This document shows positions 1 to 64,000 of a stretch of 64,000 bases of DNA, piece after piece. The first letter of the stretch is position 1, and every line of letters starts with the position of its first letter. A program made the position numbers and the translations under genes. The stretch comes from Blautia sp. (GTDB lineage: Bacteria; Bacillota; Clostridia; Lachnospirales; Lachnospiraceae): the NCBI GenBank assembly GCA_017463155.1, contig JAFTPT010000010.1, forward strand, positions 62,001 through 126,000, given 5' to 3'. The notes under the pieces were generated by a model. It had not been told where the DNA came from and did not search any database. It saw nothing but the letters and a program-made list of their open reading frames with translations.

Positions 1-1073
1 TTGACGGGAGTGAACCGGACGAAAACAGCCAGGTCTATTGTCGGGACAATGGACTTCTTCATCTTGAAGGGAAACACGGAAGCTCCGTTTCTTTTACGTT
101 GAAGGCATATGCAGAAGCGGAAGGACTGGAACGAAGCAGGACGGTTACCTTCACGTACCGTTTTAACTGCTTTGCGAAAGGCTATTTCCGGCACACCATG
201 CTTCGGGAACCAGCGGATGGATGCCCGGGACTGATGTGCATAGAGGATCATGATCTGGACCGGATGTTTCTGGTGATCGGCACGGAAAGAGCGGTTCTTA
301 TTGACGCGGGATGGAGCAGAGAGGGAGATCTCCCCACACTCTGTAAAGAACTGGTGGGAAAAGATATTCCAATTGATCTTGTGGTAGGGCATGGCCATCC
401 GGATCATATCATGCAGGTAGAGAACTTCCTGGCAGCCGGCTGTAAGGTTTATCTTCCTTCCAGGGATCTGGAACTGGCAGCATCTTTTGGCGTAAATCCG
501 GCACCTGGCTCCACATTCGACCTTACGGAAGGGATGAAGCTGGAGCTTGGGAATGCCTGCCTGACGGTCTATGAGGTTCCCGGCCATACTCCGGGGGGCG
601 TAGTACTTCTGGATGAAGAAAACGGAGACCTTTATGCTTCCGATGAATTGGGAAGCTGCCGGCGTTATGTACCGGATTCCGCATTTCTCCAGCTGGATCC
701 GGCTTTCACGTTGGAGACGAATCTTCGTGCATTGGATTCCTTCATCGAAAAAACCTGGGGCAAGGTCAAACGGATCTTTACCGGGCACAATGATGACATC
801 CTGGATGGTCCGGGGTATTTACATGCTCTCCGGACCGCCATGGCAAAGGCCGTTGAAGGAGGAGAGGAGGCCCTCCGGCCCTCCTACCGCAGTGCCGCCG
901 AATCCATGGGCTCCGGGACGATTGCCTGGGAGGGCGACTGGAGATATGATCCCTTCTGGGCGGCTGTCAATCTGCGCTTTCTGTATGACAGAGACCGGGA
1001 CGCAGTTCCTCCGAAATATGTAAAAGGCTTCCAACCGGAACTGGCAAAATTTGACGATTTTTTAGACAAATGA
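1..1073 (+). CDS. MBL-fold metallo-hydrolase with N-terminal chitobiase-C-like domain (5' truncated)
   Basis: The reading frame is open to the left edge (first full codon at base 3), so the N-terminus is missing. The TTG at 99 is probably internal, because residues before it continue a recognisable fold. The first ~55 residues (DGSEPDENS near the start, then a FTLKAYAEAEGLERS strand and TFTYRF) look like the C-terminal beta-domain of chitobiase/hexosaminidase-type proteins, often an accessory domain in secreted proteins. A metallo-beta-lactamase domain follows, with the zinc motif HGHPDH, a GHTPGG motif and a late TGHNDD histidine. The MBL part should be a Zn-dependent hydrolase; the substrate cannot be told. 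The C-terminal ~100 residues show no recognised motif. No promoter or start is visible inside the window. Confidence 0.8.
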   Translation, partial: DGSEPDENSQVYCRDNGLLHLEGKHGSSVSFTLKAYAEAEGLERSRTVTFTYRFNCFAKGYFRHTMLREPADGCPGLMCIEDHDLDRMFLVIGTERAVLIDAGWSREGDLPTLCKELVGKDIPIDLVVGHGHPDHIMQVENFLAAGCKVYLPSRDLELAASFGVNPAPGSTFDLTEGMKLELGNACLTVYEVPGHTPGGVVLLDEENGDLYASDELGSCRRYVPDSAFLQLDPAFTLETNLRALDSFIEKTWGKVKRIFTGHNDDILDGPGYLHALRTAMAKAVEGGEEALRPSYRSAAESMGSGTIAWEGDWRYDPFWAAVNLRFLYDRDRDAVPPKYVKGFQPELAKFDDFLDK

Positions 1074-1123
1074 CCAGACAAGGATAAAGGACGAAATAAT
1101 CTTCCGTCCTGAGCGGCATTGAA

Positions 1124-1152
1124 TTGACGGACGCCAGCGGTTCGGGTATAAT
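1124..1152 (+). promoter_or_regulatory. Sigma-A promoter of the alcohol dehydrogenase gene
   Basis: TTGACG (1124-1129) and a perfect TATAAT (1147-1152) are separated by exactly 17 bases. The predicted transcript starts near 1159, giving a leader of about 45 nt before the ATG at 1204. Confidence 0.85.
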
Positions 1153-1203
1153 TTATAGTCAGATGAAAACAGTAGATTATCATACCCGAAAAGGAGCAGG
1201 TTT

Positions 1204-2379
1204 ATGGATAATTTTACTTTTTATGCCCCTACATATTTTGTATTTGGAAAGGACCAGGAGGATGAGGCCGGCAAATACGTGAAGCGATTTGGCGGGACAC
1301 GTGTCCTGATCCACTATGGTGGAGGGAGTGTTGTGCGTTCCGGCCTTCTGGACCGCGTCAAAGCTTCCCTTGACAAAGAAGGGCTGTGGCACACAGAACT
1401 GGGCGGCGTCAAGCCGAATCCCAGGAGCGGACTTGTGTATGAGGGCATCGAGCTGTGCCGTAAGGAAAAGGTCGATTTTGTTCTGGCCGTTGGCGGAGGA
1501 AGCACGATTGACTCCTCCAAGGCCATCGCGGCCGGAACGATCTATGACGGCGATTTCTGGGATTTTTACCAGGGCAAGTTCGTGGAAAAAGCACTTCCCA
1601 TCGGAACCATCCTGACCATCGCGGCTGCCGGGAGCGAAGGCTCCCCGGATTCGGTGATCACGAATGAGAACGGCATGTTCAAGCGGGGCGCGACGGGAGA
1701 AGGCTTCCGGCCGACGTTCTCGATCCTTGATCCCGCGCTGACACAGACCCTGCCGCCATATCAGACGGCCTGCGGCATCACGGATATCATGGCGCACCTG
1801 CTGGAACGCTACCTCACCAATACAAAGGAGGTTGAGGTGACCGACCGGCTGATCGAGGGTCTTCTGCTGACGATGATCCACGAGGGACCGCGGGTGATCG
1901 CGGACCCGGACAATTATGAGGCGAGAGCGAACATCATGTGGGCGGGCATGATGGCTCACAACAATTCCTGCGGCGTCGGCCGCAGCCAGGATTGGTCCAG
2001 CCACAACATCGAGCATGAGCTGTCGGCCGTGTACGATTGCGCCCATGGGGCGGGCCTTGCGGTGGTATTCCCGGCGGTGATGGAATATGTCTACACACAT
2101 GACGTGATGCGCTTTGCCCAGCTGGCGGTCCGGGTATGGGGCTGCAGCATGGATTTCGCGGATCCCGAAAAGACGGCTCTGGAGGGCATCCGCCGCTTCC
2201 GGGCATTCCTCGTATCGATCGGCATGCCGCAGAACTTTGCGGAGCTCGGCGCGGACGCGAAGGATATTCCCGCGATGGCAAAATGCGCGGTCTGGGGTGA
2301 CGGACGTTCCGGCCACATCGGCGGATTCATACAGCTTTCCGAGGAAGACATCGTAAAGATCTATCGGTCGATGGTGTGA
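1204..2379 (+). CDS. Iron-containing alcohol dehydrogenase (butanol dehydrogenase-like)
   Basis: A 391-residue protein of the group III iron-dependent alcohol dehydrogenases, closest by eye to the NAD(P)H-dependent butanol dehydrogenase/YqhD branch. It begins with the typical MDNFTFYAPTYFVFGKD strand. It then has the nucleotide-binding GGGS motif (AVGGGSTIDSSKAIAAG) and a metal-binding region with the H-x-x-x-H pattern (SSHNIEHELSAVYDCAHGAG). Expected role: cytosolic reduction of aldehydes to alcohols, for redox balance during fermentation. The start is supported by AAGGAG at 1191-1196 and by the upstream promoter. It stands alone, with its own promoter and a hairpin after the stop. Substrate specificity cannot be read from the sequence. 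Confidence 0.93.
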   Translation: MDNFTFYAPTYFVFGKDQEDEAGKYVKRFGGTRVLIHYGGGSVVRSGLLDRVKASLDKEGLWHTELGGVKPNPRSGLVYEGIELCRKEKVDFVLAVGGGSTIDSSKAIAAGTIYDGDFWDFYQGKFVEKALPIGTILTIAAAGSEGSPDSVITNENGMFKRGATGEGFRPTFSILDPALTQTLPPYQTACGITDIMAHLLERYLTNTKEVEVTDRLIEGLLLTMIHEGPRVIADPDNYEARANIMWAGMMAHNNSCGVGRSQDWSSHNIEHELSAVYDCAHGAGLAVVFPAVMEYVYTHDVMRFAQLAVRVWGCSMDFADPEKTALEGIRRFRAFLVSIGMPQNFAELGADAKDIPAMAKCAVWGDGRSGHIGGFIQLSEEDIVKIYRSMV

Positions 2380-2387
2380 GAAAACCG

Positions 2388-2408
2388 CCCGGACGGCCGC
2401 TGTCCGGG
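2388..2408 (+). terminator. Weak hairpin after the alcohol dehydrogenase gene
   Basis: CCCGGAC (2388-2394) pairs with GTCCGGG (2402-2408) just past the stop codon. There is no clear T-run, so termination is uncertain. Confidence 0.35.
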
Positions 2409-2462
2409 AACAGGCAGCGAAAACGGGCTCAGGATACGTAGACAACATGCTCATATCAGATC

Positions 2463-4772
2463 ATGTCAGAAAGGAGAACCTGCGGAACCGTCCGCGGACA
2501 GATGCGAAGTATGACAAAGAAAAAATGGATCAGCTGGTTTCTGACACTTGCCTTGCTTATTAGTCTGGCGGGAAGTGCAGCGACGATCAGTGCCGAGGAT
2601 GATCTTCTGGGTGATGGCTCGGCAGAAACCGTGGAAGTACTGACAGAAAACGAAGCGCTGACGGACGAGACAGAAGAGGCCGAAGCAGACCTGTCCGCCG
2701 GGGATGAATATAGCCCGGCCGAAGAGGACGATGAGGAAGAGAATGGCGGGATCGTCGACGAGGAACTGTCCTCCACAGCCAGTGACGAGGTGTTTGAGAG
2801 CGGCGAGACCATCCTGACGGACGAAGGCCAGCCGGATGCTGAAGAACCGGCGGTGTTTTTCGACGAAGAACTGAGCAGTGAGGAAGAGCTGGTCGTTCCG
2901 AGCTATTCCTTCTACATGATCAACCCGTATTACCGCGGCGTGATCAAGCCGGACGGACAGCTGAGCTCTCCGCATGCGGAGGCTGTCGGTGCTTCGGAAG
3001 AGTTTTCCGAAGATGAATATCATAATTCAGTTGCAGAGGCGGCCAAAGACCTGCGTGCGCAGATGAAAAAGCGGGCCACTGCGATCGATATCCCGATCCG
3101 TACCAGGGACTATCAGAATTCGGATCTGGGCCTGGAGATTCTCGAGAAGGCCCTGGAGCACACCGGTGTCCCGGATGAAGGGGACTATCTTCGCTTCCAT
3201 TATGCGGAGTTCGGCTATTCCTCCGGCGGAAAGTTCGATACGGATGGAGAGACAGCCCTGCTGGTGTTCAGCTATGAGGTCAGCTACATGTCCACGGCGG
3301 CCCAGGAGGAGAAAGTGACGGCGCAGGTGAATTCCCTGCTCTCCAAGCTCTCCCTTGACGGCAAGTCCAGCCTTGAAAAGCTTACGATCATCTACAACTA
3401 TATCACGTCCTCGGTTACGTACGATATGGAGCATGTGAATGACATGTCCTATATGCTGAAGCACAGTGCCTACGCGGCACTGATCAACAAGACAGCTGTC
3501 TGCCAGGGTTATGCACTGCTTCTGTACAGGCTCCTGCTGGAGGAGGGCATCGACTGCCGCATGGTGGGAGGCCTTGGGCAGGGCGAGAACCACATCTGGA
3601 ACATTGTCAAGCTGGGCGGCACCTGGTACTGCGTGGACCCGACGTGGGACAGCGGACTGGACGGTGAGTATGAGTTCTTTCTGAAGGGGACGGATGAATT
3701 TTACAAATATCATACCCCGGAGATGAATGATTTTGGGGAAATCCTGTCGGCCTGCAGCCTGAGCTGCACCGATTACGATGGCGGCGCGATCGCGGATCCG
3801 ACACCGACGCCGACAAGCACGCCGACGCCGACACCGACAAACACGCCGACGCCGACACCGACGAATACGCCGACGCCGACTCCGACAAGCACGCCGAAGC
3901 CGACGCCAACAACCACGCCGACGCCAAAGCCGACAAATACGCCGACGCCGACAAGCACGCCAACGCCGACACCGACAAGCACACCGACGCCGAAGCCGAC
4001 GAACACGCCGACGCCGAAGCCGACGAACACGCCGACGCCGAAGCCGACGGCAACACCGAAACCGACGAGTACACCGACGCCGAAACCGACGGCAACGCCA
4101 AAGCCGACCGCGACGAACACACCGACGCCGAAGCCGACGAACACGCCGACGCCGAAGCCGACGACAACACCGAAACCGACGAACACGCCGACGCCGAAGC
4201 CGACGGCAACACCGAAACCGACGAGTACACCGACGCCAAAGCCGACCGCGACGCCAAAGCCAACGGCAACGCCGAAACCTACGGCGACACCTACACCGAA
4301 GCCGGGGATCACTTTGAACAAATCGAGCGTGACGCTGTATACGAAGGGAACCACGAAGGCGACGTTATCGTATAAGTTTACAGCTCTCAAGGGAACGGTT
4401 AAATTTGCCACAAGCAATAAGAAGGTTGCGACGGTCACGAGCAAGGGTGTGGTAACGGCGAAGAAGGCCGGGAAAGCCGTGATCACGGCGTCCGTCAAGA
4501 TGTCCGGAAAGACCTACAGCGCCAAATGCACCGTGACGGTCAAGAAGCCGACATTGACGGTATCCCCGGCCTCCCTGACATTACAGAAGGGGAAGACAAG
4601 AAAGCTTTCTTATAAAGCTGTTCCGGGTGGAAAGGTTACCTTCAAATCAGCCAGCAAGAAGATCGCGACGGTCAGCAGCAGCGGCGTCGTGACAGGCAAG
4701 AAGAAAGGGAAAACGACCATCTCAGTCACTTGCAATGGAGTGACAAAGAAGGTCAAGGTGACTGTAAAATAG
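2463..4772 (+). CDS. Secreted transglutaminase-like protein with Pro-Thr linker and Big2-type Ig domains
   Basis: Extracellular multidomain protein of 769 codons. A signal peptide (core [20 protein letters not shown]) is followed by a very acidic Glu/Asp linker (to ~150). The transglutaminase/peptidase fold spans ~280-420, with a Cys347-His377-Asp392 triad ([21 protein letters not shown]). A Pro/Thr/Lys repeat occupies ~446-614, and two Big2-like Ig domains form the C-terminus ([38 protein letters not shown]). The family cleaves or cross-links proteins at the surface; the substrate is unknown. The start is uncertain: the ATG at 2463 lacks an RBS, while AAGGAG lies at 2471-2476, upstream of in-frame ATGs at 2502 and 2511 that would place the signal peptide at the N-terminus. 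Its catalytic domain is a paralogue of the one at 44177-45256. No sortase motif is seen. Confidence 0.88.
3798..4305 (+). repeat. Coding Pro-Thr / Pro-Lys-Pro-Thr tandem repeat
   Basis: About 510 bases built from CCGACGCC and CCGAAGCC units, encoding TPTPT and TPKPT repeats between the transglutaminase domain and the Ig domains. The units are nearly identical, so slippage could change its length between strains. It probably forms an extended wall-spanning stalk. Confidence 0.9.
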
Positions 4773-4790
4773 TATATTAACCGAGCAAGA

Positions 4791-4813
4791 GACCCAGGGC
4801 AATGCCCTGGGTC
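4791..4813 (+). terminator. Rho-independent terminator after the transglutaminase gene
   Basis: Perfect 10-bp stem GACCCAGGGC / GCCCTGGGTC with a 3-base AAT loop, followed by TTGTCAATT. It lies 18 bases past the stop codon. Confidence 0.85.
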
Positions 4814-4858
4814 TTGTCAATTAAAGAGCAGCAATCTTTTGAATGAATAAGAATTAAT

Positions 4859-4876
4859 GTGTTCGGAATTGAACAC
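4859..4876 (-). terminator. Possible weak hairpin after the ABC exporter operon
   Basis: GTGTTC (4859-4864) and GAACAC (4871-4876) form a 6-bp stem. Read on the minus strand it is followed by TTAATTCTTATT. The short stem makes this only a candidate. Confidence 0.35.
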
Positions 4877-4905
4877 TTAAGAAATATGATCTGTCATGGG
4901 TTTTT

Positions 4906-6825
4906 TCAGCCGTTATAAAGCTGGTAGTATTTTCCGTGCTGCTCCAGCAGCTCGTCGTGGGTGCCGCGCTCGATGATGCGGCCCTGTTCGAGGACCATGA
5001 TGCAGTCGCTGTTCTGGACGGTGGACAGACGGTGGGCGATCACGAAGGTGGTCCTGTCCTCCATCAGCTTGTCCATACCGTTCTGGATCAGCTTTTCGGT
5101 TCGGGTATCGATGGAGCTGGTGGCTTCATCCAGGATGAGGACAGGCGGGTCGGCGACTGCGGCCCGGGCGATGGAGAGCAGCTGTCTCTGTCCCTGGCTC
5201 AGGTTGGAGCCGTTGCCCCGGAGCATGGTGTTGTAGCCGTCCGGCAGACGCCGGATAAAGCCGTCCGCATTGGCAAGCTTCGCGGCCTGGATGACCTCCT
5301 CATCCGTGGCGTCCAGACGGCCGTAGCGGATGTTTTCCATGACTGTCGCCGTAAACAGGTTTGTCTCCTGCAGGACGATGCCCATGCAGCGGCGCAGGTC
5401 ATCCTTTTTGATCTTGTTGACATTGATGCCGTCGATGCGGATCTTGCCGTCCTGGATATCGTAGAAGCGGTTCAGCAGGTTGGTGATCGTGGTCTTGCCG
5501 GCACCGGTGGAGCCTACGAAGGCGATCTTCTGGCCGGGCTTGGCGTACATCTTGACATCGTGGAGCACGATCTTCTCCGGATCGTAGCCGAAATCGACGC
5601 CGTCAAGCACCATATCGCCGCGGAGTTCCACGTAATCCGTGGTATTGGTGGCTTTGTGGTAGTGCTTCCAGGCCCAGCGGCCGGTACGTGTTTCGGATTC
5701 GGTCAGGACGCCGTTCTCCTCCTTCGCGTTGACCAGCATGACATATCCGTCATCCGTCTCGGGCTCTTCATCCATGAGCTGGAAGATCCGGTTGGCGCCG
5801 GCGAGCGCCATGACGATGCTGTTGAACTGCATGCTCACCTGGTTGATGGGCATGTTGAAGCTCTTGTTAAAGGAAAGGAAGCTGGCAAGCCCGCCGAGGG
5901 TGAATCCGCCGAACCCGTTGATCGCGAGGACGCCTCCGATGATCGCGCAGAGCACATAGCTGACGTTGCCCAGCTGGGCGGTGGTCGGCATCAGGACGTT
6001 GGCGAACTTGTTGGCACTGTTCGCGCTCTCGAACAGGCTGTCGTTGAGCTCGTTGAATTTCGAAAGGCTCTGCTCTTCGTGGCAGAAGACCTTGACGACC
6101 TTCTGGCCTTCCATCATTTCCTCGATGTAGCCGTTGACGGCTCCGAGGTTCTGCTGCTGCTCCAGAAAATACCGGCCGCTTAGCGAAGCCAGCTTCCGTG
6201 TGACGGTAAGCATGACAAAGACCATGCCAAGCGTCACGAGGGTCAGCGGGATCGACAGCGTCAGCATGCTGATGAAGACGCTGATGATGGTGATCGAGCT
6301 GGAAAAAAGCTGCGGAAGGCTCTGGCCGACCATCTGGCGCAGGGTATCGATATCGTTGGTGTAGACCGACATGATATCGCCGTGCGCGTGTGTGTCAAAA
6401 TACCGGACGGGGAGCTTTTCCATCTTTGCGAACATCTCGGAACGGAGGTTCCGGAGCGTTCCCTGGCTTACGTAGATCATCAGCCGGTTGTAGATAAAGG
6501 TGGCCAGGACGCCGATCCCGTAAAAGCAGGCGACCCGCCCGATCGCTCCTGCGAGCGGCCCGAAATCGGGGCTCGCGGCTTTGGTAAGCGGGATGATGTA
6601 GTCGTCGATCAGTGTCTTTGTGAACAGAGTACCCTGCACATTGGCCAGTACGCTGATGATGATACAGGCAAAGACGATGATCAGGTGAGGCAGGTAGCCT
6701 TTGGTGATGTAGGAGACCAGCCGTTTCAGGAGCTTGCCGGGGTTTTCGAGCTTCGGTCTTGGACCGCGGGGTCCGCGGCGTCCCTGGGGGAGAGGCTTTG
6801 CCTGGGTCTGTCTTTCTTCACTCAT
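4906..6825 (-). CDS. ABC exporter half-transporter, catalytically competent subunit
   Basis: A 639-residue membrane protein: a basic, Pro-rich cytosolic N-terminus, six membrane segments (~50-340), then an ATPase domain. The Walker A (GSTGAGKT), Walker B with catalytic Glu (LILDEATSSID) and H-loop (IAHRLSTV) are intact. The signature motif is altered to LSQGQ. The upstream partner shows the opposite pattern (degenerate catalytic residues, good signature). This is the standard picture for heterodimeric exporters of the BmrCD/TM287-288 type: one true ATP site, built from this subunit's Walker motifs and the partner's signature. The start overlaps the partner's stop by 4 bases (ATGA), so the two are translationally coupled. 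The substrate could be a drug, peptide or lipid and cannot be told. A ~40-residue insert before the ATPase domain is noticeable. Confidence 0.93.
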   Translation of the reverse strand: MSEERQTQAKPLPQGRRGPRGPRPKLENPGKLLKRLVSYITKGYLPHLIIVFACIIISVLANVQGTLFTKTLIDDYIIPLTKAASPDFGPLAGAIGRVACFYGIGVLATFIYNRLMIYVSQGTLRNLRSEMFAKMEKLPVRYFDTHAHGDIMSVYTNDIDTLRQMVGQSLPQLFSSSITIISVFISMLTLSIPLTLVTLGMVFVMLTVTRKLASLSGRYFLEQQQNLGAVNGYIEEMMEGQKVVKVFCHEEQSLSKFNELNDSLFESANSANKFANVLMPTTAQLGNVSYVLCAIIGGVLAINGFGGFTLGGLASFLSFNKSFNMPINQVSMQFNSIVMALAGANRIFQLMDEEPETDDGYVMLVNAKEENGVLTESETRTGRWAWKHYHKATNTTDYVELRGDMVLDGVDFGYDPEKIVLHDVKMYAKPGQKIAFVGSTGAGKTTITNLLNRFYDIQDGKIRIDGINVNKIKKDDLRRCMGIVLQETNLFTATVMENIRYGRLDATDEEVIQAAKLANADGFIRRLPDGYNTMLRGNGSNLSQGQRQLLSIARAAVADPPVLILDEATSSIDTRTEKLIQNGMDKLMEDRTTFVIAHRLSTVQNSDCIMVLEQGRIIERGTHDELLEQHGKYYQLYNG

Positions 6826-8579
6826 GCCTGCTCACCTCCTTTATGCTCGTCGAAATCACCGCCGCCGTCCGTCTGGGAATGGTAGACCTCCTGATAGATG
6901 TTGTCCGAGGCCATCAGCTCCTCATGTGTGCCGAATCCGTGGACCTGTCCGTTGTCCATGACGATGATCCGGTCCGCATTCTGCACGGAGGAGATACGCT
7001 GGGCGATGATCAGCTTGGTGGTTCCCGGGATCTCCTCGGCAAACGCCTTGCGGATGCGGGCGTCCGTGTGGGTATCCACGGCGCTGGTGGAATCATCCAG
7101 GATCAGGACTTTGGGCTTTTTGAGAAGGGCTCTGGCGATGCAGAGACGCTGCTTCTGTCCGCCGGAGACGTTAGAGCCTCCCTGCGTAATGTAGGTGTTA
7201 TACCCGTCGGGCATGCGCTCGATGAATTCATCGGCGCAGGCAAGCTGACAGACACGTTTGCACTCCTCCAGAGTGGCGTCCTCCTTGCCCCAGCGGAGGT
7301 TTTCAAGGATCGTGCCGGAAAAGAGCACGTTCTTCTGAAGGACTACGGCCACTTCGTTGCGGAGGACCTCCAGGTCATACTTGCGCACGTCGATGCCGCC
7401 GACCCGGACGCAGCCGGACGTGACGTCATAAAGACGGCTGATCAGATTGACAAGGCTGGATTTGGCGCTGCCCGTTCCGCCGATGATACCGATGGTCTCG
7501 CCGGAACAGATCCGGAGAGTCAGGTCCTTGAGGACGGGCTCGGGGCTTTCTTTTTTGTACCGGAATTCCACGTGGTCGAATTCGATGCTGCCGTCCGGAA
7601 CCTCCATGACCGGAGATTCGGGGTTGCGGATGTCAGGCTCCTCGTTCAGGACCTCGGAGATACGCTGGGCGCTGGCCATGCTCATGGTGATCATGACGAA
7701 GACCACGGAGAGCATCATCAGGCTCATCATGATGTTCATGCAGTAGGCGAGAAGGCTCATGAGTTCACCGGTGGTCAGTGTGCTGCCTACGATCATCTTC
7801 GCGCCGATCCAGCTGATCCCGAGGATACAGAAATAGATGGTAAACTGCATGATCGGCATGTTGAGGACGACGATGCCCTCGGCCTTGATGGAGAGCTCGT
7901 AGAGGGCGTTGCAGGCCTTCTGGAACTTGCTGATCTCGTGATCCTCCCGGACATAAGCCTTTACCACACGGATGGCACTGACGTTTTCCTGTACGCTGGC
8001 GTTCAGGTCATCGTACCGTTCGAATACGGACTTGAAATACCGGGTCGCCCTGCGGAGCATGAACTGCAGAACGATCGCCAGAAAAACGACCGCGATCACG
8101 TAGATGCTGGCGAGCTTTGCGTTGATCAGGAAGGCCATGGTCATGGCAGTGATCAGGCTGGCCGGGGCTCTCGTGGCCATGCGGAGGATCATCTGAAAGG
8201 CGTTCTGCATGTTGGTCACGTCCATGGTCAGACGTGTGATCAGACCGGCCGTGCTGAATTTGTCGATATTTGAGAAGGAAAAGGTCTGGATGTTGGTATA
8301 CATGGCCTTGCGAAGGTTCCGCGCAAACCCGGTGGAAGCCAGGGCGCCGTACTTTCCGCCGAGGATTCCGGTGAGCAGGCCGAGCAGTGCGATGACGGCC
8401 ATCAAAAGTCCCATCTTTATGATATGGCTGATGTCGCCTTTGTTTACCCCGTTGTCGATGATCGAGGCCATGACCAGCGGGATCAGCATCTCACACAGAA
8501 CTTCCAGGATCATGAAGAACGGCGTCAGCAGCGCGGCTTTTCGGTATTCCCTGACCTGGCCAAGCAGTGTTTTGAGCAT
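6822..8579 (-). CDS. ABC exporter half-transporter, degenerate ATPase subunit
   Basis: A 585-residue protein: six membrane segments (~15-320), then an ATPase domain with Walker A GGTGSAKS and a good signature VSGGQ. The catalytic Glu after Walker B is Asp (LILDDSTSAVD) and the switch His is Gln (IIAQRISSV). These are the substitutions expected in the non-hydrolysing subunit of a heterodimeric ABC exporter, and they complement the downstream subunit. It is the first gene of a two-gene operon transcribed divergently from a DtxR/MntR-family regulator. A promoter and a dyad operator lie immediately upstream, so the regulator probably controls it. Initial residues MLKTLLGQVREYRKAAL and an AGAAAGGAGAAA ribosome site support the start. 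Confidence 0.93.
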   Translation of the reverse strand: MLKTLLGQVREYRKAALLTPFFMILEVLCEMLIPLVMASIIDNGVNKGDISHIIKMGLLMAVIALLGLLTGILGGKYGALASTGFARNLRKAMYTNIQTFSFSNIDKFSTAGLITRLTMDVTNMQNAFQMILRMATRAPASLITAMTMAFLINAKLASIYVIAVVFLAIVLQFMLRRATRYFKSVFERYDDLNASVQENVSAIRVVKAYVREDHEISKFQKACNALYELSIKAEGIVVLNMPIMQFTIYFCILGISWIGAKMIVGSTLTTGELMSLLAYCMNIMMSLMMLSVVFVMITMSMASAQRISEVLNEEPDIRNPESPVMEVPDGSIEFDHVEFRYKKESPEPVLKDLTLRICSGETIGIIGGTGSAKSSLVNLISRLYDVTSGCVRVGGIDVRKYDLEVLRNEVAVVLQKNVLFSGTILENLRWGKEDATLEECKRVCQLACADEFIERMPDGYNTYITQGGSNVSGGQKQRLCIARALLKKPKVLILDDSTSAVDTHTDARIRKAFAEEIPGTTKLIIAQRISSVQNADRIIVMDNGQVHGFGTHEELMASDNIYQEVYHSQTDGGGDFDEHKGGEQA

Positions 8580-8593
8580 GTTTTTCTCCTTTC

Positions 8594-8610
8594 TTTCATT
8601 CGTAATGAAA
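8594..8610. promoter_or_regulatory. Candidate operator of the DtxR-family regulator
   Basis: Perfect inverted repeat TTTCATT-CGT-AATGAAA. It lies between the minus-strand -10 box and the exporter start codon, covering the expected transcription start, where a bound repressor would block transcription. Confidence 0.6.
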
Positions 8611-8613
8611 CTA

Positions 8614-8642
8614 ATTATAGAAAAATATTCCCTGCCTGTAAA
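8614..8642 (-). promoter_or_regulatory. Sigma-A promoter of the ABC exporter operon
   Basis: Read on the minus strand: TTTACA (8642-8637), 17-base spacer, perfect TATAAT (8619-8614). The +1 is expected near 8607, inside the dyad at 8594-8610. Confidence 0.8.
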
Positions 8643-8684
8643 GGAATTTCTTTCTTTCTTATCTGCAGGGGATTTTCTTTCCTG

Positions 8685-8713
8685 TTGCGGAAAATCAGAA
8701 AATGTGCTATGCT
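8685..8713 (+). promoter_or_regulatory. Promoter of the DtxR-family regulator gene
   Basis: TTGCGG (8685-8690), 17 bases, TATGCT (8708-8713), placing +1 about 27 bases before the ATG at 8747. Confidence 0.65.
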
Positions 8714-8746
8714 TTACACGAATATGCGGAAAAGGAGGAACCTCTT

Positions 8747-9124
8747 ATGGAAATTCATGAATCTGCAGAAGATTATCTGGAGGCGATTCTTCGGTTGTCA
8801 CAAAAGAACTCCGAAGTCAGGTCTGTGGACATTGCCGCGATGCTCGGGGTATCCAAGCCCAGCGTCAGCCATGCCATGAAGCTGCTTCGCGAGGATGAGT
8901 ACATCGCAATGGACCGGTACGGCACGATCACCCTTCTGGAAAAGGGCGCGGTGATCGCCCGCAGGATCTACGAGCGGCATGTGGTTCTTTCAAGCCTTCT
9001 CGAGAGACTGGGCGTCGATTCGGAGGTGGCCATGGCGGATGCCTGCAAGATCGAGCACGATCTGAGCGATGAGACATTTGAAAAGGTCAAAGCTTTTTAT
9101 GAGCTTAATAACGGAAAACAGTAA
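8747..9124 (+). CDS. DtxR/MntR-family metal-dependent transcriptional regulator
   Basis: A 125-residue protein with an N-terminal winged helix (ESAEDYLEAILRLS; AAMLGVSKPSVSHAMKLLRE) and the dimerisation/metal-binding half of the DtxR family. His78 (YERHVVL) and Cys100-x2-Glu103-His104 (ACKIEHDLSDETF) sit where the family's metal ligands are found. No SH3-like third domain is present, so it resembles MntR more than DtxR. I place the start at 8747 because AAAGGAGG (8731-8738) precedes it; an upstream in-frame ATG at 8702 lies in the promoter region. It diverges from an ABC exporter operon and probably regulates it and possibly itself. The metal sensed is unknown. A terminator shared with the converging gene follows. 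Confidence 0.88.
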   Translation: MEIHESAEDYLEAILRLSQKNSEVRSVDIAAMLGVSKPSVSHAMKLLREDEYIAMDRYGTITLLEKGAVIARRIYERHVVLSSLLERLGVDSEVAMADACKIEHDLSDETFEKVKAFYELNNGKQ

Positions 9125-9140
9125 CTGGAGCACAACAGAA

Positions 9141-9198
9141 AACCCCGGTTTCGAATGACCTGATATGCGTGGAGGAGAGCATTCGAAAACGGGGTTTC
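9141..9198. terminator. Long hairpin terminator between convergent genes
   Basis: AACCCCGGTTTCGAATG (9141-9157) pairs, with one mismatch, with CATTCGAAAACGGGGTT (9180-9196). A CATTTTTTG run follows on the plus strand. It includes the stop codon of the convergent EamA gene, so it probably serves both directions. Confidence 0.8.
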
Positions 9199-10111
9199 AT
9201 TTTTTGTTCTTTTTTGGCGGCGGAAGCTGTGCCAGTATGATCGCGAGGAACATGACAATGCACCCGGTCAGCTCCCGAAGCGACATGGCCTGCCCGAGGA
9301 TCAGCCATCCCGCGATGACCGAGATGCAGGATTCCAGGCTCATGATGAGAGAGGCGATCGTCGGGTTCAGATCCTTCTGGCCGATGATCTGCAGCGTATA
9401 GGCGACGCCGCAGGACATGATGCCTGCATACAGGATGGGCTTCCATGCAGCCAGGATCTGCGAAAGCTGCGGGTGCTCGAACAGCAGCATGGGAATGCCG
9501 GAACCGATCCCGCAGACCAGGAACTGGATCATGGAAAGCTTTACGCCGCTTGTGAGCGGGGAGAAGTGATCCACGGCCAGGATCTGCATCGCAAAAAGGA
9601 ATGCGCAGAGGATCAGCAGGAATTCGCCCTTTCCGAGGGAGAGGGAATCCCCCTTCATACACAGGAGATACAGGCCGATGAGAGCCAGCGCGACGGCAGC
9701 CCACACAAGGGCGCTGCATTTCTTGCGAAGAAAGATCCCGAGGATGGGTACCAGAACGATATAGAGGGCAGTGATAAAGCCTGCCTTTCCGACCGTGGTG
9801 TATTTGATCCCGAACTGCTGGCAGTTGCTGGCGGCGCACAGGAAGATCCCGCAGATGAGTCCGCCGGACCACAGGGTCCGGCGGTTTTTTTCTGTCTGAC
9901 CGGCTGCTTTTTCGGCCGGTGTTTTTCGTTTTTCCAGGAACAGCATCACCGGGAACAGGACGGCCGCGCCGATGAGGGAACGAACGGAGTTGAAGGTGAA
10001 GCCTCCCACATATTCCATTCCCACGCTCTGCGCGACGAAGGCCACGCCCCAGATCGTTGCCGTGATGAGGAGCAGAAGAGAGCTCCGCATCGAATTGTTT
10101 GCACGCATCAT
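9197..10111 (-). CDS. EamA/DMT-family transporter
   Basis: A 304-residue inner-membrane protein with about ten hydrophobic segments in two repeated halves, typical of the drug/metabolite transporter superfamily. Examples are the first segment (LLLLITATIWGVAFVAQSVGMEYVGG) and the second-repeat segment MSLESCISVIAGWLILGQAM. Family members export amino acids, nucleosides or other metabolites; the substrate cannot be assigned. Two ATGs are adjacent (10111 and 10108) after an AAGGAA-like site, so the exact start is open. It lies 34 bases after the NCS2 permease on the same strand and may share its transcript. Confidence 0.87.
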   Translation of the reverse strand: MMRANNSMRSSLLLLITATIWGVAFVAQSVGMEYVGGFTFNSVRSLIGAAVLFPVMLFLEKRKTPAEKAAGQTEKNRRTLWSGGLICGIFLCAASNCQQFGIKYTTVGKAGFITALYIVLVPILGIFLRKKCSALVWAAVALALIGLYLLCMKGDSLSLGKGEFLLILCAFLFAMQILAVDHFSPLTSGVKLSMIQFLVCGIGSGIPMLLFEHPQLSQILAAWKPILYAGIMSCGVAYTLQIIGQKDLNPTIASLIMSLESCISVIAGWLILGQAMSLRELTGCIVMFLAIILAQLPPPKKNKK

Positions 10112-10145
10112 TCTGTCATTTCCTTGGAAGCAGGCATTGTTGCCG

Positions 10146-11537
10146 TCAGATCAGAATATATTTCAGTATGAACAATATGGCCAGGACGTACATGAGTACG
10201 CTGATCTTCTTTTCCTTTGCGCGTCCGGTGATCAGGTTGACCAGCACATAGGTGATCACGCCAAGGCAGATGCCTTCCGAAATGCTGTACAGGAAGGGCA
10301 TGGAGATGATGGCGATGAAGGCCGGGATGGCTTCGGTCAGGTCGGTGAAATCGATCTTGGTGATGGAGGAGATCATCAGAAATCCTACGATCACGAGGGC
10401 CGGAGCCGTGGCAAAGGACGGAATGGCCAGGAAGATCGGGGACAGGAACAGGGACAGTCCGAACAGGATGGCTGCCACGACGGCGGTCAGGCCGGTACGT
10501 CCGCCTTCGGCGACGCCGGAAGCACTCTCGACGAAGGTGGTGACGGTGGAAGTACCGCACATGGCGCCGAGGGAGGTACCGATAGCGTCGGAGAGCAGCG
10601 CGCCCTTGATCTTGGGCAGCTTGCCGTCCTGATCCAGCATGTTGGCCTTGGAGGCCACGCCGATCAGGGTTCCGAGGGTATCAAACATATCCACGAACAG
10701 GAACGAGAACATGATGACAAAGAAATCCAGGACGCTCGTGGTGATCAGGCTGAAATCCATCTTCATGAAGGTCGGGGCCATGCTCGGGATCGAGAGGCCG
10801 TTGGAGAAATCCGGGAGCAGGCTGTAGAAGCCGGCTTCGGGGTTCGGTACATACAGGCCGCAGAACTGGCACAGGATGCCGAGCAGCCAGGTGATCAGGA
10901 TGCCCCAGAGGATGCCGCCGCGCACCTGCTTGACAAGCAGGATGCCGGTGATGACGATGCCGATCAGGGCCAGCAGGACCGTGATGCCTTCACTCTTGAA
11001 GGTTCCGTCGGAGATGGAGCTGCTGAATTTGAACATGGAAACAAGTGTCGCGGAATCCACGGCGATATGCGCGTTCTGCAGGCCGATGAAGGCGATGAAC
11101 AGGCCGATACCGGTGGATACGGCGTATTTCAGGTTCATGGGGATGGCGTTGAAGATCGCTTCACGCACGTTGGTGAGGGACAGGACGATGAACAGCGCAC
11201 CTTCCACGAACACGGCTGCCAGAGCCTGCTGCCAGGTGTAGCCCATGCCGAGCACGACCGTGTAGGCAAAGTAGGCGTTGAGTCCCATGCCGGGTGCCAG
11301 TACGAACGGATAGTTGGCGAACAGGGCCATCAGGAGCGTAGCGATGGCGGAAGCAAGGGCCGTGGCGGTAAAGACCGCGCCGCTGTCCATTCCCTGGATG
11401 GCGCCTCCGGCGGTCAGGGTCGACGGGTTGACGGCCAGGATGTAGGCCATGGTCATGAAGGTGGTGATACCTGCCATGATCTCGGTCCGGATCGTGGTGT
11501 TGTTTTCTTTCAGATGAAACAGTTTCTCAAGATTCAT
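10146..11537 (-). CDS. NCS2-family purine permease (guanine/hypoxanthine type)
   Basis: A 463-residue membrane protein of the AzgA/PbuG branch of NCS2 transporters. Signature stretches include EIMAGITTFMTMAYILAVNP near the N-terminus, APGMGLNAYFAYTVV, and a long helix-rich C-terminal half. The family imports purine bases by proton symport. About 75 bases separate it from argG upstream, including the argG terminator. That leaves about 33 bases of leader, too little for a purine riboswitch. AAGGAGAGAGAG precedes the ATG. It is probably expressed from a short local promoter (TATATA near 11560 on the minus strand) or by read-through. Confidence 0.9.
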   Translation of the reverse strand: MNLEKLFHLKENNTTIRTEIMAGITTFMTMAYILAVNPSTLTAGGAIQGMDSGAVFTATALASAIATLLMALFANYPFVLAPGMGLNAYFAYTVVLGMGYTWQQALAAVFVEGALFIVLSLTNVREAIFNAIPMNLKYAVSTGIGLFIAFIGLQNAHIAVDSATLVSMFKFSSSISDGTFKSEGITVLLALIGIVITGILLVKQVRGGILWGILITWLLGILCQFCGLYVPNPEAGFYSLLPDFSNGLSIPSMAPTFMKMDFSLITTSVLDFFVIMFSFLFVDMFDTLGTLIGVASKANMLDQDGKLPKIKGALLSDAIGTSLGAMCGTSTVTTFVESASGVAEGGRTGLTAVVAAILFGLSLFLSPIFLAIPSFATAPALVIVGFLMISSITKIDFTDLTEAIPAFIAIISMPFLYSISEGICLGVITYVLVNLITGRAKEKKISVLMYVLAILFILKYILI

Positions 11538-11570
11538 AAACTCTCTCTCCTTCTCTTATATACGCTGAAA

Positions 11571-11603
11571 GCCGCCCGTTCCCCAAAACGGGGAGCAGGC
11601 GGT
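11571..11603 (-). terminator. Terminator after argG
   Basis: A two-part stem: CCGCC (11572-11576) with GGCGG (11598-11602), and inner CCCC with GGGG around an AAAA loop. Read from argG it is followed by CTTTC. The T-run is short, so leakage into the permease gene is possible. Confidence 0.6.
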
Positions 11604-11615
11604 TAACGCACAGGT

Positions 11616-12842
11616 TTATTTTCCGGCCTTTTCGGCTTCGGCCATCTTCATGGCACGGACCTTCAGCGGAAGGCCGAACAGGGTGATGAAGCCGGAAGCA
11701 TCGTGATGATCGTACAGGTCACCGGTGGTAAAGGAAGCCAGGGATTCGCTGTACAGGCTGTAGGGTGAGGTGGTGCCGGCCTTGATGATGTTGCCCTTGT
11801 AGAGCTTGAACTTCACTTCGCCGGTCACGTATTTCTGCGTGGATTCCACAAATGCCTGGATGGCCTCACGCAGCGGGGTGAACCACTTGCCCTCGTAGAC
11901 GATCTGGGCGAACTGGCTGCCGAGCTTCTTCTTGGTCTCCATGGTGTCGCGGTCGAGGATCAGCTCCTCCAGCTGGTCGTGGGCTTCCATCAGGATGGTC
12001 CCGCCGGGTGTCTCGTAGACGCCGCGGGACTTCATGCCGACCACGCGGTTCTCCACGATGTCGACGATGCCGATGCCGTTCTCGCCGCCCAGGCGGTTGA
12101 GTTCGGTGATGATCTCGGACACCTTCATGGCCTTGCCATTGAGCGTTTTGGGAACGCCGGCTTCAAAGGTCATCGTCACCTCGGTCGCCTGGTCCGGTGC
12201 CTTCTGCGGGGTCACGCCCAGCACGAGAAGATCATCGTAATTGGGCTCCCGGGACGGATCCTCCAGCTCCAGGCCTTCGTGGCTGATGTGCCACAGGTTC
12301 CGGTCACGGCTGTAGCTGTGGCTGGCGTCGAAGGGGAGATTGATCCCGTGGGCCTGGCAATAGGCGATCTCGTCCTCGCGGGACTTCATCGTCCACACGT
12401 CGGTCATACGCCACGGAGCGATGATCTTGATATCCGGAGCCAGGGCCTTGATGCCAAGCTCAAAACGGATCTGGTCGTTGCCCTTGCCGGTGGCACCGTG
12501 GCAGATCGCGGCCGCGTTCTCCTTGCGGGCGATCTCCACCAGTCTCTTGGCGATGGCGGGACGTGCCATGGAGGTTCCCAGTAAATATTTATGCTCATAC
12601 ACAGCGCCTGCCTCTACGCAGGGCATGATGTACTCGTCGCAGAATTCATCGATGATATCTTCGATATATAATTTGGATGCGCCCGAGAGCTTCGCCCGCT
12701 CCTCAAGGCCGTCCAGTTCGCTTCCCTGTCCGCAATTGATGCAGCAGCAGATGACTTCGTAATCGAAGTTTTCCTTGAGCCAGGGGATCAGGGCCGTTGT
12801 GTCGAGTCCGCCCGAATAGGCCAGAACAACTTTTTCTTTCAT
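11616..12842 (-). CDS. argG: Argininosuccinate synthase
   Basis: A 408-residue cytosolic enzyme joining citrulline and aspartate, with ATP, to argininosuccinate, the penultimate step of arginine synthesis. The N-terminal PP-loop is clear ([18 protein letters not shown]). Family blocks [18 protein letters not shown] and [21 protein letters not shown] are present, and the length is usual. It is transcribed divergently from argCJBD with arginine-box-like sites between them. argH and argF are not in this window, so the rest of the pathway is encoded elsewhere. AGGAGGCGT directly precedes the ATG. Confidence 0.97.
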
Positions 12843-12863
12843 GGTACGCCTCCTGTATTAGTA

Positions 12864-12888
12864 TGCATAAAAAGTGAATAATTATACA
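12864..12888. promoter_or_regulatory. ArgR box candidates in the argG leader
   Basis: TGAATAATTATACA (12875-12888) differs at one position from the ARG box TGAATWWWWATTCA. The overlapping TGCATAAAAAGTGA (12864-12877) resembles a second half-consensus box. The location between argG and argC fits arginine repression of both. Confidence 0.6.
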
Positions 12889-12932
12889 TTTTTCGTTCTG
12901 CCGGAAAGCCCTGCGGCTTGTCGACAATGGAT

Positions 12933-12961
12933 AATATACAACAGATTTTTTAAAGATGCAA
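12933..12961 (-). promoter_or_regulatory. Candidate argG promoter
   Basis: On the minus strand: TTGCAT (12961-12956), 17 bases, TATATT (12938-12933). The predicted +1 near 12926 gives a leader of about 84 nt that contains the ARG boxes. Confidence 0.55.
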
Positions 12962-12988
12962 GCCCTATTTTGGAAAAATTCAAAAAAG

Positions 12989-13019
12989 CATTGCATATTA
13001 TGCAAATGGGATGTATAAT
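12989..13019 (+). promoter_or_regulatory. argCJBD promoter with an overlapping palindromic ArgR site
   Basis: TTGCAT (12991-12996), 17 bases and perfect TATAAT (13014-13019). The palindrome TTGCATATTATGCAA (12991-13005) covers the -35 box and resembles an ARG box of the Bacillus type, so ArgR binding would exclude RNA polymerase. Confidence 0.75.
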
Positions 13020-13046
13020 CTGAGTTCGAAAGGAGTGTGGGGAACC

Positions 13047-14087
13047 ATGATCAAAGCAGGGATCATCGGAGCGACCGGCTATGCCGGCAATGAGATCGTA
13101 CGCTTACTGCTGGGCCATAAGGACGTGGAGATCGCCTGGTACGGCTCCAGGAGTTATATCGATAAAAGGTACGCGGATGTGTACAGGAATTTTTTCAGGC
13201 TGGTGGAGGACACCTGCCTGGACGACAACATGGAGGAGCTGGCGGATCAGGTGGACGTGATCTTCACGGCCACGCCGCAGGGCTTATGTGCTTCCTTAAT
13301 TAATGAAGGGATCCTTTCCAAAGCGAAGGTCATTGACCTGAGCGCGGATTTCCGCATCAAGGATGTGGCAAAGTACGAGGAATGGTACGGGATCACCCAC
13401 AAGGCGCCGCAGTTTGTCAAGGAAGCGGTCTACGGCCTCTGTGAGATCAACCGGAAGGAGATCGCCGGAGCGAGGCTTGTCGCCAACCCGGGCTGCTATC
13501 CGACCTGTTCGACGCTGTCGATCTATCCGCTGATCAAGGCGGGCGTCATCGATCCGGATACGGTGATCATCGACGCCAAATCCGGTACGTCCGGTGCCGG
13601 CCGCGGGGCCAAGGTGGACAACCTTTTCTGTGAGGTCAACGAGAGCATCAAGGCCTACGGGGTCGCGACCCACAGGCACACGCCGGAGATCGAAGACCAG
13701 CTGGGCTATGCCTGCGGCCGCGAGGTGAAGATCAGCTTTACGCCGCATCTGGTTCCCATGAACAGGGGTATTCTGGTGACGGCCTATGCATCTCTTGCAA
13801 AGGACGTGACGGACGAAGAGCTCCGCGCCCTCTACCACGACTGCTATGACCATGAGCCGTTCGTGCGGGTGCTGGATCCCGACGTCTGCCCGCAGACCCG
13901 TTTTGTGGAGGGCAGCAACTATGTGGATGTGAATTTCAAGATCGACAGGCGGACGAACCGTGTGATCATGATGGGCGCCATCGACAATCTGGTCAAGGGC
14001 GCGGCCGGGCAGGCTGTCCAGAACATGAACCTGATGTTCGGATTTCCGGAGACGGAGGGTCTGCTGGCGATTCCCATGTGTCCGTGA
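13047..14087 (+). CDS. argC: N-acetyl-gamma-glutamyl-phosphate reductase
   Basis: Third enzyme of arginine synthesis: NADPH reduction of N-acetylglutamyl phosphate to the semialdehyde. It is 346 residues long with the Rossmann start MIKAGIIGATGYAGNEIVRLL and the active-site Cys in LVANPGCYPTCSTL. The KSGTSGAGRGAK and HTPEIEDQLG blocks are also present. I use the ATG at 13047, preceded by AAAGGAG. An upstream in-frame ATG at 13011 overlaps the -10 box and cannot be translated from that promoter. It is the first gene of argC-argJ-argB-argD. Confidence 0.96.
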   Translation: MIKAGIIGATGYAGNEIVRLLLGHKDVEIAWYGSRSYIDKRYADVYRNFFRLVEDTCLDDNMEELADQVDVIFTATPQGLCASLINEGILSKAKVIDLSADFRIKDVAKYEEWYGITHKAPQFVKEAVYGLCEINRKEIAGARLVANPGCYPTCSTLSIYPLIKAGVIDPDTVIIDAKSGTSGAGRGAKVDNLFCEVNESIKAYGVATHRHTPEIEDQLGYACGREVKISFTPHLVPMNRGILVTAYASLAKDVTDEELRALYHDCYDHEPFVRVLDPDVCPQTRFVEGSNYVDVNFKIDRRTNRVIMMGAIDNLVKGAAGQAVQNMNLMFGFPETEGLLAIPMCP

Positions 14088-14114
14088 CAGACCCGGGACA
14101 GGAGGTAATTGAAG

Positions 14115-15338
14115 ATGAAAGTGATCGAAGGAGGCGTGACGGCGGCAAAGGGCTTTCTGGCCGCCAGTGCAGCAGCCCATATAAAATATGAAGGCCGTAC
14201 GGATATGGCCATGATCTTCAGCGAGGCGCCCTGCCATGCGGCCGGCACCTTTACCACCAATGTTGTCAAGGCGGCTCCGGTCAAGTGGGACCAGGAGATC
14301 GTCTATCATCATCAGGACGCGCGGGCGGTGATCTGCAACAGCGGGATCGCCAACGCCTGTACCGGCGAGGAGGGCTATTCCTACTGTAAAAAGACGGCGG
14401 AGGCTGCGGCCGAAGCACTGAAGATCCCGGAGGACAGCGTACTGGTCGCCTCCACGGGTGTGATCGGTATGCAGCTCCCGATCGACCGGATCGGGGACGG
14501 CGTCCGGATGATGGCGCCGGTACTGGACGGCTCGCTCGAAGCCGGCACGGCCGCCGCGAAGGCCATCATGACCACGGACACGGTCCACAAGGAGGTCGCG
14601 GTACAGATCGAGGTCGGCGGGACGACCGTGACCATCGGCGGCATGTGCAAGGGTTCCGGGATGATCCACCCGAACATGTGCACGATGCTGAGCTTTTTGA
14701 CGACGGACGCGAACATCTCAAAGGAACTGCTGCAGCAGGCCCTTTCCGAGGATATCAAGGATACCTACAACATGGTTTCGGTGGACGGTGATACATCCAC
14801 CAACGATACCGTGCTGCTGCTGGCCAACGGCATGGCCGGGAACCCGGTGATCCGGGAACGGAATGAGGATTATCATGCCTTTGCGGAGGCGCTCCGGTAC
14901 GTCAACACAACCCTGTCAAGGAAGATCGCGGGGGACGGCGAAGGAGCAACGGCCCTGTTCGAGGTGAAGATCATCGGTGCGGCGGACAAGGCCCAGGCCG
15001 TGACCCTCAGCAAATCGGTGGTAACTTCTTCGCTTACCAAGGCGGCCATCTACGGCCACGACGCCAACTGGGGCCGGATCCTCTGCGCCATGGGCTATTC
15101 CGGGGCACAGTTCGATCCGGAGAAGGTGGACCTGTACTTTGAAAGCCGGGCCGGAAAGATCAAGATCATCGAGAACGGCGTGTCCACCGGCTACAGCGAG
15201 GAGGAGGCGACGAAGATCCTCTCGGAGGATGAAGTGACGGCGATCGCCGACATCAAGATGGGTTCCGCCAGCGCCACGGCCTGGGGCTGTGATCTGACCT
15301 ATGATTATGTGAAGATCAACGCGGATTACCGGTCATAA
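14115..15338 (+). CDS. argJ: Bifunctional glutamate N-acetyltransferase / ornithine acetyltransferase
   Basis: ArgJ recycles the acetyl group from N-acetylornithine to glutamate in the cyclic arginine pathway. The precursor cuts itself before a conserved Thr to give alpha and beta chains. That site is visible as IHPNMCTML, with Thr190 as the nucleophile. The ATG at 14115 lies nine bases after GGAGG (14101-14105), a better spacing than the in-frame TTG at 14109. It has 407 residues, the family length. Whether it can also use acetyl-CoA (bifunctional) is inferred from the absence of argA nearby and not proven. Confidence 0.95.
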   Translation: MKVIEGGVTAAKGFLAASAAAHIKYEGRTDMAMIFSEAPCHAAGTFTTNVVKAAPVKWDQEIVYHHQDARAVICNSGIANACTGEEGYSYCKKTAEAAAEALKIPEDSVLVASTGVIGMQLPIDRIGDGVRMMAPVLDGSLEAGTAAAKAIMTTDTVHKEVAVQIEVGGTTVTIGGMCKGSGMIHPNMCTMLSFLTTDANISKELLQQALSEDIKDTYNMVSVDGDTSTNDTVLLLANGMAGNPVIRERNEDYHAFAEALRYVNTTLSRKIAGDGEGATALFEVKIIGAADKAQAVTLSKSVVTSSLTKAAIYGHDANWGRILCAMGYSGAQFDPEKVDLYFESRAGKIKIIENGVSTGYSEEEATKILSEDEVTAIADIKMGSASATAWGCDLTYDYVKINADYRS

Positions 15339-15350
15339 AGGAGCAGAAGA

Positions 15351-16247
15351 ATGGTTAAACAGAAATATCTTGAAAAAGCGGAGGTGCTGATCGAGGCGCT
15401 TCCTTATATACAGCGGTTCAACCGGAAGATCGTGGTGGTCAAGTACGGCGGCAGCGCCATGCTGGACGAGGAGCTCAAGGAGAACGTGATCAAGGACGTG
15501 GTCCTCTTAAAGCTGGTCGGCTTTAAACCCATCATCGTGCACGGCGGCGGAAAGGAGATCAGCCGCTGGGTCAGCAAGGTGGGCATGGAGCCTCATTTTG
15601 TCAACGGGCTTCGCGTGACCGACAAGGATACCATGGAGATCGCGGAGATGGTCCTCTCCAAGGTCAATAAAGAGCTTGTGACGCTGGTCCAGTCTCTCGG
15701 CGTAAAAGCCGTGGGGATCAGCGGCAAGGACGGCGGCCTTCTGCAGGTGGATAAAAAGCTTTCGGAGGGCGAGGATATCGGCTTTGTGGGCGAGATCCGC
15801 AAGGTGGAGCCCAAGATCCTCTATGACATGCTGGAGAAGGATTTCCTTCCCATCGTGTTCCCCGTGGGCTATGACGAGCATTTTGCCACGTACAATATCA
15901 ACGCGGACGATGCGGCCTGCGCCATTGCGGAGGCGGTCCACGCGGAGAAGCTGGCCTTCCTTTCCGACATCGAAGGCGTGTATAAAGACCAGAACGATCC
16001 GTCCACGCTCATCTCGGAGCTGCGCGTAAATGAGGCCGAGGAGCTGATCCGTGAAGGCTTTGTCGGCGGCGGCATGATCCCGAAGCTCCACAACTGCATC
16101 AACGCTATCGAGAACGGCGTGAACCGTGTGCATATCCTGGACGGACGGATCCCGCACAGCCTGCTGCTGGAGATCTTTACCAACAAGGGGATCGGGACGG
16201 CTATTTTGAGAGAGGACGGCGAAAAATTCAACCATGCAGATGAGTGA
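15351..16247 (+). CDS. argB: Acetylglutamate kinase
   Basis: A 298-residue amino acid kinase phosphorylating N-acetylglutamate, usually the arginine-inhibited step. Nucleotide and substrate motifs: [46 protein letters not shown] and VGGGMIPKL. An N-terminal helix before the kinase core ([19 protein letters not shown]) is typical of arginine-sensitive hexameric enzymes, so feedback inhibition is likely. It starts after GGAGCAG, 12 bases past argJ, and overlaps argD by 14 bases. Confidence 0.97.
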
Positions 16248-17421
16248 TCAGATCAAAACCGCAGAAGAGCATATTCTGCATACCTATAACCGTTTTCCCG
16301 TGGTGTTCGAGCGGGGCGAGGGCGTCTACCTGTACGATTCCGAGGGGAAAAAGTACCTGGATTTTGCCGCCGGCATCGCGGTCAATGCCCTGGGATACCA
16401 TTACCCCGGCTATGATGAGGCGCTGAAGGGACAGGTGGACAAGCTGCTCCACATCTCCAACCTGTATTATAATGAGCCGGTGATCGAAGCCGGCGAAAAG
16501 CTGGTGAAGCAGAGCGGTATGTCGAAGGTTTTCTTCACCAACAGCGGCGCGGAAGCCATCGAAGGGGCGCTGAAGGCCGCCAAAAAATATGCTTTTGTAA
16601 AGACGGGCCATGCGGATCATGAGATCATCGCCATGGAGCATTCCTTCCACGGCCGGACCGTAGGTGCGCTTTCGGTGACGGGAAACGTCCATTACCGGGA
16701 GCCTTTTGAGCCGCTGATGGGCGGCGTACGCTTTGCCACGTTCAACGATCTGGACAGTGTAAAGGCTCAGCTGACCGACAAGACCTGCGCCATCATCTGT
16801 GAGACCGTACAAGGAGAGGGCGGCATCTATCCTGCCGATCCGGAATTCCTTTCCGGTCTTCGCAGGATCTGCGACGAACGGGACATGATCCTGATCCTGG
16901 ACGAGATCCAGTGCGGGATGGGCCGGACCGGCTACGGTTTTGCCTGGCAGGAGTACGGGGTCATGCCGGACATCATGACCTGCGCCAAGGCGCTGGGCTG
17001 CGGAGTGCCCGTCGGCGCGTTCGTCCTGAACGAGAGGGCCGCTTCGGCCTCACTCGAACCGGGCGACCACGGGACGACCTACGGCGGCAATCCCTTTGTC
17101 TGCGCGGCGGTGGCTAAGGTCCTTACGATCATGGAGGAGGATAAGATCCCGGAACACGTGCGGGAACTCACTCCGTACCTGGAAACAAAGCTGGAAGAGC
17201 TGAAGAGCCGCCATGCCTGCATCAAGGCACGGAGAGGCGCCGGCTTCATGCAGGGGCTGGAGCTTGACGGCGTTCCGGTGGGGCAGGTTGTAAAAAAAGC
17301 TCTGGCGGAAGGGCTCGTGGTCATCTCCGCCGGCAGCAACGTGCTCCGGCTGGTACCGCCGCTGGTGATTGAAAAGCAGCAGATCGACGAGATGACCGCC
17401 ATCCTGGACAAGTGCCTTTGA
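16234..17421 (+). CDS. argD: Acetylornithine aminotransferase
   Basis: A PLP enzyme of the class III aminotransferases that converts N-acetylglutamate semialdehyde to N-acetylornithine with glutamate as donor. It has 395 residues. Family blocks: [44 protein letters not shown] and the PLP-lysine loop [16 protein letters not shown]. Its start overlaps the argB end (16234-16247), so it is translationally coupled; an in-frame ATG two codons later is an alternative. It ends the argCJBD operon. Confidence 0.95.
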
Positions 17422-17447
17422 AGAATAATCTCTCGTTTAAAAGGGAA

Positions 17448-17464
17448 AAGACTTTTGGCGCTGT
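17448..17464 (+). promoter_or_regulatory. 17-base motif shared with the MreB-like gene's upstream region
   Basis: AAGACTTTTGGCGCTGT occurs here, between argD and the comEA promoter, and again exactly at 36275-36291 before the MreB-like gene. A common regulator site is possible but unproven. Confidence 0.35.
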
Positions 17465-17479
17465 TATTAAAAATAAGTA

Positions 17480-17508
17480 TTGATAAAATCTTCATATTTC
17501 GTTAAAAT
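17480..17508 (+). promoter_or_regulatory. Promoter of the comEA operon
   Basis: TTGATA (17480-17485), 17 bases, TAAAAT (17503-17508) in an A/T-rich gap. The leader is about 60 nt. Confidence 0.7.
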
Positions 17509-17574
17509 ATAGAGAGGTTTGTATGAGTACCGGGGCACTGCCGATCAGATCGAAAGGAGTGTACCGGAATCAGC

Positions 17575-18219
17575 ATGAAAAAATCAAATAAGGTCGTTTC
17601 GCTGCGGCGGGAATGGTATGTACTTCCGCTTCTTTTTGTAGTTGTCCTGTTTTTGACCGGCTGCGGCAGGGAGCGGGAGGATTTTATCCGGGAGATCCAA
17701 AGCGGGGAGACAGCCGGGGACGAAGCACCGGACACACAGACTGCAGACAAAACACAGGAAGCAGAAAGTCCGGCCGGGCCTTCCTCCATCTATGTGGATG
17801 TCAGCGGTGCGGTCATGGAGCCGGGCGTCTACGAGCTTCCGGAAGGGAGCCGCGTGTTCCAGGCGATCGACGCGGCCGGAGGCCTGACCGAGGATGCAGC
17901 GCCGGAGGCGGTCAACCGGGCGGAGAGCGTCGTGGACGGACAGCAGATCCGGATACCCGGCCGGGAGGAGCTGATGCTTCCGGACGGCGGGCAGCCGGCC
18001 TTTGGAGAACTCTCCTCTGCAGATACCGGAAAGGTCAACCTCAATTCCGCCACCCTGGAGGAGCTCTGCACCTTGCCGGGAATCGGAGAGAGCAAGGCGG
18101 AAACGATCCTTACCTACCGTAAAAAGAACGGGCGTTTTTCCGGCATCGAAGAGCTGATGAATGTGCCCGGGATCAAGGAAGCAACCTTTGAGAAGATCAA
18201 AGAGTACGTTACAGTATAA
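17575..18219 (+). CDS. comEA: ComEA-family DNA-binding protein (predicted lipoprotein)
   Basis: A 214-residue envelope protein. The N-terminal hydrophobic helix ends in LFLTGC, a lipobox with Cys30, whereas ComEA usually has a plain membrane anchor. A Glu/Thr-rich spacer is followed by an SLBB domain (~72-130: IYVDVSGAVMEPGVYELPEG) and a C-terminal double helix-hairpin-helix (~150-214: VNLNSATLEELCTLPGIGESKAE; MNVPGIKEATFEKI). ComEA binds double-stranded DNA outside the membrane during transformation and passes it to ComEC, which is encoded three genes downstream. The start follows GAAAGGAG. A two-component system follows after 15 bases. Confidence 0.9.
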   Translation: MKKSNKVVSLRREWYVLPLLFVVVLFLTGCGREREDFIREIQSGETAGDEAPDTQTADKTQEAESPAGPSSIYVDVSGAVMEPGVYELPEGSRVFQAIDAAGGLTEDAAPEAVNRAESVVDGQQIRIPGREELMLPDGGQPAFGELSSADTGKVNLNSATLEELCTLPGIGESKAETILTYRKKNGRFSGIEELMNVPGIKEATFEKIKEYVTV

Positions 18220-18234
18220 AAGAAGGAGAACAGG

Positions 18235-18924
18235 ATGGCAAAGAGAGTATTGGTAGTAGATGATGAGAAGCTGATCGTCAAAGGGATCCGTTTCAGTCTG
18301 GAGCAGGACGACATGGAAGTGGATTGCGCCTATGACGGAGAAGAAGCGCTGGCGATGGCCAAGGACAAGAAATATGACATTATTCTTCTTGACCTTATGC
18401 TTCCGAAGATGGACGGCCTGGAGGTCTGCCAGCAGATCCGCGAATTCTCGAATGTGCCGATCGTGATGCTGACCGCCAAGGGCGAGGACATGGACAAGAT
18501 CCTCGGTCTCGAGTACGGCGCGGATGATTATATCACCAAGCCCTTCAACATTCTGGAGGTAAAGGCAAGGATCAAGGCGATCATGCGCCGGGCCGGCAGC
18601 GACCACGATGAAAAAGAAAAGACCAAGACCCTGGAGGTCGGGGATCTCCGGATGGACTGCGAAGGCCGCAGGATCTTTATCGCCGGCAAGGAGATCAATC
18701 TGACTGCCAAGGAGTTCGATGTGCTTGAGCTGCTGGTACTGAATCCCAACAAGGTGTACAGCCGGGACAACCTGCTGAACATCGTGTGGGGGTATGAGTA
18801 TCCGGGCGATGTCCGTACCGTGGACGTGCACATCCGACGTCTCCGTGAAAAGATCGAGGCTAATCCCAGTGAGCCGAAATATGTCCACACCAAGTGGGGC
18901 GTGGGGTATTACTTCCAGGCATGA
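18235..18924 (+). CDS. OmpR/PhoB-family response regulator
   Basis: A 229-residue regulator. The receiver domain (1-120) has the acidic pair Asp9/Asp10, phospho-acceptor Asp53 (IILLDLMLP), Thr in VMLTAKG and Lys in YITKPF. The winged-helix DNA-binding domain (~133-229) includes the NLTAKEFDVLELL and VRTVDVHIRRLREKIE blocks. It overlaps its cognate kinase by four bases (ATGA). It resembles WalR and PhoP, but the missing yyc gene neighbours argue against WalR. Its targets may include the com genes it is embedded with; this is inferred from position only. Confidence 0.94.
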   Translation: MAKRVLVVDDEKLIVKGIRFSLEQDDMEVDCAYDGEEALAMAKDKKYDIILLDLMLPKMDGLEVCQQIREFSNVPIVMLTAKGEDMDKILGLEYGADDYITKPFNILEVKARIKAIMRRAGSDHDEKEKTKTLEVGDLRMDCEGRRIFIAGKEINLTAKEFDVLELLVLNPNKVYSRDNLLNIVWGYEYPGDVRTVDVHIRRLREKIEANPSEPKYVHTKWGVGYYFQA

Positions 18925-20348
18925 AAAACCGCAAGGGAGCCACTTATTTACGAAGTCTGCGCTTCCGTATCCTGATCATCCTGATCATTCTGGGAATCGT
19001 ACCGAGTGTCATTGTGACGTCCGCGGTCATCAACAATTATGAGGACCGGGCGATCGCGAACCGCAGGGCGAACGTCAGCAAACAGTGCGACATTCTGTGC
19101 AACCTGCTGATCCAGGAAAATTATTTATACGACTCCAGCTCGCAGGTAGTAAGCAGCAAGCTGGAGTTGTTGTCTAATATCTACAATGGACGCATTATCC
19201 TGGTGGACAGGGACTTCAGGATCGTTAAGGATACGTACGGCATAGATGAGGGGAAGATCCTCCTGTCACCGCTCGTGATCTCCTGCTTTCAGGGGGAGGA
19301 AGCCTCCCGCTACGATAAGGATGGGGAATTTATCGAGATGTCCGTCGCGGTCAAGAGCCCGGACGTCAAGGTCATGCAGGGCGCCATGCTGATCAGCGTT
19401 TCCACCAGCGAGATCCGTTCCACGATCCGCGAGCTGGAACAGAAAGGCATACTGATCCTGGTGATCATCGTCGTTCTGGCCGTACTGCTGGGCGTCTTTC
19501 TGTCCACGATCCTTGTGAAACCCTTTGCGAGGATCACCAAATCCATCGAGGATCTGACGGACGGCTACCAGAATGACAAGATCTCGGTGCAGGACTACAC
19601 GGAGACCCGTCTGATCACGGAAGCCTTCAACAAGATGCTCAGCCGTATGAAGATGCTGGACGAATCCCGCCAGGAATTCGTTTCCAACGTGTCCCATGAG
19701 CTGAAGACGCCCATGACCTCCATGAAGGTCCTGGCGGATTCCCTGGTGGGGCAGCAGGGCGTGCCCGAGGAGCTGTACCAGGAATTCCTGAAGGACATCA
19801 CCATGGAGATCGACCGTGAGAACAAGATCATCACGGACCTTCTGTCCCTGGTCAAGCTGGACAAGAAGGCGGCCGATCTGAATATCGAACATATCAACAT
19901 CAACGAACTGCTGGAGAACATCCTGAAGCGTCTTCGTCCCATAGCCAATACGAGGAAGATCGATCTGTTCCTGGACTGCTACCGGACGGTGGAGGCCGAT
20001 GTAGATGAAGTCAAATTCATGGCGGCGATCACCAACCTGGTGGAGAACGGGATCAAGTACAACGTGGATGAAGGCTGGGTCCGCGTGACGCTGGATGCGG
20101 ATCACAAGGACTTTTTTGTCACGGTGGAGGATTCCGGCATGGGCATTCCGGAGGACTCGATGGACAAGATCTTCGAGCGTTTCTACCGTGTGGACAAATC
20201 CCATTCCAGGGAGATCGGCGGAACGGGCCTCGGCCTCGCCATCACCCGGAGTTCGGTGGCCATGCACCACGGGACCATCAAGGTCGCCAGCAAGGAAGGC
20301 CAGGGAACGACCTTTACGGTCCGGATCCCGCTTTCCTATATCCCGTAG
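18921..20348 (+). CDS. Membrane sensor histidine kinase
   Basis: A 475-residue kinase. The first membrane helix (RILIILIILGIVPSVIVTSAVI) is followed by an extracytoplasmic sensor of ~130 residues, a second helix (ILILVIIVVLAVLLGVFLSTILV) and a HAMP domain. The HisKA helix has His in VSHELKTPMTSMK. The ATPase carries N-box NLVENGIKYN, DSGMGIP and GGTGLGLAI. It pairs with the response regulator upstream. I use the ATG at 18921, overlapping the regulator stop; an upstream start at 18894 would add nine residues from the regulator's C-terminal codons and is less likely. No PAS domain is seen, so the signal is probably sensed outside. Confidence 0.93.
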   Translation: MKNRKGATYLRSLRFRILIILIILGIVPSVIVTSAVINNYEDRAIANRRANVSKQCDILCNLLIQENYLYDSSSQVVSSKLELLSNIYNGRIILVDRDFRIVKDTYGIDEGKILLSPLVISCFQGEEASRYDKDGEFIEMSVAVKSPDVKVMQGAMLISVSTSEIRSTIRELEQKGILILVIIVVLAVLLGVFLSTILVKPFARITKSIEDLTDGYQNDKISVQDYTETRLITEAFNKMLSRMKMLDESRQEFVSNVSHELKTPMTSMKVLADSLVGQQGVPEELYQEFLKDITMEIDRENKIITDLLSLVKLDKKAADLNIEHININELLENILKRLRPIANTRKIDLFLDCYRTVEADVDEVKFMAAITNLVENGIKYNVDEGWVRVTLDADHKDFFVTVEDSGMGIPEDSMDKIFERFYRVDKSHSREIGGTGLGLAITRSSVAMHHGTIKVASKEGQGTTFTVRIPLSYIP

Positions 20349-20358
20349 GAGGTGCCGG

Positions 20359-21303
20359 ATGAGAAGAAGATTTCTTTTGACAATGCTCTGTCTCCTGGCA
20401 GTTCTCCTGCTTCCGGTCATTCCCGCAGGAGCGGACGACGAGCTGGATGATGCACCTGCCTATTACACCTACAGCCTGGACAGCACGGAAACCAAGCTTG
20501 AACGGGAAGCCTACGAGCCGGAACAGGAAACGGCGGAGTACATGATCCCTGCGCTGGTGGACCGGCTGAACGATCCCAAAAATCCTTCCTCCGGCCACAG
20601 GCTTCTGACGGAGGATATAAGCATCCGGTCCTACGAGATCGACAAGGACGTGGTGAAGATCTTTTTTACGGAAGCGTACAGTGCTCTGAGCCGTGCCAGG
20701 GAGATCCTGGTGCGGGCAGGGACGGTGAGGACTTTTGCCCAGGTCCCCGGGATCAGGGCCGTGACCATCTGGATCGAGAATGAAGAGCTCACAGATACCA
20801 GAGGCATGCCGATCGGGGAGATGAACGCCGATACCTTCGCCTCCATGTCCACGATCGATATGGACGCGTACCGGTACGATACATTCACGCTCTATTTTGT
20901 CAATGAAGCCGGAAACCGGCTGACACAGGAGAGCAGGACCGTCTATTACCGCCGGAGCATACCGAAAGCGCGGGTCGCCCTGGAGCAGCTGGCCCTGGGT
21001 CCCATGGAGGAGGGAAACTTCCCCACGATCCCGGAGGAAACAGATGTCCTGAGCGTCACGACAGCGGACAACGTCTGCTACGCGGATCTAGGGAATTCCT
21101 TTGTGGAGGAACGGATCACGGAGCTGGGAGATGAACTGCCCGTCCGTTCGGTGGTCAATACGCTGCTGGCGGCGACGGAGGCCGACAAGGTCCAGATCAC
21201 CATTGCCGGTGAGGGCGAGACGGTGTTCGGCGAATCGCTGAGTCTTTATCAGTTTTTTACATGGGATGATGAAAACATCCCCAAGGAGGAAGCAGACGAA
21301 TGA
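20359..21303 (+). CDS. GerMN-domain secreted protein
   Basis: A 314-residue exported protein with a signal peptide (FLLTMLCLLAVLLLPVIPAGA) and two GerMN-like modules (~75-175 and ~205-300). The second contains ALEQLALGP and the D-LGNSFVEE region. GerMN domains occur in spore and germination proteins and in LpqB-like partners of two-component kinases; its place directly after a sensor kinase fits an accessory sensor role. The start at 20359 has a strong RBS (AGGAGGT, 20347-20353). The frame extends upstream inside the kinase gene, but that part is not used. There is no lipobox Cys, so it is probably released or anchored by the helix. It overlaps comEC by four bases. Confidence 0.82.
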   Translation: MRRRFLLTMLCLLAVLLLPVIPAGADDELDDAPAYYTYSLDSTETKLEREAYEPEQETAEYMIPALVDRLNDPKNPSSGHRLLTEDISIRSYEIDKDVVKIFFTEAYSALSRAREILVRAGTVRTFAQVPGIRAVTIWIENEELTDTRGMPIGEMNADTFASMSTIDMDAYRYDTFTLYFVNEAGNRLTQESRTVYYRRSIPKARVALEQLALGPMEEGNFPTIPEETDVLSVTTADNVCYADLGNSFVEERITELGDELPVRSVVNTLLAATEADKVQITIAGEGETVFGESLSLYQFFTWDDENIPKEEADE

Positions 21304-23636
21304 CAAGGAGGCCCCTCTGCCTGCTGTTTCTGCTTCTGATGCTGGCCGCTCTGGCCATGGACCGGCTGGGGATCCCCCTGATCCGGGGGAACCCCCTGCC
21401 GGAAGAGATACGCGCCTATGTACAGGAGCATCCGGACACAAGGGTCTGCGGTACGGTGCGGCTGGTCTCGGAAACAGAGTTCACACAGATTCTTTCCTTA
21501 CAGAATTCTTATCTGATCGTTCGATCGGAAACTTATCCCATAGAGAATACAATTATATATCGGAAAAAAGGCTCGCAGATCATGCCGGGGGCTTTTCTCT
21601 GCGTGTCCGGAAACCTGGAGGAGTTTTCACCTGCACGGAACCCCGGGGGCTTCGACGCAAGGTCCTACTATAACTGCAGGCATTTCTGGTACATGATACG
21701 GAACGCCCGGATCCTTTCCTGCAGGGATCCAGGACCCGGACTGCTGCGCCTTGCCGGGAGAGTGAAGGAATATCTCCGCCTGGGACTTGCATCCAGTACG
21801 GGTGAGGACGCGGGCACCTTTGAAGCACTGGTACTGGGAGACCGTACGGAGCTTTCGGACGAGGTGCGCCTTCGCTATCAGATGGCCGGGATCCTTCATA
21901 TCCTGTCGATCTCCGGGCTTCACATCAGCCTGATCGGCATCGGTCTTTTCCGGCTCCTGAAAAAAGCAGGTCTCGGGAATCTGCCGGCGACGGTTCCGGC
22001 GTTTGCAGCCGTGCTCCTGTACGGAACGCTCTCGGGCGGAGGCGTCAGTACCGTCCGTGCCGTGATCATGTTCCTGGCATCTGTCATGGCTGCGGTCACA
22101 GGCAGGATCTATGACCCCCTGTCGGCGCTTTCCCTGGCGGGGATGCTGCTGCTCTTTGACAGTCCCGGATATCTTACGGATGGCAGTTTTCTTCTATCCT
22201 TTGGCGCGGTGGCAGGGATCGGGACAGCGGCACCGGTCCTCCGGAATGCATTTCTGCCTTTACCCGCGGGCAGAAAAAGGCCTCTTTGCCTTACCTGCCT
22301 CAAAAAGACAGGCCGGGTGCTGCTTTCCTCCGCGGCGGTCCAGCTGGCGATCCTTCCGGTGGTATTGTACACATACGGGGAGGTTCCGGCAGCCGGGATC
22401 CTTTTGAACCTGCTGATCCTGCCGACGGCCGGGGCCGTACTGGTGAGCGGACTGCTGGCGGGTCTGCTCGGAGGAGCCGCGTTTTTGCCGGCCTGGGAAG
22501 CAGGGACGGCCGCCGGAGTTGCCGTAACAGGCGGGCGTCTGGCCGCCTGGCCCGGCCGGCTGCTGCTTCTTCTATATGAAAGACTGGCTTCTTTCTGCTC
22601 CCGGATCGGACTGAAAACATGGATCATCGGGAGCCCGGCATTCTGGCAGTCCGCCGTCTATGTGATTCTGCTGGCACTGTCCCTGTGGATCCTTGACAAG
22701 GCGGTCCGGCTTCGACGGAAAAAGAGAAGGCGCAGGCGCAATGCCGCGGAAGAAAAAAGAGTAAGGCGAAACGTGCTCCTTTTGAAAAGTGCCGGCCTTT
22801 TGCTGCTGTCGGCGGCGATCACGGTCCTTTGCGTACGGACGGAGGGACCGCTGGCCGTGACCTTCCTGGATGTGGGACAGGGGGACGGAGCCGTGATCAG
22901 CCTGGGCAGCAGCTGCTTTGTCATAGACTGCGGCAGCTCCGATGAAGAACAGACAGGGCAGTATACCCTGATCCCGTTTCTACGGCAGCAGGGGATCGGG
23001 CAGATCAAAGGAATCTTCGTATCCCACACCGATGAGGATCACATAAACGGGATCCGGGAGCTGCTCCTGGAGATCCGGGAGGACCTGGTCTCCATACAGG
23101 CGGACTGCCTTTTTCTTCCGGACTGGTCGGAGGAACCGGAGGCGTACCGTGAGCTGGTATCCCTGGCTGCCGACTGCGGGATCCGGGTGATAAGGGTCCG
23201 GCAGACGCAGGCTTTCGAGGCGGACGGGCTTCGCTTTACGGTCCTTGCGCCGGCCGGAGGCGCGGCAGGACGGGATCCCAACGAGGACGGTATGGTACTG
23301 GACGTTGCGTACGGAGAAAGCCGGTTTTTGTTTACCGGGGACATCGGGGAGGAGACCGAGAGAAAGCTTCTGCCGTATGTCCCGGATGTGGATGTCCTGA
23401 AGACGGCCCATCATGGTTCGCGGTTTTCGAGCAGTACGGAATTTCTGGAAGCAGCCAGGCCGGAGCTGGCCGTGATCTCCTGCGGGAAGGATAATTCGTA
23501 CGGACATCCGGCTCCGGAAACGGTGGAACGGCTGCAGAACGCCGGCTGCCGGATCGAATATACCATGAACAGCGGGGCCGTGACCGTGCTGACCGATGGA
23601 GAGAATATCTGGATCCGGAGATTTCTGGAGTCCTGA
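21300..23636 (+). CDS. comEC: ComEC/Rec2 DNA-uptake channel
   Basis: A 778-residue membrane protein. An N-terminal helix and OB-like domain lie before ~190. The competence channel domain has about ten helices (for example FEALVLGDRTELS, ILHILSISGLHISLIGIGLF). The C-terminal metallo-beta-lactamase domain (~515-778) has DVGQGDGAVIS, the metal motif SHTDEDH and AHHGSRFSSS. ComEC transports single-stranded DNA across the membrane, and the C-terminal domain is thought to degrade the other strand. The start ATGA overlaps the GerMN gene stop. Both ComEC and ComEA look intact, so natural competence is plausible, with ComFC also encoded at 39.6 kb. Confidence 0.95.
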   Translation: MTRRPLCLLFLLLMLAALAMDRLGIPLIRGNPLPEEIRAYVQEHPDTRVCGTVRLVSETEFTQILSLQNSYLIVRSETYPIENTIIYRKKGSQIMPGAFLCVSGNLEEFSPARNPGGFDARSYYNCRHFWYMIRNARILSCRDPGPGLLRLAGRVKEYLRLGLASSTGEDAGTFEALVLGDRTELSDEVRLRYQMAGILHILSISGLHISLIGIGLFRLLKKAGLGNLPATVPAFAAVLLYGTLSGGGVSTVRAVIMFLASVMAAVTGRIYDPLSALSLAGMLLLFDSPGYLTDGSFLLSFGAVAGIGTAAPVLRNAFLPLPAGRKRPLCLTCLKKTGRVLLSSAAVQLAILPVVLYTYGEVPAAGILLNLLILPTAGAVLVSGLLAGLLGGAAFLPAWEAGTAAGVAVTGGRLAAWPGRLLLLLYERLASFCSRIGLKTWIIGSPAFWQSAVYVILLALSLWILDKAVRLRRKKRRRRRNAAEEKRVRRNVLLLKSAGLLLLSAAITVLCVRTEGPLAVTFLDVGQGDGAVISLGSSCFVIDCGSSDEEQTGQYTLIPFLRQQGIGQIKGIFVSHTDEDHINGIRELLLEIREDLVSIQADCLFLPDWSEEPEAYRELVSLAADCGIRVIRVRQTQAFEADGLRFTVLAPAGGAAGRDPNEDGMVLDVAYGESRFLFTGDIGEETERKLLPYVPDVDVLKTAHHGSRFSSSTEFLEAARPELAVISCGKDNSYGHPAPETVERLQNAGCRIEYTMNSGAVTVLTDGENIWIRRFLES

Positions 23637-23770
23637 AAATAATTTTTAAAAAAATTTACGGCGACCCCGTTTTTTTGAAAGGACCGTCCGAATTATGATA
23701 GCAGAAGGAAAAAAGACTTCAGAAAAACAGCAGGCACCGGCCTGCAGGAGAAAACGAGGAGGATAAAGAG

Positions 23771-26095
23771 ATGAAGCGTAGAAAAGTGGCAGCAGTGGTA
23801 GGAATCATGACAATCTGTACGGCGGTGACGCCGGCGGCAACGATATTGGCCGAGACAACGGCGATGGAAGCACCGGCCGGAGACCAGCAGAACGGTTTTC
23901 AGGGAGGTCCGCAGGGAATGCAGGAAGGTCCGCAGGGTGGCCCGCAGGGAATGCAGGGAGGTCCCCAGGGAGGTCCACAGGGAATGCAGGGAGGTCCCCA
24001 GGGAGGTCCGCAGGGAATGCAGGGTGGCCCGCAGGACAGCCAGCAGAGCGGACAGCAGAATAACCAGCAGGGACAATCGGACAGCCAGCAGAGCGGACAG
24101 CAAAATAACCAGCAGGGACAGCCGGACAGCCAGCAGAGCGGACAGCAGAATGCACCGCAGGGACAGCCGGACAGCCAGCAGAGCGGACAGCAGAATGCAC
24201 CGCAGGGACAGACGGGCGATCAGAAGAGCGGACAGCAGAATAACCAGCAGGGACAGACGGATGGCTCACAGAACGGGCAGCAGAGTGGACAGCAGATGAC
24301 GCCTCCGGCGAAACCGGACGGGGAGACTTCCGAAAAGGATCAGAACGGAAATACACAGAAGCAGGAAGAACAGAAGAGCTCCGACACACAGAAGCCGTCG
24401 ATGCCGGGAGATACCGGAAATGAGCAGCCGTCGAACGGCCAGAAGACGAATGATCAGAAGACGAATGGCCGGAAGGCAGATGAGCAGAACCAGAACGATC
24501 AGAATGCCGGCGAGCAGAGTACAGACAAACAGGCCGACGAGAAAGACATCATTGCGATGATCCGTCAGCTGCTGGACCGGCTGCTCCAAAGCTGGGAGAG
24601 CCGGTATAGCCAGATGTCGATGATCCGGGAAAGCGGTATGAAGACAACGGCCAGCCAGATGCAGCTGTCCACGCAGTCCATAAAAACTTCGACGCAGAAC
24701 CAGACACCGCCGGAAAAGCCGGACGGGGAGATGGGCGATGGTCAGACACCGCCGGAAAAACCGGACGGCGAGATGCCGGGAGACGGCCAGACACCGCCGG
24801 AGAAGCCGGACGGCGAGATGGGTGACGGTCAGACGCCTCCGGACATGCCGGAAGGAGGAATGCCGGGAGACGGACAGACACCCCCGGAGATGCCCGGCGG
24901 CGAGAACGGGCAGCAGGGCGGTCCGGGAATGCCTGGCGGCGGTTCCTCGGCTCCGACCGAATATGACGCAGCCAACAAGGTAGAGGAGGATGCGGACGGT
25001 GCCTCCTATGAATCGACCGCGGACAGCGAGAACGCGGTCCTGGTGGACGGTAAGAACGTTACCCTCAGCAACATCAATGTTTCCAAGACCGGAAGCAGTG
25101 ATGGTGAGGACGCGGACTTTTACGGGATCAACGCAGGTGTGCTTGCCGACAATGGTGCGGATCTGACCATCACGGGAGCTGAGATCACGACGGACGGCAC
25201 GCATGCGAACGGCGTGTTCAGCTACGGAGAAGGGACCAGCGTCACGATCTCCGATTCCACGATCACCACGACAGGCAACAACTCCGGCGGCGTCATGACG
25301 ACGGGCGGAGCGTCCCTCACGGCTTCCAACCTGACGGTCAGCACCTCCGGCAATTCCTCCGCGGCGATCCGGAGCGACCGGGGCGGCGGTACGGTGACAG
25401 TGACGGAAGGCAGCTACAGCGCCGCCGGCGTGGGCTCTCCCGCCATCTACAGCACGGCGGATATCACCGTGTCTGACGCGACCCTGAACGCAGGCAATTC
25501 CGAGGCTGTCGTGATCGAGGGCGGCAATTCCGTCACCCTGAACAACGTGGACATCACCGGAAACAACGCGACCCTGAACGGGCAGTCCACCATCAACACC
25601 AACGTCCTGATCTACCAGTCCATGTCCGGAGACGCGCAGGCCGGTAATTCGACCTTCACCATGAACGGCGGCTCCATGACGGCAGGTACCGGTGCCATGT
25701 TCCATGTGACCAATGTCACCACCGAGATCAGCCTGAGCGACGTGGCGTTCACCTACGCGGAGGACAGTGACGACTTCATGATCCTCTCCGCGGATTCCTG
25801 GGGCAATGCAGGAAGCAACGGCGGCAACGCGACCGTGAACCTGTCCTCCCAGACGGCCGAAGGAAACATCGTGGTCGACGCGGATTCCAGCCTGGCGCTG
25901 AATCTGACCGGCTCATCTTCCTACACCGGCGCCATCAACAGCGCAAACGCAGGCAAGGTGACCGTCAGCATCGAGGATGGCAGCACCTGGACACTGACCG
26001 GTGACAGCTACATCGATTCCCTGGACGGCTCGATCAGCTCGGTTGACCTGAACGGATACCACCTGTACATCGGCGGCGAAGAGGCCGAAGCCTGA
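23771..26095 (+). CDS. Large secreted repeat protein with C-terminal beta-helix
   Basis: A 774-residue exported protein with a signal peptide (VAAVVGIMTICTAVTPAATILAE would end near 28). A long low-complexity region runs to ~410: GGPQGMQ repeats, QQSGQQN/QQGQ repeats, then EKPDGEMGDGQTPP repeats. A short predicted helix (IIAMIRQLLDRLLQSWESRY, ~260) interrupts it. The C-terminal ~365 residues are Asn/Thr/Ser-rich with turns like VTLSNINVS and VTISDSTITTTG, typical of a right-handed parallel beta-helix. That shape fits a carbohydrate-binding or adhesive surface protein; no catalytic residues are recognised. No LPXTG or other anchor is seen. It sits between comEC and holA, a pair usually closer together, and GAGGAGG precedes the start. 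Confidence 0.75.
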   Translation: MKRRKVAAVVGIMTICTAVTPAATILAETTAMEAPAGDQQNGFQGGPQGMQEGPQGGPQGMQGGPQGGPQGMQGGPQGGPQGMQGGPQDSQQSGQQNNQQGQSDSQQSGQQNNQQGQPDSQQSGQQNAPQGQPDSQQSGQQNAPQGQTGDQKSGQQNNQQGQTDGSQNGQQSGQQMTPPAKPDGETSEKDQNGNTQKQEEQKSSDTQKPSMPGDTGNEQPSNGQKTNDQKTNGRKADEQNQNDQNAGEQSTDKQADEKDIIAMIRQLLDRLLQSWESRYSQMSMIRESGMKTTASQMQLSTQSIKTSTQNQTPPEKPDGEMGDGQTPPEKPDGEMPGDGQTPPEKPDGEMGDGQTPPDMPEGGMPGDGQTPPEMPGGENGQQGGPGMPGGGSSAPTEYDAANKVEEDADGASYESTADSENAVLVDGKNVTLSNINVSKTGSSDGEDADFYGINAGVLADNGADLTITGAEITTDGTHANGVFSYGEGTSVTISDSTITTTGNNSGGVMTTGGASLTASNLTVSTSGNSSAAIRSDRGGGTVTVTEGSYSAAGVGSPAIYSTADITVSDATLNAGNSEAVVIEGGNSVTLNNVDITGNNATLNGQSTINTNVLIYQSMSGDAQAGNSTFTMNGGSMTAGTGAMFHVTNVTTEISLSDVAFTYAEDSDDFMILSADSWGNAGSNGGNATVNLSSQTAEGNIVVDADSSLALNLTGSSSYTGAINSANAGKVTVSIEDGSTWTLTGDSYIDSLDGSISSVDLNGYHLYIGGEEAEA
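23900..24295 (+). repeat. Coding tandem repeats rich in Gln, Gly and Pro
   Basis: GGTCCGCAGGGAATGCAGG-type units (GGPQGMQ) give way to CAGCAGAGCGGACAGCAG-type units (QQSGQQ), each near-identical over several copies. Length variation between strains is likely. Confidence 0.85.
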
Positions 26096-26147
26096 TACAG
26101 CGGATCATAAAGTAAGCAGTAAAAACGAATACAGGAAGAAGACAAGT

Positions 26148-26176
26148 CCCTGGTCATGTCTGGCCAGGGGCTTTTT
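26148..26176 (+). terminator. Terminator after the repeat protein gene
   Basis: CCCTGG (26148-26153) pairs with CCAGGG (26164-26169), followed by GCTTTTTC. Confidence 0.75.
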
Positions 26177-26328
26177 CGGAACAGCGCATAGATATAAGAG
26201 CCGGACAGCTGAAATGGATATACACTGGAGGATGTAAGAGATGCAGCTGCATGACGGAAAAAGGTGGAAATGTATCTGCTCCTGTGGTATAGTCAGGATA
26301 GTTTATGAAAGGACGATAAGTCATCCAT

Positions 26329-27672
26329 ATGGTCAGAGAAAAGCAGTTTTATCGTACTTTTTTTACAATGGCGATCGTACTGATCCTCCAGAATATGGTC
26401 ACCATCAGCGTCAATCTGGCGGACAATATGATGCTGGGCGCCTATGCGGAGAAATCGCTGGCGGGCGTCGCGGCGGTAAACCAGATCCAGTTCATCCTGC
26501 AGCAGGTCCTGTCCTCGGTCGCGGAAGGGATCGTGGTCCTCGGAGGCCAGTACTACGGCAAGGGTGAGATCGGCCAGCTTAAAAAGATCGCCGCCATTGC
26601 CATGCGGGGCGGCGCCTACATTGCGATCGGCCTGTTTATCCTGGTCAGCATCTGTCCGCATCTTCTGCTGTCAATCTTTACGACGGATGAGGCGATCATC
26701 ACGGAGGGCATGAAATACATTGCGCTCATGCGGTTCAGCTACCTGATCTTTGCGGTGACGCAGATCCTTCTGGGAACGCTCCGGAGCATCGGCGTCGTAC
26801 GGATCGCCCTGGTCCTGTCGGTAGTCTCCCTGGTCGTCAACTGCTCGATCAACTATGTGCTGATCTACGGCCGCTTCGGGGCACCGAGGCTCGGCGTCGT
26901 GGGCGCGGCGATCGGAACGATCACGGCCAGGATCGTCGAACTGCTTGTCCTGATCCTGTACATCCGCAGGACGGAGCATGTGCTGAACCTGAGGCCTTCT
27001 GATTATCTGGCCAGGGACGCCGTGCTGCGGAAGGACTATGTACGGGTCACGCTGCCGATGATGGTGATCAGCGCTCTCTGGGGCTTTAACCAGGCAGCCC
27101 AGAACGCGATCCTCGGCCATATGTCGTCCGGCGCGATCGCGGCCAACAGTGTTGCTTCGACGCTGTTCCTGATGGTCAAATCCGCCGCGATCGGCTCTGC
27201 CTCCACGGCTTCCATCATCATCAGCCGGACCATCGGGGAAGGCAACATGGACAAGCTCAAAAGGTACGCGAGGACACTGCAGGTGCTCTTTGTCTGTGTC
27301 GGTGCGGTGTCGGCGTTCATACTGTTTATGATCCGGGATCCGATCCTGTCGGTCTATAATCTGGAGCCGGAGACCATGGCGATGGCCAGGAGTTTTCTGA
27401 CGATCCTGGTCGTGATCGTGTTTACCATGTCCTACCAGATGTCGACCAACATCGGGATCGTCCGCGGAGGCGGCGATACAAAGTATGTGATGATCCTGGA
27501 CCTTGTGAGTATCTGGGGCATCGTGATCCCGCTGTCCTTCATCATGGCATTTGTGGTGAAAGCATCTCCCTTTGTGGTGGTGTGCTGCCTGAACGCGGAC
27601 CAGGTGTTCAAGTGTGTACCGGCCTTCATCAAGTGTAATTTCGGACACTGGGCCAAAAAACTGACGCGATAG
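26329..27672 (+). CDS. MATE-family efflux transporter
   Basis: A 447-residue, twelve-helix membrane protein of the MatE/NorM type in two halves. The first half has NMVTISVNLADNMMLGAYAEKSLAGVA with a VNQIQF motif; the second repeats it (FNQAAQNAILGHMSSGAIAANSVAS). Such proteins expel drugs or metabolites with Na+ or H+ exchange; the substrate is unknown. The AAAGGA site is about 15 bases from the ATG, a longer spacing than in its neighbours. It has about 230 bases upstream with a terminator and no clear promoter. Confidence 0.9.
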   Translation: MVREKQFYRTFFTMAIVLILQNMVTISVNLADNMMLGAYAEKSLAGVAAVNQIQFILQQVLSSVAEGIVVLGGQYYGKGEIGQLKKIAAIAMRGGAYIAIGLFILVSICPHLLLSIFTTDEAIITEGMKYIALMRFSYLIFAVTQILLGTLRSIGVVRIALVLSVVSLVVNCSINYVLIYGRFGAPRLGVVGAAIGTITARIVELLVLILYIRRTEHVLNLRPSDYLARDAVLRKDYVRVTLPMMVISALWGFNQAAQNAILGHMSSGAIAANSVASTLFLMVKSAAIGSASTASIIISRTIGEGNMDKLKRYARTLQVLFVCVGAVSAFILFMIRDPILSVYNLEPETMAMARSFLTILVVIVFTMSYQMSTNIGIVRGGGDTKYVMILDLVSIWGIVIPLSFIMAFVVKASPFVVVCCLNADQVFKCVPAFIKCNFGHWAKKLTR

Positions 27673-27734
27673 AGGAGAAAGACTGCTTCGGCGGAACGGG
27701 AGACCGCTTTACGCCGGAGCAGGATGAGAGTGCA

Positions 27735-28736
27735 ATGAGTATTATTACGGATGATATCAAGAACAACACGATCGCGCAGGTATATCTTCTGTACGGGGAA
27801 GAACAGTATCTGCTGCAGGATCATCGGGCAAAGCTTCTGGAAAACCTGATCGACCGGGATGATACCATGAATTTCAGCCGCTTCCAGGGAAAGGACATCG
27901 ATATTCCGGAAGTGATCAGCCTCTGTGAGACCATGCCTTTCTTTGCGGAACGACGGGTACTGCTGTTCGAGAATACCGGCTTTTTCAAAAACGCCTGCGA
28001 CGAGCTGGCCGATTATCTGACGGAACTGCCGGACTACCTGTACCTGGTCTTTTCGGAAGAGCAGGTGGATAAGCGGACCCGGATGTACAAGGCCGTGAGC
28101 AAGCTCGGGCGGGTGGCCGAGTTCAAGTATCTGGACGAAAAAATGCTTTTGAACTGGGTCGCCGGGATCCTGAAGAAAAACGGCCGCACGATCGACCGAA
28201 GCACGGCGGAATTGTTTCTCTCGATGGAGGGGACAGAGATGCAGACGCTCCGGATGGAGCTTGAGAAGCTGATCGGCTACACGGAAGGACGTTCCCGCGT
28301 GACAAGGGAGGATGTCGAGGCTGTCTGTACGGTCCGTACGGAGAACCGGATCTTTGACATGATCCGCGCGGTGTCGGAAAGAGACCAGAAAAAAGCACTG
28401 GCGCTCTACGACGATCTGCTGACGCTTCGGGAGCCACCGATGAAGATCCTTTTCCTGCTTGGCAGACAGTACAACCAGCTGCTGATGATCCGGGAGATGC
28501 AGCGTGCCGGCCTTTCCTTCCGGGAGATCAACGGAAAGCTGAAGCTGCCGGCCTTCGCCATGCGGACGATGACAGCCTGTGCCGAGACGTATTCCATCGG
28601 GCAGCTTAAGGAGGCGGTCCGGGATATGGTGGACGCGGAAGAGGCCGTCAAGACCGGACGGCTTTCAGACGTGATGAGTGTGGAGCTGATGATCGTCAAA
28701 TACAGTTCCCTTACAAAACAAAAGGCAGCCACATGA
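27735..28736 (+). CDS. holA: DNA polymerase III subunit delta
   Basis: A 333-residue clamp-loader subunit (YqeN/HolA type) that opens the sliding clamp during replication. It has the N-terminal AAA-like fold (VYLLYGEEQYLLQDHRAKLLENL), the EVISLCETMPFFAERRVLLFEN block and the collar domain (ILFLLGRQYNQLLMIREMQ). It lacks a functional Walker A, as usual for delta. The gene order holA then convergent rpsT is common in clostridia. A strong terminator overlaps the 3' end. Confidence 0.95.
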   Translation: MSIITDDIKNNTIAQVYLLYGEEQYLLQDHRAKLLENLIDRDDTMNFSRFQGKDIDIPEVISLCETMPFFAERRVLLFENTGFFKNACDELADYLTELPDYLYLVFSEEQVDKRTRMYKAVSKLGRVAEFKYLDEKMLLNWVAGILKKNGRTIDRSTAELFLSMEGTEMQTLRMELEKLIGYTEGRSRVTREDVEAVCTVRTENRIFDMIRAVSERDQKKALALYDDLLTLREPPMKILFLLGRQYNQLLMIREMQRAGLSFREINGKLKLPAFAMRTMTACAETYSIGQLKEAVRDMVDAEEAVKTGRLSDVMSVELMIVKYSSLTKQKAAT

Positions 28737-28755
28737 CGGTTGTGGCTGCATTTTT
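28725..28755 (+). terminator. Terminator overlapping the holA stop codon
   Basis: Perfect 9-bp stem GCAGCCACA (28725-28733) / TGTGGCTGC (28741-28749) and ATTTTTA. The holA TGA is the first codon of the loop. Confidence 0.88.
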
Positions 28756-28781
28756 ATGTAAGCGCTTAAATAAAAATTATA

Positions 28782-29045
28782 TCAGTCGATGCTGTTAACG
28801 GCTTTCGACAGGCGGGAAACCTTTCTCGCACAGTTGTTCTTGTGATATACGCCCTTGGACGTAGCCTTGCTGATCGTGGAGATCGCCTTTTTCAGAGCGT
28901 CCTCAGCGGCTGCCTTATCCTTGTTCGCAACTGCTGCTTCGACCTTCTTGATGGAAGTCTTGACTGCGGAGCGGATGGATTTGTTTCTCGCTGCTTTTGT
29001 CGCGTTGACCAGAATTCTCTTCTTTGCAGATTTGATATTTGCCAT
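28782..29045 (-). CDS. rpsT: 30S ribosomal protein S20
   Basis: An 87-residue, Lys/Ala-rich protein that binds 16S rRNA in the small subunit. It begins MANIKSAKKRILVNATKAARNKS and ends with the typical NCARKVSRLSKAVN stretch. A strong AAGGAGGTG precedes the ATG. It is transcribed alone from its own promoter with a leader of about 100 nt and converges on holA. Confidence 0.97.
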   Translation of the reverse strand: MANIKSAKKRILVNATKAARNKSIRSAVKTSIKKVEAAVANKDKAAAEDALKKAISTISKATSKGVYHKNNCARKVSRLSKAVNSID

Positions 29046-29073
29046 TGTTACACCTCCTTTGCAATATCATATT

Positions 29074-29103
29074 CCGGTGCATGCTTGCAAGTTCATGAAC
29101 CGG
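29074..29103 (-). promoter_or_regulatory. Hairpin in the rpsT leader
   Basis: CCGGT (29074-29078) and ACCGG (29099-29103) enclose an inner CTTGCAAG self-complementary stretch, within the untranslated leader. S20 autoregulates translation in some bacteria, so an RNA control element is possible. Confidence 0.3.
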
Positions 29104-29150
29104 AGTGGTGCTTATCGGAGTTGACACGGCTCCCGTAAACACGCTTAATC

Positions 29151-29179
29151 ATTTTAGTATAAAAGAAGATGCCTGTCAA
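29151..29179 (-). promoter_or_regulatory. rpsT promoter
   Basis: On the minus strand: perfect TTGACA (29179-29174), 17 bases, TAAAAT (29156-29151). This is near-consensus, as expected for a ribosomal protein gene. Confidence 0.88.
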
Positions 29180-29214
29180 GAGGTATTCTTGGCAGACAGG
29201 AAAGGAATAAAGAT

Positions 29215-29712
29215 ATGGAGATCGAACGGAAATGGATGGTAAACGGCTGGCCGGAGGGGCTTCCGCTTGAGAAGGAGGAGCTGATGCGCCAGGGATATGT
29301 GACCGTGGTGCCGACGGTGCGGATCCGTGAGGAGCGTACCGTGACGGAGGGACAGCAGAAGACAGAATTCATCCTCTGTTTTAAGTCGGCGGGAGGGCTC
29401 TCCCGGCAGGAGATCGAGTTCCCCATTGAGGAAGAAAACTTCCGGAGGGTCGAGGAACTGATCGCGCGCCCCCTGATCCCGAAGCTCCGGCGTACCTACC
29501 TGCTGCCGGACGGCCACCGGCTGGAGGTGAACCATGTGGATGAGGGGGAACCGACGGAATTCTGGTACGCCGAGATCGAATATGACACGGAGGAGGAAGC
29601 CCTCGCCTGGAAGCCGGAAAGTGATGAACTCGCGGCTTTTCTTGACGACGAAGTAACCGGGAAACCAGGACAGTCCATGGGGGCGTATTGGATGCAGACC
29701 AGGGTGATGTAA
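29215..29712 (+). CDS. CYTH-domain protein
   Basis: A 165-residue protein beginning MEIERKWMV, the EIERKW (ExExK) signature of the CYTH/triphosphate tunnel fold. Further alternating charged strands follow (TVRIREERT, CFKSAGGLSRQEIEFPI, FWYAEIEYDTEEEA). Family members hydrolyse inorganic triphosphate or act on other triphosphorylated compounds with divalent metal. The exact substrate is unknown. It diverges from rpsT, with start codons about 170 bases apart. Confidence 0.88.
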   Translation: MEIERKWMVNGWPEGLPLEKEELMRQGYVTVVPTVRIREERTVTEGQQKTEFILCFKSAGGLSRQEIEFPIEEENFRRVEELIARPLIPKLRRTYLLPDGHRLEVNHVDEGEPTEFWYAEIEYDTEEEALAWKPESDELAAFLDDEVTGKPGQSMGAYWMQTRVM

Positions 29713-29724
29713 GGTATTATATCA

Positions 29725-29763
29725 GGGCTCGCTTGCATCCCCAAGCGGCATGCAAGCGAGCCC
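29725..29763 (+). terminator. Perfect 14-bp hairpin after the CYTH gene
   Basis: GGGCTCGCTTGCAT (29725-29738) pairs perfectly with ATGCAAGCGAGCCC (29750-29763), 12 bases past the stop. CCATTTAAT follows, so the T-run is poor, but the stem is very strong. Confidence 0.65.
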
Positions 29764-29784
29764 CCATTTAATACGTTAAATTAG

Positions 29785-29814
29785 GTGACAACCTGGCGGG
29801 GGGTATGCTATAAT
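29785..29814 (+). promoter_or_regulatory. lepA promoter
   Basis: GTGACA (29785-29790), 18 bases, perfect TATAAT (29809-29814) preceded by TATGC, close to an extended -10. Confidence 0.7.
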
Positions 29815-29894
29815 ATGTTTCGATACTTTGCCGCGCGGGCTTCCTGAACGTATACCGTGGAAGGGGCGCGTAAAACAAACAGGAGGAGATCCGA

Positions 29895-31703
29895 TTGACA
29901 GACCAGAGCAGGATCCGGAATTTCTGCATTATTGCCCATATCGATCATGGTAAATCGACATTAGCGGACCGGATCATCGAAAAAACAGGACTTCTGACAG
30001 AGAGGGAGATGCAGGCCCAGATCCTGGACAACATGGATCTGGAGCGGGAGCGTGGGATCACGATCAAGTCCCAGGCCGTCCGTATCGTCTACAAAGCCAG
30101 AAACGGAGAAGAATATATCTACAACCTGATCGATACACCGGGTCATGTGGACTTCAACTATGAGGTCTCGCGGAGTCTGGCGGCCTGCGACGGCGCGATC
30201 CTGGTGGTGGATGCGGCCCAGGGGATCGAAGCCCAGACGCTGGCGAATGTGTATCTTGCACTGGATCATGATCTGGATGTGCTTCCGGTGATCAACAAGA
30301 TCGACCTGCCGAGCGCACAGCCGGAAAGGGTCATCAATGAGATCGAGGACGTGATCGGGCTGGAGGCCCAGGACGCACCGCGGATCTCCGCCAAGACGGG
30401 CGAGAACGTGGACGAGGTCCTCGAAGCGATCGCGGAGCGTATCCCCGCCCCGAACGGTGACCCGGACGCGCCCCTGAAGGCGCTGATCTTTGATTCGGTG
30501 TATGATTCCTACAAGGGAGTCATCGTTTTTATCCGGGTGATGGACGGTGTTGTCCGCAAAGGAACGCCGATCCGGATGATGGCCACCGGCTTTACCACGG
30601 AGGTGGTGGAGGTCGGTTATTTCGGCGCGGGGCAGTTTATCCCCTGTGACGAGCTGGGAGCCGGCATGGTCGGTTATCTGACGGCCAGCATCAAAAATGT
30701 ACGGGATACCCGTGTGGGCGATACCGTGACGAATGATGCCAGCCCCTGCGCGGAGGCGCTGCCGGGCTACAAAAAAGTCAACCCGATGGTCTACTGCGGC
30801 ATGTACCCGGCGGACGGCGCCAGGTACGGAGATCTGCGGGACGCCCTCGAAAAGCTGCAGCTCAACGACGCGTCACTCTTTTACGAACCGGAGACGTCCG
30901 TGGCGCTGGGCTTCGGATTCCGTTGCGGTTTCCTGGGGCTTCTTCATCTGGAGATCATCCAGGAACGGCTGGAAAGAGAATACAATCTTGACCTTGTGAC
31001 GACAGCGCCAAGCGTTATCTACAAGGTACATAAGACCGACGGGACTGTGATTGACCTGACCAACCCGACCAATCTCCCGGATCCCTCGGAGATCGAATAT
31101 ATGGAGGAACCGCTGGTCAACGCCGAGATCATGGTGACCACGGAGTTCATCGGTCCGATCATGGATCTGTGCCAGGAACGAAGGGGCCAGTACCAGGGAA
31201 TGGAATATATCGAGGAGACCAGGGCGGTCCTTCGCTACAAGCTTCCTCTCAATGAGATCATCTATGATTTCTTTGACGCTCTGAAATCCCGCTCCAGAGG
31301 CTACGCGTCCCTGGATTACGAGCTGTGCGGGTACGAGAGGAGCGAGCTGGTCAAGCTTGATATCCTGGTCAACAAGGAAGAAGTGGACGCTCTTTCGTTT
31401 ATCGTGCATGGAGCTACGGCCTATGAACGCGGACGGAAGATGTGTGAAAAGCTGAAGGAGGAGATCCCGAGACAGCTCTTTGAGATCCCGATCCAGGCCG
31501 CCATCGGCAGCAAGATCATCGCCCGGGAGACCGTGAAGGCTCTCCGCAAGGATGTGCTTGCCAAGTGCTATGGCGGTGATATCACACGAAAAAAGAAGCT
31601 GCTCGAAAAGCAGAAAGAAGGAAAGAAGCGGATGCGCCAGGTCGGTAATGTGGAGATTCCGCAGAAGGCCTTCATGAGTGTGCTGAAGCTGGATGACAAC
31701 TAA
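29895..31703 (+). CDS. lepA: Elongation factor 4 (LepA), ribosome back-translocating GTPase
   Basis: A 602-residue translational GTPase with G1 [10 protein letters not shown]3 DTPGHVDF and G4 NKID, followed by EF-G-like domains and the LepA-specific C-terminus ([22 protein letters not shown]). It starts with TTG at 29895 after AGGAGGAGA, and the residues match family N-termini ([17 protein letters not shown]). It acts on stalled or mis-translocated ribosomes. lepA followed by hemW is a conserved Firmicute pair; here a small lipoprotein gene lies between. Confidence 0.97.
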
Positions 31704-31727
31704 GTAAGCGGAGGTCCTGACACTGAT

Positions 31728-31958
31728 ATGAAAAGCAGAATGATCGGTATCATGGGTATAGTGCTGCTCTGCCTGGCCGCTTCCGGCTGCGGCGGGAGCA
31801 AAAAAGAGGCAGATAAGGAATCGACGGAAGTGATGCAGCTGACGATCACGCCCCAGGCGACGCCGACGCCGGAACCGGAGGAGCTTCATCCGGAGGCGGT
31901 CGTGTCGAACGGGGGGACCACGATGATCAATGAATATCTGATGGGGCAGTCATCATGA
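31728..31958 (+). CDS. Small predicted lipoprotein
   Basis: A 76-residue protein with signal helix IGIMGIVLLCLAASGC; the lipobox LAASGC has Cys at ~21. The mature part is short, with a TPTPEPEE stretch and no recognised fold. It overlaps hemW by four bases (ATGA), so the two are co-translated. I do not recognise a family. Confidence 0.65.
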   Translation: MKSRMIGIMGIVLLCLAASGCGGSKKEADKESTEVMQLTITPQATPTPEPEELHPEAVVSNGGTTMINEYLMGQSS

Positions 31959-33115
31959 AGGACAGCGGCGATCAGACGCTCGAAATATATATCCACATTC
32001 CGTTTTGTATCAAAAAATGCGCGTACTGCGATTTTCTGTCGGGACCGGCTTCCGTGTCCCGGCAGAATCTTTATCTGCGGGCATTGACCCGGGAGATCCG
32101 GGAGCGTAAAGACGGAACGGGCCGCAGGGTTTCCAGCGTTTTTATCGGGGGCGGAACGCCATCCGTTCTTTCGGGGGAACAGCTGCTTCCCGTCATGGAG
32201 GCAGTCCGGGAAACATTCACCGTCCTGCCGGAAGCGGAGATCACCATCGAGGCGAATCCGGGTACACTTGACCGTGAAAAGCTGGCCGCATACCGGCGGA
32301 TGGGGATCAACCGGCTCAGCATCGGGCTGCAGTCCGCAAAGGACGATCTTCTTAAGAAGCTTGGCCGGATCCATGATTATGAGACTTTTGTTAAGACCTG
32401 GCTTCTGGCGCGGGAAGAAGGCTTCCGGAACTGTAATGTGGACCTGATGTTCGCGATCCCCGGGCAGAGCCCGGAGGACTGGCAGGCGACACTCCGGACC
32501 GTAGCGGCTCTTTCGCCGGAGCATATTTCGGCCTACAGCCTGATCGTGGAGCCGGGAACGCCTTTTGCCGGCATGGACCTTGCTCTTCCCGATGAGGACA
32601 CGGAGTATGCCATGTACGAGGATACGGCCCGGATCCTCGGAGAATACGGGTACCGGCAGTACGAGATCTCCAATTATGCCCGCGACGGCTTTGCCTGCAG
32701 GCACAACATCGGCTACTGGCAGCGGAAGGAATATCTGGGCTTCGGCCTCGGAGCGGCCTCGCTTTTTAAGGAAGTGCGGTACCGGAACACGGTGGATCCG
32801 GATACCTACAGCCGGGTCTGGGGAGAGGACGGTGCCGTTCCGGACAGGAGAACCGCCGGACAGTATGAGGAGGTCACGCCGCTCACCGAACCGGACCGGA
32901 TGGCGGAATTCATGTTTCTGGGCCTCCGCATGACGGAAGGCGTGTCCGGGCAGGCGTTTGAGCAGCAGTTCGGAAAGCCGCTCACAGCGGTGTACGGGCC
33001 CGTGATCGACAAATACCGTTCGCTGGGATTGCTGGCGGAAGAGAACGGGCGGATCCTCCTGACCCGTCCCGGCATCCACGTCAGCAACACCATCATGGCG
33101 GATTTCCTGTTATAA
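31955..33115 (+). CDS. hemW: HemW-type radical SAM heme chaperone
   Basis: A 386-residue radical SAM protein (formerly called oxygen-independent coproporphyrinogen oxidase-like). The cluster motif is CIKKCAYCDF (C-x3-C-x2-C), with GGGTPS and the glycine-rich SAM region, plus a C-terminal HemW domain. The cysteine pattern C-x3-C-x2-C without an extra Cys fits HemW rather than HemN. HemW binds heme and hands it to target proteins. It overlaps the lipoprotein gene upstream and ends at the SOS-controlled uvrA promoter. Confidence 0.92.
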   Translation: MKDSGDQTLEIYIHIPFCIKKCAYCDFLSGPASVSRQNLYLRALTREIRERKDGTGRRVSSVFIGGGTPSVLSGEQLLPVMEAVRETFTVLPEAEITIEANPGTLDREKLAAYRRMGINRLSIGLQSAKDDLLKKLGRIHDYETFVKTWLLAREEGFRNCNVDLMFAIPGQSPEDWQATLRTVAALSPEHISAYSLIVEPGTPFAGMDLALPDEDTEYAMYEDTARILGEYGYRQYEISNYARDGFACRHNIGYWQRKEYLGFGLGAASLFKEVRYRNTVDPDTYSRVWGEDGAVPDRRTAGQYEEVTPLTEPDRMAEFMFLGLRMTEGVSGQAFEQQFGKPLTAVYGPVIDKYRSLGLLAEENGRILLTRPGIHVSNTIMADFLL

Positions 33116-33123
33116 AATACCAC

Positions 33124-33152
33124 TTGCCGAACATATGTTCGTATGATATAAT
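33124..33152 (+). promoter_or_regulatory. uvrA promoter
   Basis: TTGCCG (33124-33129), 17 bases, perfect TATAAT (33147-33152). Confidence 0.85.
33128..33141 (+). promoter_or_regulatory. LexA (SOS) operator of uvrA
   Basis: CGAACATATGTTCG is a perfect palindrome and an exact match to the Bacillus-type LexA box CGAACRNRYGTTYG. It sits over the -35 end and the spacer, so LexA would block the promoter until DNA damage. Confidence 0.93.
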
Positions 33153-33218
33153 AACTGTACCTTTTGAAATAAACCCTGTAAAAGCAGATTGCGGCGCAGC
33201 GTTCCCAAGGAGACAAGC

Positions 33219-33257
33219 GTGGTCGTTGGCAGCCGCCATATCCTGCGTACCCTTTAG
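33219..33257 (+). CDS. Possible 12-codon leader ORF before uvrA
   Basis: AAGGAG (33207-33212) lies 6 bases before GTG (33219). The frame reads [12 protein letters not shown] and stops at 33257, about 50 bases before uvrA. The uvrA leader is about 150 nt, long enough for such an element. Only the ribosome site supports it. Confidence 0.2.
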
Positions 33258-33307
33258 CGCTTTCAAATGAACGTTATGAATGTGAATCATTCGTTTTGGA
33301 GGAATAT

Positions 33308-36157
33308 ATGACAGCTGATACTTCCCGCAAGCATTTCATCCGCATCCGCGGGGCAAACGAGAATAATCTCAAAAACCTGAGCGTCGACATCCCCAGGGAC
33401 CAGTTCGTGGTCCTGACGGGTCTCAGCGGCTCGGGCAAATCATCCCTCGCCTTCGACACGATCTATGCCGAGGGCCAAAGGCGCTACATGGAATCCCTGT
33501 CCTCCTACGCACGGCAGTTCCTCGGCCAGATGGAAAAACCGGACGTGGAGAGTATCGAGGGCCTCCCCCCGGCCATCTCCATCGATCAGAAATCCACCAA
33601 CCGGAATCCCCGGTCGACGGTCGGGACTGTGACCGAGATCTACGACTACTTCCGTCTGCTCTATGCAAGGGTGGGGATCCCCCACTGTCCGAAGTGCGGA
33701 CGTGAGATCAGCCGCCAGACCGTGGACCAGATGGTCGACCAGATCATGGCGCTTCCGGAAAGGACACGGATCCAGCTGCTGGCACCGGTGGTACGGGGCC
33801 GCAAGGGCACCCATGCCAAGCTTCTCGAGCATGCCCGCCGCAGCGGGTATGTCCGGGTGCATATCGACGGAATCATGTATGAACTCTCCGAGGAGATCAA
33901 CCTGGATAAAAACATCAAGCACACCATCGCCATCGTCGTGGACCGTCTGGTGGTAAAGGAAGGGATCGAAAAACGGCTTGCCGATTCCATCGAGACCGTT
34001 CTGGACCTTTCGGACGGGCTGCTGGTGGTGGACACGCTGGATGGGGAGTACCTGAATTTCAGCCAGAGCTTTTCCTGCCCGGACTGCGGGATCAGCGTGG
34101 ACGAGGTGGAGCCCAGGAGCTTTTCCTTCAACAATCCCTTTGGCGCGTGTCCGGACTGTGCCGGCCTCGGCTACAAGATGGAATTCGATCCGGACCTGAT
34201 GATCCCGGATCCGGGCCTCAGCATCTCGCAGGGCGCGATCACGGTGATGGGCTGGCAGTCCTCCACGGACAAAGGCAGCTTCTCCCACGCCCTTCTGGAG
34301 GCACTGGCAAAGGAATATCATTTCAGCCTGGATACACCTTTTGAAAAATACCCGGAGGAGATCCGGGAGATACTTCTGCGCGGGACGGGCGGCCGTTCCG
34401 TCAAGGTGCACTACAAAGGGCAGCGCGGCGAGGGCGTCTATGACGTGGCCTTCCCCGGACTGATCCGCAATGTGGAGCAGCGCTACCGGGAGACCGGCTC
34501 GGAGACCATGAAACAGGAATACGAATCCTTTATGCGGATCACGCCCTGTACGACCTGCCACGGGCAGAGGCTCAAACAGGAGTCTCTGGCGGTGACCGTG
34601 GCGGACAAGAATATCTATGAGATCACGCAGCTGTCGGTGGACAGGCTGCTGGCTTTTCTGGAGGAGATGAAGCTCACACCCCAGCAGGAGCTGATCGGTA
34701 AGCAGATCCTGAAGGAGATACGCGCCCGTGTCCGTTTTCTGTCGGACGTGGGTCTTGACTACCTGTCCCTGGGAAGGGCGACAGGTACGCTGTCGGGCGG
34801 GGAGGCCCAGCGGATCCGGCTTGCCACGCAGATCGGTTCCGGCCTGGTCGGCGTTGCCTACATCCTGGATGAACCCAGCATCGGCCTGCACCAGCGGGAC
34901 AACGACAAGCTGCTCAGTTCTCTCATGAAGCTCCGGGACCTCGGAAACACCCTGATCGTGGTGGAGCATGACGAGGATACCATGCGCGCCGCGGACTGCG
35001 TTGTGGACATCGGCCCGGGGGCCGGCGAACACGGCGGAGAGCTTGTGGCCATGGGCACGGCGGAGGACCTGATCCGGGAGGAAAAGTCGATCACCGGCGC
35101 CTACCTCGGCGGCCGCCTCCGGATCCCCGTACCCACCGAGCGCAAAAAGCCGTCCGGCTTTATCAAGATCCGCGGAGCCAGGGAGAACAATCTTAAAAAC
35201 ATTGACGTGGAGATCCCGCTGGGGGTGATGACCTGTGTCACCGGCGTATCCGGCTCAGGCAAGAGTTCGCTGATCAACGAGATCCTGTACAAGCACCTGG
35301 CGCGGAAGCTCAACCACGCACGGATCATCGCCGGCAGGCACGACGGCGTGGACGGGATCGAACAGCTGGACAAGGTGATCAATATCGACCAGTCCCCCAT
35401 CGGACGGACGCCCCGCTCCAATCCGGCTACCTACACGGGTGTTTTTGACCAGATCCGGGATCTTTTCGCTTCCACGGCGGACGCAAAGGCACGAGGCTAC
35501 AGCAAGGGCCGCTTCAGCTTCAATGTCAAGGGCGGCCGGTGCGAGGCCTGCAGCGGCGACGGTATCCTGAAGATCGAGATGCACTTCCTGCCGGATGTGT
35601 ATGTGCCCTGCGAGGTCTGCAAGGGCAAGCGCTACAACCGGGAGACACTGGAGGTACGCTACAAGGACAAGAACATCTACGATGTACTGAACATGACGGT
35701 GGAGGAGGCATTGCCCTTCTTTGAAAACCTGCCCTCCATCCGCCGCAAGATCGAGACGCTGAACGACGTGGGCCTGGGTTATATCCGGCTCGGCCAGCCC
35801 TCGACCACTCTCTCCGGGGGCGAAGCCCAGCGGATCAAACTCGCGACGGAGCTCAGCCGGAGGAGCACCGGACGGACGATCTACATTCTGGACGAGCCCA
35901 CCACGGGCCTTCATTTTGCGGATGTCCACAAGCTGGTGACCATCCTCAAGCGTCTTGCCGAAGGCGGCAATACGGTGGTAGTCATCGAACACAATCTCGA
36001 CGTGATCAAGACCGCGGATTACATTATCGATATGGGTCCCGAGGGCGGTGACCGCGGCGGTACGGTGGTCACGCAGGGTACGCCGGAGGAGATCGCGCAG
36101 GTTCCGGAGTCCTTTACGGGACAGTATATCCGCAAGATGCTCACGCAGCAGTCCTGA
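33308..36157 (+). CDS. uvrA: Excinuclease ABC subunit A
   Basis: A 949-residue DNA-damage-recognition ATPase of nucleotide excision repair. Two ATPase halves have Walker [13 protein letters not shown] and [12 protein letters not shown] and signature motifs LSGGEAQRI. Zinc modules are of CPDC...CPDC and CEAC...CEVC type. I use the ATG at 33308 after TTGGAGGA; a TTG at 33296 is in frame but sits within that ribosome site. A LexA box controls it. uvrB and uvrC are not in the window. Confidence 0.97.
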
Positions 36158-36232
36158 ACAGAATAAACCACAGACGCAAAGCGTGTCGAAAGATAGCATA
36201 CGATTGTGCTTTTCTTTTGGCACGTTTTCCTA

Positions 36233-36302
36233 TATAATGATACAAAAGCCAAAAGTGCAGGCACGACGTGTGAGAAGACTTTTGGCGCTGTGATCATATA
36301 AT
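36233..36302 (+). promoter_or_regulatory. Two -10 boxes with a repeated CTTTTGGC element before the MreB-like gene
   Basis: Perfect TATAAT occurs at 36233-36238 and 36297-36302, each with CTTTTGGC 10-11 bases upstream and neither with a good -35. An inverted copy (GCCAAAAG) sits between them and can pair with the second direct copy. Confidence 0.45.
36275..36291 (+). promoter_or_regulatory. Second copy of the 17-base AAGACTTTTGGCGCTGT motif
   Basis: Exact copy of 17448-17464; it ends six bases before the TATAAT at 36297 and can pair with an inverted GCCAAAAGT at 36247-36255. Confidence 0.35.
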
Positions 36303-36330
36303 GAAAAAAACAACAGTCAGGGGGAGTTGT

Positions 36331-37320
36331 ATGCCGGCCAGCGATATCGGGATCGATCTCGGAACAAGAAACAGCCTGGTCTATACAACGGCCAAGGGAG
36401 TTGTCCTGTCGGAGCCTTCCGTGGTCGTCTATGACAAAAATACAGAGAGGATCCGTGCGATCGGCGAGGAAGCCCGCCAGATGGCCGGTCATCTCAATTC
36501 GAATATGGAGATCATCTGGCCGATCCGCCAGGGGACCATCGTCGATTACGTGGTGATGGAGAAAATGCTCAAGTTCTTTATCTCCAAAGCCATGGGGCGG
36601 CGGGCGTTCCGTAAACCCAGGATCACGGTATGTGTGCCCAGCGGGATCACGGAGATCGAGCGCAAGGCCGTCGAGGAAGCCACCTACCAGTCCGGCGCCA
36701 GACATGTGTATCTGGCCAAGGCACCGATCGCTTCCGCCATCGGCGCCGGGATCGATATCCTGAAGCCCTTCGGGAACATGATCGTGGATATCGGCGCGGG
36801 GACGACGGATGTGGCAGTCCTTTCCATCGGGGGCATTGTGGTGCAGAATACCATCAAAGTCGCCGGCGACCAGTTCAGCCAGGCGATCATGCGGTATGTG
36901 AGGGAAAAGCACAGCCTGTTCATCGGCGAGGATACGGCGGAGAGCATGAAGCTCCGCATCGGTACAGCCAGCAGCCAGGCGGATCCGCGCACCATGGAGA
37001 TCAAAGGACGGAACGTGATCACGGGTCTTCCGAAGGTAACGGTCCTTTCCTCGGAGGAGATGCGTATCGCCATGAAGGAGCCGCTCTCCCAGATCGTGGA
37101 AGCGATCCAGAGCGTTCTGGAGAAAACGCCTCCGGAGCTGGCCGCGGACATCGTATCCAGAGGGATCGTCCTGACCGGCGGAGGAGCGCTTCTGCACGGC
37201 ATGGACACCCTGATCGAGGAGGAGACGGGCGTCAACACCATGACTGCACAGGATGCCAAGACCGCGGCTGTGGTCGGTACGGGCAAATATGCGGAGGTCA
37301 TGGCAAAGATCGAAGGATGA
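36331..37320 (+). CDS. MreB-family actin-like cell-shape protein
   Basis: A 329-residue actin-fold ATPase. Phosphate-1 is seen in SDIGIDLGTRNSLVY, phosphate-2 in IVDIGAGTTDVAVLS and the adenosine motif in GIVLTGGGALLHG. The family polymerises under the membrane and guides wall synthesis. Its isolation from mreCD suggests an Mbl- or MreBH-type paralogue rather than the mreBCD copy. The ATG at 36331 follows AGGGGGAG and aligns with family N-termini; the ATG at 36301 falls inside a -10 box. Confidence 0.92.
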   Translation: MPASDIGIDLGTRNSLVYTTAKGVVLSEPSVVVYDKNTERIRAIGEEARQMAGHLNSNMEIIWPIRQGTIVDYVVMEKMLKFFISKAMGRRAFRKPRITVCVPSGITEIERKAVEEATYQSGARHVYLAKAPIASAIGAGIDILKPFGNMIVDIGAGTTDVAVLSIGGIVVQNTIKVAGDQFSQAIMRYVREKHSLFIGEDTAESMKLRIGTASSQADPRTMEIKGRNVITGLPKVTVLSSEEMRIAMKEPLSQIVEAIQSVLEKTPPELAADIVSRGIVLTGGGALLHGMDTLIEEETGVNTMTAQDAKTAAVVGTGKYAEVMAKIEG

Positions 37321-37343
37321 GGGCTGTTGCGGCGCAACAGCCC
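37321..37343 (+). terminator. Terminator after the MreB-like gene
   Basis: Perfect 10-bp stem GGGCTGTTGC / GCAACAGCCC with a 3-base loop, immediately after the stop codon, then TTCTATATTTC. A second smaller hairpin (CGCAC 37354-37358 / GTGCG 37370-37374) follows. Confidence 0.78.
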
Positions 37344-37405
37344 TTCTATATTTCGCACGTGGGAAACATGTGCGTTCTGCTATAAGGTAGAGGAGTAGTA
37401 CATCG

Positions 37406-39649
37406 ATGAGTGAAACGGTGACAGGGTATATAGACCATGTGATCTACCGGAATGAAGAAAACGGATACACCGTGCTGGTCCTGAAAGCGGCGGGGGAGGA
37501 AGAACTGACCTGTGTGGGAAGCTTTGCGGACATCACCCAGGGGGCGACGATCGAGGCGGAAGGAAGTTATACGGAGCATGCCGTGTACGGCCGGCAGTTT
37601 CAGATACGGTCCTTTGTAGAAAAGGCCCCGGAGGATTCCCTGGCCATGGAACGGTATCTGGGAAGCGGGGCCATCAAGGGGATCGGCGCCGCCCTGGCCG
37701 CCAGGATCGTACGGCATTTCGGCGAGGACACGCTGCGGATCGTGGAGGAGGAGCCGGAACGCCTGTCAGAGGTGAAGGGGATCAGCGACCGGAAGGCCAG
37801 GGAGATCGCGGCCCAGGTGACGGAAAAGGCGGACATGCGGCGCGCCATGATCTTTCTGCAGAAGTACGGGATCTCCCTGAACCTTGGGGCGAAGATCTAC
37901 CAGAAATACGGACAGGAGCTGTACCATGTCCTGCAGGAGAATCCGTACCGGCTTGCGGATGACATCGTGGGCGTCGGCTTTAAGATCGCGGACGAGATCG
38001 CCGGCCGGATCGGGATCCAGCCGGATTCCGATTACAGGATCTGCAGCGGCATGCTGTACGTGCTGAGTATGGCGATGGGGGAAGGGCACATCTTCCTTCC
38101 GAAAGATGAACTGTTCCGCCGCTCTTCCGAGCTGCTGGGCGTCGATCCCTCCTACATGGAAAAACACCTGATGGACATGATGCTCCAGCGGAAAGTGATC
38201 CTGAAGGAGCTGGATGAGACGGTCTGCGTCTATCCGAGCCAGAACTATTATCTGGAGCTGAACACGGCACGTATGCTGAAGGAGCTGAACGTTTCCTACC
38301 CGCAGAAGGATTCCCTTCTGGAGGACCGGATCAAACGGATCGAGAAGGAGACGGGGACGATCCTCGACGAGATGCAGCGAAAGGCCGTCAAGGAGGCGGT
38401 CAGCCACGGGCTGTTCATTCTGACGGGCGGACCGGGGACCGGCAAGACGACGACGATCAATACGATCATCCGCTTTTTTGAGGGGGAAGGGGCCGAACTA
38501 CGGCTGGCCGCACCCACGGGCCGGGCTGCCAAGCGGATGACGGAGGCCACGGGATATGAGGCCCAGACAATACACAGGCTGCTGGAGCTTTCCGGCATGC
38601 CGGACGAGGACAACCGCACCCAGGCGATCCATTTTGAGCGGAATGCCCAGAATCCGCTGGAGGCGGACGTGATCATCATCGACGAGATGTCCATGGTGGA
38701 TATCTTTCTTATGCACTCCCTGCTGATGGCAGTGTGCGTGGGTACGCGTGTGATCCTGGTCGGCGATGAGAACCAGCTGCCCAGCGTCGGCCCCGGGAAC
38801 GTGCTCCGGGATATCATCCGAAGCGGCTGCTTTCCGGTGGTCACCCTGAACAAGATCTTCCGCCAGGCCCAGGAGAGCGACATTGTGGTAAATGCCCACA
38901 GGATCAACCGGGGAGAGAGTGTGACTATCGACAACAAGAGCCGGGATTTCTTTTTCCTGAAGCGCTATGACGCGGATGTGATCATCCGTGTGATCATCGC
39001 GCTGATCCAGGAGAAGCTTCCTCCCTATGTGCAGGCGCGGCCGGACGAGATCCAGGTGCTGACGCCCATGCGGAAGGGCCTCCTGGGCGTGGAGCGGCTG
39101 AACCAGATCCTGCAGCGGTACCTGAATCCGCCGGCGCCATCCAAACGGGAGCACGAAGCGGGAGAGCATCTCTTCCGGGAAGGCGACAAGGTCATGCAGA
39201 TCCGGAACAATTACCAGCTCGAGTGGGAAATCCGCGGCAAATACAATATCCCTGTGGAGAAGGGCGTCGGCGTCTTTAACGGGGATACCGGCGTTATCAA
39301 AGAGATCAACGAGTTCGCGGAGTGTGTGACGGTCGCCTTTGAGGATGGCCGGACGGCGGATTATACCTTCAAGCAGCTGGAGGAGCTGGAGCTGGCCTAC
39401 GCCGTGACGATCCATAAATCCCAGGGTTCGGAGTATCCGGCCGTGATCCTGCCGCTTTTGTCCGGCCCGCGCATGCTGATGAACCGGAACCTTCTGTATA
39501 CGGCGGTGACCCGGGCACGCAGATGCGTGACCGTGGTCGGAAGTGAGGAAACCTTTGCGGAGATGATACGAAATGAACAGCAGCAGAAACGATACAGCTC
39601 GCTGGACGTCCGGATCCATGAGTTCATGGATGAGGAGCCGGCTTTCTGA
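37406..39649 (+). CDS. recD2: RecD2-type ATP-dependent 5'-3' DNA helicase
   Basis: A 747-residue SF1B helicase of the RecD2 class (present where RecBC is absent). The N-terminal OB-like domain and helix-hairpin-helix region (~80-190) are followed by the helicase core: Walker A LTGGPGTGKTTTIN, VIIIDEMSMVD, VGDENQLPSVGPG and the C-terminal TIHKSQGSEYPAVI block. It protects against DNA damage and replication-fork problems. The 3' end overlaps the comFC gene. Confidence 0.95.
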   Translation: MSETVTGYIDHVIYRNEENGYTVLVLKAAGEEELTCVGSFADITQGATIEAEGSYTEHAVYGRQFQIRSFVEKAPEDSLAMERYLGSGAIKGIGAALAARIVRHFGEDTLRIVEEEPERLSEVKGISDRKAREIAAQVTEKADMRRAMIFLQKYGISLNLGAKIYQKYGQELYHVLQENPYRLADDIVGVGFKIADEIAGRIGIQPDSDYRICSGMLYVLSMAMGEGHIFLPKDELFRRSSELLGVDPSYMEKHLMDMMLQRKVILKELDETVCVYPSQNYYLELNTARMLKELNVSYPQKDSLLEDRIKRIEKETGTILDEMQRKAVKEAVSHGLFILTGGPGTGKTTTINTIIRFFEGEGAELRLAAPTGRAAKRMTEATGYEAQTIHRLLELSGMPDEDNRTQAIHFERNAQNPLEADVIIIDEMSMVDIFLMHSLLMAVCVGTRVILVGDENQLPSVGPGNVLRDIIRSGCFPVVTLNKIFRQAQESDIVVNAHRINRGESVTIDNKSRDFFFLKRYDADVIIRVIIALIQEKLPPYVQARPDEIQVLTPMRKGLLGVERLNQILQRYLNPPAPSKREHEAGEHLFREGDKVMQIRNNYQLEWEIRGKYNIPVEKGVGVFNGDTGVIKEINEFAECVTVAFEDGRTADYTFKQLEELELAYAVTIHKSQGSEYPAVILPLLSGPRMLMNRNLLYTAVTRARRCVTVVGSEETFAEMIRNEQQQKRYSSLDVRIHEFMDEEPAF

Positions 39650-40349
39650 GGCGGCCGGGGCGGCGCTTAACGCTCTGTATCCAAGGCATTGCCCGTGCTG
39701 CCATGAGATCCTGAAGGACCAGAAGGCACTGATCTGTCCGGAGTGCCGGGAGAGCCTCAGCCCTATCCGGGATCCAAGATGTGTATCCTGCGGCAGGCCC
39801 GTCCGGGAAGAGGAGGAACTCTGCTCGGACTGCCTCCGGCATCCGCATGTCTTCGATGCGGGCCGGGCGGTCTTCATGTACGATGACGTGTGGAAACTGT
39901 CGATCGAGAAATTCAAGTATTACGGCTGCCGGGAGTACGGGGATTTTTATGCGGAGGCCATGTACCGGATCCTGCGGCCTGCCCTTTCTGTCTGGCAGCC
40001 TGAACTGGTGATCCCTGTGCCGCTCCATCCCCGCAAAAAACGGATGCGCGGCTTCAACCAGTCCTGGTATCTTGCAAAAAGGCTCGGCGAGAAGGCCGGG
40101 ATCCCGGCTTCGGAGGATGTCGTCCGGAAGATCCGGGATACAAAGTCCCAGAAGAAGCTGGACGCCGCAGAGCGCCGCCGGAACCTGGAGGATGCTTTCC
40201 GCGTGACGGGCCCCGTGGCCGGAAGGCGTATCCTCGTGGTCGACGACGTCTATACGACGGGCAGCACCATGGACGCCATGGCCTCCGCCCTCAAGAAGAA
40301 AGGAGCCTCCGGCGTATGCTATGCGACCTTCTGCATGAGCATGCGCTGA
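39618..40349 (+). CDS. comFC: ComFC-family phosphoribosyltransferase-like protein
   Basis: About 243 residues. An N-terminal zinc finger (CPCCHEIL, CPECRESL, CVSCGRP, CSDCLRH) precedes a PRTase domain with the PRPP loop VVDDVYTTGSTMDAM and the GFNQS motif. ComFC assists the late steps of DNA uptake in transformable Firmicutes. The start is uncertain: 39573, 39618 and 39630 are in-frame ATGs overlapping recD2, and none has a strong RBS. The shorter starts fit family length better. It is one of three com genes here, with comEA and comEC at 17-24 kb. Confidence 0.9.
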   Translation: MSSWMRSRLSEAAGAALNALYPRHCPCCHEILKDQKALICPECRESLSPIRDPRCVSCGRPVREEEELCSDCLRHPHVFDAGRAVFMYDDVWKLSIEKFKYYGCREYGDFYAEAMYRILRPALSVWQPELVIPVPLHPRKKRMRGFNQSWYLAKRLGEKAGIPASEDVVRKIRDTKSQKKLDAAERRRNLEDAFRVTGPVAGRRILVVDDVYTTGSTMDAMASALKKKGASGVCYATFCMSMR

Positions 40350-40380
40350 ACCGGATTATTAAATTATGTTGGTTTTTTTA
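40349..40380 (+). terminator. Possible weak terminator after comFC
   Basis: AACC (40349-40352) can pair with GGTT, which runs into seven T residues. The stem is short. Confidence 0.35.
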
Positions 40381-40409
40381 TTGACCGTACACGGAATATG
40401 CTATAAAAT
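40381..40409 (+). promoter_or_regulatory. Promoter of the kinase/phosphatase/zinc-ribbon operon
   Basis: TTGACC (40381-40386), 17 bases, TAAAAT (40404-40409). The leader is about 165 nt before the chosen start at 40582. Confidence 0.7.
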
Positions 40410-40581
40410 TTGAATAATAAAACAAAACTTTACTGAAAAGTGCAGTGCCATTACGCTGATTCTGCTAAAAGGCAGACGGAATTCGACGGTAAAAATCATT
40501 ATGCATCGCCCGCAATTGGAAAAGATCATAAAAAGCTTTCCGGAACTGCTTTCTCGCACATTGAAGAGAGGAGGGCCGGAA

Positions 40582-41601
40582 TTGATTGAGAATAATAATG
40601 AGACAGATGAGAAGAATGATTTTTTTTCCATGCTGTCAAAGCTTCCCGGTATGCCTGAGGATCCGGCGGGGCAGATGCTGGTCATCTGCAGGCCAAAGGT
40701 AGAGGGCTGCGGAGAGGATTGCTTTCTTGCGCTTCAAAAAGATGAGCGCTTTTTCTGCGGCGTATTCGATGGCTGTGGCGGAAGCGGGGGCAAGGTCTAT
40801 CCTGCTTTCGGGGGACATACCGGGGCATGGGCCGCATCACGGGCTGCGGCAGCTTCTGCCGGAGAGTGGTTTCTGTCAGGCTTCCAAAACAAGAATAAAG
40901 AAGCCCCGGAGCTTGCTTCCTATGTCCGCAAATATCTTAAAACATGCAAAGAGCAGGATACGGGTGGCCAGGTACTGCTTGGATCGCTCAGCAAAGATTT
41001 TCCCACCACGATCGCAGCTTTTTGTATGAATGATACAAAGGGCAATATCGTGGATTTTTACTGGTGCGGAGATTCCCGCTGTTATGTTCTGGACAAGGAT
41101 GGCCTTCATCAGGTGACAGCAGACGATTCCGCTGTGCAGGATGCTATGCAGAATCTGCGCGAGGATGCGGCGATGACCAACGTTGCCAGTGCTTCGCAGG
41201 ACTTTATCCTCCACAGAGGCACAAAAAAGATCCGGAAGCCTGCAGTCATTCTTGCTGCGACAGATGGCTGTTTCGGTTATCTGCTCTCCCCCATGGAGTG
41301 GGAGAGGACGTTGCTTGAAACGATGCACTGCGCTTCCTCTGAGGAAAAGTGGATGGATCTCCTTGATGAGCGGATCGGGAAGGTTTCGGGGGATGACTAC
41401 ACGCTGACGGCATGGCCGCATGGTTTCCGTTCATTTACGGAAATGAAACAGACATTCGAGGCAAGGCTTTCTTTTCTGGAAAAAAACTATCCCGCGGCTG
41501 AGTCCGAGGAAGAACTTTTCCGTCAATGGGAAAAGTACAGGAACGGCTATGAGAGCATGCTGGCAGAATGTAAAGAAGATCCTGAAAGAGGTTGGGAATG
41601 A
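40582..41601 (+). CDS. PP2C-type protein phosphatase
   Basis: About 339 residues, cytosolic. Metal-site motifs of PP2C are visible: FFCGVFDGCGGSGG, FYWCGDSRCYVL, ILAATDGCFGYL and GDDYTL. PP2C enzymes remove phosphate from Ser/Thr using two Mn/Mg ions. Relative to common bacterial forms, a long insert (about 30 residues) separates the DG motif from the helix. I choose the TTG start at 40582 because GAGGAGGG lies just before it. The ATG at 40501 is in frame but has no ribosome site and is 27 codons longer. It overlaps the kinase gene by four bases, so the two opposing enzymes are co-translated. Confidence 0.85.
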   Translation: MIENNNETDEKNDFFSMLSKLPGMPEDPAGQMLVICRPKVEGCGEDCFLALQKDERFFCGVFDGCGGSGGKVYPAFGGHTGAWAASRAAAASAGEWFLSGFQNKNKEAPELASYVRKYLKTCKEQDTGGQVLLGSLSKDFPTTIAAFCMNDTKGNIVDFYWCGDSRCYVLDKDGLHQVTADDSAVQDAMQNLREDAAMTNVASASQDFILHRGTKKIRKPAVILAATDGCFGYLLSPMEWERTLLETMHCASSEEKWMDLLDERIGKVSGDDYTLTAWPHGFRSFTEMKQTFEARLSFLEKNYPAAESEEELFRQWEKYRNGYESMLAECKEDPERGWE

Positions 41602-42509
41602 GAGAGATAAACGGATACCAGCTCGAAACAGAGCTGAAGACCACGAACAGCGGATTTTCCAAATGGGGCTTCGCTAGAAAGAATAACAGGAGCTATTTCA
41701 TTAAGGAGCTGATCGATCCTGTGTATCCGGTATATGAAGATCTGCTGGATCCGGCCACTCTGGCACATAAGAGAAAGATATGCCAGATGTTCGAAGACCA
41801 TAACAGGCTGCTGTATCAGTGCATCAATAACAGCTCCGACGGGAACCTGGTACATATTGAGGACTTTTTCCGTCATGGCAGCCATTATTATATGGTGATG
41901 GAAAAGGTGGACGCCATCAGCCTGGAAGAAGTCAGACGTATTACAAATGAGGATAAACTCCGCATCTGCAAGGCTCTGGTTCATTGTCTCGGTAAACTGC
42001 ACCAGAACGGGATCGTGCATGCTGATATCAAGCTCGACAATATTCTGTTCCGACGTCTTCCTTCCGGAAAGGTGACGGGAAAGGTGATCGACTTTGACAA
42101 CTGTTTCTGGGAAAAACAGCCGCCTTCTCCCGATGAAGAGATTCATGGCGATCTGGTCTATATGGCACCGGAGACCTTCGTGATGATGCAGATGGAAGAG
42201 GGAACCATAACCAGAGCGATCGATGTGTTTGCCCTGGGGATCCTGTTTCACCAGATTTTTACAGGCAGACCGCCCGGCTTTGACGCATCGAAGTTCGATT
42301 ATCCTTTTGAAGCCGTGCTTGGCGGAGAACGGCTGATCGTAAGTCCGGAAATACCGGATGAATGGCGGCAGCTGATCGATCGGATGCTGGCGGGGATCCC
42401 CGAAAAACGGATCGACTTAAGTGAGGCGGAAGCCCTGCTTCGCGGAAAAAGCACGAAAACAGAATACGGCGGTCAGGCAGCATATCTGATACCGGCCGGT
42501 GATCTATGA
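41598..42509 (+). CDS. Soluble Ser/Thr protein kinase
   Basis: A 303-residue eukaryotic-type kinase without membrane or sensor domain. Lys36 (YFIKEL) is the likely ATP lysine. The catalytic loop is HADIKLDN (Asp143, Asn148). The DFG motif reads DFD (Asp165) and APE is at 190-192. The Gly-rich loop is poor (SGFSKWGFA). The key residues suggest activity, but the DFD motif and loop are unusual. The ATG at 41598 overlaps the PP2C stop. Likely substrates are the neighbouring vWA and zinc-ribbon proteins; this is inferred from operon position. Confidence 0.85.
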   Translation: MREINGYQLETELKTTNSGFSKWGFARKNNRSYFIKELIDPVYPVYEDLLDPATLAHKRKICQMFEDHNRLLYQCINNSSDGNLVHIEDFFRHGSHYYMVMEKVDAISLEEVRRITNEDKLRICKALVHCLGKLHQNGIVHADIKLDNILFRRLPSGKVTGKVIDFDNCFWEKQPPSPDEEIHGDLVYMAPETFVMMQMEEGTITRAIDVFALGILFHQIFTGRPPGFDASKFDYPFEAVLGGERLIVSPEIPDEWRQLIDRMLAGIPEKRIDLSEAEALLRGKSTKTEYGGQAAYLIPAGDL

Positions 42510-42525
42510 AATGGAGGGTTATGAC

Positions 42526-43203
42526 GTGGCACTGAAGATGACATACAACGTGGATATGTGTTTCTGCATCGACGCGACGGGCAGTATGGGACCGGTAATA
42601 AGCAAGGTCAAGGAAAATGCGATCTCCTTTTACCAGGATGTGACCAGAGAAATGGAAAGAAAACAGAAAAGCCTCGACCATATGCGGGTACGGGTGATCG
42701 TGTTCCGCGATTATGTGGCTGATGAAGAACCGATGATGGTCAGCCGTTTCTTTGATCTGCCTGCGCAGGCTGTACAGTTCGAGGCCTGTATCAACAGTAT
42801 CGAAGCAAATGGAGGCGGCGATGAGCCGGAGGACGGGCTGGAGGCCCTGGCCTATGCCATTCGTTCGGACTGGACGAAGGAAGGTACCAAGCGCAGGAAC
42901 ATCATTGTGGTGTGGACCGACGCCTCTACCCACGCGATCGGCTACGCGAAGGAGCAGCCCAAATATCCAAAGGGTATGCCGGCAGATTTCAATGAGCTGA
43001 CGAAATGGTGGGGAGACAGCCAGATGGAGCCTTACATTAAAAACGCCGCGAAGAGACTGGTGCTTTTCGCACCGGATGCCCCCTACTGGAAGCAAATCAC
43101 ATCCACATGGAACAACGTGATCCATTATCCGTCCACAGCCGGTAAGGGGCTCCAGGAATATACCTACAAAGAGATCGTGGACGCGATCTGCAACAGCATC
43201 TGA
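42526..43203 (+). CDS. vWA-domain protein
   Basis: A 225-residue cytosolic protein that is almost entirely one von Willebrand A domain. It has MIDAS residues Asp16-x-Thr18-x-Ser20 (CIDATGSMG), an acidic loop GGGDEPEDG and a later VVWTDAS strand. vWA domains bind partners through a metal ion. I use GTG at 42526, which follows GGAGGG; the longer frame from 42499 overlaps the kinase. With the kinase and PP2C it forms a triad like the TerY-P-type vWA/PP2C/kinase sets, though its sequence is not clearly TerY. Confidence 0.82.
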   Translation: MALKMTYNVDMCFCIDATGSMGPVISKVKENAISFYQDVTREMERKQKSLDHMRVRVIVFRDYVADEEPMMVSRFFDLPAQAVQFEACINSIEANGGGDEPEDGLEALAYAIRSDWTKEGTKRRNIIVVWTDASTHAIGYAKEQPKYPKGMPADFNELTKWWGDSQMEPYIKNAAKRLVLFAPDAPYWKQITSTWNNVIHYPSTAGKGLQEYTYKEIVDAICNSI

Positions 43204-43224
43204 GATTCTGAAGGAGGGGTGAAC

Positions 43225-43548
43225 ATGTTTTGCAGAAAATGTGGTGCCGAGCTGCGTACAGGAGCCAGATTCTGCGGCAAATGCGGCACACCAGCACCAG
43301 CCGGGAGTACTGCCGGTAAGGCAGCAGGCACAGGAACCGGAGCAGTAAAGAAACCGGAAGAAGAGACCGTACATATATTCTCCTCGTCTGCCTCTGAGAC
43401 CAGGACGGACACGGCAAAGACAGAAACTCGTAAGGAACCTGTCAGGGAAGAAAAATCACCGGAGCTGATCATTCATATGCCCGAGACCAGGACCAGCAGC
43501 AGTAACGGACAATTCAACGAATGGTTCTCTGAACCAGGAGATCTGTAA
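43225..43548 (+). CDS. Zinc-ribbon protein with disordered tail
   Basis: A 107-residue protein: an N-terminal zinc ribbon (FCRKCGAE...FCGKCG, four Cys in C-x2-C pairs), then a Thr/Ser/Glu-rich, probably disordered tail ending ...SSSNGQFNEWFSEPGDL. The tail offers many possible phosphorylation sites next to a kinase gene. Start 43225 follows AAGGAGGGG. Confidence 0.7.
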   Translation: MFCRKCGAELRTGARFCGKCGTPAPAGSTAGKAAGTGTGAVKKPEEETVHIFSSSASETRTDTAKTETRKEPVREEKSPELIIHMPETRTSSSNGQFNEWFSEPGDL

Positions 43549-43560
43549 GGAGGATCAGTC

Positions 43561-44166
43561 ATGAGCACATACAATACAGAAACCGATATGCCGATGAAAT
43601 GGCATAAGTTCCTGATCTATTTCAGCCTATGGCTGTCTGCCCTTGGGGCTGTGGCCAGCGGGGCACAGCTGCTTACCGGCAGCCAGTATGGGACCGGCGA
43701 TGTCATAGCCCAGGTTTACGAAATGTACGGCGGACTTAAGACAATTGACATGCTTTTCGGGATCCTGTACATAGCACTGGCAGCTTTCTTTATCTATACA
43801 CGGTTTCAGCTGGCGGGCTTCAAGGAAGGAGCACCCAGGAAGCTGATGATCGCTTATATCCTCAGCTTTGTGCTGTATGTGGGCTACGCTTTGGCTGCGT
43901 CCAGTGCGGTCGGGATTCCTTTCCGGGAGCTTATGACATCGCAGGTGGCTTCCTCAATTGCAGGAAGTGTTGTGATGATCATTGCCAACAATGTGTATTA
44001 CAAGAAGAGGCAGCATCTCTTCGGAGAAGCGGCCGCATCCTCCTATACAGCCCCCTCGTACGAAACCGAAACGACAGCGGGGCGGGGGACCGGTTTCTGC
44101 CCGCATTGCGGGGCAAGGGTGGAGCCGGAGGACGCTTTCTGCGTGAACTGCGGTAAAAAACTGTGA
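43561..44166 (+). CDS. Four-helix membrane protein with C-terminal zinc ribbon
   Basis: A 201-residue protein with hydrophobic helices at about 16-38, 62-80, 93-115 and 126-145, a short Thr/Ser linker, and a C-terminal zinc ribbon (FCPHCGARVEPEDAFCVNCG). An even helix number puts both ends on the same side, probably inside. I recognise no family for the membrane part. Confidence 0.7.
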   Translation: MSTYNTETDMPMKWHKFLIYFSLWLSALGAVASGAQLLTGSQYGTGDVIAQVYEMYGGLKTIDMLFGILYIALAAFFIYTRFQLAGFKEGAPRKLMIAYILSFVLYVGYALAASSAVGIPFRELMTSQVASSIAGSVVMIIANNVYYKKRQHLFGEAAASSYTAPSYETETTAGRGTGFCPHCGARVEPEDAFCVNCGKKL

Positions 44167-44176
44167 GGAAAGCACA

Positions 44177-45256
44177 ATGAGTGAGGACAGCGGCTTCTGT
44201 CCCAGGTGTGGGGCAAAAGTGGAAACAGGCGATGCGTTTTGCGTAAACTGCGGTGCGAGCCTTAAAACCGGAGGGACTTCCGAAGGCAGAACGTCCTCCG
44301 CGGACACAAAAGCCGGCGATGGGAAAGGCAAGCTGCGTTCCAGGGTACTCTCCGTCATTGCCGTGATCGCTATTGTATATGTTATTTTTTTTATGCCGGG
44401 TAAGGACGGTGATACCGTCAGGAATTACGCTGACGCGGCGGCCAGTCTGGTCAAACAGACGGACAGGCATGAGGAGATGATCTATCTTGGCTATGATATT
44501 CCCGGGTTTGAGGAAGAGCTTTCCGGCTTTCAGCCTTCCGAGGTCAGTGTGACCCTCATGGGTGAGGATGTTATGTACCGGACTTACCGGCAATCCTTCC
44601 GGTATGACGGAAATCCCCGCCATGGGGAACGTTCAGCCCTGACTGCATATCCGGAGGGTGCGGAAATCTACCTAAATAAGTCCGGAAAAGAGTATTCCTC
44701 CCTGCGGCTGAAGATCAGGATGAAATATTTCATTACCAAATCGCAGGAAGACGAACTGCAGAAAAAAGTGGAAGAGATCCTGGCAGGACTGCATCTGGAT
44801 GGAAAGTCGGATTATGAGAAGGTACGCGCCATATATAACTATATCTGTAGCAATGTCACCTACGACTATGTAAATCTAGGCAACAATGATTATCTGCCGC
44901 AGTATACGGCGTATGCCGCATTGTTTGACCACACGGCTGTCTGCTCCGGCGTTGCGGAGCTATTCTATGTCATGGCGGCTGCCGCCGGCGTGGAGGCACA
45001 TATCAAGACCAGCGCGGATCACGCATGGAATTTTGTCAAGGTGGATGGTCTTTATTACTATCTGGATGCAACCTGGGATCTTGGCAGGCCGGAATCGGAA
45101 TATCAGTATTTCCTGAAGGGTAAAAGTGATTTCATACTGAATATTGAGGAGATATCGCACCGCTTCACGGTCACCTATGATCCGCATGGCTTCCTCAACT
45201 ATCTGAATCATGTTGACGATGGCTATTCCTTCAGCGAATACGCCTATACAGCGTGA
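44177..45256 (+). CDS. Membrane-anchored zinc-ribbon transglutaminase-like protein
   Basis: A 359-residue protein: an N-terminal zinc ribbon (Cys8, 11, 22, 25), a membrane helix (~55-73), then an outside transglutaminase-fold domain. Triad Cys256 (HTAVCSGV), His282 (ADHAWN) and Asp297 (YYLDATWD). Start near AGGAAAG, 11 bases after the previous gene. The domain parallels the secreted transglutaminase at 2463-4772 (shared YNYI, TAVC, W-D blocks), but here it is tethered and linked to a cytosolic zinc ribbon. Confidence 0.8.
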   Translation: MSEDSGFCPRCGAKVETGDAFCVNCGASLKTGGTSEGRTSSADTKAGDGKGKLRSRVLSVIAVIAIVYVIFFMPGKDGDTVRNYADAAASLVKQTDRHEEMIYLGYDIPGFEEELSGFQPSEVSVTLMGEDVMYRTYRQSFRYDGNPRHGERSALTAYPEGAEIYLNKSGKEYSSLRLKIRMKYFITKSQEDELQKKVEEILAGLHLDGKSDYEKVRAIYNYICSNVTYDYVNLGNNDYLPQYTAYAALFDHTAVCSGVAELFYVMAAAAGVEAHIKTSADHAWNFVKVDGLYYYLDATWDLGRPESEYQYFLKGKSDFILNIEEISHRFTVTYDPHGFLNYLNHVDDGYSFSEYAYTA

Positions 45257-45324
45257 TGGCCGGTGGAGTGTGAAGGTACGATCTGGAACTGATGAGACAG
45301 GATTTTCTATAGAAGGAGTATTTT

Positions 45325-45684
45325 ATGGGCAAGAAGGAAATTGTGATCTGTCCGAAATGCGGAAGTACCCGGGTCGAGATCAAAGGCGTTCTTCAGCGAA
45401 AACATGGTGCCTGGTACTATCTGAATGGCGGCCCCATCGCTGACGCGGGCGTGCGTATGGGAAACCGGCTGAATCACGCGGTGACCGGAAACAAAAACGA
45501 CGCAAAGTGCCTGAACTGTAAATTTGAGTGGACGCCCGGCAAGGAAAATGTGCCTGCAGCGTCCACTGCGGCAGGACCGGCGAAAGAGGCGTCGCCTGTT
45601 TCACGTCCGAAATACTGCCGGGCATGCGGAACCGCGATCGAACCGGGCGACATGTACTGTGTGCAGTGCGGCAGAAAGCTGTGA
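45325..45684 (+). CDS. Double zinc-ribbon protein
   Basis: A 119-residue protein with two zinc modules: CPKC...CLNC (about 9-60) and CRACG...CVQCG (about 98-116), joined by an Ala/Pro-rich linker. No membrane helix. The first module resembles large, unusual zinc ribbons with a long loop. Start after AGAAGGAG. Confidence 0.68.
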   Translation: MGKKEIVICPKCGSTRVEIKGVLQRKHGAWYYLNGGPIADAGVRMGNRLNHAVTGNKNDAKCLNCKFEWTPGKENVPAASTAAGPAKEASPVSRPKYCRACGTAIEPGDMYCVQCGRKL

Positions 45685-45718
45685 TGATATCTGCTGTGCA
45701 GGAGAGAGGGAATAAGGG

Positions 45719-46927
45719 ATGAGTGAAGAGATCAGGAAATGGCGCTGCCCGTATTGCGACGGCCTTAATGACTGGCAGGACGAGATATGCCAGATCTGCG
45801 GGGACGGCCACCGTCCGGAAGCGGAGGAATCTGCGAACACCGAAGATATTTCCGCGGGAACCGCTCCGTCTGCCGTACATGAGGAAGCGGCGGAGCCGGA
45901 AAAAACAAGGCCTGCCTACGAAGGTGAACGCCGTGATGAGACTCCGGCCACTTCAGCACCGCCTGTACCGCACAAAAATAATAAAGGCATTCTGGTGGCG
46001 GTCCTGCTGGTCGTGGCAGCATTGGCAGGCGGGGGACTCTATAATTATAATAAAAGCAATGAGCCTGCGCCCCTGGAGATCAAGGACAACAATAATGGAA
46101 CCGTGTCCGTGAAGATGATAAACGGATCTGATTATGAAGGATGGAATGTCGCTGCCGTCTATCTGGGAGACGATCCGGATGCTGAGAATCTGATCGATTA
46201 TTTTGGCAGGGAAAGGAGCAATTATACGCCATTAAGCTATACTATCGGCAACGGGGAACAGAGTGAACCTCTGGGTATAATCCCGGGCGGTTATACGCGC
46301 TTTATTCTGGAACCGTATGATAAATCCTACAGATCTGTATCACGATGGGAGCTGGAACCGGTCTACTATCCGGAAAGGACGGAGAAGCTGCCGCTCACTA
46401 TCAGGAATGTGAAGATCTGTAGATGGGAAGATTATAATGCAATGACGGAGGACCAGGATAAACTGTTTGAAGCCGATTATCATGACCAGGAGCTTCCCGA
46501 TCTTACTCTTGAAGAGGTTCCCCTGACTTCGGCAGAAGAACTGAACGCCTGCATCAGCAATGGAAAGCCAAATGATATACAGGCATGGGCCGAGCTCGGC
46601 TTTCTGATTGAGACGGAAACGGATTTCAATGATTTAGATGAATACTTTGAGTGGAAGGAATCGCCGGCACACACAGACAAAACGGCAGTTACACTTCTTC
46701 TCAGAGGCCCTGGTTTCTGGGAGACCTATTATGATAAATTTGAGAATAGCTTCATACAATACCTCAGGAATGGAAATGGCATCGGCGTGATCAATGGTGG
46801 TCTGTTGGACAGCTTATATCCCAGACTGAGGGAAGTGAACGGAACCGGGTATGTACCGGGGGATTATGCGCTGGAGTTCTACATTCGCGGAGTGAAAGTT
46901 TACACTCTCCCCTTTACATTAAGCTGA
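45719..46927 (+). CDS. RanBP2-type zinc finger membrane protein with extracytoplasmic domain
   Basis: A 402-residue protein. Residues 8-27 match the RanBP2 zinc finger W-x-C-x2-C-x3-N-x6-C-x2-C exactly (Trp8, Cys10, Cys13, Asn17, Cys24, Cys27). A Glu/Pro-rich linker, one membrane helix (~90-108) and an outside domain of about 290 residues follow. I see no known fold there (blocks VKMINGSDYEGWNVAAVYLGD, GGYTRFILEPYDKSY). RanBP2 fingers in eukaryotes bind ubiquitin, Ran or RNA. The function is unknown. Confidence 0.72.
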   Translation: MSEEIRKWRCPYCDGLNDWQDEICQICGDGHRPEAEESANTEDISAGTAPSAVHEEAAEPEKTRPAYEGERRDETPATSAPPVPHKNNKGILVAVLLVVAALAGGGLYNYNKSNEPAPLEIKDNNNGTVSVKMINGSDYEGWNVAAVYLGDDPDAENLIDYFGRERSNYTPLSYTIGNGEQSEPLGIIPGGYTRFILEPYDKSYRSVSRWELEPVYYPERTEKLPLTIRNVKICRWEDYNAMTEDQDKLFEADYHDQELPDLTLEEVPLTSAEELNACISNGKPNDIQAWAELGFLIETETDFNDLDEYFEWKESPAHTDKTAVTLLLRGPGFWETYYDKFENSFIQYLRNGNGIGVINGGLLDSLYPRLREVNGTGYVPGDYALEFYIRGVKVYTLPFTLS

Positions 46928-46949
46928 AATGGCTTATACTGAAAAAAAT

Positions 46950-46999
46950 ACAGGCTGTCCTTTCCATTTCTCCATGGAAGAGGACAGCCTGTTCTTTTA
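46950..46999 (+). terminator. Operon terminator
   Basis: A perfect 12-bp outer stem ACAGGCTGTCCT (46950-46961) / AGGACAGCCTGT (46981-46992), with an inner TTCCAT / ATGGAA stem and a TCTTTTAC tail. Confidence 0.88.
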
Positions 47000-47054
47000 C
47001 AATGAGTTCATGACAGAAAGCGAATTCCGCTAAGGCAGAAAGGAAGCAGAAGGC

Positions 47055-48374
47055 ATGAAAAAACAATATCTGAGCACCTGGGAGTCCGTAAAGACACACC
47101 CCGTACCGGCCTGGTACGAGGACTGCAAATTTGGTATTTTTATCCACTGGGGCATCTATTCGGTGCCGGCCTTTGCCCCCAGGACCTGGGAGCTTGGCGA
47201 GATCGAGGCCAACGAGGACTGGTTCTGCAACAACCCATACGCGGAGTGGTATTACAATTCCATCAATGTCGGGAGGGGTCCGTCCTACGAGTATCACATC
47301 AGCACGTACGGAAAGGATTTCACCTACGATGATTTCATTCCCATGTGGAAGGCGGAAAACTGGGATCCTGCCGCTTGGGCAGCCCTGTTCAGGGAGGCCG
47401 GTGCCGGGTATGTGGTCCTGACGACCAAGCACCATGACGGCTTCTGCCTCTTTGACAGCAGGTATACGGACTACAGCTCCTCAAAAATGGGGCCGAAGAC
47501 CGACATTACCGGGAGACTGACGGAAGCAGTCCGGGCGGAAGGCCTCCGCATGGGTCTCTATTATTCCGGCCTCATCGACTGGCAGTACGCGAACGACCCG
47601 ATCTACACGGAGGAGCAGCTCTTCTCGACGGCCTGCCCGACCGCGGCCTACGCGGATTATTCCTACAACCAGATGAAGGAGCTGATCGACCGGTATCATC
47701 CGTCGGTCCTGTGGAACGACATCGGCTGGCCGAAGCAGAGCGAGCAGGCCATGCCGTATCTTTTGTCCCACTACTTCAACACCGTGGAGGACGGCGTGGT
47801 GAACGACCGGTTCAACGGCCTGTATCATGACTATCTGACCAAGGAATACCAGCAGGGTGAAATGCATACGGACGAGAAGTGGGAGATGTGCCGGGGACTC
47901 GGCCTGAGCTTCGGCTACAATGCCAACGAGGGGGACGACCAGCTGATCAGCTGTGACGGGCTCGTCCGTCTGCTGGTGGAGGTCGTCGCAAACAACGGAA
48001 ACCTGCTGCTGAACATCGGCCCGAAGGCGGACGGGACGATCCCGGAGGAGCAGGCGAAGAGACTTCGCGTCCTCGGCAAATGGCTGTCCGTGAACGGCGA
48101 AGGAATCTATGGAACCCGGTTTGTCCGGAAGTCAGTCTATGAGGATGGCCTGGAGTACCATTTCACCGGAAAGGACGACCGCGCGTATCTTTTCATCCAT
48201 GGACTGCAGGAAGGTGAAAGCCGGATCGTGGTCCCCGGAGTCAAAGAGCCGGTACAGCCCCTGGATCCTGCACTTTCTGTTTCCTGCGTGAAGACAGGCG
48301 GCGGGATCATACTGACGATCCGGAATTACCGGAAGGACATGTACACGGCCGGCTTCAGGACCGGCGTGCTTTAA
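47055..48374 (+). CDS. GH29-family alpha-L-fucosidase
   Basis: A 439-residue enzyme releasing terminal fucose by a retaining mechanism. The start KKQYLSTWESVKTHPVPAWYEDCKFGIFIHWG is typical, as is VVLTTKHHDGFCLFDS. The nucleophile Asp should be the one in LWNDIGWP. No signal peptide, so it is cytosolic and cuts imported oligosaccharides. It heads the fucoside locus and has an AAGGAA ribosome site. Confidence 0.93.
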   Translation: MKKQYLSTWESVKTHPVPAWYEDCKFGIFIHWGIYSVPAFAPRTWELGEIEANEDWFCNNPYAEWYYNSINVGRGPSYEYHISTYGKDFTYDDFIPMWKAENWDPAAWAALFREAGAGYVVLTTKHHDGFCLFDSRYTDYSSSKMGPKTDITGRLTEAVRAEGLRMGLYYSGLIDWQYANDPIYTEEQLFSTACPTAAYADYSYNQMKELIDRYHPSVLWNDIGWPKQSEQAMPYLLSHYFNTVEDGVVNDRFNGLYHDYLTKEYQQGEMHTDEKWEMCRGLGLSFGYNANEGDDQLISCDGLVRLLVEVVANNGNLLLNIGPKADGTIPEEQAKRLRVLGKWLSVNGEGIYGTRFVRKSVYEDGLEYHFTGKDDRAYLFIHGLQEGESRIVVPGVKEPVQPLDPALSVSCVKTGGGIILTIRNYRKDMYTAGFRTGVL

Positions 48375-48395
48375 AAGAACACGTGGCGGAACGGA

Positions 48396-48432
48396 TGGAA
48401 AAAATCCATGGGTTCACTGGAAAAATTCCATG
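48396..48432 (+). promoter_or_regulatory. Tandem palindromic operator upstream of the sugar ABC genes
   Basis: TGGAAAAAATCCATG (48396-48410) and TGGAAAAATTCCATG (48418-48432), 22 bases apart, about two DNA turns. Each is a near dyad (ATGGA-N5-TCCAT; TGGAA-N3-TTCCA). A TACAAT -10 at 48454-48459 lacks a good -35, as expected for an activator-dependent promoter. Confidence 0.6.
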
Positions 48433-48509
48433 TTTCTCCCGGGAAGGATTTTTTACAATACGTACAACAGCAAAACAAGCATGAACATCCAAGACAGGAG
48501 GAAAAAACG

Positions 48510-49772
48510 ATGAAGAAACGCGCAGCAGTACTGACCGCCATCATGGCCGCATCCACGATCCTGACCGCAGTTCCCGCCATGGCGGAAGGCGTCACCCTTA
48601 CTCTGTACGGAAATGCCGACGACCTGGCAAAGCCCTACATGCAGAAGATCATCTCCATGTGGGAGGAAGAATCCGGCAATACGATCGATGTCCAGGGGCT
48701 GGACACCAACAACGCCGAGACCATCGCCCTTACCAAGTTCACGACCGGCGACATTCCGGATCTGTACATTCATTTCGGAAACGCGAACCTGAACAACTTC
48801 AACCCGCTGGACAACTTCGTCGACTGGACGGACGCCGAGTGGGTCAGCGATATCCAGGATTCCGTCCTGCCGCAGGCGACCTACAATGGTGCTGTGATCG
48901 GTCTTCCCTTCTGGGAGGCTTCCAACTCCGGCTGCTTCTACAACAAGAAGATCTTTGAGGAGCTGGGACTTGAGCAGCCCACCACCCAGGCCGAGTTCGA
49001 CGCCGTGTGCGATACGCTTCTTGAGAATGACATCCAGCCCATCTATCTGGCCGCAGCCGACGGATGGCCCATCCTGTACCAGTTCGCCTTTGACCCGGTC
49101 GTGGCCGAGCATCCGGAATATGTGGAGCAGCTGAACGCCGGTGAGATGAACTATGCGGATATCCCGGAGATCACCGCGATGTGCGAATGGTTCCAGAGCG
49201 CTGCTGAAAAGGGATATTTCGGAGAAACCTACGCATCAGACAAATGGGATTACACCAGTGAAGTCCTGGGCACCGGCGAAGCAGCCATGATGTTCTGCTG
49301 GGACACCTGGTTCGACACCGACTATGACAGCGAATCCTACGACTACGTGGGAAGTGATTTCGGCATTATGCCGGTATTCATGGGCACCCGCGACCAGGGA
49401 ACCTACGAGGGCGGCAACGTCAACCTGATGATGGCCAACAAGAACGGTGAGAATGTCGAAGCGGCAAAAGACTTTATCAACTTTATGGCACAGCCGGAGA
49501 ACTACAACGCCGCTTTCGAGGGCGTGGCTACCGCAGCCGTATTCAAGCAGGAGACCAGCAATGTGAACTCCACCCAGTATGAAGAGAACAAGGAGAGCGT
49601 GGACAGCCTGATCAACGCTTCCGGCGCACAGCCGAAGATCATCGGCTTCAGCCAGAGCGAAGGCGGCAGCGCACTTCTGCAGCTCATGAAGGGCGAAGTG
49701 GACGTGGAAGGCTGCATCAAGCTGATGGATGACGACCGCAACGCAACGTTGGCATCCTTCCAGCAGGAATAA
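48510..49772 (+). CDS. Sugar ABC transporter substrate-binding protein
   Basis: A 420-residue extracellular solute-binding protein (family 1). Signal peptide AAVLTAIMAASTILTAVPAMA precedes the mature EGVTLTLYGNADD; there is no lipobox Cys. Later blocks include GTGEAAMMFCWDTWF and NVNLMMANKNGENVEAAKDFINFM. The ATG at 48510 follows AGGAGG; the frame upstream holds the operator region and is not coding. It probably binds fucosylated oligosaccharides (inferred from the flanking fucosidases). It has no anchor, which is unusual for a Gram-positive solute-binding protein. Confidence 0.9.
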   Translation: MKKRAAVLTAIMAASTILTAVPAMAEGVTLTLYGNADDLAKPYMQKIISMWEEESGNTIDVQGLDTNNAETIALTKFTTGDIPDLYIHFGNANLNNFNPLDNFVDWTDAEWVSDIQDSVLPQATYNGAVIGLPFWEASNSGCFYNKKIFEELGLEQPTTQAEFDAVCDTLLENDIQPIYLAAADGWPILYQFAFDPVVAEHPEYVEQLNAGEMNYADIPEITAMCEWFQSAAEKGYFGETYASDKWDYTSEVLGTGEAAMMFCWDTWFDTDYDSESYDYVGSDFGIMPVFMGTRDQGTYEGGNVNLMMANKNGENVEAAKDFINFMAQPENYNAAFEGVATAAVFKQETSNVNSTQYEENKESVDSLINASGAQPKIIGFSQSEGGSALLQLMKGEVDVEGCIKLMDDDRNATLASFQQE

Positions 49773-49790
49773 TGTGACCTGAATGATCCG

Positions 49791-49833
49791 GGAGCCGCCG
49801 TGTTTATGCAGAACTGCTGAATACGGCGGCTCC
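49791..49833 (+). terminator. Intercistronic hairpin after the binding-protein gene
   Basis: Perfect 11-bp stem GGAGCCGCCGT (49791-49801) / ACGGCGGCTCC (49823-49833). It could partly terminate or protect the transcript, giving more binding protein than permease. Confidence 0.7.
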
Positions 49834-49877
49834 TTTGAATGAAGGCGTGTCTGTTTCTGAGAAAGGAAAAGAACGTT

Positions 49878-50747
49878 ATGAACAAGAAAAAAGTCTACCC
49901 CTACTACATGCTGTACGTGCCGGTGATCGTGTTTGTCATCTTTTTTATCATCCCTTCGACGATCGGCTATTTTTACGCCTTTACAAACTGGAGCGCTGCA
50001 CGTACATCGGGGCTTAAGTTTATCGGACTTCAGAATATCATTGAGGTCCTTTCGAATTACAAGGTCCCGATCGCTTTTGTCAATACGATCGTCTATGCGC
50101 TGATCAAGACGATATGTGTGACGGTCCTCGGCTTTGTGTTTGCCTACATCCTGAACCGCAAGATCCGGACGCAGACCGCGCTTCGGACCGTCTATTTTAT
50201 CCCGTCCATCCTGTCGGCCCTGGTCGTGGGCCTGATCTTCAGCGCGCTGTTCCAGACCCGGCACGGGACGATCAACAGCATGCTGAACGCCCTGGGACTT
50301 GCCAGTGTTGACTGGATCGGCTCCCGCTGGAGCGCCGTGTTCGCCATCGCCGTCGCGGAAGTCTGGCGGAATGTAGGCTACGCCATCGTCATCACACTGG
50401 CCGGAATGCAGTCCATCTCCAGCGATTATCTGGAGGCGGCCAGGCTGGACGGCGCTTCCGAATGGCAGATCTTCAGGAACGTGACACTGCCCCTGATCAT
50501 GCCGACGGTCAACGTAAATATCCTCTTCAGCCTGATCTACGGCCTTAAGATGTTCGATCTGATCTATGTCATGACGGGAGGCGGCCCGGGGAGCGCGACC
50601 GAGAGCTTCGGGACGTTGATGATGAATGAGATGTCCGCCGGGCGTTATGGACAGTCGGTAGCCATCAACCTGATCTTTACGATCTTCCTGGTCATCGTAT
50701 CCATGGTATACAACCGGGTTTCTTCGAGATGGGAGCGTGTGGACTGA
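49878..50747 (+). CDS. Sugar ABC transporter permease 1
   Basis: A 289-residue membrane protein of the MalF/UgpA type with six helices and the EAA loop LEAARLDGASEWQIFRNVTLP. ATG 49878 follows GAAAGGA; the longer frame from 49839 is unlikely. It works with the next permease; the ATPase must come from elsewhere, as in MsmK-type shared ATPases. Confidence 0.92.
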   Translation: MNKKKVYPYYMLYVPVIVFVIFFIIPSTIGYFYAFTNWSAARTSGLKFIGLQNIIEVLSNYKVPIAFVNTIVYALIKTICVTVLGFVFAYILNRKIRTQTALRTVYFIPSILSALVVGLIFSALFQTRHGTINSMLNALGLASVDWIGSRWSAVFAIAVAEVWRNVGYAIVITLAGMQSISSDYLEAARLDGASEWQIFRNVTLPLIMPTVNVNILFSLIYGLKMFDLIYVMTGGGPGSATESFGTLMMNEMSAGRYGQSVAINLIFTIFLVIVSMVYNRVSSRWERVD

Positions 50748-50748
50748 T

Positions 50749-51570
50749 ATGAACAAAAGAACAAAAAAGACAAATCTGATTCTGGAGATCATTCTCTGGG
50801 TATTCAGCCTTGTGACGATCTATCCGCTGCTGATGATCCTCCTGACTTCCTTCAAGAGCAAAGGAGAGGCCGCCTATCTGAACATCAATATCCCCTCCGA
50901 GTGGCATTTTGAGAATTACGTGACGGTCCTGGAGAAAAACTTCCTGCAGTCCCTCGGAAACAGCGTGTTCATCACGTTTCTTTCGGTCCTGCTGGTCACG
51001 TCGCTTTCCTCCCTGTTCGCGTTCATCATCGTGCGGAGAGATACCAGGCTCTGCCGTGGTTTTTACCGGGTGATCACCATGGGGATCATCGCTCCGTTCG
51101 CGGCTCTGCCGACCATCCGGCTGCTGCAGACGATCGGCCTGTACGGTTCGAGAGTCGGCCTCAGCCTGGTGTACAGTGCGCTTTACATGCCCTTCACGAC
51201 CATGCTGTTCTCCTCCTTCATCCGGGGGATCCCGAAGGAGCTGGATGAGGCGGCCGTCATGGACGGGGCGCACGGACCGGGGCTGTTCGTCAAGGTGCTC
51301 CTCCCCCTGCTGAAGCCGATCCTGGCCACCACGGGGATCCTGAACTTCATGTGGGTATGGAACGAACTGCAGATCCCGATGTACCTGCTCAATTCTTCAT
51401 CCAAATGGACGCTGCCTCTTTCGGTATATAATTTTTACGGACAGTTCAGCAGAAGCTGGAACCTGGTCTGCGCGGACGTGGTCCTTGTCTCCCTTCCCGT
51501 GATCCTTCTGTATATCTTTGCGCAGAAATGGGTCATCGACGGAATGACGGCAGGAGCCGTCAAGGGCTGA
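50749..51570 (+). CDS. Sugar ABC transporter permease 2
   Basis: A 273-residue MalG/UgpE-type permease with six helices and EAA loop KELDEAAVMDGAHGPGLFVKVLLP. Starts two bases after the previous stop. Its 3' end overlaps the convergent regulator gene by 11 bases. Confidence 0.92.
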   Translation: MNKRTKKTNLILEIILWVFSLVTIYPLLMILLTSFKSKGEAAYLNINIPSEWHFENYVTVLEKNFLQSLGNSVFITFLSVLLVTSLSSLFAFIIVRRDTRLCRGFYRVITMGIIAPFAALPTIRLLQTIGLYGSRVGLSLVYSALYMPFTTMLFSSFIRGIPKELDEAAVMDGAHGPGLFVKVLLPLLKPILATTGILNFMWVWNELQIPMYLLNSSSKWTLPLSVYNFYGQFSRSWNLVCADVVLVSLPVILLYIFAQKWVIDGMTAGAVKG

Positions 51571-53092
51571 GGCTCTGCAGGTAGGCGCTGGGGGAGATGC
51601 CTTCCTGTGATTTAAAGACCTTGCTGAAGTAAAAGCTGTCATTGTACCCGACGGCCTCCGAGATATCCTTGAGGGAGGTGCACGGGTTGTGACGCATCAG
51701 GGCTTTGGCGGTCTCGATCCTGAGAGAACGCAGGTATTTGCTGGGCGTCACGCCGAATTCGGCCTTGAAGACCGAAGAGATGTATTTTTCGTTGTAGCCG
51801 AAGATCTCGCTGAAATTCCCGATGACCACGTCGGAAGCATAGTTTTCGTCCAGCCACGTCTTGACCGAAACGGCCAGGTCGCGGGGGGACAGAACGGGAT
51901 CGGCCCCGGCGTCATCCAATATGGATGTGAAGGCTTTCCGAAGGCGCACTTCGAGATCTTCATATCCGGAGGAGGCGGCTACAAGCTCGGCTGCGTCCGG
52001 CAGGAACGTTTCCGGACCGGAAGACGCCGAAAACACCTGATAGAGTAAAAAACGAAGATCCGTGATCAGCTGCAGCTGGGTGGCTTTTGAAAGATCCCAG
52101 TGCATGACCAGGGAGTGGAGCACCGGAGCGAGCTGTTTCCGGTCGGTCGAGGGAGTGATGCAGCCGGCCAGGCTCCGGGTCTTCTGGGAAACCCGGATCT
52201 CCGTATCCGGGAGAGTCTTCAGCTGATGGATGGAGCTGCGGCTGAATATGGCGGTCGCCAGTGCATCCACATGGAGATCCGTGAGGACCGACTGAAGATC
52301 CGTGTCCTCCGGGAGCGGGGATGTATACAGGCATGTGACCGGCACCCGGCCGGACTCATACGTGTCATAGAGAGCCCGGATCAGATCCAGCACTTTGGAT
52401 CGATCCGGCTTTTCTTTTTCTTCGACGATCACGTAGACCGTTTCATTCGGATAAAAATGTCCCATCGGAAGAAGAACGGGCGTGCCTTCTGTCTGTCCGA
52501 GCCCGGAAGGAAGAGAGGGATCCTGTCCATCCTGTGGCAGCTCTGTCCCGGGGAAAGGCTCCGTGAGTGAATGACTCCGGAGAGGTCCCCGGAAGATGGA
52601 GACGATCGTGAACAGATTTCCACGGAGGGATGTATACGCACCTGGGAGCACTGCTTCTTTTCCGAAGAGGCATGCTGTAAGCGACGCCTGCATGGACCGC
52701 TGCCGGATGGAAGACTGGGACTTCCGGACTTTGTCGAGGATCCGGTTCAGGTCCTCCAGGGAGATCGGCTTCAGAAGATATTCCGTCACCCGGAGGCGCA
52801 CGGCCGTACGGGCATAGTCAAAGCTCGAATAACCACTGAGGATCACAAAGGTCGTGTCTTCCGTGATCTGCGGGTCTTCGGCGGAAAGAGCCTCCAGCAT
52901 CTCCAGCCCGCTCATGCCGGGCATCTCGATGTCCATGAAGACAAGGGCGGGTCTGTTTTTGCGGATCGCAAGGATCCCGTCACGACCATTCGAGCAGATG
53001 GACAGGACCTTGAAATCAGGCTGCTTCTGGATGAGTTTGGCAAGTCCTTTGGCGATTGCGAGTTCGTCTTCGATGATGATGGCCGATATCAT
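51560..53092 (-). CDS. YesN-type response regulator with AraC DNA-binding domain
   Basis: A 510-residue regulator. The receiver (1-125) has an acidic pair (IIEDE), phospho-Asp in LVFMDIEMP and Lys in EYLLKPI. A long linker region follows, then two C-terminal AraC helix-turn-helix motifs (NEKYISSVFKAEFGVTPSKYL; NDSFYFSKVFKSQEGISPSAYL). It should be phosphorylated by the YesM-type kinase at 55597 and activate the fucoside genes. It lies between the transporter genes and GH95 on the opposite strand. AGAGGT precedes the ATG. Confidence 0.93.
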   Translation of the reverse strand: MISAIIIEDELAIAKGLAKLIQKQPDFKVLSICSNGRDGILAIRKNRPALVFMDIEMPGMSGLEMLEALSAEDPQITEDTTFVILSGYSSFDYARTAVRLRVTEYLLKPISLEDLNRILDKVRKSQSSIRQRSMQASLTACLFGKEAVLPGAYTSLRGNLFTIVSIFRGPLRSHSLTEPFPGTELPQDGQDPSLPSGLGQTEGTPVLLPMGHFYPNETVYVIVEEKEKPDRSKVLDLIRALYDTYESGRVPVTCLYTSPLPEDTDLQSVLTDLHVDALATAIFSRSSIHQLKTLPDTEIRVSQKTRSLAGCITPSTDRKQLAPVLHSLVMHWDLSKATQLQLITDLRFLLYQVFSASSGPETFLPDAAELVAASSGYEDLEVRLRKAFTSILDDAGADPVLSPRDLAVSVKTWLDENYASDVVIGNFSEIFGYNEKYISSVFKAEFGVTPSKYLRSLRIETAKALMRHNPCTSLKDISEAVGYNDSFYFSKVFKSQEGISPSAYLQSLSP

Positions 53093-53149
53093 AGCGTTAC
53101 CTCTGAGAAAGAATCGTATGTCTGCATCGTCTGCCTGCAGATCGCAGTA

Positions 53150-53168
53150 TGTTCAGCATGACTGAACA
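53150..53168. promoter_or_regulatory. Inverted repeat between the regulator and GH95 genes
   Basis: TGTTCAG-N5-CTGAACA, a perfect 7-bp dyad, about 60 bases upstream of the regulator start and 100 upstream of GH95. It suggests a second regulator site. Confidence 0.5.
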
Positions 53169-53270
53169 GGATTGATATGGTATGATGGAAACAGCGGACG
53201 GGCAGACGTTTTGGTTTTGTTGAATAATTATAGCTTTGTCATAGTCAAGTATAACATACAGGAGGAAAAT

Positions 53271-55592
53271 ATGCATCCGGTTTTATGGTATGATACGCCG
53301 GCAGAGGAATGGACACAGGCGCTGCCGCTCGGCAACGGACGCCTGGGGGCGATGGTGTCCGGAGAGCCTTTTGAAGGCCGTATCCAGATGAATGAAGAGA
53401 GTGTAGTATACGGGGGCCCTGTTGACCGCGTCAATCCGGACGCCCGTAAAAACCTGCCCGTGGTCCGGCAGCTGGTGAAGGAGGGGAGGATCTCCGAAGC
53501 GGAGGATCTTGAACTGTATGCTTTTTCGGGGACGCCGCAGAGCCAGAGGCCTTACCAGACGCTCTGCGACCTTCACTACCGGCTCCGGCATACGGACGAA
53601 GAGATCCGTGACTATCGCAGGGAGCTGGATCTTGAGACCGGCATCTGCCGTACCTTTTTCCGGCAGGGAGAGGATGAATACAGGATGGAAGCCATGATCT
53701 CCGGGGAGAAGGACCTGATGGCCGTACTCTTTTCCTGCACACGGCCGGAGGGGCTGTCGCTGGATATTCTCCTTACACGGGGCAGAATGTACGCAAAGGC
53801 CGGAAAGCTTGCAGAGGATGCGGTCTGTCTCGAGGGAAACCTAAGCGACGGTGGAAGTGATTTCTGCATTGCGGCAAAAGCAGCCGTGGACAGAGGGACC
53901 GTGCAGGTCGTGGGGGAGCATCTTCTGGTCCGGGGAGCCGGTCAGGCGCTCCTGTTCGTCAACGGTGTGACGACCTATCCCCTGCGCAGGCGGAAGATCA
54001 CGGACTGCAGGGCGTTCCTCTCGGAACAGATGTCCGGTGTAAGCATGGAGGACTGGCCCGGGATCCGGAAAGCCCATGAAGAGGCGCACCGGCAAATGTA
54101 CGGCCGGTCAGTCCTGACACTTGGAAACACCGGGGAGAATACATACGCGGAACGCCCAACGGACCAGAGGATCCGGGAGCTTAAGAGCGAAGACCTGAAC
54201 AGCCTGCTGGAGCTGTATTACGCTTACGGACGATATCTGCTGGCGGAATGCAGCCGTCCGGGAGGACTGCCTGCCAACCTGCAGGGGCTCTGGTGTGAAG
54301 GGCTGCAGCCCATGTGGGATTCCAAGTATACCATCAACATCAATACGGAGATGAATTACTGGCCGGCAGACCTGTGCGGACTTCCGGAGACGATGGAGCC
54401 TTTTTTTGACCACCTGGAACGCATGGCAGAGACCGGGCGGAGGACCGCGCGGGAAATGTATGGCTGCCGCGGCTTTGTCTGCCATCACAATACAGACGTA
54501 TGGGGAGATTCGGCCCCGCAGGACCAGGCGAAATTTGCGACCTACTGGGTCATGGGCGGTGCGTGGATGTGCACGCATATCTGGAGCCACTATCTGCATA
54601 CGCAGGACCAGGCTTTCCTTGCGAGGATGTACCCGGTCCTTCGCGACGCGGTGCGGTTCTTTATCGATTTCATGATCGAGGACAGGGGAGAACTGGTCGT
54701 CTGCCCGTCCCTGTCCCCCGAAAACACCTATGTGACGCCGGACGGACAGACCGGGAGCATCTGCGCGGGCTGCACCATGGATGCGGCGATCCTGCGGGAT
54801 TTGTTTTCACAGTATCTGAAGGCCGGAGAGATCCTTGCAATCCGGGAGGACGAGCAGGATACGGTACGCGCGATGCTTCCGAAGCTTTCGCCCTACCGGA
54901 TCGGGAAATACGGACAGCTGATGGAATGGCGGGAGGATTACGAGGACTGGGAGCCGGGGCACCGGCATGTCTCGCACCTGTACGGGCTGTTCCCGTCGGA
55001 CCAGATCGATCCGGAGGATACGCCGGAGCTCGCCCGGGCGTGCCGGGTCTCCCTGGAGCGAAGAATCGAGGGAGGCGGCGGACACACCGGCTGGAGCAGC
55101 GCCTGGCTCGTAAACCTGTTTGCCCGCCTGCGGGACGGAGAGAAAGCACTTTGGTACCTGCGGGGAATGCTGACGGGCCTTACGGCGCCGAACCTTTTTG
55201 ATATGCATCCGCCGCTGTCCAGGATCGGCGGGATTCCCTGGGTGTTCCAGATCGACGGAAATTTCGGAGCGATCTCCGGGATCGCGCAGATGCTGCTGCA
55301 GTCACAGCGCGGCGTGCTGCGGTTCCTTCCGGCCCTGCCGGCCGCCTGGGCGGACGGGCAGGTGACGGGACTCGGCGCGGAGGGCGGCTTCCGGGTGGAC
55401 CTCACCTGGGAGAAGGGGCGGCTTCTCCGGGCGGAACTTCTGTCGCTGGCCGGAAACGAGGCTGTGATCGCGAACGGCAGCGGTCTTACGGTACAGTGCG
55501 AAGGAGAGGCCATACATACAGAGGGACAGGGGCAATGCCGTTTTGCAACGGAGAAAGGAAGACGGTATGTGATCCTGCCCGGACGGGAATAA
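53271..55592 (+). CDS. GH95-family alpha-L-fucosidase (1,2-fucosidase type)
   Basis: A 773-residue inverting glycoside hydrolase. It starts LWYDTPAEEWTQALPLGNGRLGAMV, then has the catalytic helical-barrel blocks NINTEMNYWPADLCGLPE and HRHVSHLYGLFPSDQI and the C-terminal beta domain. GH95 enzymes mostly cut alpha-1,2-fucose, as in 2'-fucosyllactose and mucin glycans; a few act on galactose. No signal peptide, so it is cytosolic like GH29, meaning uptake comes first. The ATG at 53271 follows AGGAGG; the frame upstream is open but not needed. The gene is 4 bases from the sensor kinase. Confidence 0.94.
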   Translation: MHPVLWYDTPAEEWTQALPLGNGRLGAMVSGEPFEGRIQMNEESVVYGGPVDRVNPDARKNLPVVRQLVKEGRISEAEDLELYAFSGTPQSQRPYQTLCDLHYRLRHTDEEIRDYRRELDLETGICRTFFRQGEDEYRMEAMISGEKDLMAVLFSCTRPEGLSLDILLTRGRMYAKAGKLAEDAVCLEGNLSDGGSDFCIAAKAAVDRGTVQVVGEHLLVRGAGQALLFVNGVTTYPLRRRKITDCRAFLSEQMSGVSMEDWPGIRKAHEEAHRQMYGRSVLTLGNTGENTYAERPTDQRIRELKSEDLNSLLELYYAYGRYLLAECSRPGGLPANLQGLWCEGLQPMWDSKYTININTEMNYWPADLCGLPETMEPFFDHLERMAETGRRTAREMYGCRGFVCHHNTDVWGDSAPQDQAKFATYWVMGGAWMCTHIWSHYLHTQDQAFLARMYPVLRDAVRFFIDFMIEDRGELVVCPSLSPENTYVTPDGQTGSICAGCTMDAAILRDLFSQYLKAGEILAIREDEQDTVRAMLPKLSPYRIGKYGQLMEWREDYEDWEPGHRHVSHLYGLFPSDQIDPEDTPELARACRVSLERRIEGGGGHTGWSSAWLVNLFARLRDGEKALWYLRGMLTGLTAPNLFDMHPPLSRIGGIPWVFQIDGNFGAISGIAQMLLQSQRGVLRFLPALPAAWADGQVTGLGAEGGFRVDLTWEKGRLLRAELLSLAGNEAVIANGSGLTVQCEGEAIHTEGQGQCRFATEKGRRYVILPGRE

Positions 55593-55596
55593 GAAC

Positions 55597-57390
55597 ATGA
55601 AGACAATGTGGAAGCAGATGAGGCAGTCTCTCCGGTTCAGGCTGCTGATCTTTACACTCATCATCAGTGTGGCGTTCCTCTCCGTGACGATCCTGATCAT
55701 GTCCTACATGTCTGTCTCGAGCATGATGGAGAATATGGAAGGGACGGTGCGGACCAGTGCTGAAACGATCCGGAACGAACTGGAGCAGAGACTCAAGGAC
55801 GCCGACAATATCCTGAAGCATCTGCAGCTGGACGATACCATGATGAGCTATGCAGAGGAAGCAGACCGGCACGATGTGGAGGAGAATTATTTCCTGCAGC
55901 ACCGGCAGGCGGGAAACTATTACAGTGAATTCTGCCTGGAGATGATGCTGGCGGACGACTACGTCTGCTCCATGAAATATATTGACAAAAGCTTTGACAA
56001 TATCGCCTATTTCTATCCCTTCGGAGGCCGGAGGTTTACGTCCATGAAGGAGCTGGAGGATAACGGGGCGCTTACGGAGCTTTTTGAAGACGTGCGGTTC
56101 GTGGATTACCTGGCGCCGCACAGGGATTTCTGGGATCCGGATACGCAGGTGTTCTCGGTGGCGCGGATGATGCGGGATCCGTATCATGTGTACGGTGTAC
56201 TGCTTTACGATTACGATGTATCGGAACTGGAGCGGATCCTCGGGGGCTATTCGGAGGAACTGCATGCTTCCATCCAGATCCTGGATGAAAAGAACATTCT
56301 CTACTCAAGCGGGGATGAGTCGGTCAAGAAGAGGGTCGCCGGCATCCTGGCCGGCAGCGAGAAGGAAGGAGTGGCCCTCAGCGGTACGGATCTGATCTCC
56401 GGATATGTAGTCTCCGACCTGACGGGCTGGACGGTGGTCTTTACCTGCCGTACGGATCAGTACCAACAGGCACGGATGCGGATGATCCGCACGGTGATTC
56501 TTCTGTATGTGATCATGTTCGCGGCCCTGTCTGCCGTGCTCTATGTCATCACCGGCAGGCTTACCGATCCGATCCAGAGGCTGACAAAGCAGATCGATGC
56601 GCAGGATCCCTCGGATCTTACCTTGGCACCGATCCGGTCCAGAAGCCGGGAGGTGACGGTGCTCTCCGATACCATCCGCCAGTACCTGCAGCGGATCGAC
56701 CTGCAGAACAAGAAGATCGAGGAGGCGAACCAGAGGGCGGTCGGCGAGCACTACAAGACGCTGGAAGCCCAGCTGAATCCGCATTTTCTGTACAATACCC
56801 TGACGGTGATCGCCATGGAGGGTCTGGAATCGGATAACATGGACGTATTTGAGATGTGCAACCGCCTCTCGAAGCTTCTCCGGTATTCCCTCTCCTACAG
56901 CGGGCAGGCGGTCCCGCTGCGAAGCGAGATCGAAAACGTGCAGGATTACCTGTTCATCATGGAAAAACGCTTTGAGAACCGGCTGGAGGTCACCTGGGAG
57001 ACGGAGGAGGCGATCGGGGAGATCCCGGTTCCCAAGCTGATGCTGCAGCCCCTGGTGGAGAACTGCTTCCAGCACGCCTTCGGAAAAGAACTTCCGGAGG
57101 ACGAGGACAGCCGCTGGCGGATCCGCATCTGCACCCGGGCGGACGGGGAACGCTGGTTCGTCGAGGTCTCCAACAACGGGGAGCCTTTCCCGGAGGAGAA
57201 GATCCGGAGCATCATGGAGGAGCACAGCAGGCCGGAGGAGGAACTGCTTGCCCGGAGCGGGGACGAGCCGCAGGGCTACGGCCTGCACAATACGGTCCGG
57301 CGCCTGCATATCTATTATTCGGGTAAGGAATACGTAGAGATCAAAAACAAAGACGGCTGGACATATGTCTGCATCGGAGGTCCGCGGTAG
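55597..57390 (+). CDS. YesM-type sensor histidine kinase
   Basis: A 597-residue membrane kinase. The first helix is LLIFTLIISVAFLSVTILIMSYM, a dCache-like outside sensor covers ~45-290, and the second helix (VILLYVIMFAALSAVLYVI) and a HAMP domain follow. The His_kinase domain has phospho-His in LEAQLNPHFLYNTL, and the ATPase has N-box LVENCFQHAF and GYGLHNTVRRL. It pairs with the YesN-type regulator. Its sensor may detect the same sugars or a binding-protein complex. Confidence 0.93.
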   Translation: MKTMWKQMRQSLRFRLLIFTLIISVAFLSVTILIMSYMSVSSMMENMEGTVRTSAETIRNELEQRLKDADNILKHLQLDDTMMSYAEEADRHDVEENYFLQHRQAGNYYSEFCLEMMLADDYVCSMKYIDKSFDNIAYFYPFGGRRFTSMKELEDNGALTELFEDVRFVDYLAPHRDFWDPDTQVFSVARMMRDPYHVYGVLLYDYDVSELERILGGYSEELHASIQILDEKNILYSSGDESVKKRVAGILAGSEKEGVALSGTDLISGYVVSDLTGWTVVFTCRTDQYQQARMRMIRTVILLYVIMFAALSAVLYVITGRLTDPIQRLTKQIDAQDPSDLTLAPIRSRSREVTVLSDTIRQYLQRIDLQNKKIEEANQRAVGEHYKTLEAQLNPHFLYNTLTVIAMEGLESDNMDVFEMCNRLSKLLRYSLSYSGQAVPLRSEIENVQDYLFIMEKRFENRLEVTWETEEAIGEIPVPKLMLQPLVENCFQHAFGKELPEDEDSRWRIRICTRADGERWFVEVSNNGEPFPEEKIRSIMEEHSRPEEELLARSGDEPQGYGLHNTVRRLHIYYSGKEYVEIKNKDGWTYVCIGGPR

Positions 57391-57410
57391 ATCCGCGGAC
57401 CTCTTCTGTT
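57377..57410 (+). terminator. Terminator overlapping the sensor kinase stop
   Basis: Perfect 11-bp stem GAGGTCCGCGG (57377-57387) / CCGCGGACCTC (57393-57403) around TAGAT, which carries the stop codon, then TTCTGTTT. Confidence 0.85.
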
Positions 57411-57452
57411 TCCGGACCTTTTCCGGTCTACATAAAAACCTGACAAAAACAC

Positions 57453-57481
57453 TTTTCATGGACGAGGATGTGTGATACAAT
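57453..57481 (+). promoter_or_regulatory. Promoter of the cdaA operon
   Basis: TTTTCA (57453-57458), 17 bases, TACAAT (57476-57481). Confidence 0.6.
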
Positions 57482-57536
57482 GAATCCGTATGAGTATTTT
57501 CAGACGGCATGGGTATGCCTGAAAGGAGAGCAGCAG

Positions 57537-57968
57537 ATGCTGAATCTTGAGAAGATCAGGACCATGAACAAGCTGGCCATCTACGAAAAGACCGAGGGGC
57601 GTAAATACCTCCCCGTAAGCAAATATTACCGGAGCGACTACATCGGCCTGGCGCTGATCAAGAATTTCTTTCTGGTGACCATCGGCTACGTGCTGATCAT
57701 AGCCGCTGTCGGCGTGTATTTTTCAGATTATCTGATGGAGAACATCCACAAGATGGACCTGGTGCAGACAGGCACGAGGATCCTGACGGGATATGTGGCG
57801 GCACTGGTGGTCTTTTCCGTTCTGACCTATATCCTTTACAGTGTCCGGTATCACAAGGCAAAAAAGAGTGTCCGCGGGTATTACCAGGAGCTTACCAAAC
57901 TCGAAAAAATGTATAACCGGGAAGAAAAGAAGCCCGAAACCCGCAGGAGATCAGGAGGTTCAAGCTGA
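57537..57968 (+). CDS. Two-helix membrane protein upstream of cdaA
   Basis: A 143-residue protein: an N-terminal basic stretch (NKLAIYEKTEGRKYLPVSKYYRSDYIG), two membrane helices (~43-64 and ~82-107), then a charged coiled tail. The start at 57537 follows AAAGGAG; the extension back to 57468 overlaps the promoter. I do not recognise a family. Its stop overlaps the next start by one base, so the pair is coupled. Confidence 0.7.
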   Translation: MLNLEKIRTMNKLAIYEKTEGRKYLPVSKYYRSDYIGLALIKNFFLVTIGYVLIIAAVGVYFSDYLMENIHKMDLVQTGTRILTGYVAALVVFSVLTYILYSVRYHKAKKSVRGYYQELTKLEKMYNREEKKPETRRRSGGSS

Positions 57969-59080
57969 TGACAGCTTTACTGGAATTTAAACAGAAGATC
58001 AAGAATCTGTACGGCAGATACGAGGTATATCTGCTGCCGCTGATCCGGTTCGTGGTGGCGCTGCTGTATTTCCTCTGGATCAACGAGAACATGGGCTACA
58101 TGGCCCAGCTGAACAGCACCTTTGTGATCGTGATCCTGGCGGCCATCTGCTGCATACTGCCTCCGGTGATGACGGTGCTGGCAGGGTTTGCCATGATGGT
58201 GGGGCACGCCTATATGCTCTGCATGGAGGCGGGGATCTTCATGCTCGTGCTGGTGGTACTGCTGTCGCTGATCTTTCTGCGCTTCAGCAGCGGGCAGAGC
58301 ATCGTGCTGGTGTGCGCGCCCCTGTCCTTCGGGTTCGAGATCCCGGCCCTTCTGCCGATCGGCAGCGGCCTTCTCGGGAATGCCTTTACGGTATTTCCGG
58401 CGGCAAGCGGCGTGATCCTGTATTACTTTATCCGACAGCTCAGCAGTCAGGCACAGGCCGTCATCGACCCCGCCCTTGAGCGGTTTGACAGGTTCCGGCT
58501 GATGGCCGACGGTCTGATCCAGAACTGGGCCATGTGGCTGACGGTCCTGGCGTTCGTGGTCACCATCCTCATGGTCTATCTGATCCGCACGCGGATGTTC
58601 GACTACGCATGGCGGATCTCGATCATCGCGGGAGGCGTGACCTACATCCTGGTCATGATCGGTGGCAGCTTCTATATAGAAGGACTGCAGATCCAGATCG
58701 CCACGCTTCTTTTACAGACGATCATCTCCGTCGTGATCGGCATCATCCTGGAGTTCTTCTTCTTTGGCGGCGACTACAGCCGGACAGAACGGCTCGAATA
58801 CGAGGATGACGATTACTACTATTATGTAAAAGCGATCCCCAAGGCCTTTGTGGCCACATCGGAGCGCAGCATCAAGAAGATCACAGGGCAGCCGGCCAGG
58901 GAGGACAAGCGCTCCGGGGACAAGGTCGTGTCCTACGAGAAACAAAAGGAACAGCCCCGCAAAGATGAAAAAGCGGCACAGAAGGCACCCGCGCAGGCGG
59001 CGGCCCCGGTCTCCACGCCCAAGGGAGTGGAGCAGGTCGATTTTGAACGGAAGCTGGAGGAATCTCTTAAGGATCTTTAA
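57968..59080 (+). CDS. Polytopic membrane protein with charged C-terminal tail
   Basis: A 370-residue protein with about eight membrane helices up to ~270, an acidic/Tyr-rich patch (EDDDYYYYVKAIPKAFVATSERSI) and a Lys/Glu/Ala-rich tail. No known transporter motif. Its position between a small membrane protein and cdaA suggests a role near c-di-AMP signalling, which is inferred only. Confidence 0.68.
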   Translation: MTALLEFKQKIKNLYGRYEVYLLPLIRFVVALLYFLWINENMGYMAQLNSTFVIVILAAICCILPPVMTVLAGFAMMVGHAYMLCMEAGIFMLVLVVLLSLIFLRFSSGQSIVLVCAPLSFGFEIPALLPIGSGLLGNAFTVFPAASGVILYYFIRQLSSQAQAVIDPALERFDRFRLMADGLIQNWAMWLTVLAFVVTILMVYLIRTRMFDYAWRISIIAGGVTYILVMIGGSFYIEGLQIQIATLLLQTIISVVIGIILEFFFFGGDYSRTERLEYEDDDYYYYVKAIPKAFVATSERSIKKITGQPAREDKRSGDKVVSYEKQKEQPRKDEKAAQKAPAQAAAPVSTPKGVEQVDFERKLEESLKDL

Positions 59081-59101
59081 AACGGGAAGGGAGGAGTACA
59101 T

Positions 59102-59986
59102 ATGCAGAGTGTCCTGAATCATCTGGCTGAAATGTTCTCCAGGATCACACTGCCTTCACTTCGCCTTACCGACGTCGCCGAGATCCTGCTGATCTCCTTC
59201 TTCGTGTATCAGTTCATCGTATGGGTCCGCACCACCAGGGCATACACACTGCTGAAGGGTATCCTTGTGATCCTCGGTTTTATCCTGGTCGTCTATATCC
59301 TGCGGATGAATACGATCCTCTGGATCGTCCGCAATCTTGCCAGCGTGCTGATCGTCGCGATCCTGATCATCTTTCAGCCGGAGCTGCGGAAAGTTCTTGA
59401 ATCCCTCGGCCAGAAGCGGATCATGGCTTCCATCTTTCCCTTTGACAACGGCAAGGAGGTTCAGGAACGATTTACCGACAAGACCATCAACGAGCTGGTG
59501 AAGGCCTGCTTCGACATGGCGGAGGTCAAGACCGGCGCGCTGATCGTGATCGAAGAGGAAGTTCCGCTTACAGAATATGAGCGGACCGGTATTACAATTG
59601 ATGCGGTATTGACCAGCCAGCTGCTGATCAATATTTTTGAGCACAATACACCGCTCCATGACGGCGCGGTGATCGTCCGCGGCAACCGCGTGGTCGCGGC
59701 CACCTGCTACCTGCCTCTGTCCGACAACATGGAGCTCAGCAAGACGCTGGGCACCCGGCACAGGGCCGGCATCGGGATCAGCGAGATGACGGATTCGCTG
59801 ACGATCATCGTCTCCGAGGAGACGGGCAAGGTCTCCATCGCGGAAGGAGGCCGGCTGCACCGCGGCGTTTCGAGCGCGGAGCTGCGCGACGCGCTGGTGC
59901 GGGTGCAGAACAAGACAATTCATGATACGAAGCTGCGGCAGCTGCTGAAAGGGAAGAAAAAGCATGAAGAAAAAACTCACGGCTAA
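59102..59986 (+). CDS. cdaA: Diadenylate cyclase CdaA
   Basis: A 294-residue membrane enzyme making c-di-AMP from two ATP. Three N-terminal helices (~28-45, 48-67, 72-90), then a DAC domain with Asp187-Gly-Ala (LHDGAVIV) and Arg219-His-Arg (GTRHRAGIG). c-di-AMP controls potassium, osmotic balance and wall homeostasis. GGGAGGAG precedes the ATG. It overlaps cdaR by 23 bases. Confidence 0.96.
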   Translation: MQSVLNHLAEMFSRITLPSLRLTDVAEILLISFFVYQFIVWVRTTRAYTLLKGILVILGFILVVYILRMNTILWIVRNLASVLIVAILIIFQPELRKVLESLGQKRIMASIFPFDNGKEVQERFTDKTINELVKACFDMAEVKTGALIVIEEEVPLTEYERTGITIDAVLTSQLLINIFEHNTPLHDGAVIVRGNRVVAATCYLPLSDNMELSKTLGTRHRAGIGISEMTDSLTIIVSEETGKVSIAEGGRLHRGVSSAELRDALVRVQNKTIHDTKLRQLLKGKKKHEEKTHG

Positions 59987-61259
59987 CATTCCTTTGAAGA
60001 TCATCTCTCTGCTGCTGGGTATTCTGGTATGGCTGATTGTCGCGAATATTGACAATCCTGTCATTGACAAGACATATACGATCGGCAACGTGGATCTGAT
60101 CAACGAAGCATATATCGACGATACCGGCAAGGTGTGCCTCCGGGACGGAGGACAGACGACCGTGCGGGTGACCATCACCGGGGAGAGCAAGACGCTCCGG
60201 CGGATCACCTCGGATGACGTCAGGCTGGTCGCGGATCTCCAGCAGGCAGTCAGCCTGGAGACCAACCCGGTCATGATCCCGATCACGCCCTATGTGAACG
60301 GGATCGCGGCTTCCAGCATATCCGTCTGGCCCCAGAACCTGAGTGTCCGGCTGGAGGATAAGGTCACGAGCGAGTTCATGATCTCGGTCGTGAACAGCGG
60401 AGAGAGCAAGCCCGGAAGAGGCTATGAGATCGGTTCACAGACGGCCAGTCCCGAAAAGGTCCGGATCACCGGTCCGGAGTCACTGGTCAACAAGATCGAC
60501 AAGGTCACGGCCAGCGTCAGCGTGGGCGGGATCACGACAGATACCAGTGTCGAAGCAAACCTGACGGTGATCGACAAGAATGCGGATGCCTTTACGGAGA
60601 CGGATCTCTCCAATCTGCGGTTTGACAACGGAGGAAAGGCGACGGTGACCACAAAGCTCTGGAAGGTCCGGACGGATGTGGGACTTCAGGTCGAGGTTTC
60701 CGGCGAAGCGGCGGAGGGCTACATGGTCGACAGCATTACCACGGTGCCTGAGACGGTCAGCGTCGCGGGGACCACGGAAGCACTGGCAGCCCTGAAGGAG
60801 CAGGGGAATATCCTGCAGCTCCAGGATGAGGCCATTGATATCTCCGGCGCCAGCTCCGATGTGGAACAGAAGCTGACCATTTCCCCGTCACTGGGCGACG
60901 GACTCAAGCTGACGAGCGGCAGCAGCGACGAGGTGCTGGTCACGGTAAATATCCTGCCGGACGGCGGGAAGGCCATCAGCATTTCGACGGCCGACGTCAC
61001 GGTCAACAACAAGCCCGAGGACATGCAGGTTTCCTTCGAAGTCGACAAGGTGGACCTGCGGGTGCAGACGGGCGATGAGGATCCGGAAGCCCTCAGAGAG
61101 AAGGACATCAGCGGTTCGATCGATCTGGAAGGAATGGATGAAGGGACCTACGAGGTGCCTGTGGATATTAAACTGCCTGAGGGCTATGAACTGATCGGCC
61201 AGGTGACGACGGAGGTAACGGTCTCCAAGGTCTCCACAGCCGAGGAAAGCGGACGATAA
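59964..61259 (+). CDS. cdaR: CdaR (YbbR-domain) regulator of CdaA
   Basis: A 431-residue protein: one N-terminal helix (IISLLLGILVWLIVANIDNP) followed by four YbbR beta-rich repeats outside the membrane. It binds and modulates CdaA in other Firmicutes. The start overlaps cdaA, indicating coupling. The glmM gene that often follows cdaR is absent here; an HPr-like gene takes its place. Confidence 0.93.
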   Translation: MKKKLTANIPLKIISLLLGILVWLIVANIDNPVIDKTYTIGNVDLINEAYIDDTGKVCLRDGGQTTVRVTITGESKTLRRITSDDVRLVADLQQAVSLETNPVMIPITPYVNGIAASSISVWPQNLSVRLEDKVTSEFMISVVNSGESKPGRGYEIGSQTASPEKVRITGPESLVNKIDKVTASVSVGGITTDTSVEANLTVIDKNADAFTETDLSNLRFDNGGKATVTTKLWKVRTDVGLQVEVSGEAAEGYMVDSITTVPETVSVAGTTEALAALKEQGNILQLQDEAIDISGASSDVEQKLTISPSLGDGLKLTSGSSDEVLVTVNILPDGGKAISISTADVTVNNKPEDMQVSFEVDKVDLRVQTGDEDPEALREKDISGSIDLEGMDEGTYEVPVDIKLPEGYELIGQVTTEVTVSKVSTAEESGR

Positions 61260-61271
61260 TGGTGATGAGAC

Positions 61272-61535
61272 ATGATTAGCCGTAAGGTGATCATACATAA
61301 TCCCACGGGACTGCATCTGCGCCCGGCGGGAGTCCTTTGCAGGGAAGCGATGAATTTCGAATCGGAGATCCGGTTTATATTCGGAGAAAACTCCGGCAAT
61401 GCCAAAAGCGTGCTGAGCGTGCTTGGCGCCTGCGTGAAATGCGGGGATGAGATCGAGCTTACCTGTGAAGGCGAGGATGAAAAGGAAGCAATGGAAGCGC
61501 TTGTGCGCGCGGTTGAGAGCGGACTTGGAGAATGA
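61272..61535 (+). CDS. HPr-like phosphocarrier protein
   Basis: An 87-residue HPr-fold protein. The active His15 (TGLHLRPAG) and regulatory Ser46 (NAKSVLSV) both align at their family positions, so it could serve PTS transport and carbon catabolite control. An unusual CVKC pair (Cys54, Cys57) lies just after the Ser. No PTS enzyme I or II is nearby. It may be a paralogue of the main HPr. Confidence 0.85.
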   Translation: MISRKVIIHNPTGLHLRPAGVLCREAMNFESEIRFIFGENSGNAKSVLSVLGACVKCGDEIELTCEGEDEKEAMEALVRAVESGLGE

Positions 61536-61548
61536 GGAGAAGGTTATT

Positions 61549-64000
61549 ATGAAAAAACGTATTGCATCAATTGTACTCAGCCTGGCACTGGGACTTACGA
61601 CGATCGCGGTCCCGGCCGAAGAGCTGAGCGACGGCAGCTCCGCGGAAGTACTGGAGATGACGGAAGCACCGGCGGGCGAAGAGGATGCCGCACAGATGAG
61701 CGGGATCGAAGCTCCGGAAGCGGAAACGCCGGATGTGAACGCCGTCACAGACGTGGCAGAGGAGCCCGTGGAAGAGACGTTGGAGACGGAGACAGCTCCT
61801 GCGGAGGAGACGGCTCCTTCCGAAGAGGCGCAGGTTCCGGGCGAAGAGCTTACGGAGGATGAAGAGACCGTAGATGATATCGACGAAGACCAGGAGACAT
61901 TTGATGAAGAGGAGATCCTTTCCTCCGAGGCGATCCTGGTGGGCGACGGTGAATCCGACGAAGAGACGGATGATGGTACCGTAAAGCCCTGTGACTGGGT
62001 CCGCGTGAACGACGGCTTCAAGCTTGTACGGCATTTTGAAGCGGCTGCTCCTGTTGTCGGAACGGACGGTGAAGAAGCGGCTGTCTATGAGCCGGAGGAC
62101 GAAAACAAGATCACGGATCTCCGGAACGGAGGGACCGATCCTGTCGGTGCATCCGAAGGAGCCGCATATTATGATATCGACGACGGTATCGTGGAGATCA
62201 CGACCCGGACGCCGTCCGGAGATCATACCGGTCTTTATCTCTTTGATGAGAACGGTCTCATGCTGACGGGGCAGATCGTCGTCATGGCAGGTACGCCCGG
62301 TCTTGAGAAGAACGAGGATACCGCCCTCTATTTCACCGAAGAATCCGCGGCGGTCGTCTACGACGGTGCTGATGAAAACGCCGAAAAGACGCCTGTCACC
62401 TCGAACGTCGGTCAGCAGCAGTCTTCCTACTGGCTGTACAAGGACGGTAAGTTCACCTACTATGGCGAGGACGGCAAGGAAGTCTCCATAGAGACGCTCG
62501 CGAAGAGCAATACGCTGGGATACTTTGCCATCAACGGCGCCTACTATGCGCTGAATAATGACGGCACGCCCAAAACGGGCCTTGTGACGATCAACGGCGC
62601 CAGCTACTATTTTGCGCCGGACAGCACGATCCCGGGCCAGATGGCACTGGATCAGTGGGTCAAGATCAAGGAAAACAACAAGGATTGCTGGAAGTATTTC
62701 AAGGCAGAATCCGCCGGCAATGACAAGGGCAAGATGGAGACCCACACCGGCAGACATGTCGCCGCCATCAAGCAGCTCGGCGACGGCAAGTACTTCCTCG
62801 ACAAGGACGGCGCCCTGATCAAGAGCTCCCGCCTGGTCGCGGAGAACGGTAAATACTACGGCTCTGACAAGAACGGAAAGATCTACCAGGACAAGATCGT
62901 CAAGTTTGGTAAATACAGATATTTCTTCCAGAAGGACGGCACCCAGGCACCTTACAAGAACTGCTGGCGCAGAGTGTCCTCTTCCAAGAACCGCTATTAC
63001 TATTTCGGCAAGACCGCCGGCTGCATCTCCGAGAAGAGCGGCTGGCAGAAGGTCACTCACTACAGCACAAAGGCCTTTATCGGCTGGTTCTATTTTGACA
63101 GCAAGACACACGAGCATTATATGGACCGCTTTGTCAAGAGGCAGTACTTCCGTCCGGACGGCAAACTCGCTTCCGGCGTGGAGGAAGCCCGCGGCAAGAT
63201 GTATTACTTTGAGCCCTCCACGGCCAAGGTCCACAAGGGCAACCGCTCCTACGGCACGTTCGTCACCTACAAGAACAAACGCTACTATGCGCAGCCCAAG
63301 ACGGGCGTCCTCGTAAAGGACGGCTGGTTCCAAGTTAAAAATGCCTGGTACTACGCGGAGAACTATGTCGTACAGCGGAACCGGTTCATGAGCACCGGCC
63401 ACAAGGGGTATCTGGACGCCAGCACCGGCAAGCTGACCACCGGATGGGTGACCGTCAATGCCAAGAAGAACCAGGTTAAATATGTGAGACCGGACGGAAC
63501 CGGCTTCTATACCAATACGAAAGCAACCATCGGCGGCCTCAACTATCATTTTGACAAGGACGGCTACCGGATCAATGACCTCACCGGCACCTACAAGGGA
63601 CCGTACTACTTACGGGTCGACCGTGTCAACGGAGTCATGACCGTCTACACCTCTGACGGAAAGACACCGGTCAAATCGATCCGTGTTTCCGTAGGCAAGG
63701 CCGGCACGCCGACACCGAAGGGAACCTACTACCTGAGCCGTGCCGGACGCTGGCAGATGCTGATGGGCCCCTCCTGGGGTCAGTACGCGAGCCACGTGGT
63801 CGGCGCAGGAAGAGGCGGCATCTTTGTTCACTCTGTAGCAGGAAGCGCACCGCATCCCCGTGCGATTTCCCCGTATGAGTATAACAAGCTCGGCAAACCG
63901 GCTTCCCACGGCTGCATCCGCGTATGCGTGGCGGACGCGCTCTGGGTGTACACGCACTGCAACGGTGCCAGGATCAACATCTATGACGGCACCTATAATT
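61549..64000 (+). CDS. L,D-transpeptidase with wall-binding repeats (3' truncated)
   Basis: The frame is open to the right edge (about 817 codons so far). Signal peptide (IASIVLSLALGLTTIAVPAE), a long acidic Glu-rich stretch (~25-150), several repeats of the choline-binding-like type (YYFAPDS, YFLDKDGALIKSS, YYYFGK), then a YkuD L,D-transpeptidase domain with catalytic Cys789 in ASHGCIRV. It makes 3-3 cross-links or attaches proteins in peptidoglycan. GAGGAGAAGG precedes the ATG. The acidic linker recalls that of the transglutaminase at 2463. The C-terminal residues lie outside the window. Confidence 0.9.
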   Translation, partial: MKKRIASIVLSLALGLTTIAVPAEELSDGSSAEVLEMTEAPAGEEDAAQMSGIEAPEAETPDVNAVTDVAEEPVEETLETETAPAEETAPSEEAQVPGEELTEDEETVDDIDEDQETFDEEEILSSEAILVGDGESDEETDDGTVKPCDWVRVNDGFKLVRHFEAAAPVVGTDGEEAAVYEPEDENKITDLRNGGTDPVGASEGAAYYDIDDGIVEITTRTPSGDHTGLYLFDENGLMLTGQIVVMAGTPGLEKNEDTALYFTEESAAVVYDGADENAEKTPVTSNVGQQQSSYWLYKDGKFTYYGEDGKEVSIETLAKSNTLGYFAINGAYYALNNDGTPKTGLVTINGASYYFAPDSTIPGQMALDQWVKIKENNKDCWKYFKAESAGNDKGKMETHTGRHVAAIKQLGDGKYFLDKDGALIKSSRLVAENGKYYGSDKNGKIYQDKIVKFGKYRYFFQKDGTQAPYKNCWRRVSSSKNRYYYFGKTAGCISEKSGWQKVTHYSTKAFIGWFYFDSKTHEHYMDRFVKRQYFRPDGKLASGVEEARGKMYYFEPSTAKVHKGNRSYGTFVTYKNKRYYAQPKTGVLVKDGWFQVKNAWYYAENYVVQRNRFMSTGHKGYLDASTGKLTTGWVTVNAKKNQVKYVRPDGTGFYTNTKATIGGLNYHFDKDGYRINDLTGTYKGPYYLRVDRVNGVMTVYTSDGKTPVKSIRVSVGKAGTPTPKGTYYLSRAGRWQMLMGPSWGQYASHVVGAGRGGIFVHSVAGSAPHPRAISPYEYNKLGKPASHGCIRVCVADALWVYTHCNGARINIYDGTYN

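What the first reader, a model, noticed from the sequence alone, without database searches (positions are those of the whole stretch)
40582..46927. Eight-gene kinase, phosphatase, vWA and zinc-ribbon operon tied to the cell surface
A PP2C phosphatase, a soluble Ser/Thr kinase and a vWA protein are followed by five zinc-binding proteins. Three of these are membrane anchored, with zinc ribbons predicted inside and a transglutaminase or an unknown domain outside. Small gaps and ATGA overlaps, one promoter and one strong terminator make it a single unit, visibly more A/T-rich than its neighbours. The triad recalls TerY-P-type vWA/PP2C/kinase sets, but I know of no described system with these zinc-ribbon surface partners. 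Inferred model: phosphorylation controls zinc-ribbon docking and, through membrane proteins, an outside process.
Basis: partly seen in the sequence, partly recalled or inferred. Interest (0 to 1): 0.9.

Follow-up and report, generated by a model that had tools for sequence, protein, structure and literature searches.

The report
Membrane kinase operon with docking tag
Some gut bacteria carry a gene set in which a kinase, a phosphatase and an adhesion-type (vWA) protein sit beside zinc-binding surface proteins, and the kinase and its zinc-binding partner end in the same short peptide, which looks like a docking tag for an undescribed signalling system at the cell surface.

Summary
In detail: eight same-strand genes, PP2C, Ser/Thr kinase, vWA and five zinc-ribbon proteins (three in the membrane), closed by a strong terminator, A/T-richer than the flanks. 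It is not chance. Of 80 related loci, 78 hold the kinase and 75 the PP2C with the vWA. Outside one divergent clade, 55 of 57 tree rows (window included) have a ribbon-pattern gene within four genes. Four of six above-cut-off ribbon places in the whole genome lie here.

The new finding is a tag. The kinase ends, after an unconserved linker, in [F/Y/W][F/L]xx[A/P]GDL, and so does the small soluble ribbon protein (gene 4). No other open frame of 100 aa or more in the 3.07-Mb genome ends in [A/P]GDL. In relatives the tag recurs on ribbon proteins, a second kinase, a TIR-kinase and membrane proteins near the triad, and on none of 471 distant ORFs.

Best reading: a membrane-linked phospho-signalling module in which kinase and ribbon adaptors are gathered by a shared docking peptide. 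Its reader is unproven. I suggest the integrin-like metal site of the vWA, but a read-through AlphaFold model did not place the tag. It works like TerY-P triads, but vWA and PP2C are not recognisable relatives of the one TerY-P set tested.

The parts
40582..41601 (+). PP2C-type Ser/Thr phosphatase (start TTG 40582 or ATG 40501)
   Evidence: PF13672 E 4.7e-8; Asp columns D46, D63, D164, D228, D272 invariant in 17 rows (their metal role is recalled)
41598..42509 (+). soluble Ser/Thr kinase, catalytic residues intact, ends in the tag AYLIPAGDL
   Evidence: PF00069 E 3.1e-26; invariant K36, D143, K145, D165 in 61 rows; tail
42483..42506 (+). docking tag of the kinase (YLIPAGDL)
   Evidence: PSSM score 12.8; in ten kinases the linker is 18% identical and the tail 58%
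42526..43203 (+). stand-alone vWA protein with intact MIDAS motif (DxTxS ... D)
   Evidence: VWA_4 E 3e-11; D18, T20, S22, D134 invariant in 33 rows; the nine solved chains found are all integrin beta-8, best E 6e-4
43225..43548 (+). gene 4: small soluble zinc-ribbon protein with a long linker, ends in the tag NEWFSEPGDL
   Evidence: Zn_Ribbon_1 E 3.2e-9; tag
43462..43482 (+). second conserved element of the gene 4 tail (ELIIHMP), before the tag
   Evidence: 50% identity over residues 78-84 against 19% in the linker, nine orthologues; similar KLIIxM / KSTMR elements in some other tails
43522..43545 (+). docking tag of gene 4 (WFSEPGDL)
   Evidence: PSSM score 12.0; unique in the genome together with the kinase tag among frames of 100 aa or more
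43561..44166 (+). gene 5: multi-TM protein with C-terminal zinc ribbon
   Evidence: Zn_Ribbon_1 E 2.4e-8; homologues of 55-59% identity in L048, L051, L075
44177..45256 (+). gene 6: N-terminal zinc ribbon, one TM, outer transglutaminase-like domain with Cys-His-Asp visible
   Evidence: PF01841 E 3.8e-10; solved relative 9crn E 4e-5
45325..45684 (+). gene 7: soluble protein with C-terminal zinc ribbon and an N-terminal CxxC pair
   Evidence: Zn_Ribbon_1 E 1.1e-6
45719..46927 (+). gene 8: N-terminal RanBP-like ribbon, one TM, outer domain of unknown fold
   Evidence: homologues in L048, L049, L050, L051, L075; no hit in the 97 other relatives and no meaningful solved relative
46950..46999 (+). 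intrinsic terminator
   Evidence: -29 kcal/mol, z -7.1, 0 of 200 shuffles as stable

Best explanation
A membrane-linked Ser/Thr phosphorylation module. The vWA, PP2C and kinase form a conserved cytosolic core. Zinc-ribbon proteins are its clients: single-pass and multi-pass membrane proteins keep the ribbon inside and carry exchangeable domains outside, and a small soluble ribbon protein (gene 4) acts as an adaptor. Kinase and adaptor end in the same short peptide, [F/Y/W][F/L]xx[A/P]G[D/N]L, on an unconserved linker; this is a docking tag that gathers kinase and clients on one reader in the core. Shown: gene set, conservation, ribbon enrichment, tag sharing and its restriction to these loci. 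Inferred: that the tag is a binding peptide and that the ribbons are inside. More weakly inferred: that its reader is the vWA metal site and that phosphorylation by the kinase, reversed by PP2C, switches the membrane ribbon proteins and what they do at the surface.
For: Core: 78 of 80 loci hold the kinase and 75 of 80 the PP2C with the vWA. Ribbons: 182 of 511 ORFs within four genes of the core have the four-Cys ribbon pattern against 12 of 275 at eight or more, p 3e-26; 55 of 57 tree rows outside clade B have one; 58 of 61 clade A loci have a ribbon-pattern ORF with a predicted TM. Tag: a profile trained on kinase tails alone scores >=8 on 25 of 420 non-kinase neighbours in clade A, 0 of 115 in clade B and 0 of 471 distant ORFs (p 5e-9), and on 0 of 74 PP2C and 0 of 79 vWA; shuffled tails give 0.29 of 535 on average, at most 2. 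In the whole genome only the kinase and gene 4 end in [A/P]GDL among open frames of 100 aa or more. In 11 relatives the six such frames found are core kinases or operon ribbon proteins. The tail is conserved where the linker is not. Tag-like stretches also occur internally or near the N-terminus of some neighbours (L079, L119, L123, L124). Kinase and partner tails vary together by locus (22 loci, 0 of 5000 permutations).
Against: A read-through AlphaFold chain of vWA plus gene 4 left the tag at pLDDT below 50, so no docking was seen (its alignment held no gene 4 rows, so this is weak). 17 of 59 clade A kinases score below threshold; some have a variant, some no tag. Tagged partners were found in only 23 loci, and one of these 25 proteins is a piece of the core kinase itself. 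Some tags have Asn where a metal ligand would need an acid. The score cut-off of 8 was chosen after seeing the distribution; at 6, two distant ORFs pass. The looser internal pattern hits 10 of 431 near, 1 of 116 clade B near and 5 of 512 distant ORFs, so by itself it is weak. The permutation test does not remove shared ancestry. Expression, phosphorylation and topology were not measured.
Confidence: 0.55

Rival explanations
1. The tail is a regulatory hydrophobic motif that folds back on the kinase itself, as in AGC kinases, and ribbon proteins present the same peptide to the kinase; the kinase, not the vWA, is the reader.
For: The tag is most frequent on the kinase (42 of 59 in clade A); two further kinases carry it (L108, L077); its aromatic pair recalls hydrophobic motifs (recalled).
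Against: In L059 the kinase has no tag but a ribbon protein does. The clade whose tail differs also differs in the vWA at a clustered set of sites. The kinase structure that would test this could not be run, so the rival stands largely untested.
Confidence: 0.25
2. The tail is a degradation signal shared by proteins of one operon.
For: The scored tags lie at or within two residues of the C-terminus, often on soluble proteins.
Against: Tag-like stretches also occur internally and near the N-terminus (L079, L123, L124), many kinases have one or two extra residues after the tag, and no other long open frame of the genome ends so, which a general protease signal would not explain.
Confidence: 0.08
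3. An anti-phage defence system: a TerY-P-like or kinase-based module.
For: The kinase domain matches PADLOC kinase models (mad6 3.8e-32, PD-T4-6 3.6e-22); one relative has a TIR-kinase beside the core; distribution is patchy.
Against: None of the other seven proteins matches a PADLOC model at E<=1; such kinase models match kinases in general (inference); the window flanks look like housekeeping and sugar genes (names recalled); some partners are surface proteins with peptidase, repeat or wall-binding domains.
Confidence: 0.1
4. A loose cluster of ordinary genes whose adjacency is co-inheritance without a joint function.
For: Ribbon genes turn over fast; gene 8 was found in none of the 97 other relatives.
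Against: The triad is found together in 75-78 of 80 loci and in different surroundings where I looked; ribbon enrichment and tag sharing have no reason under this view.
Confidence: 0.04

Closest known systems
TerY-P triads (vWA, PP2C, kinase), e.g. E. coli yegL-pphC-yegI
   Same: Three stand-alone genes of the same three superfamilies side by side; a zinc ribbon goes with the kinase in the described sets (PMC11090510, passages). PphC and the window PP2C both hit PF13672. That yegL-pphC-yegI is such a set is recalled.
   Different: vWA and PP2C are not found as relatives of YegL/PphC. The ribbon is not fused to the window kinase but lies on separate proteins, three of five in the membrane. No nuclease, helicase or Ter gene among the eight proteins. 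The kinase carries a peptide tag, absent from the YegI end.
Actinobacterial kinase-ribbon + PP2C + vWA sets of GAP1-N2 GTPase systems
   Different: Those belong to GTPase-centred conflict systems in actinobacteria; no GTPase family appears among the matches of the eight proteins, and I did not search the flanks or relatives for one.
TcaA-like membrane proteins (cytosolic zinc ribbon, one TM, outer domains)
   Same: Layout of genes 6 and 8; gene 6 matches the TcaA model over residues 8-73, the ribbon and TM part, E 6e-5.
   Different: 22 bits against a cut-off of 550, no match in the outer part; TcaA is not known to come with this kinase triad (recalled).
Integrin beta I domain and its RGD(L) ligands
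   Same: Nearest solved relatives of the vWA profile (E 6e-4); integrin ligands coordinate the MIDAS metal through an acidic residue (PMC8038522, passages). The tag ends in GD-L.
   Different: Extracellular animal receptors; here both parts are expected in the bacterial cytosol, and binding is only a proposal.

Membership tests
TerY-P triad | TerY-like vWA | tested here: not met
   Profile of 92 relatives does not find YegL (E 0.12); hhalign 14 columns only, probability 41. Only YegL was tested, not TerY of Ter operons.
TerY-P triad | PP2C of the triad type | tested here: inconclusive
   Same Pfam family PF13672 as PphC, but the family profile does not find PphC (E 0.15).
TerY-P triad | kinase fused at its C-terminus to a zinc ribbon or OB fold | tested here: not met
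   Window kinase ends about 25 residues after the domain match, no ribbon. One relative, L114, has a CxxC...CxxC pattern before its tag (sequence), not scored as a ribbon by Pfam.
TerY-P triad | association with Ter, restriction or DNA-processing genes | tested here: not met
   Window only: recD2-like and comF-like genes upstream, which I take as housekeeping, and fucosidase-like and sugar-transport-like genes downstream (names recalled from the sequences, no family search made). Not surveyed in all relatives.
MADS / PD-T4-6 defence kinases | partner genes of the system | tested here: not met
   Only the kinase matches PADLOC; the other seven proteins have 0 families at E<=1. Flanking genes were not scanned.
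TcaA family | score above the curated cut-off over the whole protein | tested here: not met
   Gene 6: 22 bits against 550.
MIDAS-type vWA domains | DxSxS/DxTxS ... D metal motif and vWA fold | tested here: met
   VWA_4 E 3e-11; motif invariant in 33 rows; model of alternating strands and helices with block pLDDT 75-97 over the vWA part. The structure library search could not be run.

The most novel reading that the evidence does not exclude
Inside these bacteria an integrin-like vWA protein reads, through its metal site, the Asp of a short [A/P]GDL peptide carried by the kinase and by interchangeable zinc-ribbon clients: an intracellular counterpart of RGD(L) recognition that wires any tagged protein (ribbon adaptors, membrane proteins, TIR-kinases) into one phosphorylation core. 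A sister clade uses a different kinase tail (NGLSRFMKK) and mostly lacks the ribbons.
Probability: 0.3. Interest if true: 0.9.

Novelty: new variant of a known kind. Interest (0 to 1): 0.74.

Why it matters
It would describe a surface-signalling system of gut and rumen Clostridia in which a portable peptide tag, rather than domain fusion, decides which proteins join a kinase-phosphatase core. Because the tag is short and, in the genomes tested, confined to these loci, clients can be predicted from sequence, and the binding step can be tested with synthetic peptides. It would also give a function to stand-alone vWA proteins that accompany bacterial kinase-phosphatase pairs, which as far as I know is an open question.

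Tried and rejected
Tried without result: viral contigs gave no relative of the vWA. The outer domain of gene 8 has no Pfam or NCBIfam match and no meaningful solved relative. The structure of the kinase with its tail and the fold search of the vWA model could not be run. A first alignment for the vWA plus gene 4 chain was spoiled, because the gene 4 rows slid onto the vWA; it was redone without them. Paper searches for this combination found no description (listings, with passages read in PMC7159879 and PMC11090510); Anantharaman 2012 is not held and is known to me only through PMC11090510. Rejected: TerY-P membership, defence by kinase match alone, a C-terminal degradation signal (internal tags), recent duplication of a gene end (kinase and gene 4 tags share one of eight codons, read).

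Limits of the counts: ORFs in the 80 loci were called by my own longest-ORF script with a bonus for ribbon patterns and for the + strand, near and far alike. 'Ribbon' in the neighbourhood counts means the pattern CxxC-5to25-CxxC; it also catches other four-Cys proteins (one search shows a DNA glycosylase and a DnaJ protein among them), and only 58 of the 118 larger ones scanned match Zn_Ribbon_1 at E<=0.001 (40 match DZR). The 80 loci are the best of 248, mostly metagenome assemblies. One of the 25 tagged partners (L068:9593) is a broken-off piece of the core kinase, leaving 24. The 18 partner clusters overcount independent families, because masked linkers hardly align. Tag counts for kinases include the rows used for training (30 tails, 28 distinct). 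TM segments are from a simple hydropathy scan.
Full report
What is there. The eight genes at 40582-46927 exist as described: PP2C, kinase, stand-alone vWA, a soluble ribbon protein (gene 4), a multi-TM protein with a C-terminal ribbon (5), ribbon-TM-transglutaminase (6), a soluble ribbon protein (7) and ribbon-TM-unknown (8). PP2C and kinase share an ATGA; other gaps are 10-68 nt. GC is 0.50-0.53 against 0.57-0.59 just upstream and 0.54-0.56 just downstream. A strong terminator closes the unit. The promoter-like site upstream is no better than chance. Catalytic and metal-site residues of kinase, PP2C and vWA are invariant in the alignments made (61, 17 and 33 rows).

Is it more than chance? 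In the whole 3.07-Mb genome Zn_Ribbon_1 is over its cut-off at six places, four of them in this operon. The vWA is patchy in relatives. In one search, nine of 98 genomes, the window's own included, have a strong hit (E 2e-31 or better), all among the 60 genomes of its genus; one of the nine, G010, is a remnant. The other 18 genomes with a hit in that call have weak ones (E 2e-9 to 7e-6). In one search, 6 of 397 family genomes match at E<=1e-20, own included. In one search, 3 of 398 phylum genomes match at E<=1e-15, own included; the other two cover only part of the domain in frames of over 1600 aa. A scan of genome contigs gave 248 relatives, of which the best 80 were kept. In these 80 loci the kinase is found in 78 and the PP2C in 75, in two main gene orders (PP2C-kinase-vWA and vWA-PP2C-kinase) and in different surroundings where I looked. 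Neighbouring ORFs with the four-Cys ribbon pattern are 182 of 511 within four genes against 12 of 275 at eight or more; 62 of 80 loci have at least one.

Where ribbons are missing. A tree of vWA plus PP2C (74 rows, quick method) has one strongly supported clade of 17 rows (clade B) with a ribbon pattern within four genes in 3 of 17. Of the other 57 rows (window included) 55 have one, and the two exceptions are short contigs. The kinase domain alone gives the same split, with one change on the tree (73 rows). Clade B kinases end in NGLSRFMKK-like tails, a pattern found in 16 kinases and in none of 1360 other ORFs.

Layout of the ribbon proteins. In 61 clade A loci there are 182 ribbon-pattern ORFs within five genes; 92 have an N-terminal ribbon followed by TM, 44 TM followed by a C-terminal ribbon, 35 are soluble and 11 other (simple hydropathy). 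Of 123 ORFs of at least 175 aa listed, 117 were given to Pfam together with gene 6 of the window (six were left out). Of these 118, 58 match Zn_Ribbon_1 and 40 DZR at E<=0.001, and a few are clearly other four-Cys proteins. A minority have recognisable further domains: BspA-type repeats (4), transglutaminase (4), InlB-like repeat (2), and one each with Ig-like, peptidoglycan-binding or penicillin-binding-protein C-terminal domains. L119, one of the six left out there, has a subtilase domain. Such domains act outside the cell in known proteins, so the ribbon is most likely inside (inference).

The tag. Reading C-termini showed that clade A kinases end, after an unconserved linker, in peptides such as SFFAPAGDL, NLFFRPGDL and GFFKRAGDL; the window kinase ends AYLIPAGDL and gene 4 ends NEWFSEPGDL. 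A position matrix trained on 28 distinct kinase tails scores at least 6 in 42 of 59 clade A kinases, training rows included, and 0 of 17 in clade B. At 8 or more it marks 25 of 420 non-kinase neighbours in clade A, in 23 loci, 0 of 115 in clade B and 0 of 471 distant ORFs, and no PP2C or vWA. One of the 25 is a broken piece of a core kinase. Shuffled tails give a mean of 0.29, maximum 2 of 535. At a cut-off of 6, 29 of 535 neighbours and two of 471 distant ORFs pass. Carriers include soluble ribbon proteins, proteins with predicted TMs (L065, L068, L104), a second kinase (L108) and a TIR-kinase (L077; the TIR match is just under its cut-off). Tag-like stretches also lie inside or near the N-terminus of neighbours (L079, L119, L123, L124). 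This looser pattern hits 10 of 431 near ORFs in clade A, 1 of 116 in clade B and 5 of 512 distant ones, so it is only suggestive.

Genome-wide test. The DNA pattern for [A/P]GD[L/F]-stop occurs 19 times in the genome (five of these read TGG, not a stop); only two open frames of 100 aa or more end in it, the kinase and gene 4. In 11 relatives, the pattern for F..[A/P]G[D/N][L/F]-stop has 19 matches in 8 genomes; the six in open frames of 100 aa or more are three core kinases and three operon ribbon proteins, from five genomes. Three of the 11 have no match; the tail of at least one of them (G040) has an extra residue. In nine gene 4 orthologues the ribbon is 61% identical, the linker 19% and the last 14 residues 62%; in ten kinases the domain is 65%, the linker 18% and the last 8 residues 58%. 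Kinase and partner tails of one locus resemble each other more than shuffled pairs (22 loci, 0 of 5000), though common descent contributes. Some tails have a second element (KLIIxM or KSTMR) further in; the loose pattern I used for it also hits 34 of 471 distant ORFs and 42 of 79 vWA, so only the gene 4 family alignment supports it.

How it may work. The tag has no conserved Ser, Thr or Tyr, so it is more likely a docking peptide than a phosphosite (inference). No vWA or PP2C carries it, which fits a reader among them. The vWA profile's nearest solved chains are integrin beta-8 (E 6e-4), whose kind binds an acidic residue through MIDAS (PMC8038522, passages); the tag ends in GD-L. Between clades A and B the vWA has 14 switched positions, five of them within ten residues (N199, P204, S205, A207, G208), while PP2C has 3; this is suggestive only, since PP2C is less conserved overall. 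The direct test I could run, an AlphaFold chain of vWA and gene 4 obtained by reading through the stop between them, gave a confident vWA (block pLDDT 75-97), a moderate ribbon and everything after it below 50, tag included. It does not support docking on the vWA; with no gene 4 rows in the alignment it does not exclude it.

Comparison. TerY-P triads have a vWA, a PP2C and a kinase fused to a zinc ribbon or OB fold (PMC11090510, passages), and a similar set is reported in actinobacterial GTPase systems (PMC7159879, passages). The present system works like these in its cast, but the vWA and PP2C profiles do not find YegL and PphC, and the kinase profile finds YegI only weakly (3.8e-5); the ribbons are separate, mostly membrane proteins. 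I searched the held papers for the combination and found no description of membrane zinc-ribbon partners or of the tag; subscription papers are mostly not held.

Noticed in passing
L036 (G010) and L035 (G040): G040 has the full core next to a run of genes that read like MATE, ABC, NUDIX, PlsX, RNase III and SMC (names recalled); G010 has the same run with only the C-terminal part of the vWA left, so the operon seems to have decayed in place there.
   Followed up: partly
L067, L069, L078 (Ruminococcus and Oscillospiraceae loci): Proteins next to the core have a shared FPLRxNN-like stretch near their start; in L067 and L069 the kinase has no tag, so this may be another type of tag.
   Followed up: no
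L065, L068, L042, L043: FHA-type proteins (one with leucine-rich repeats, L065), and in some loci a second PP2C or a second kinase, lie near the core, pointing to wider phospho-signalling clusters.
   Followed up: partly
L077:8508-9917: A protein with a TIR-like domain and a kinase domain beside the core ends in a tag-like peptide.
   Followed up: partly
L112, L115: Two loci labelled Succinivibrionaceae carry the vWA and kinase (L112 also a PP2C, set apart); L112 sits on a long branch. Either transfer out of Clostridia or mis-binned contigs.
   Followed up: no
own genome G000:C42:113518-114303: A weak zinc-ribbon match directly before a kinase domain in one 563-aa frame, outside the operon.
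   Followed up: no
clade B loci (L084, L085, L087-L094, L096-L098, L100-L102, L107): Seventeen loci keep the triad, sixteen of them with a different kinase tail (NGLSRFMKK-like), mostly without ribbon neighbours; their clients are unknown.
   Followed up: partly
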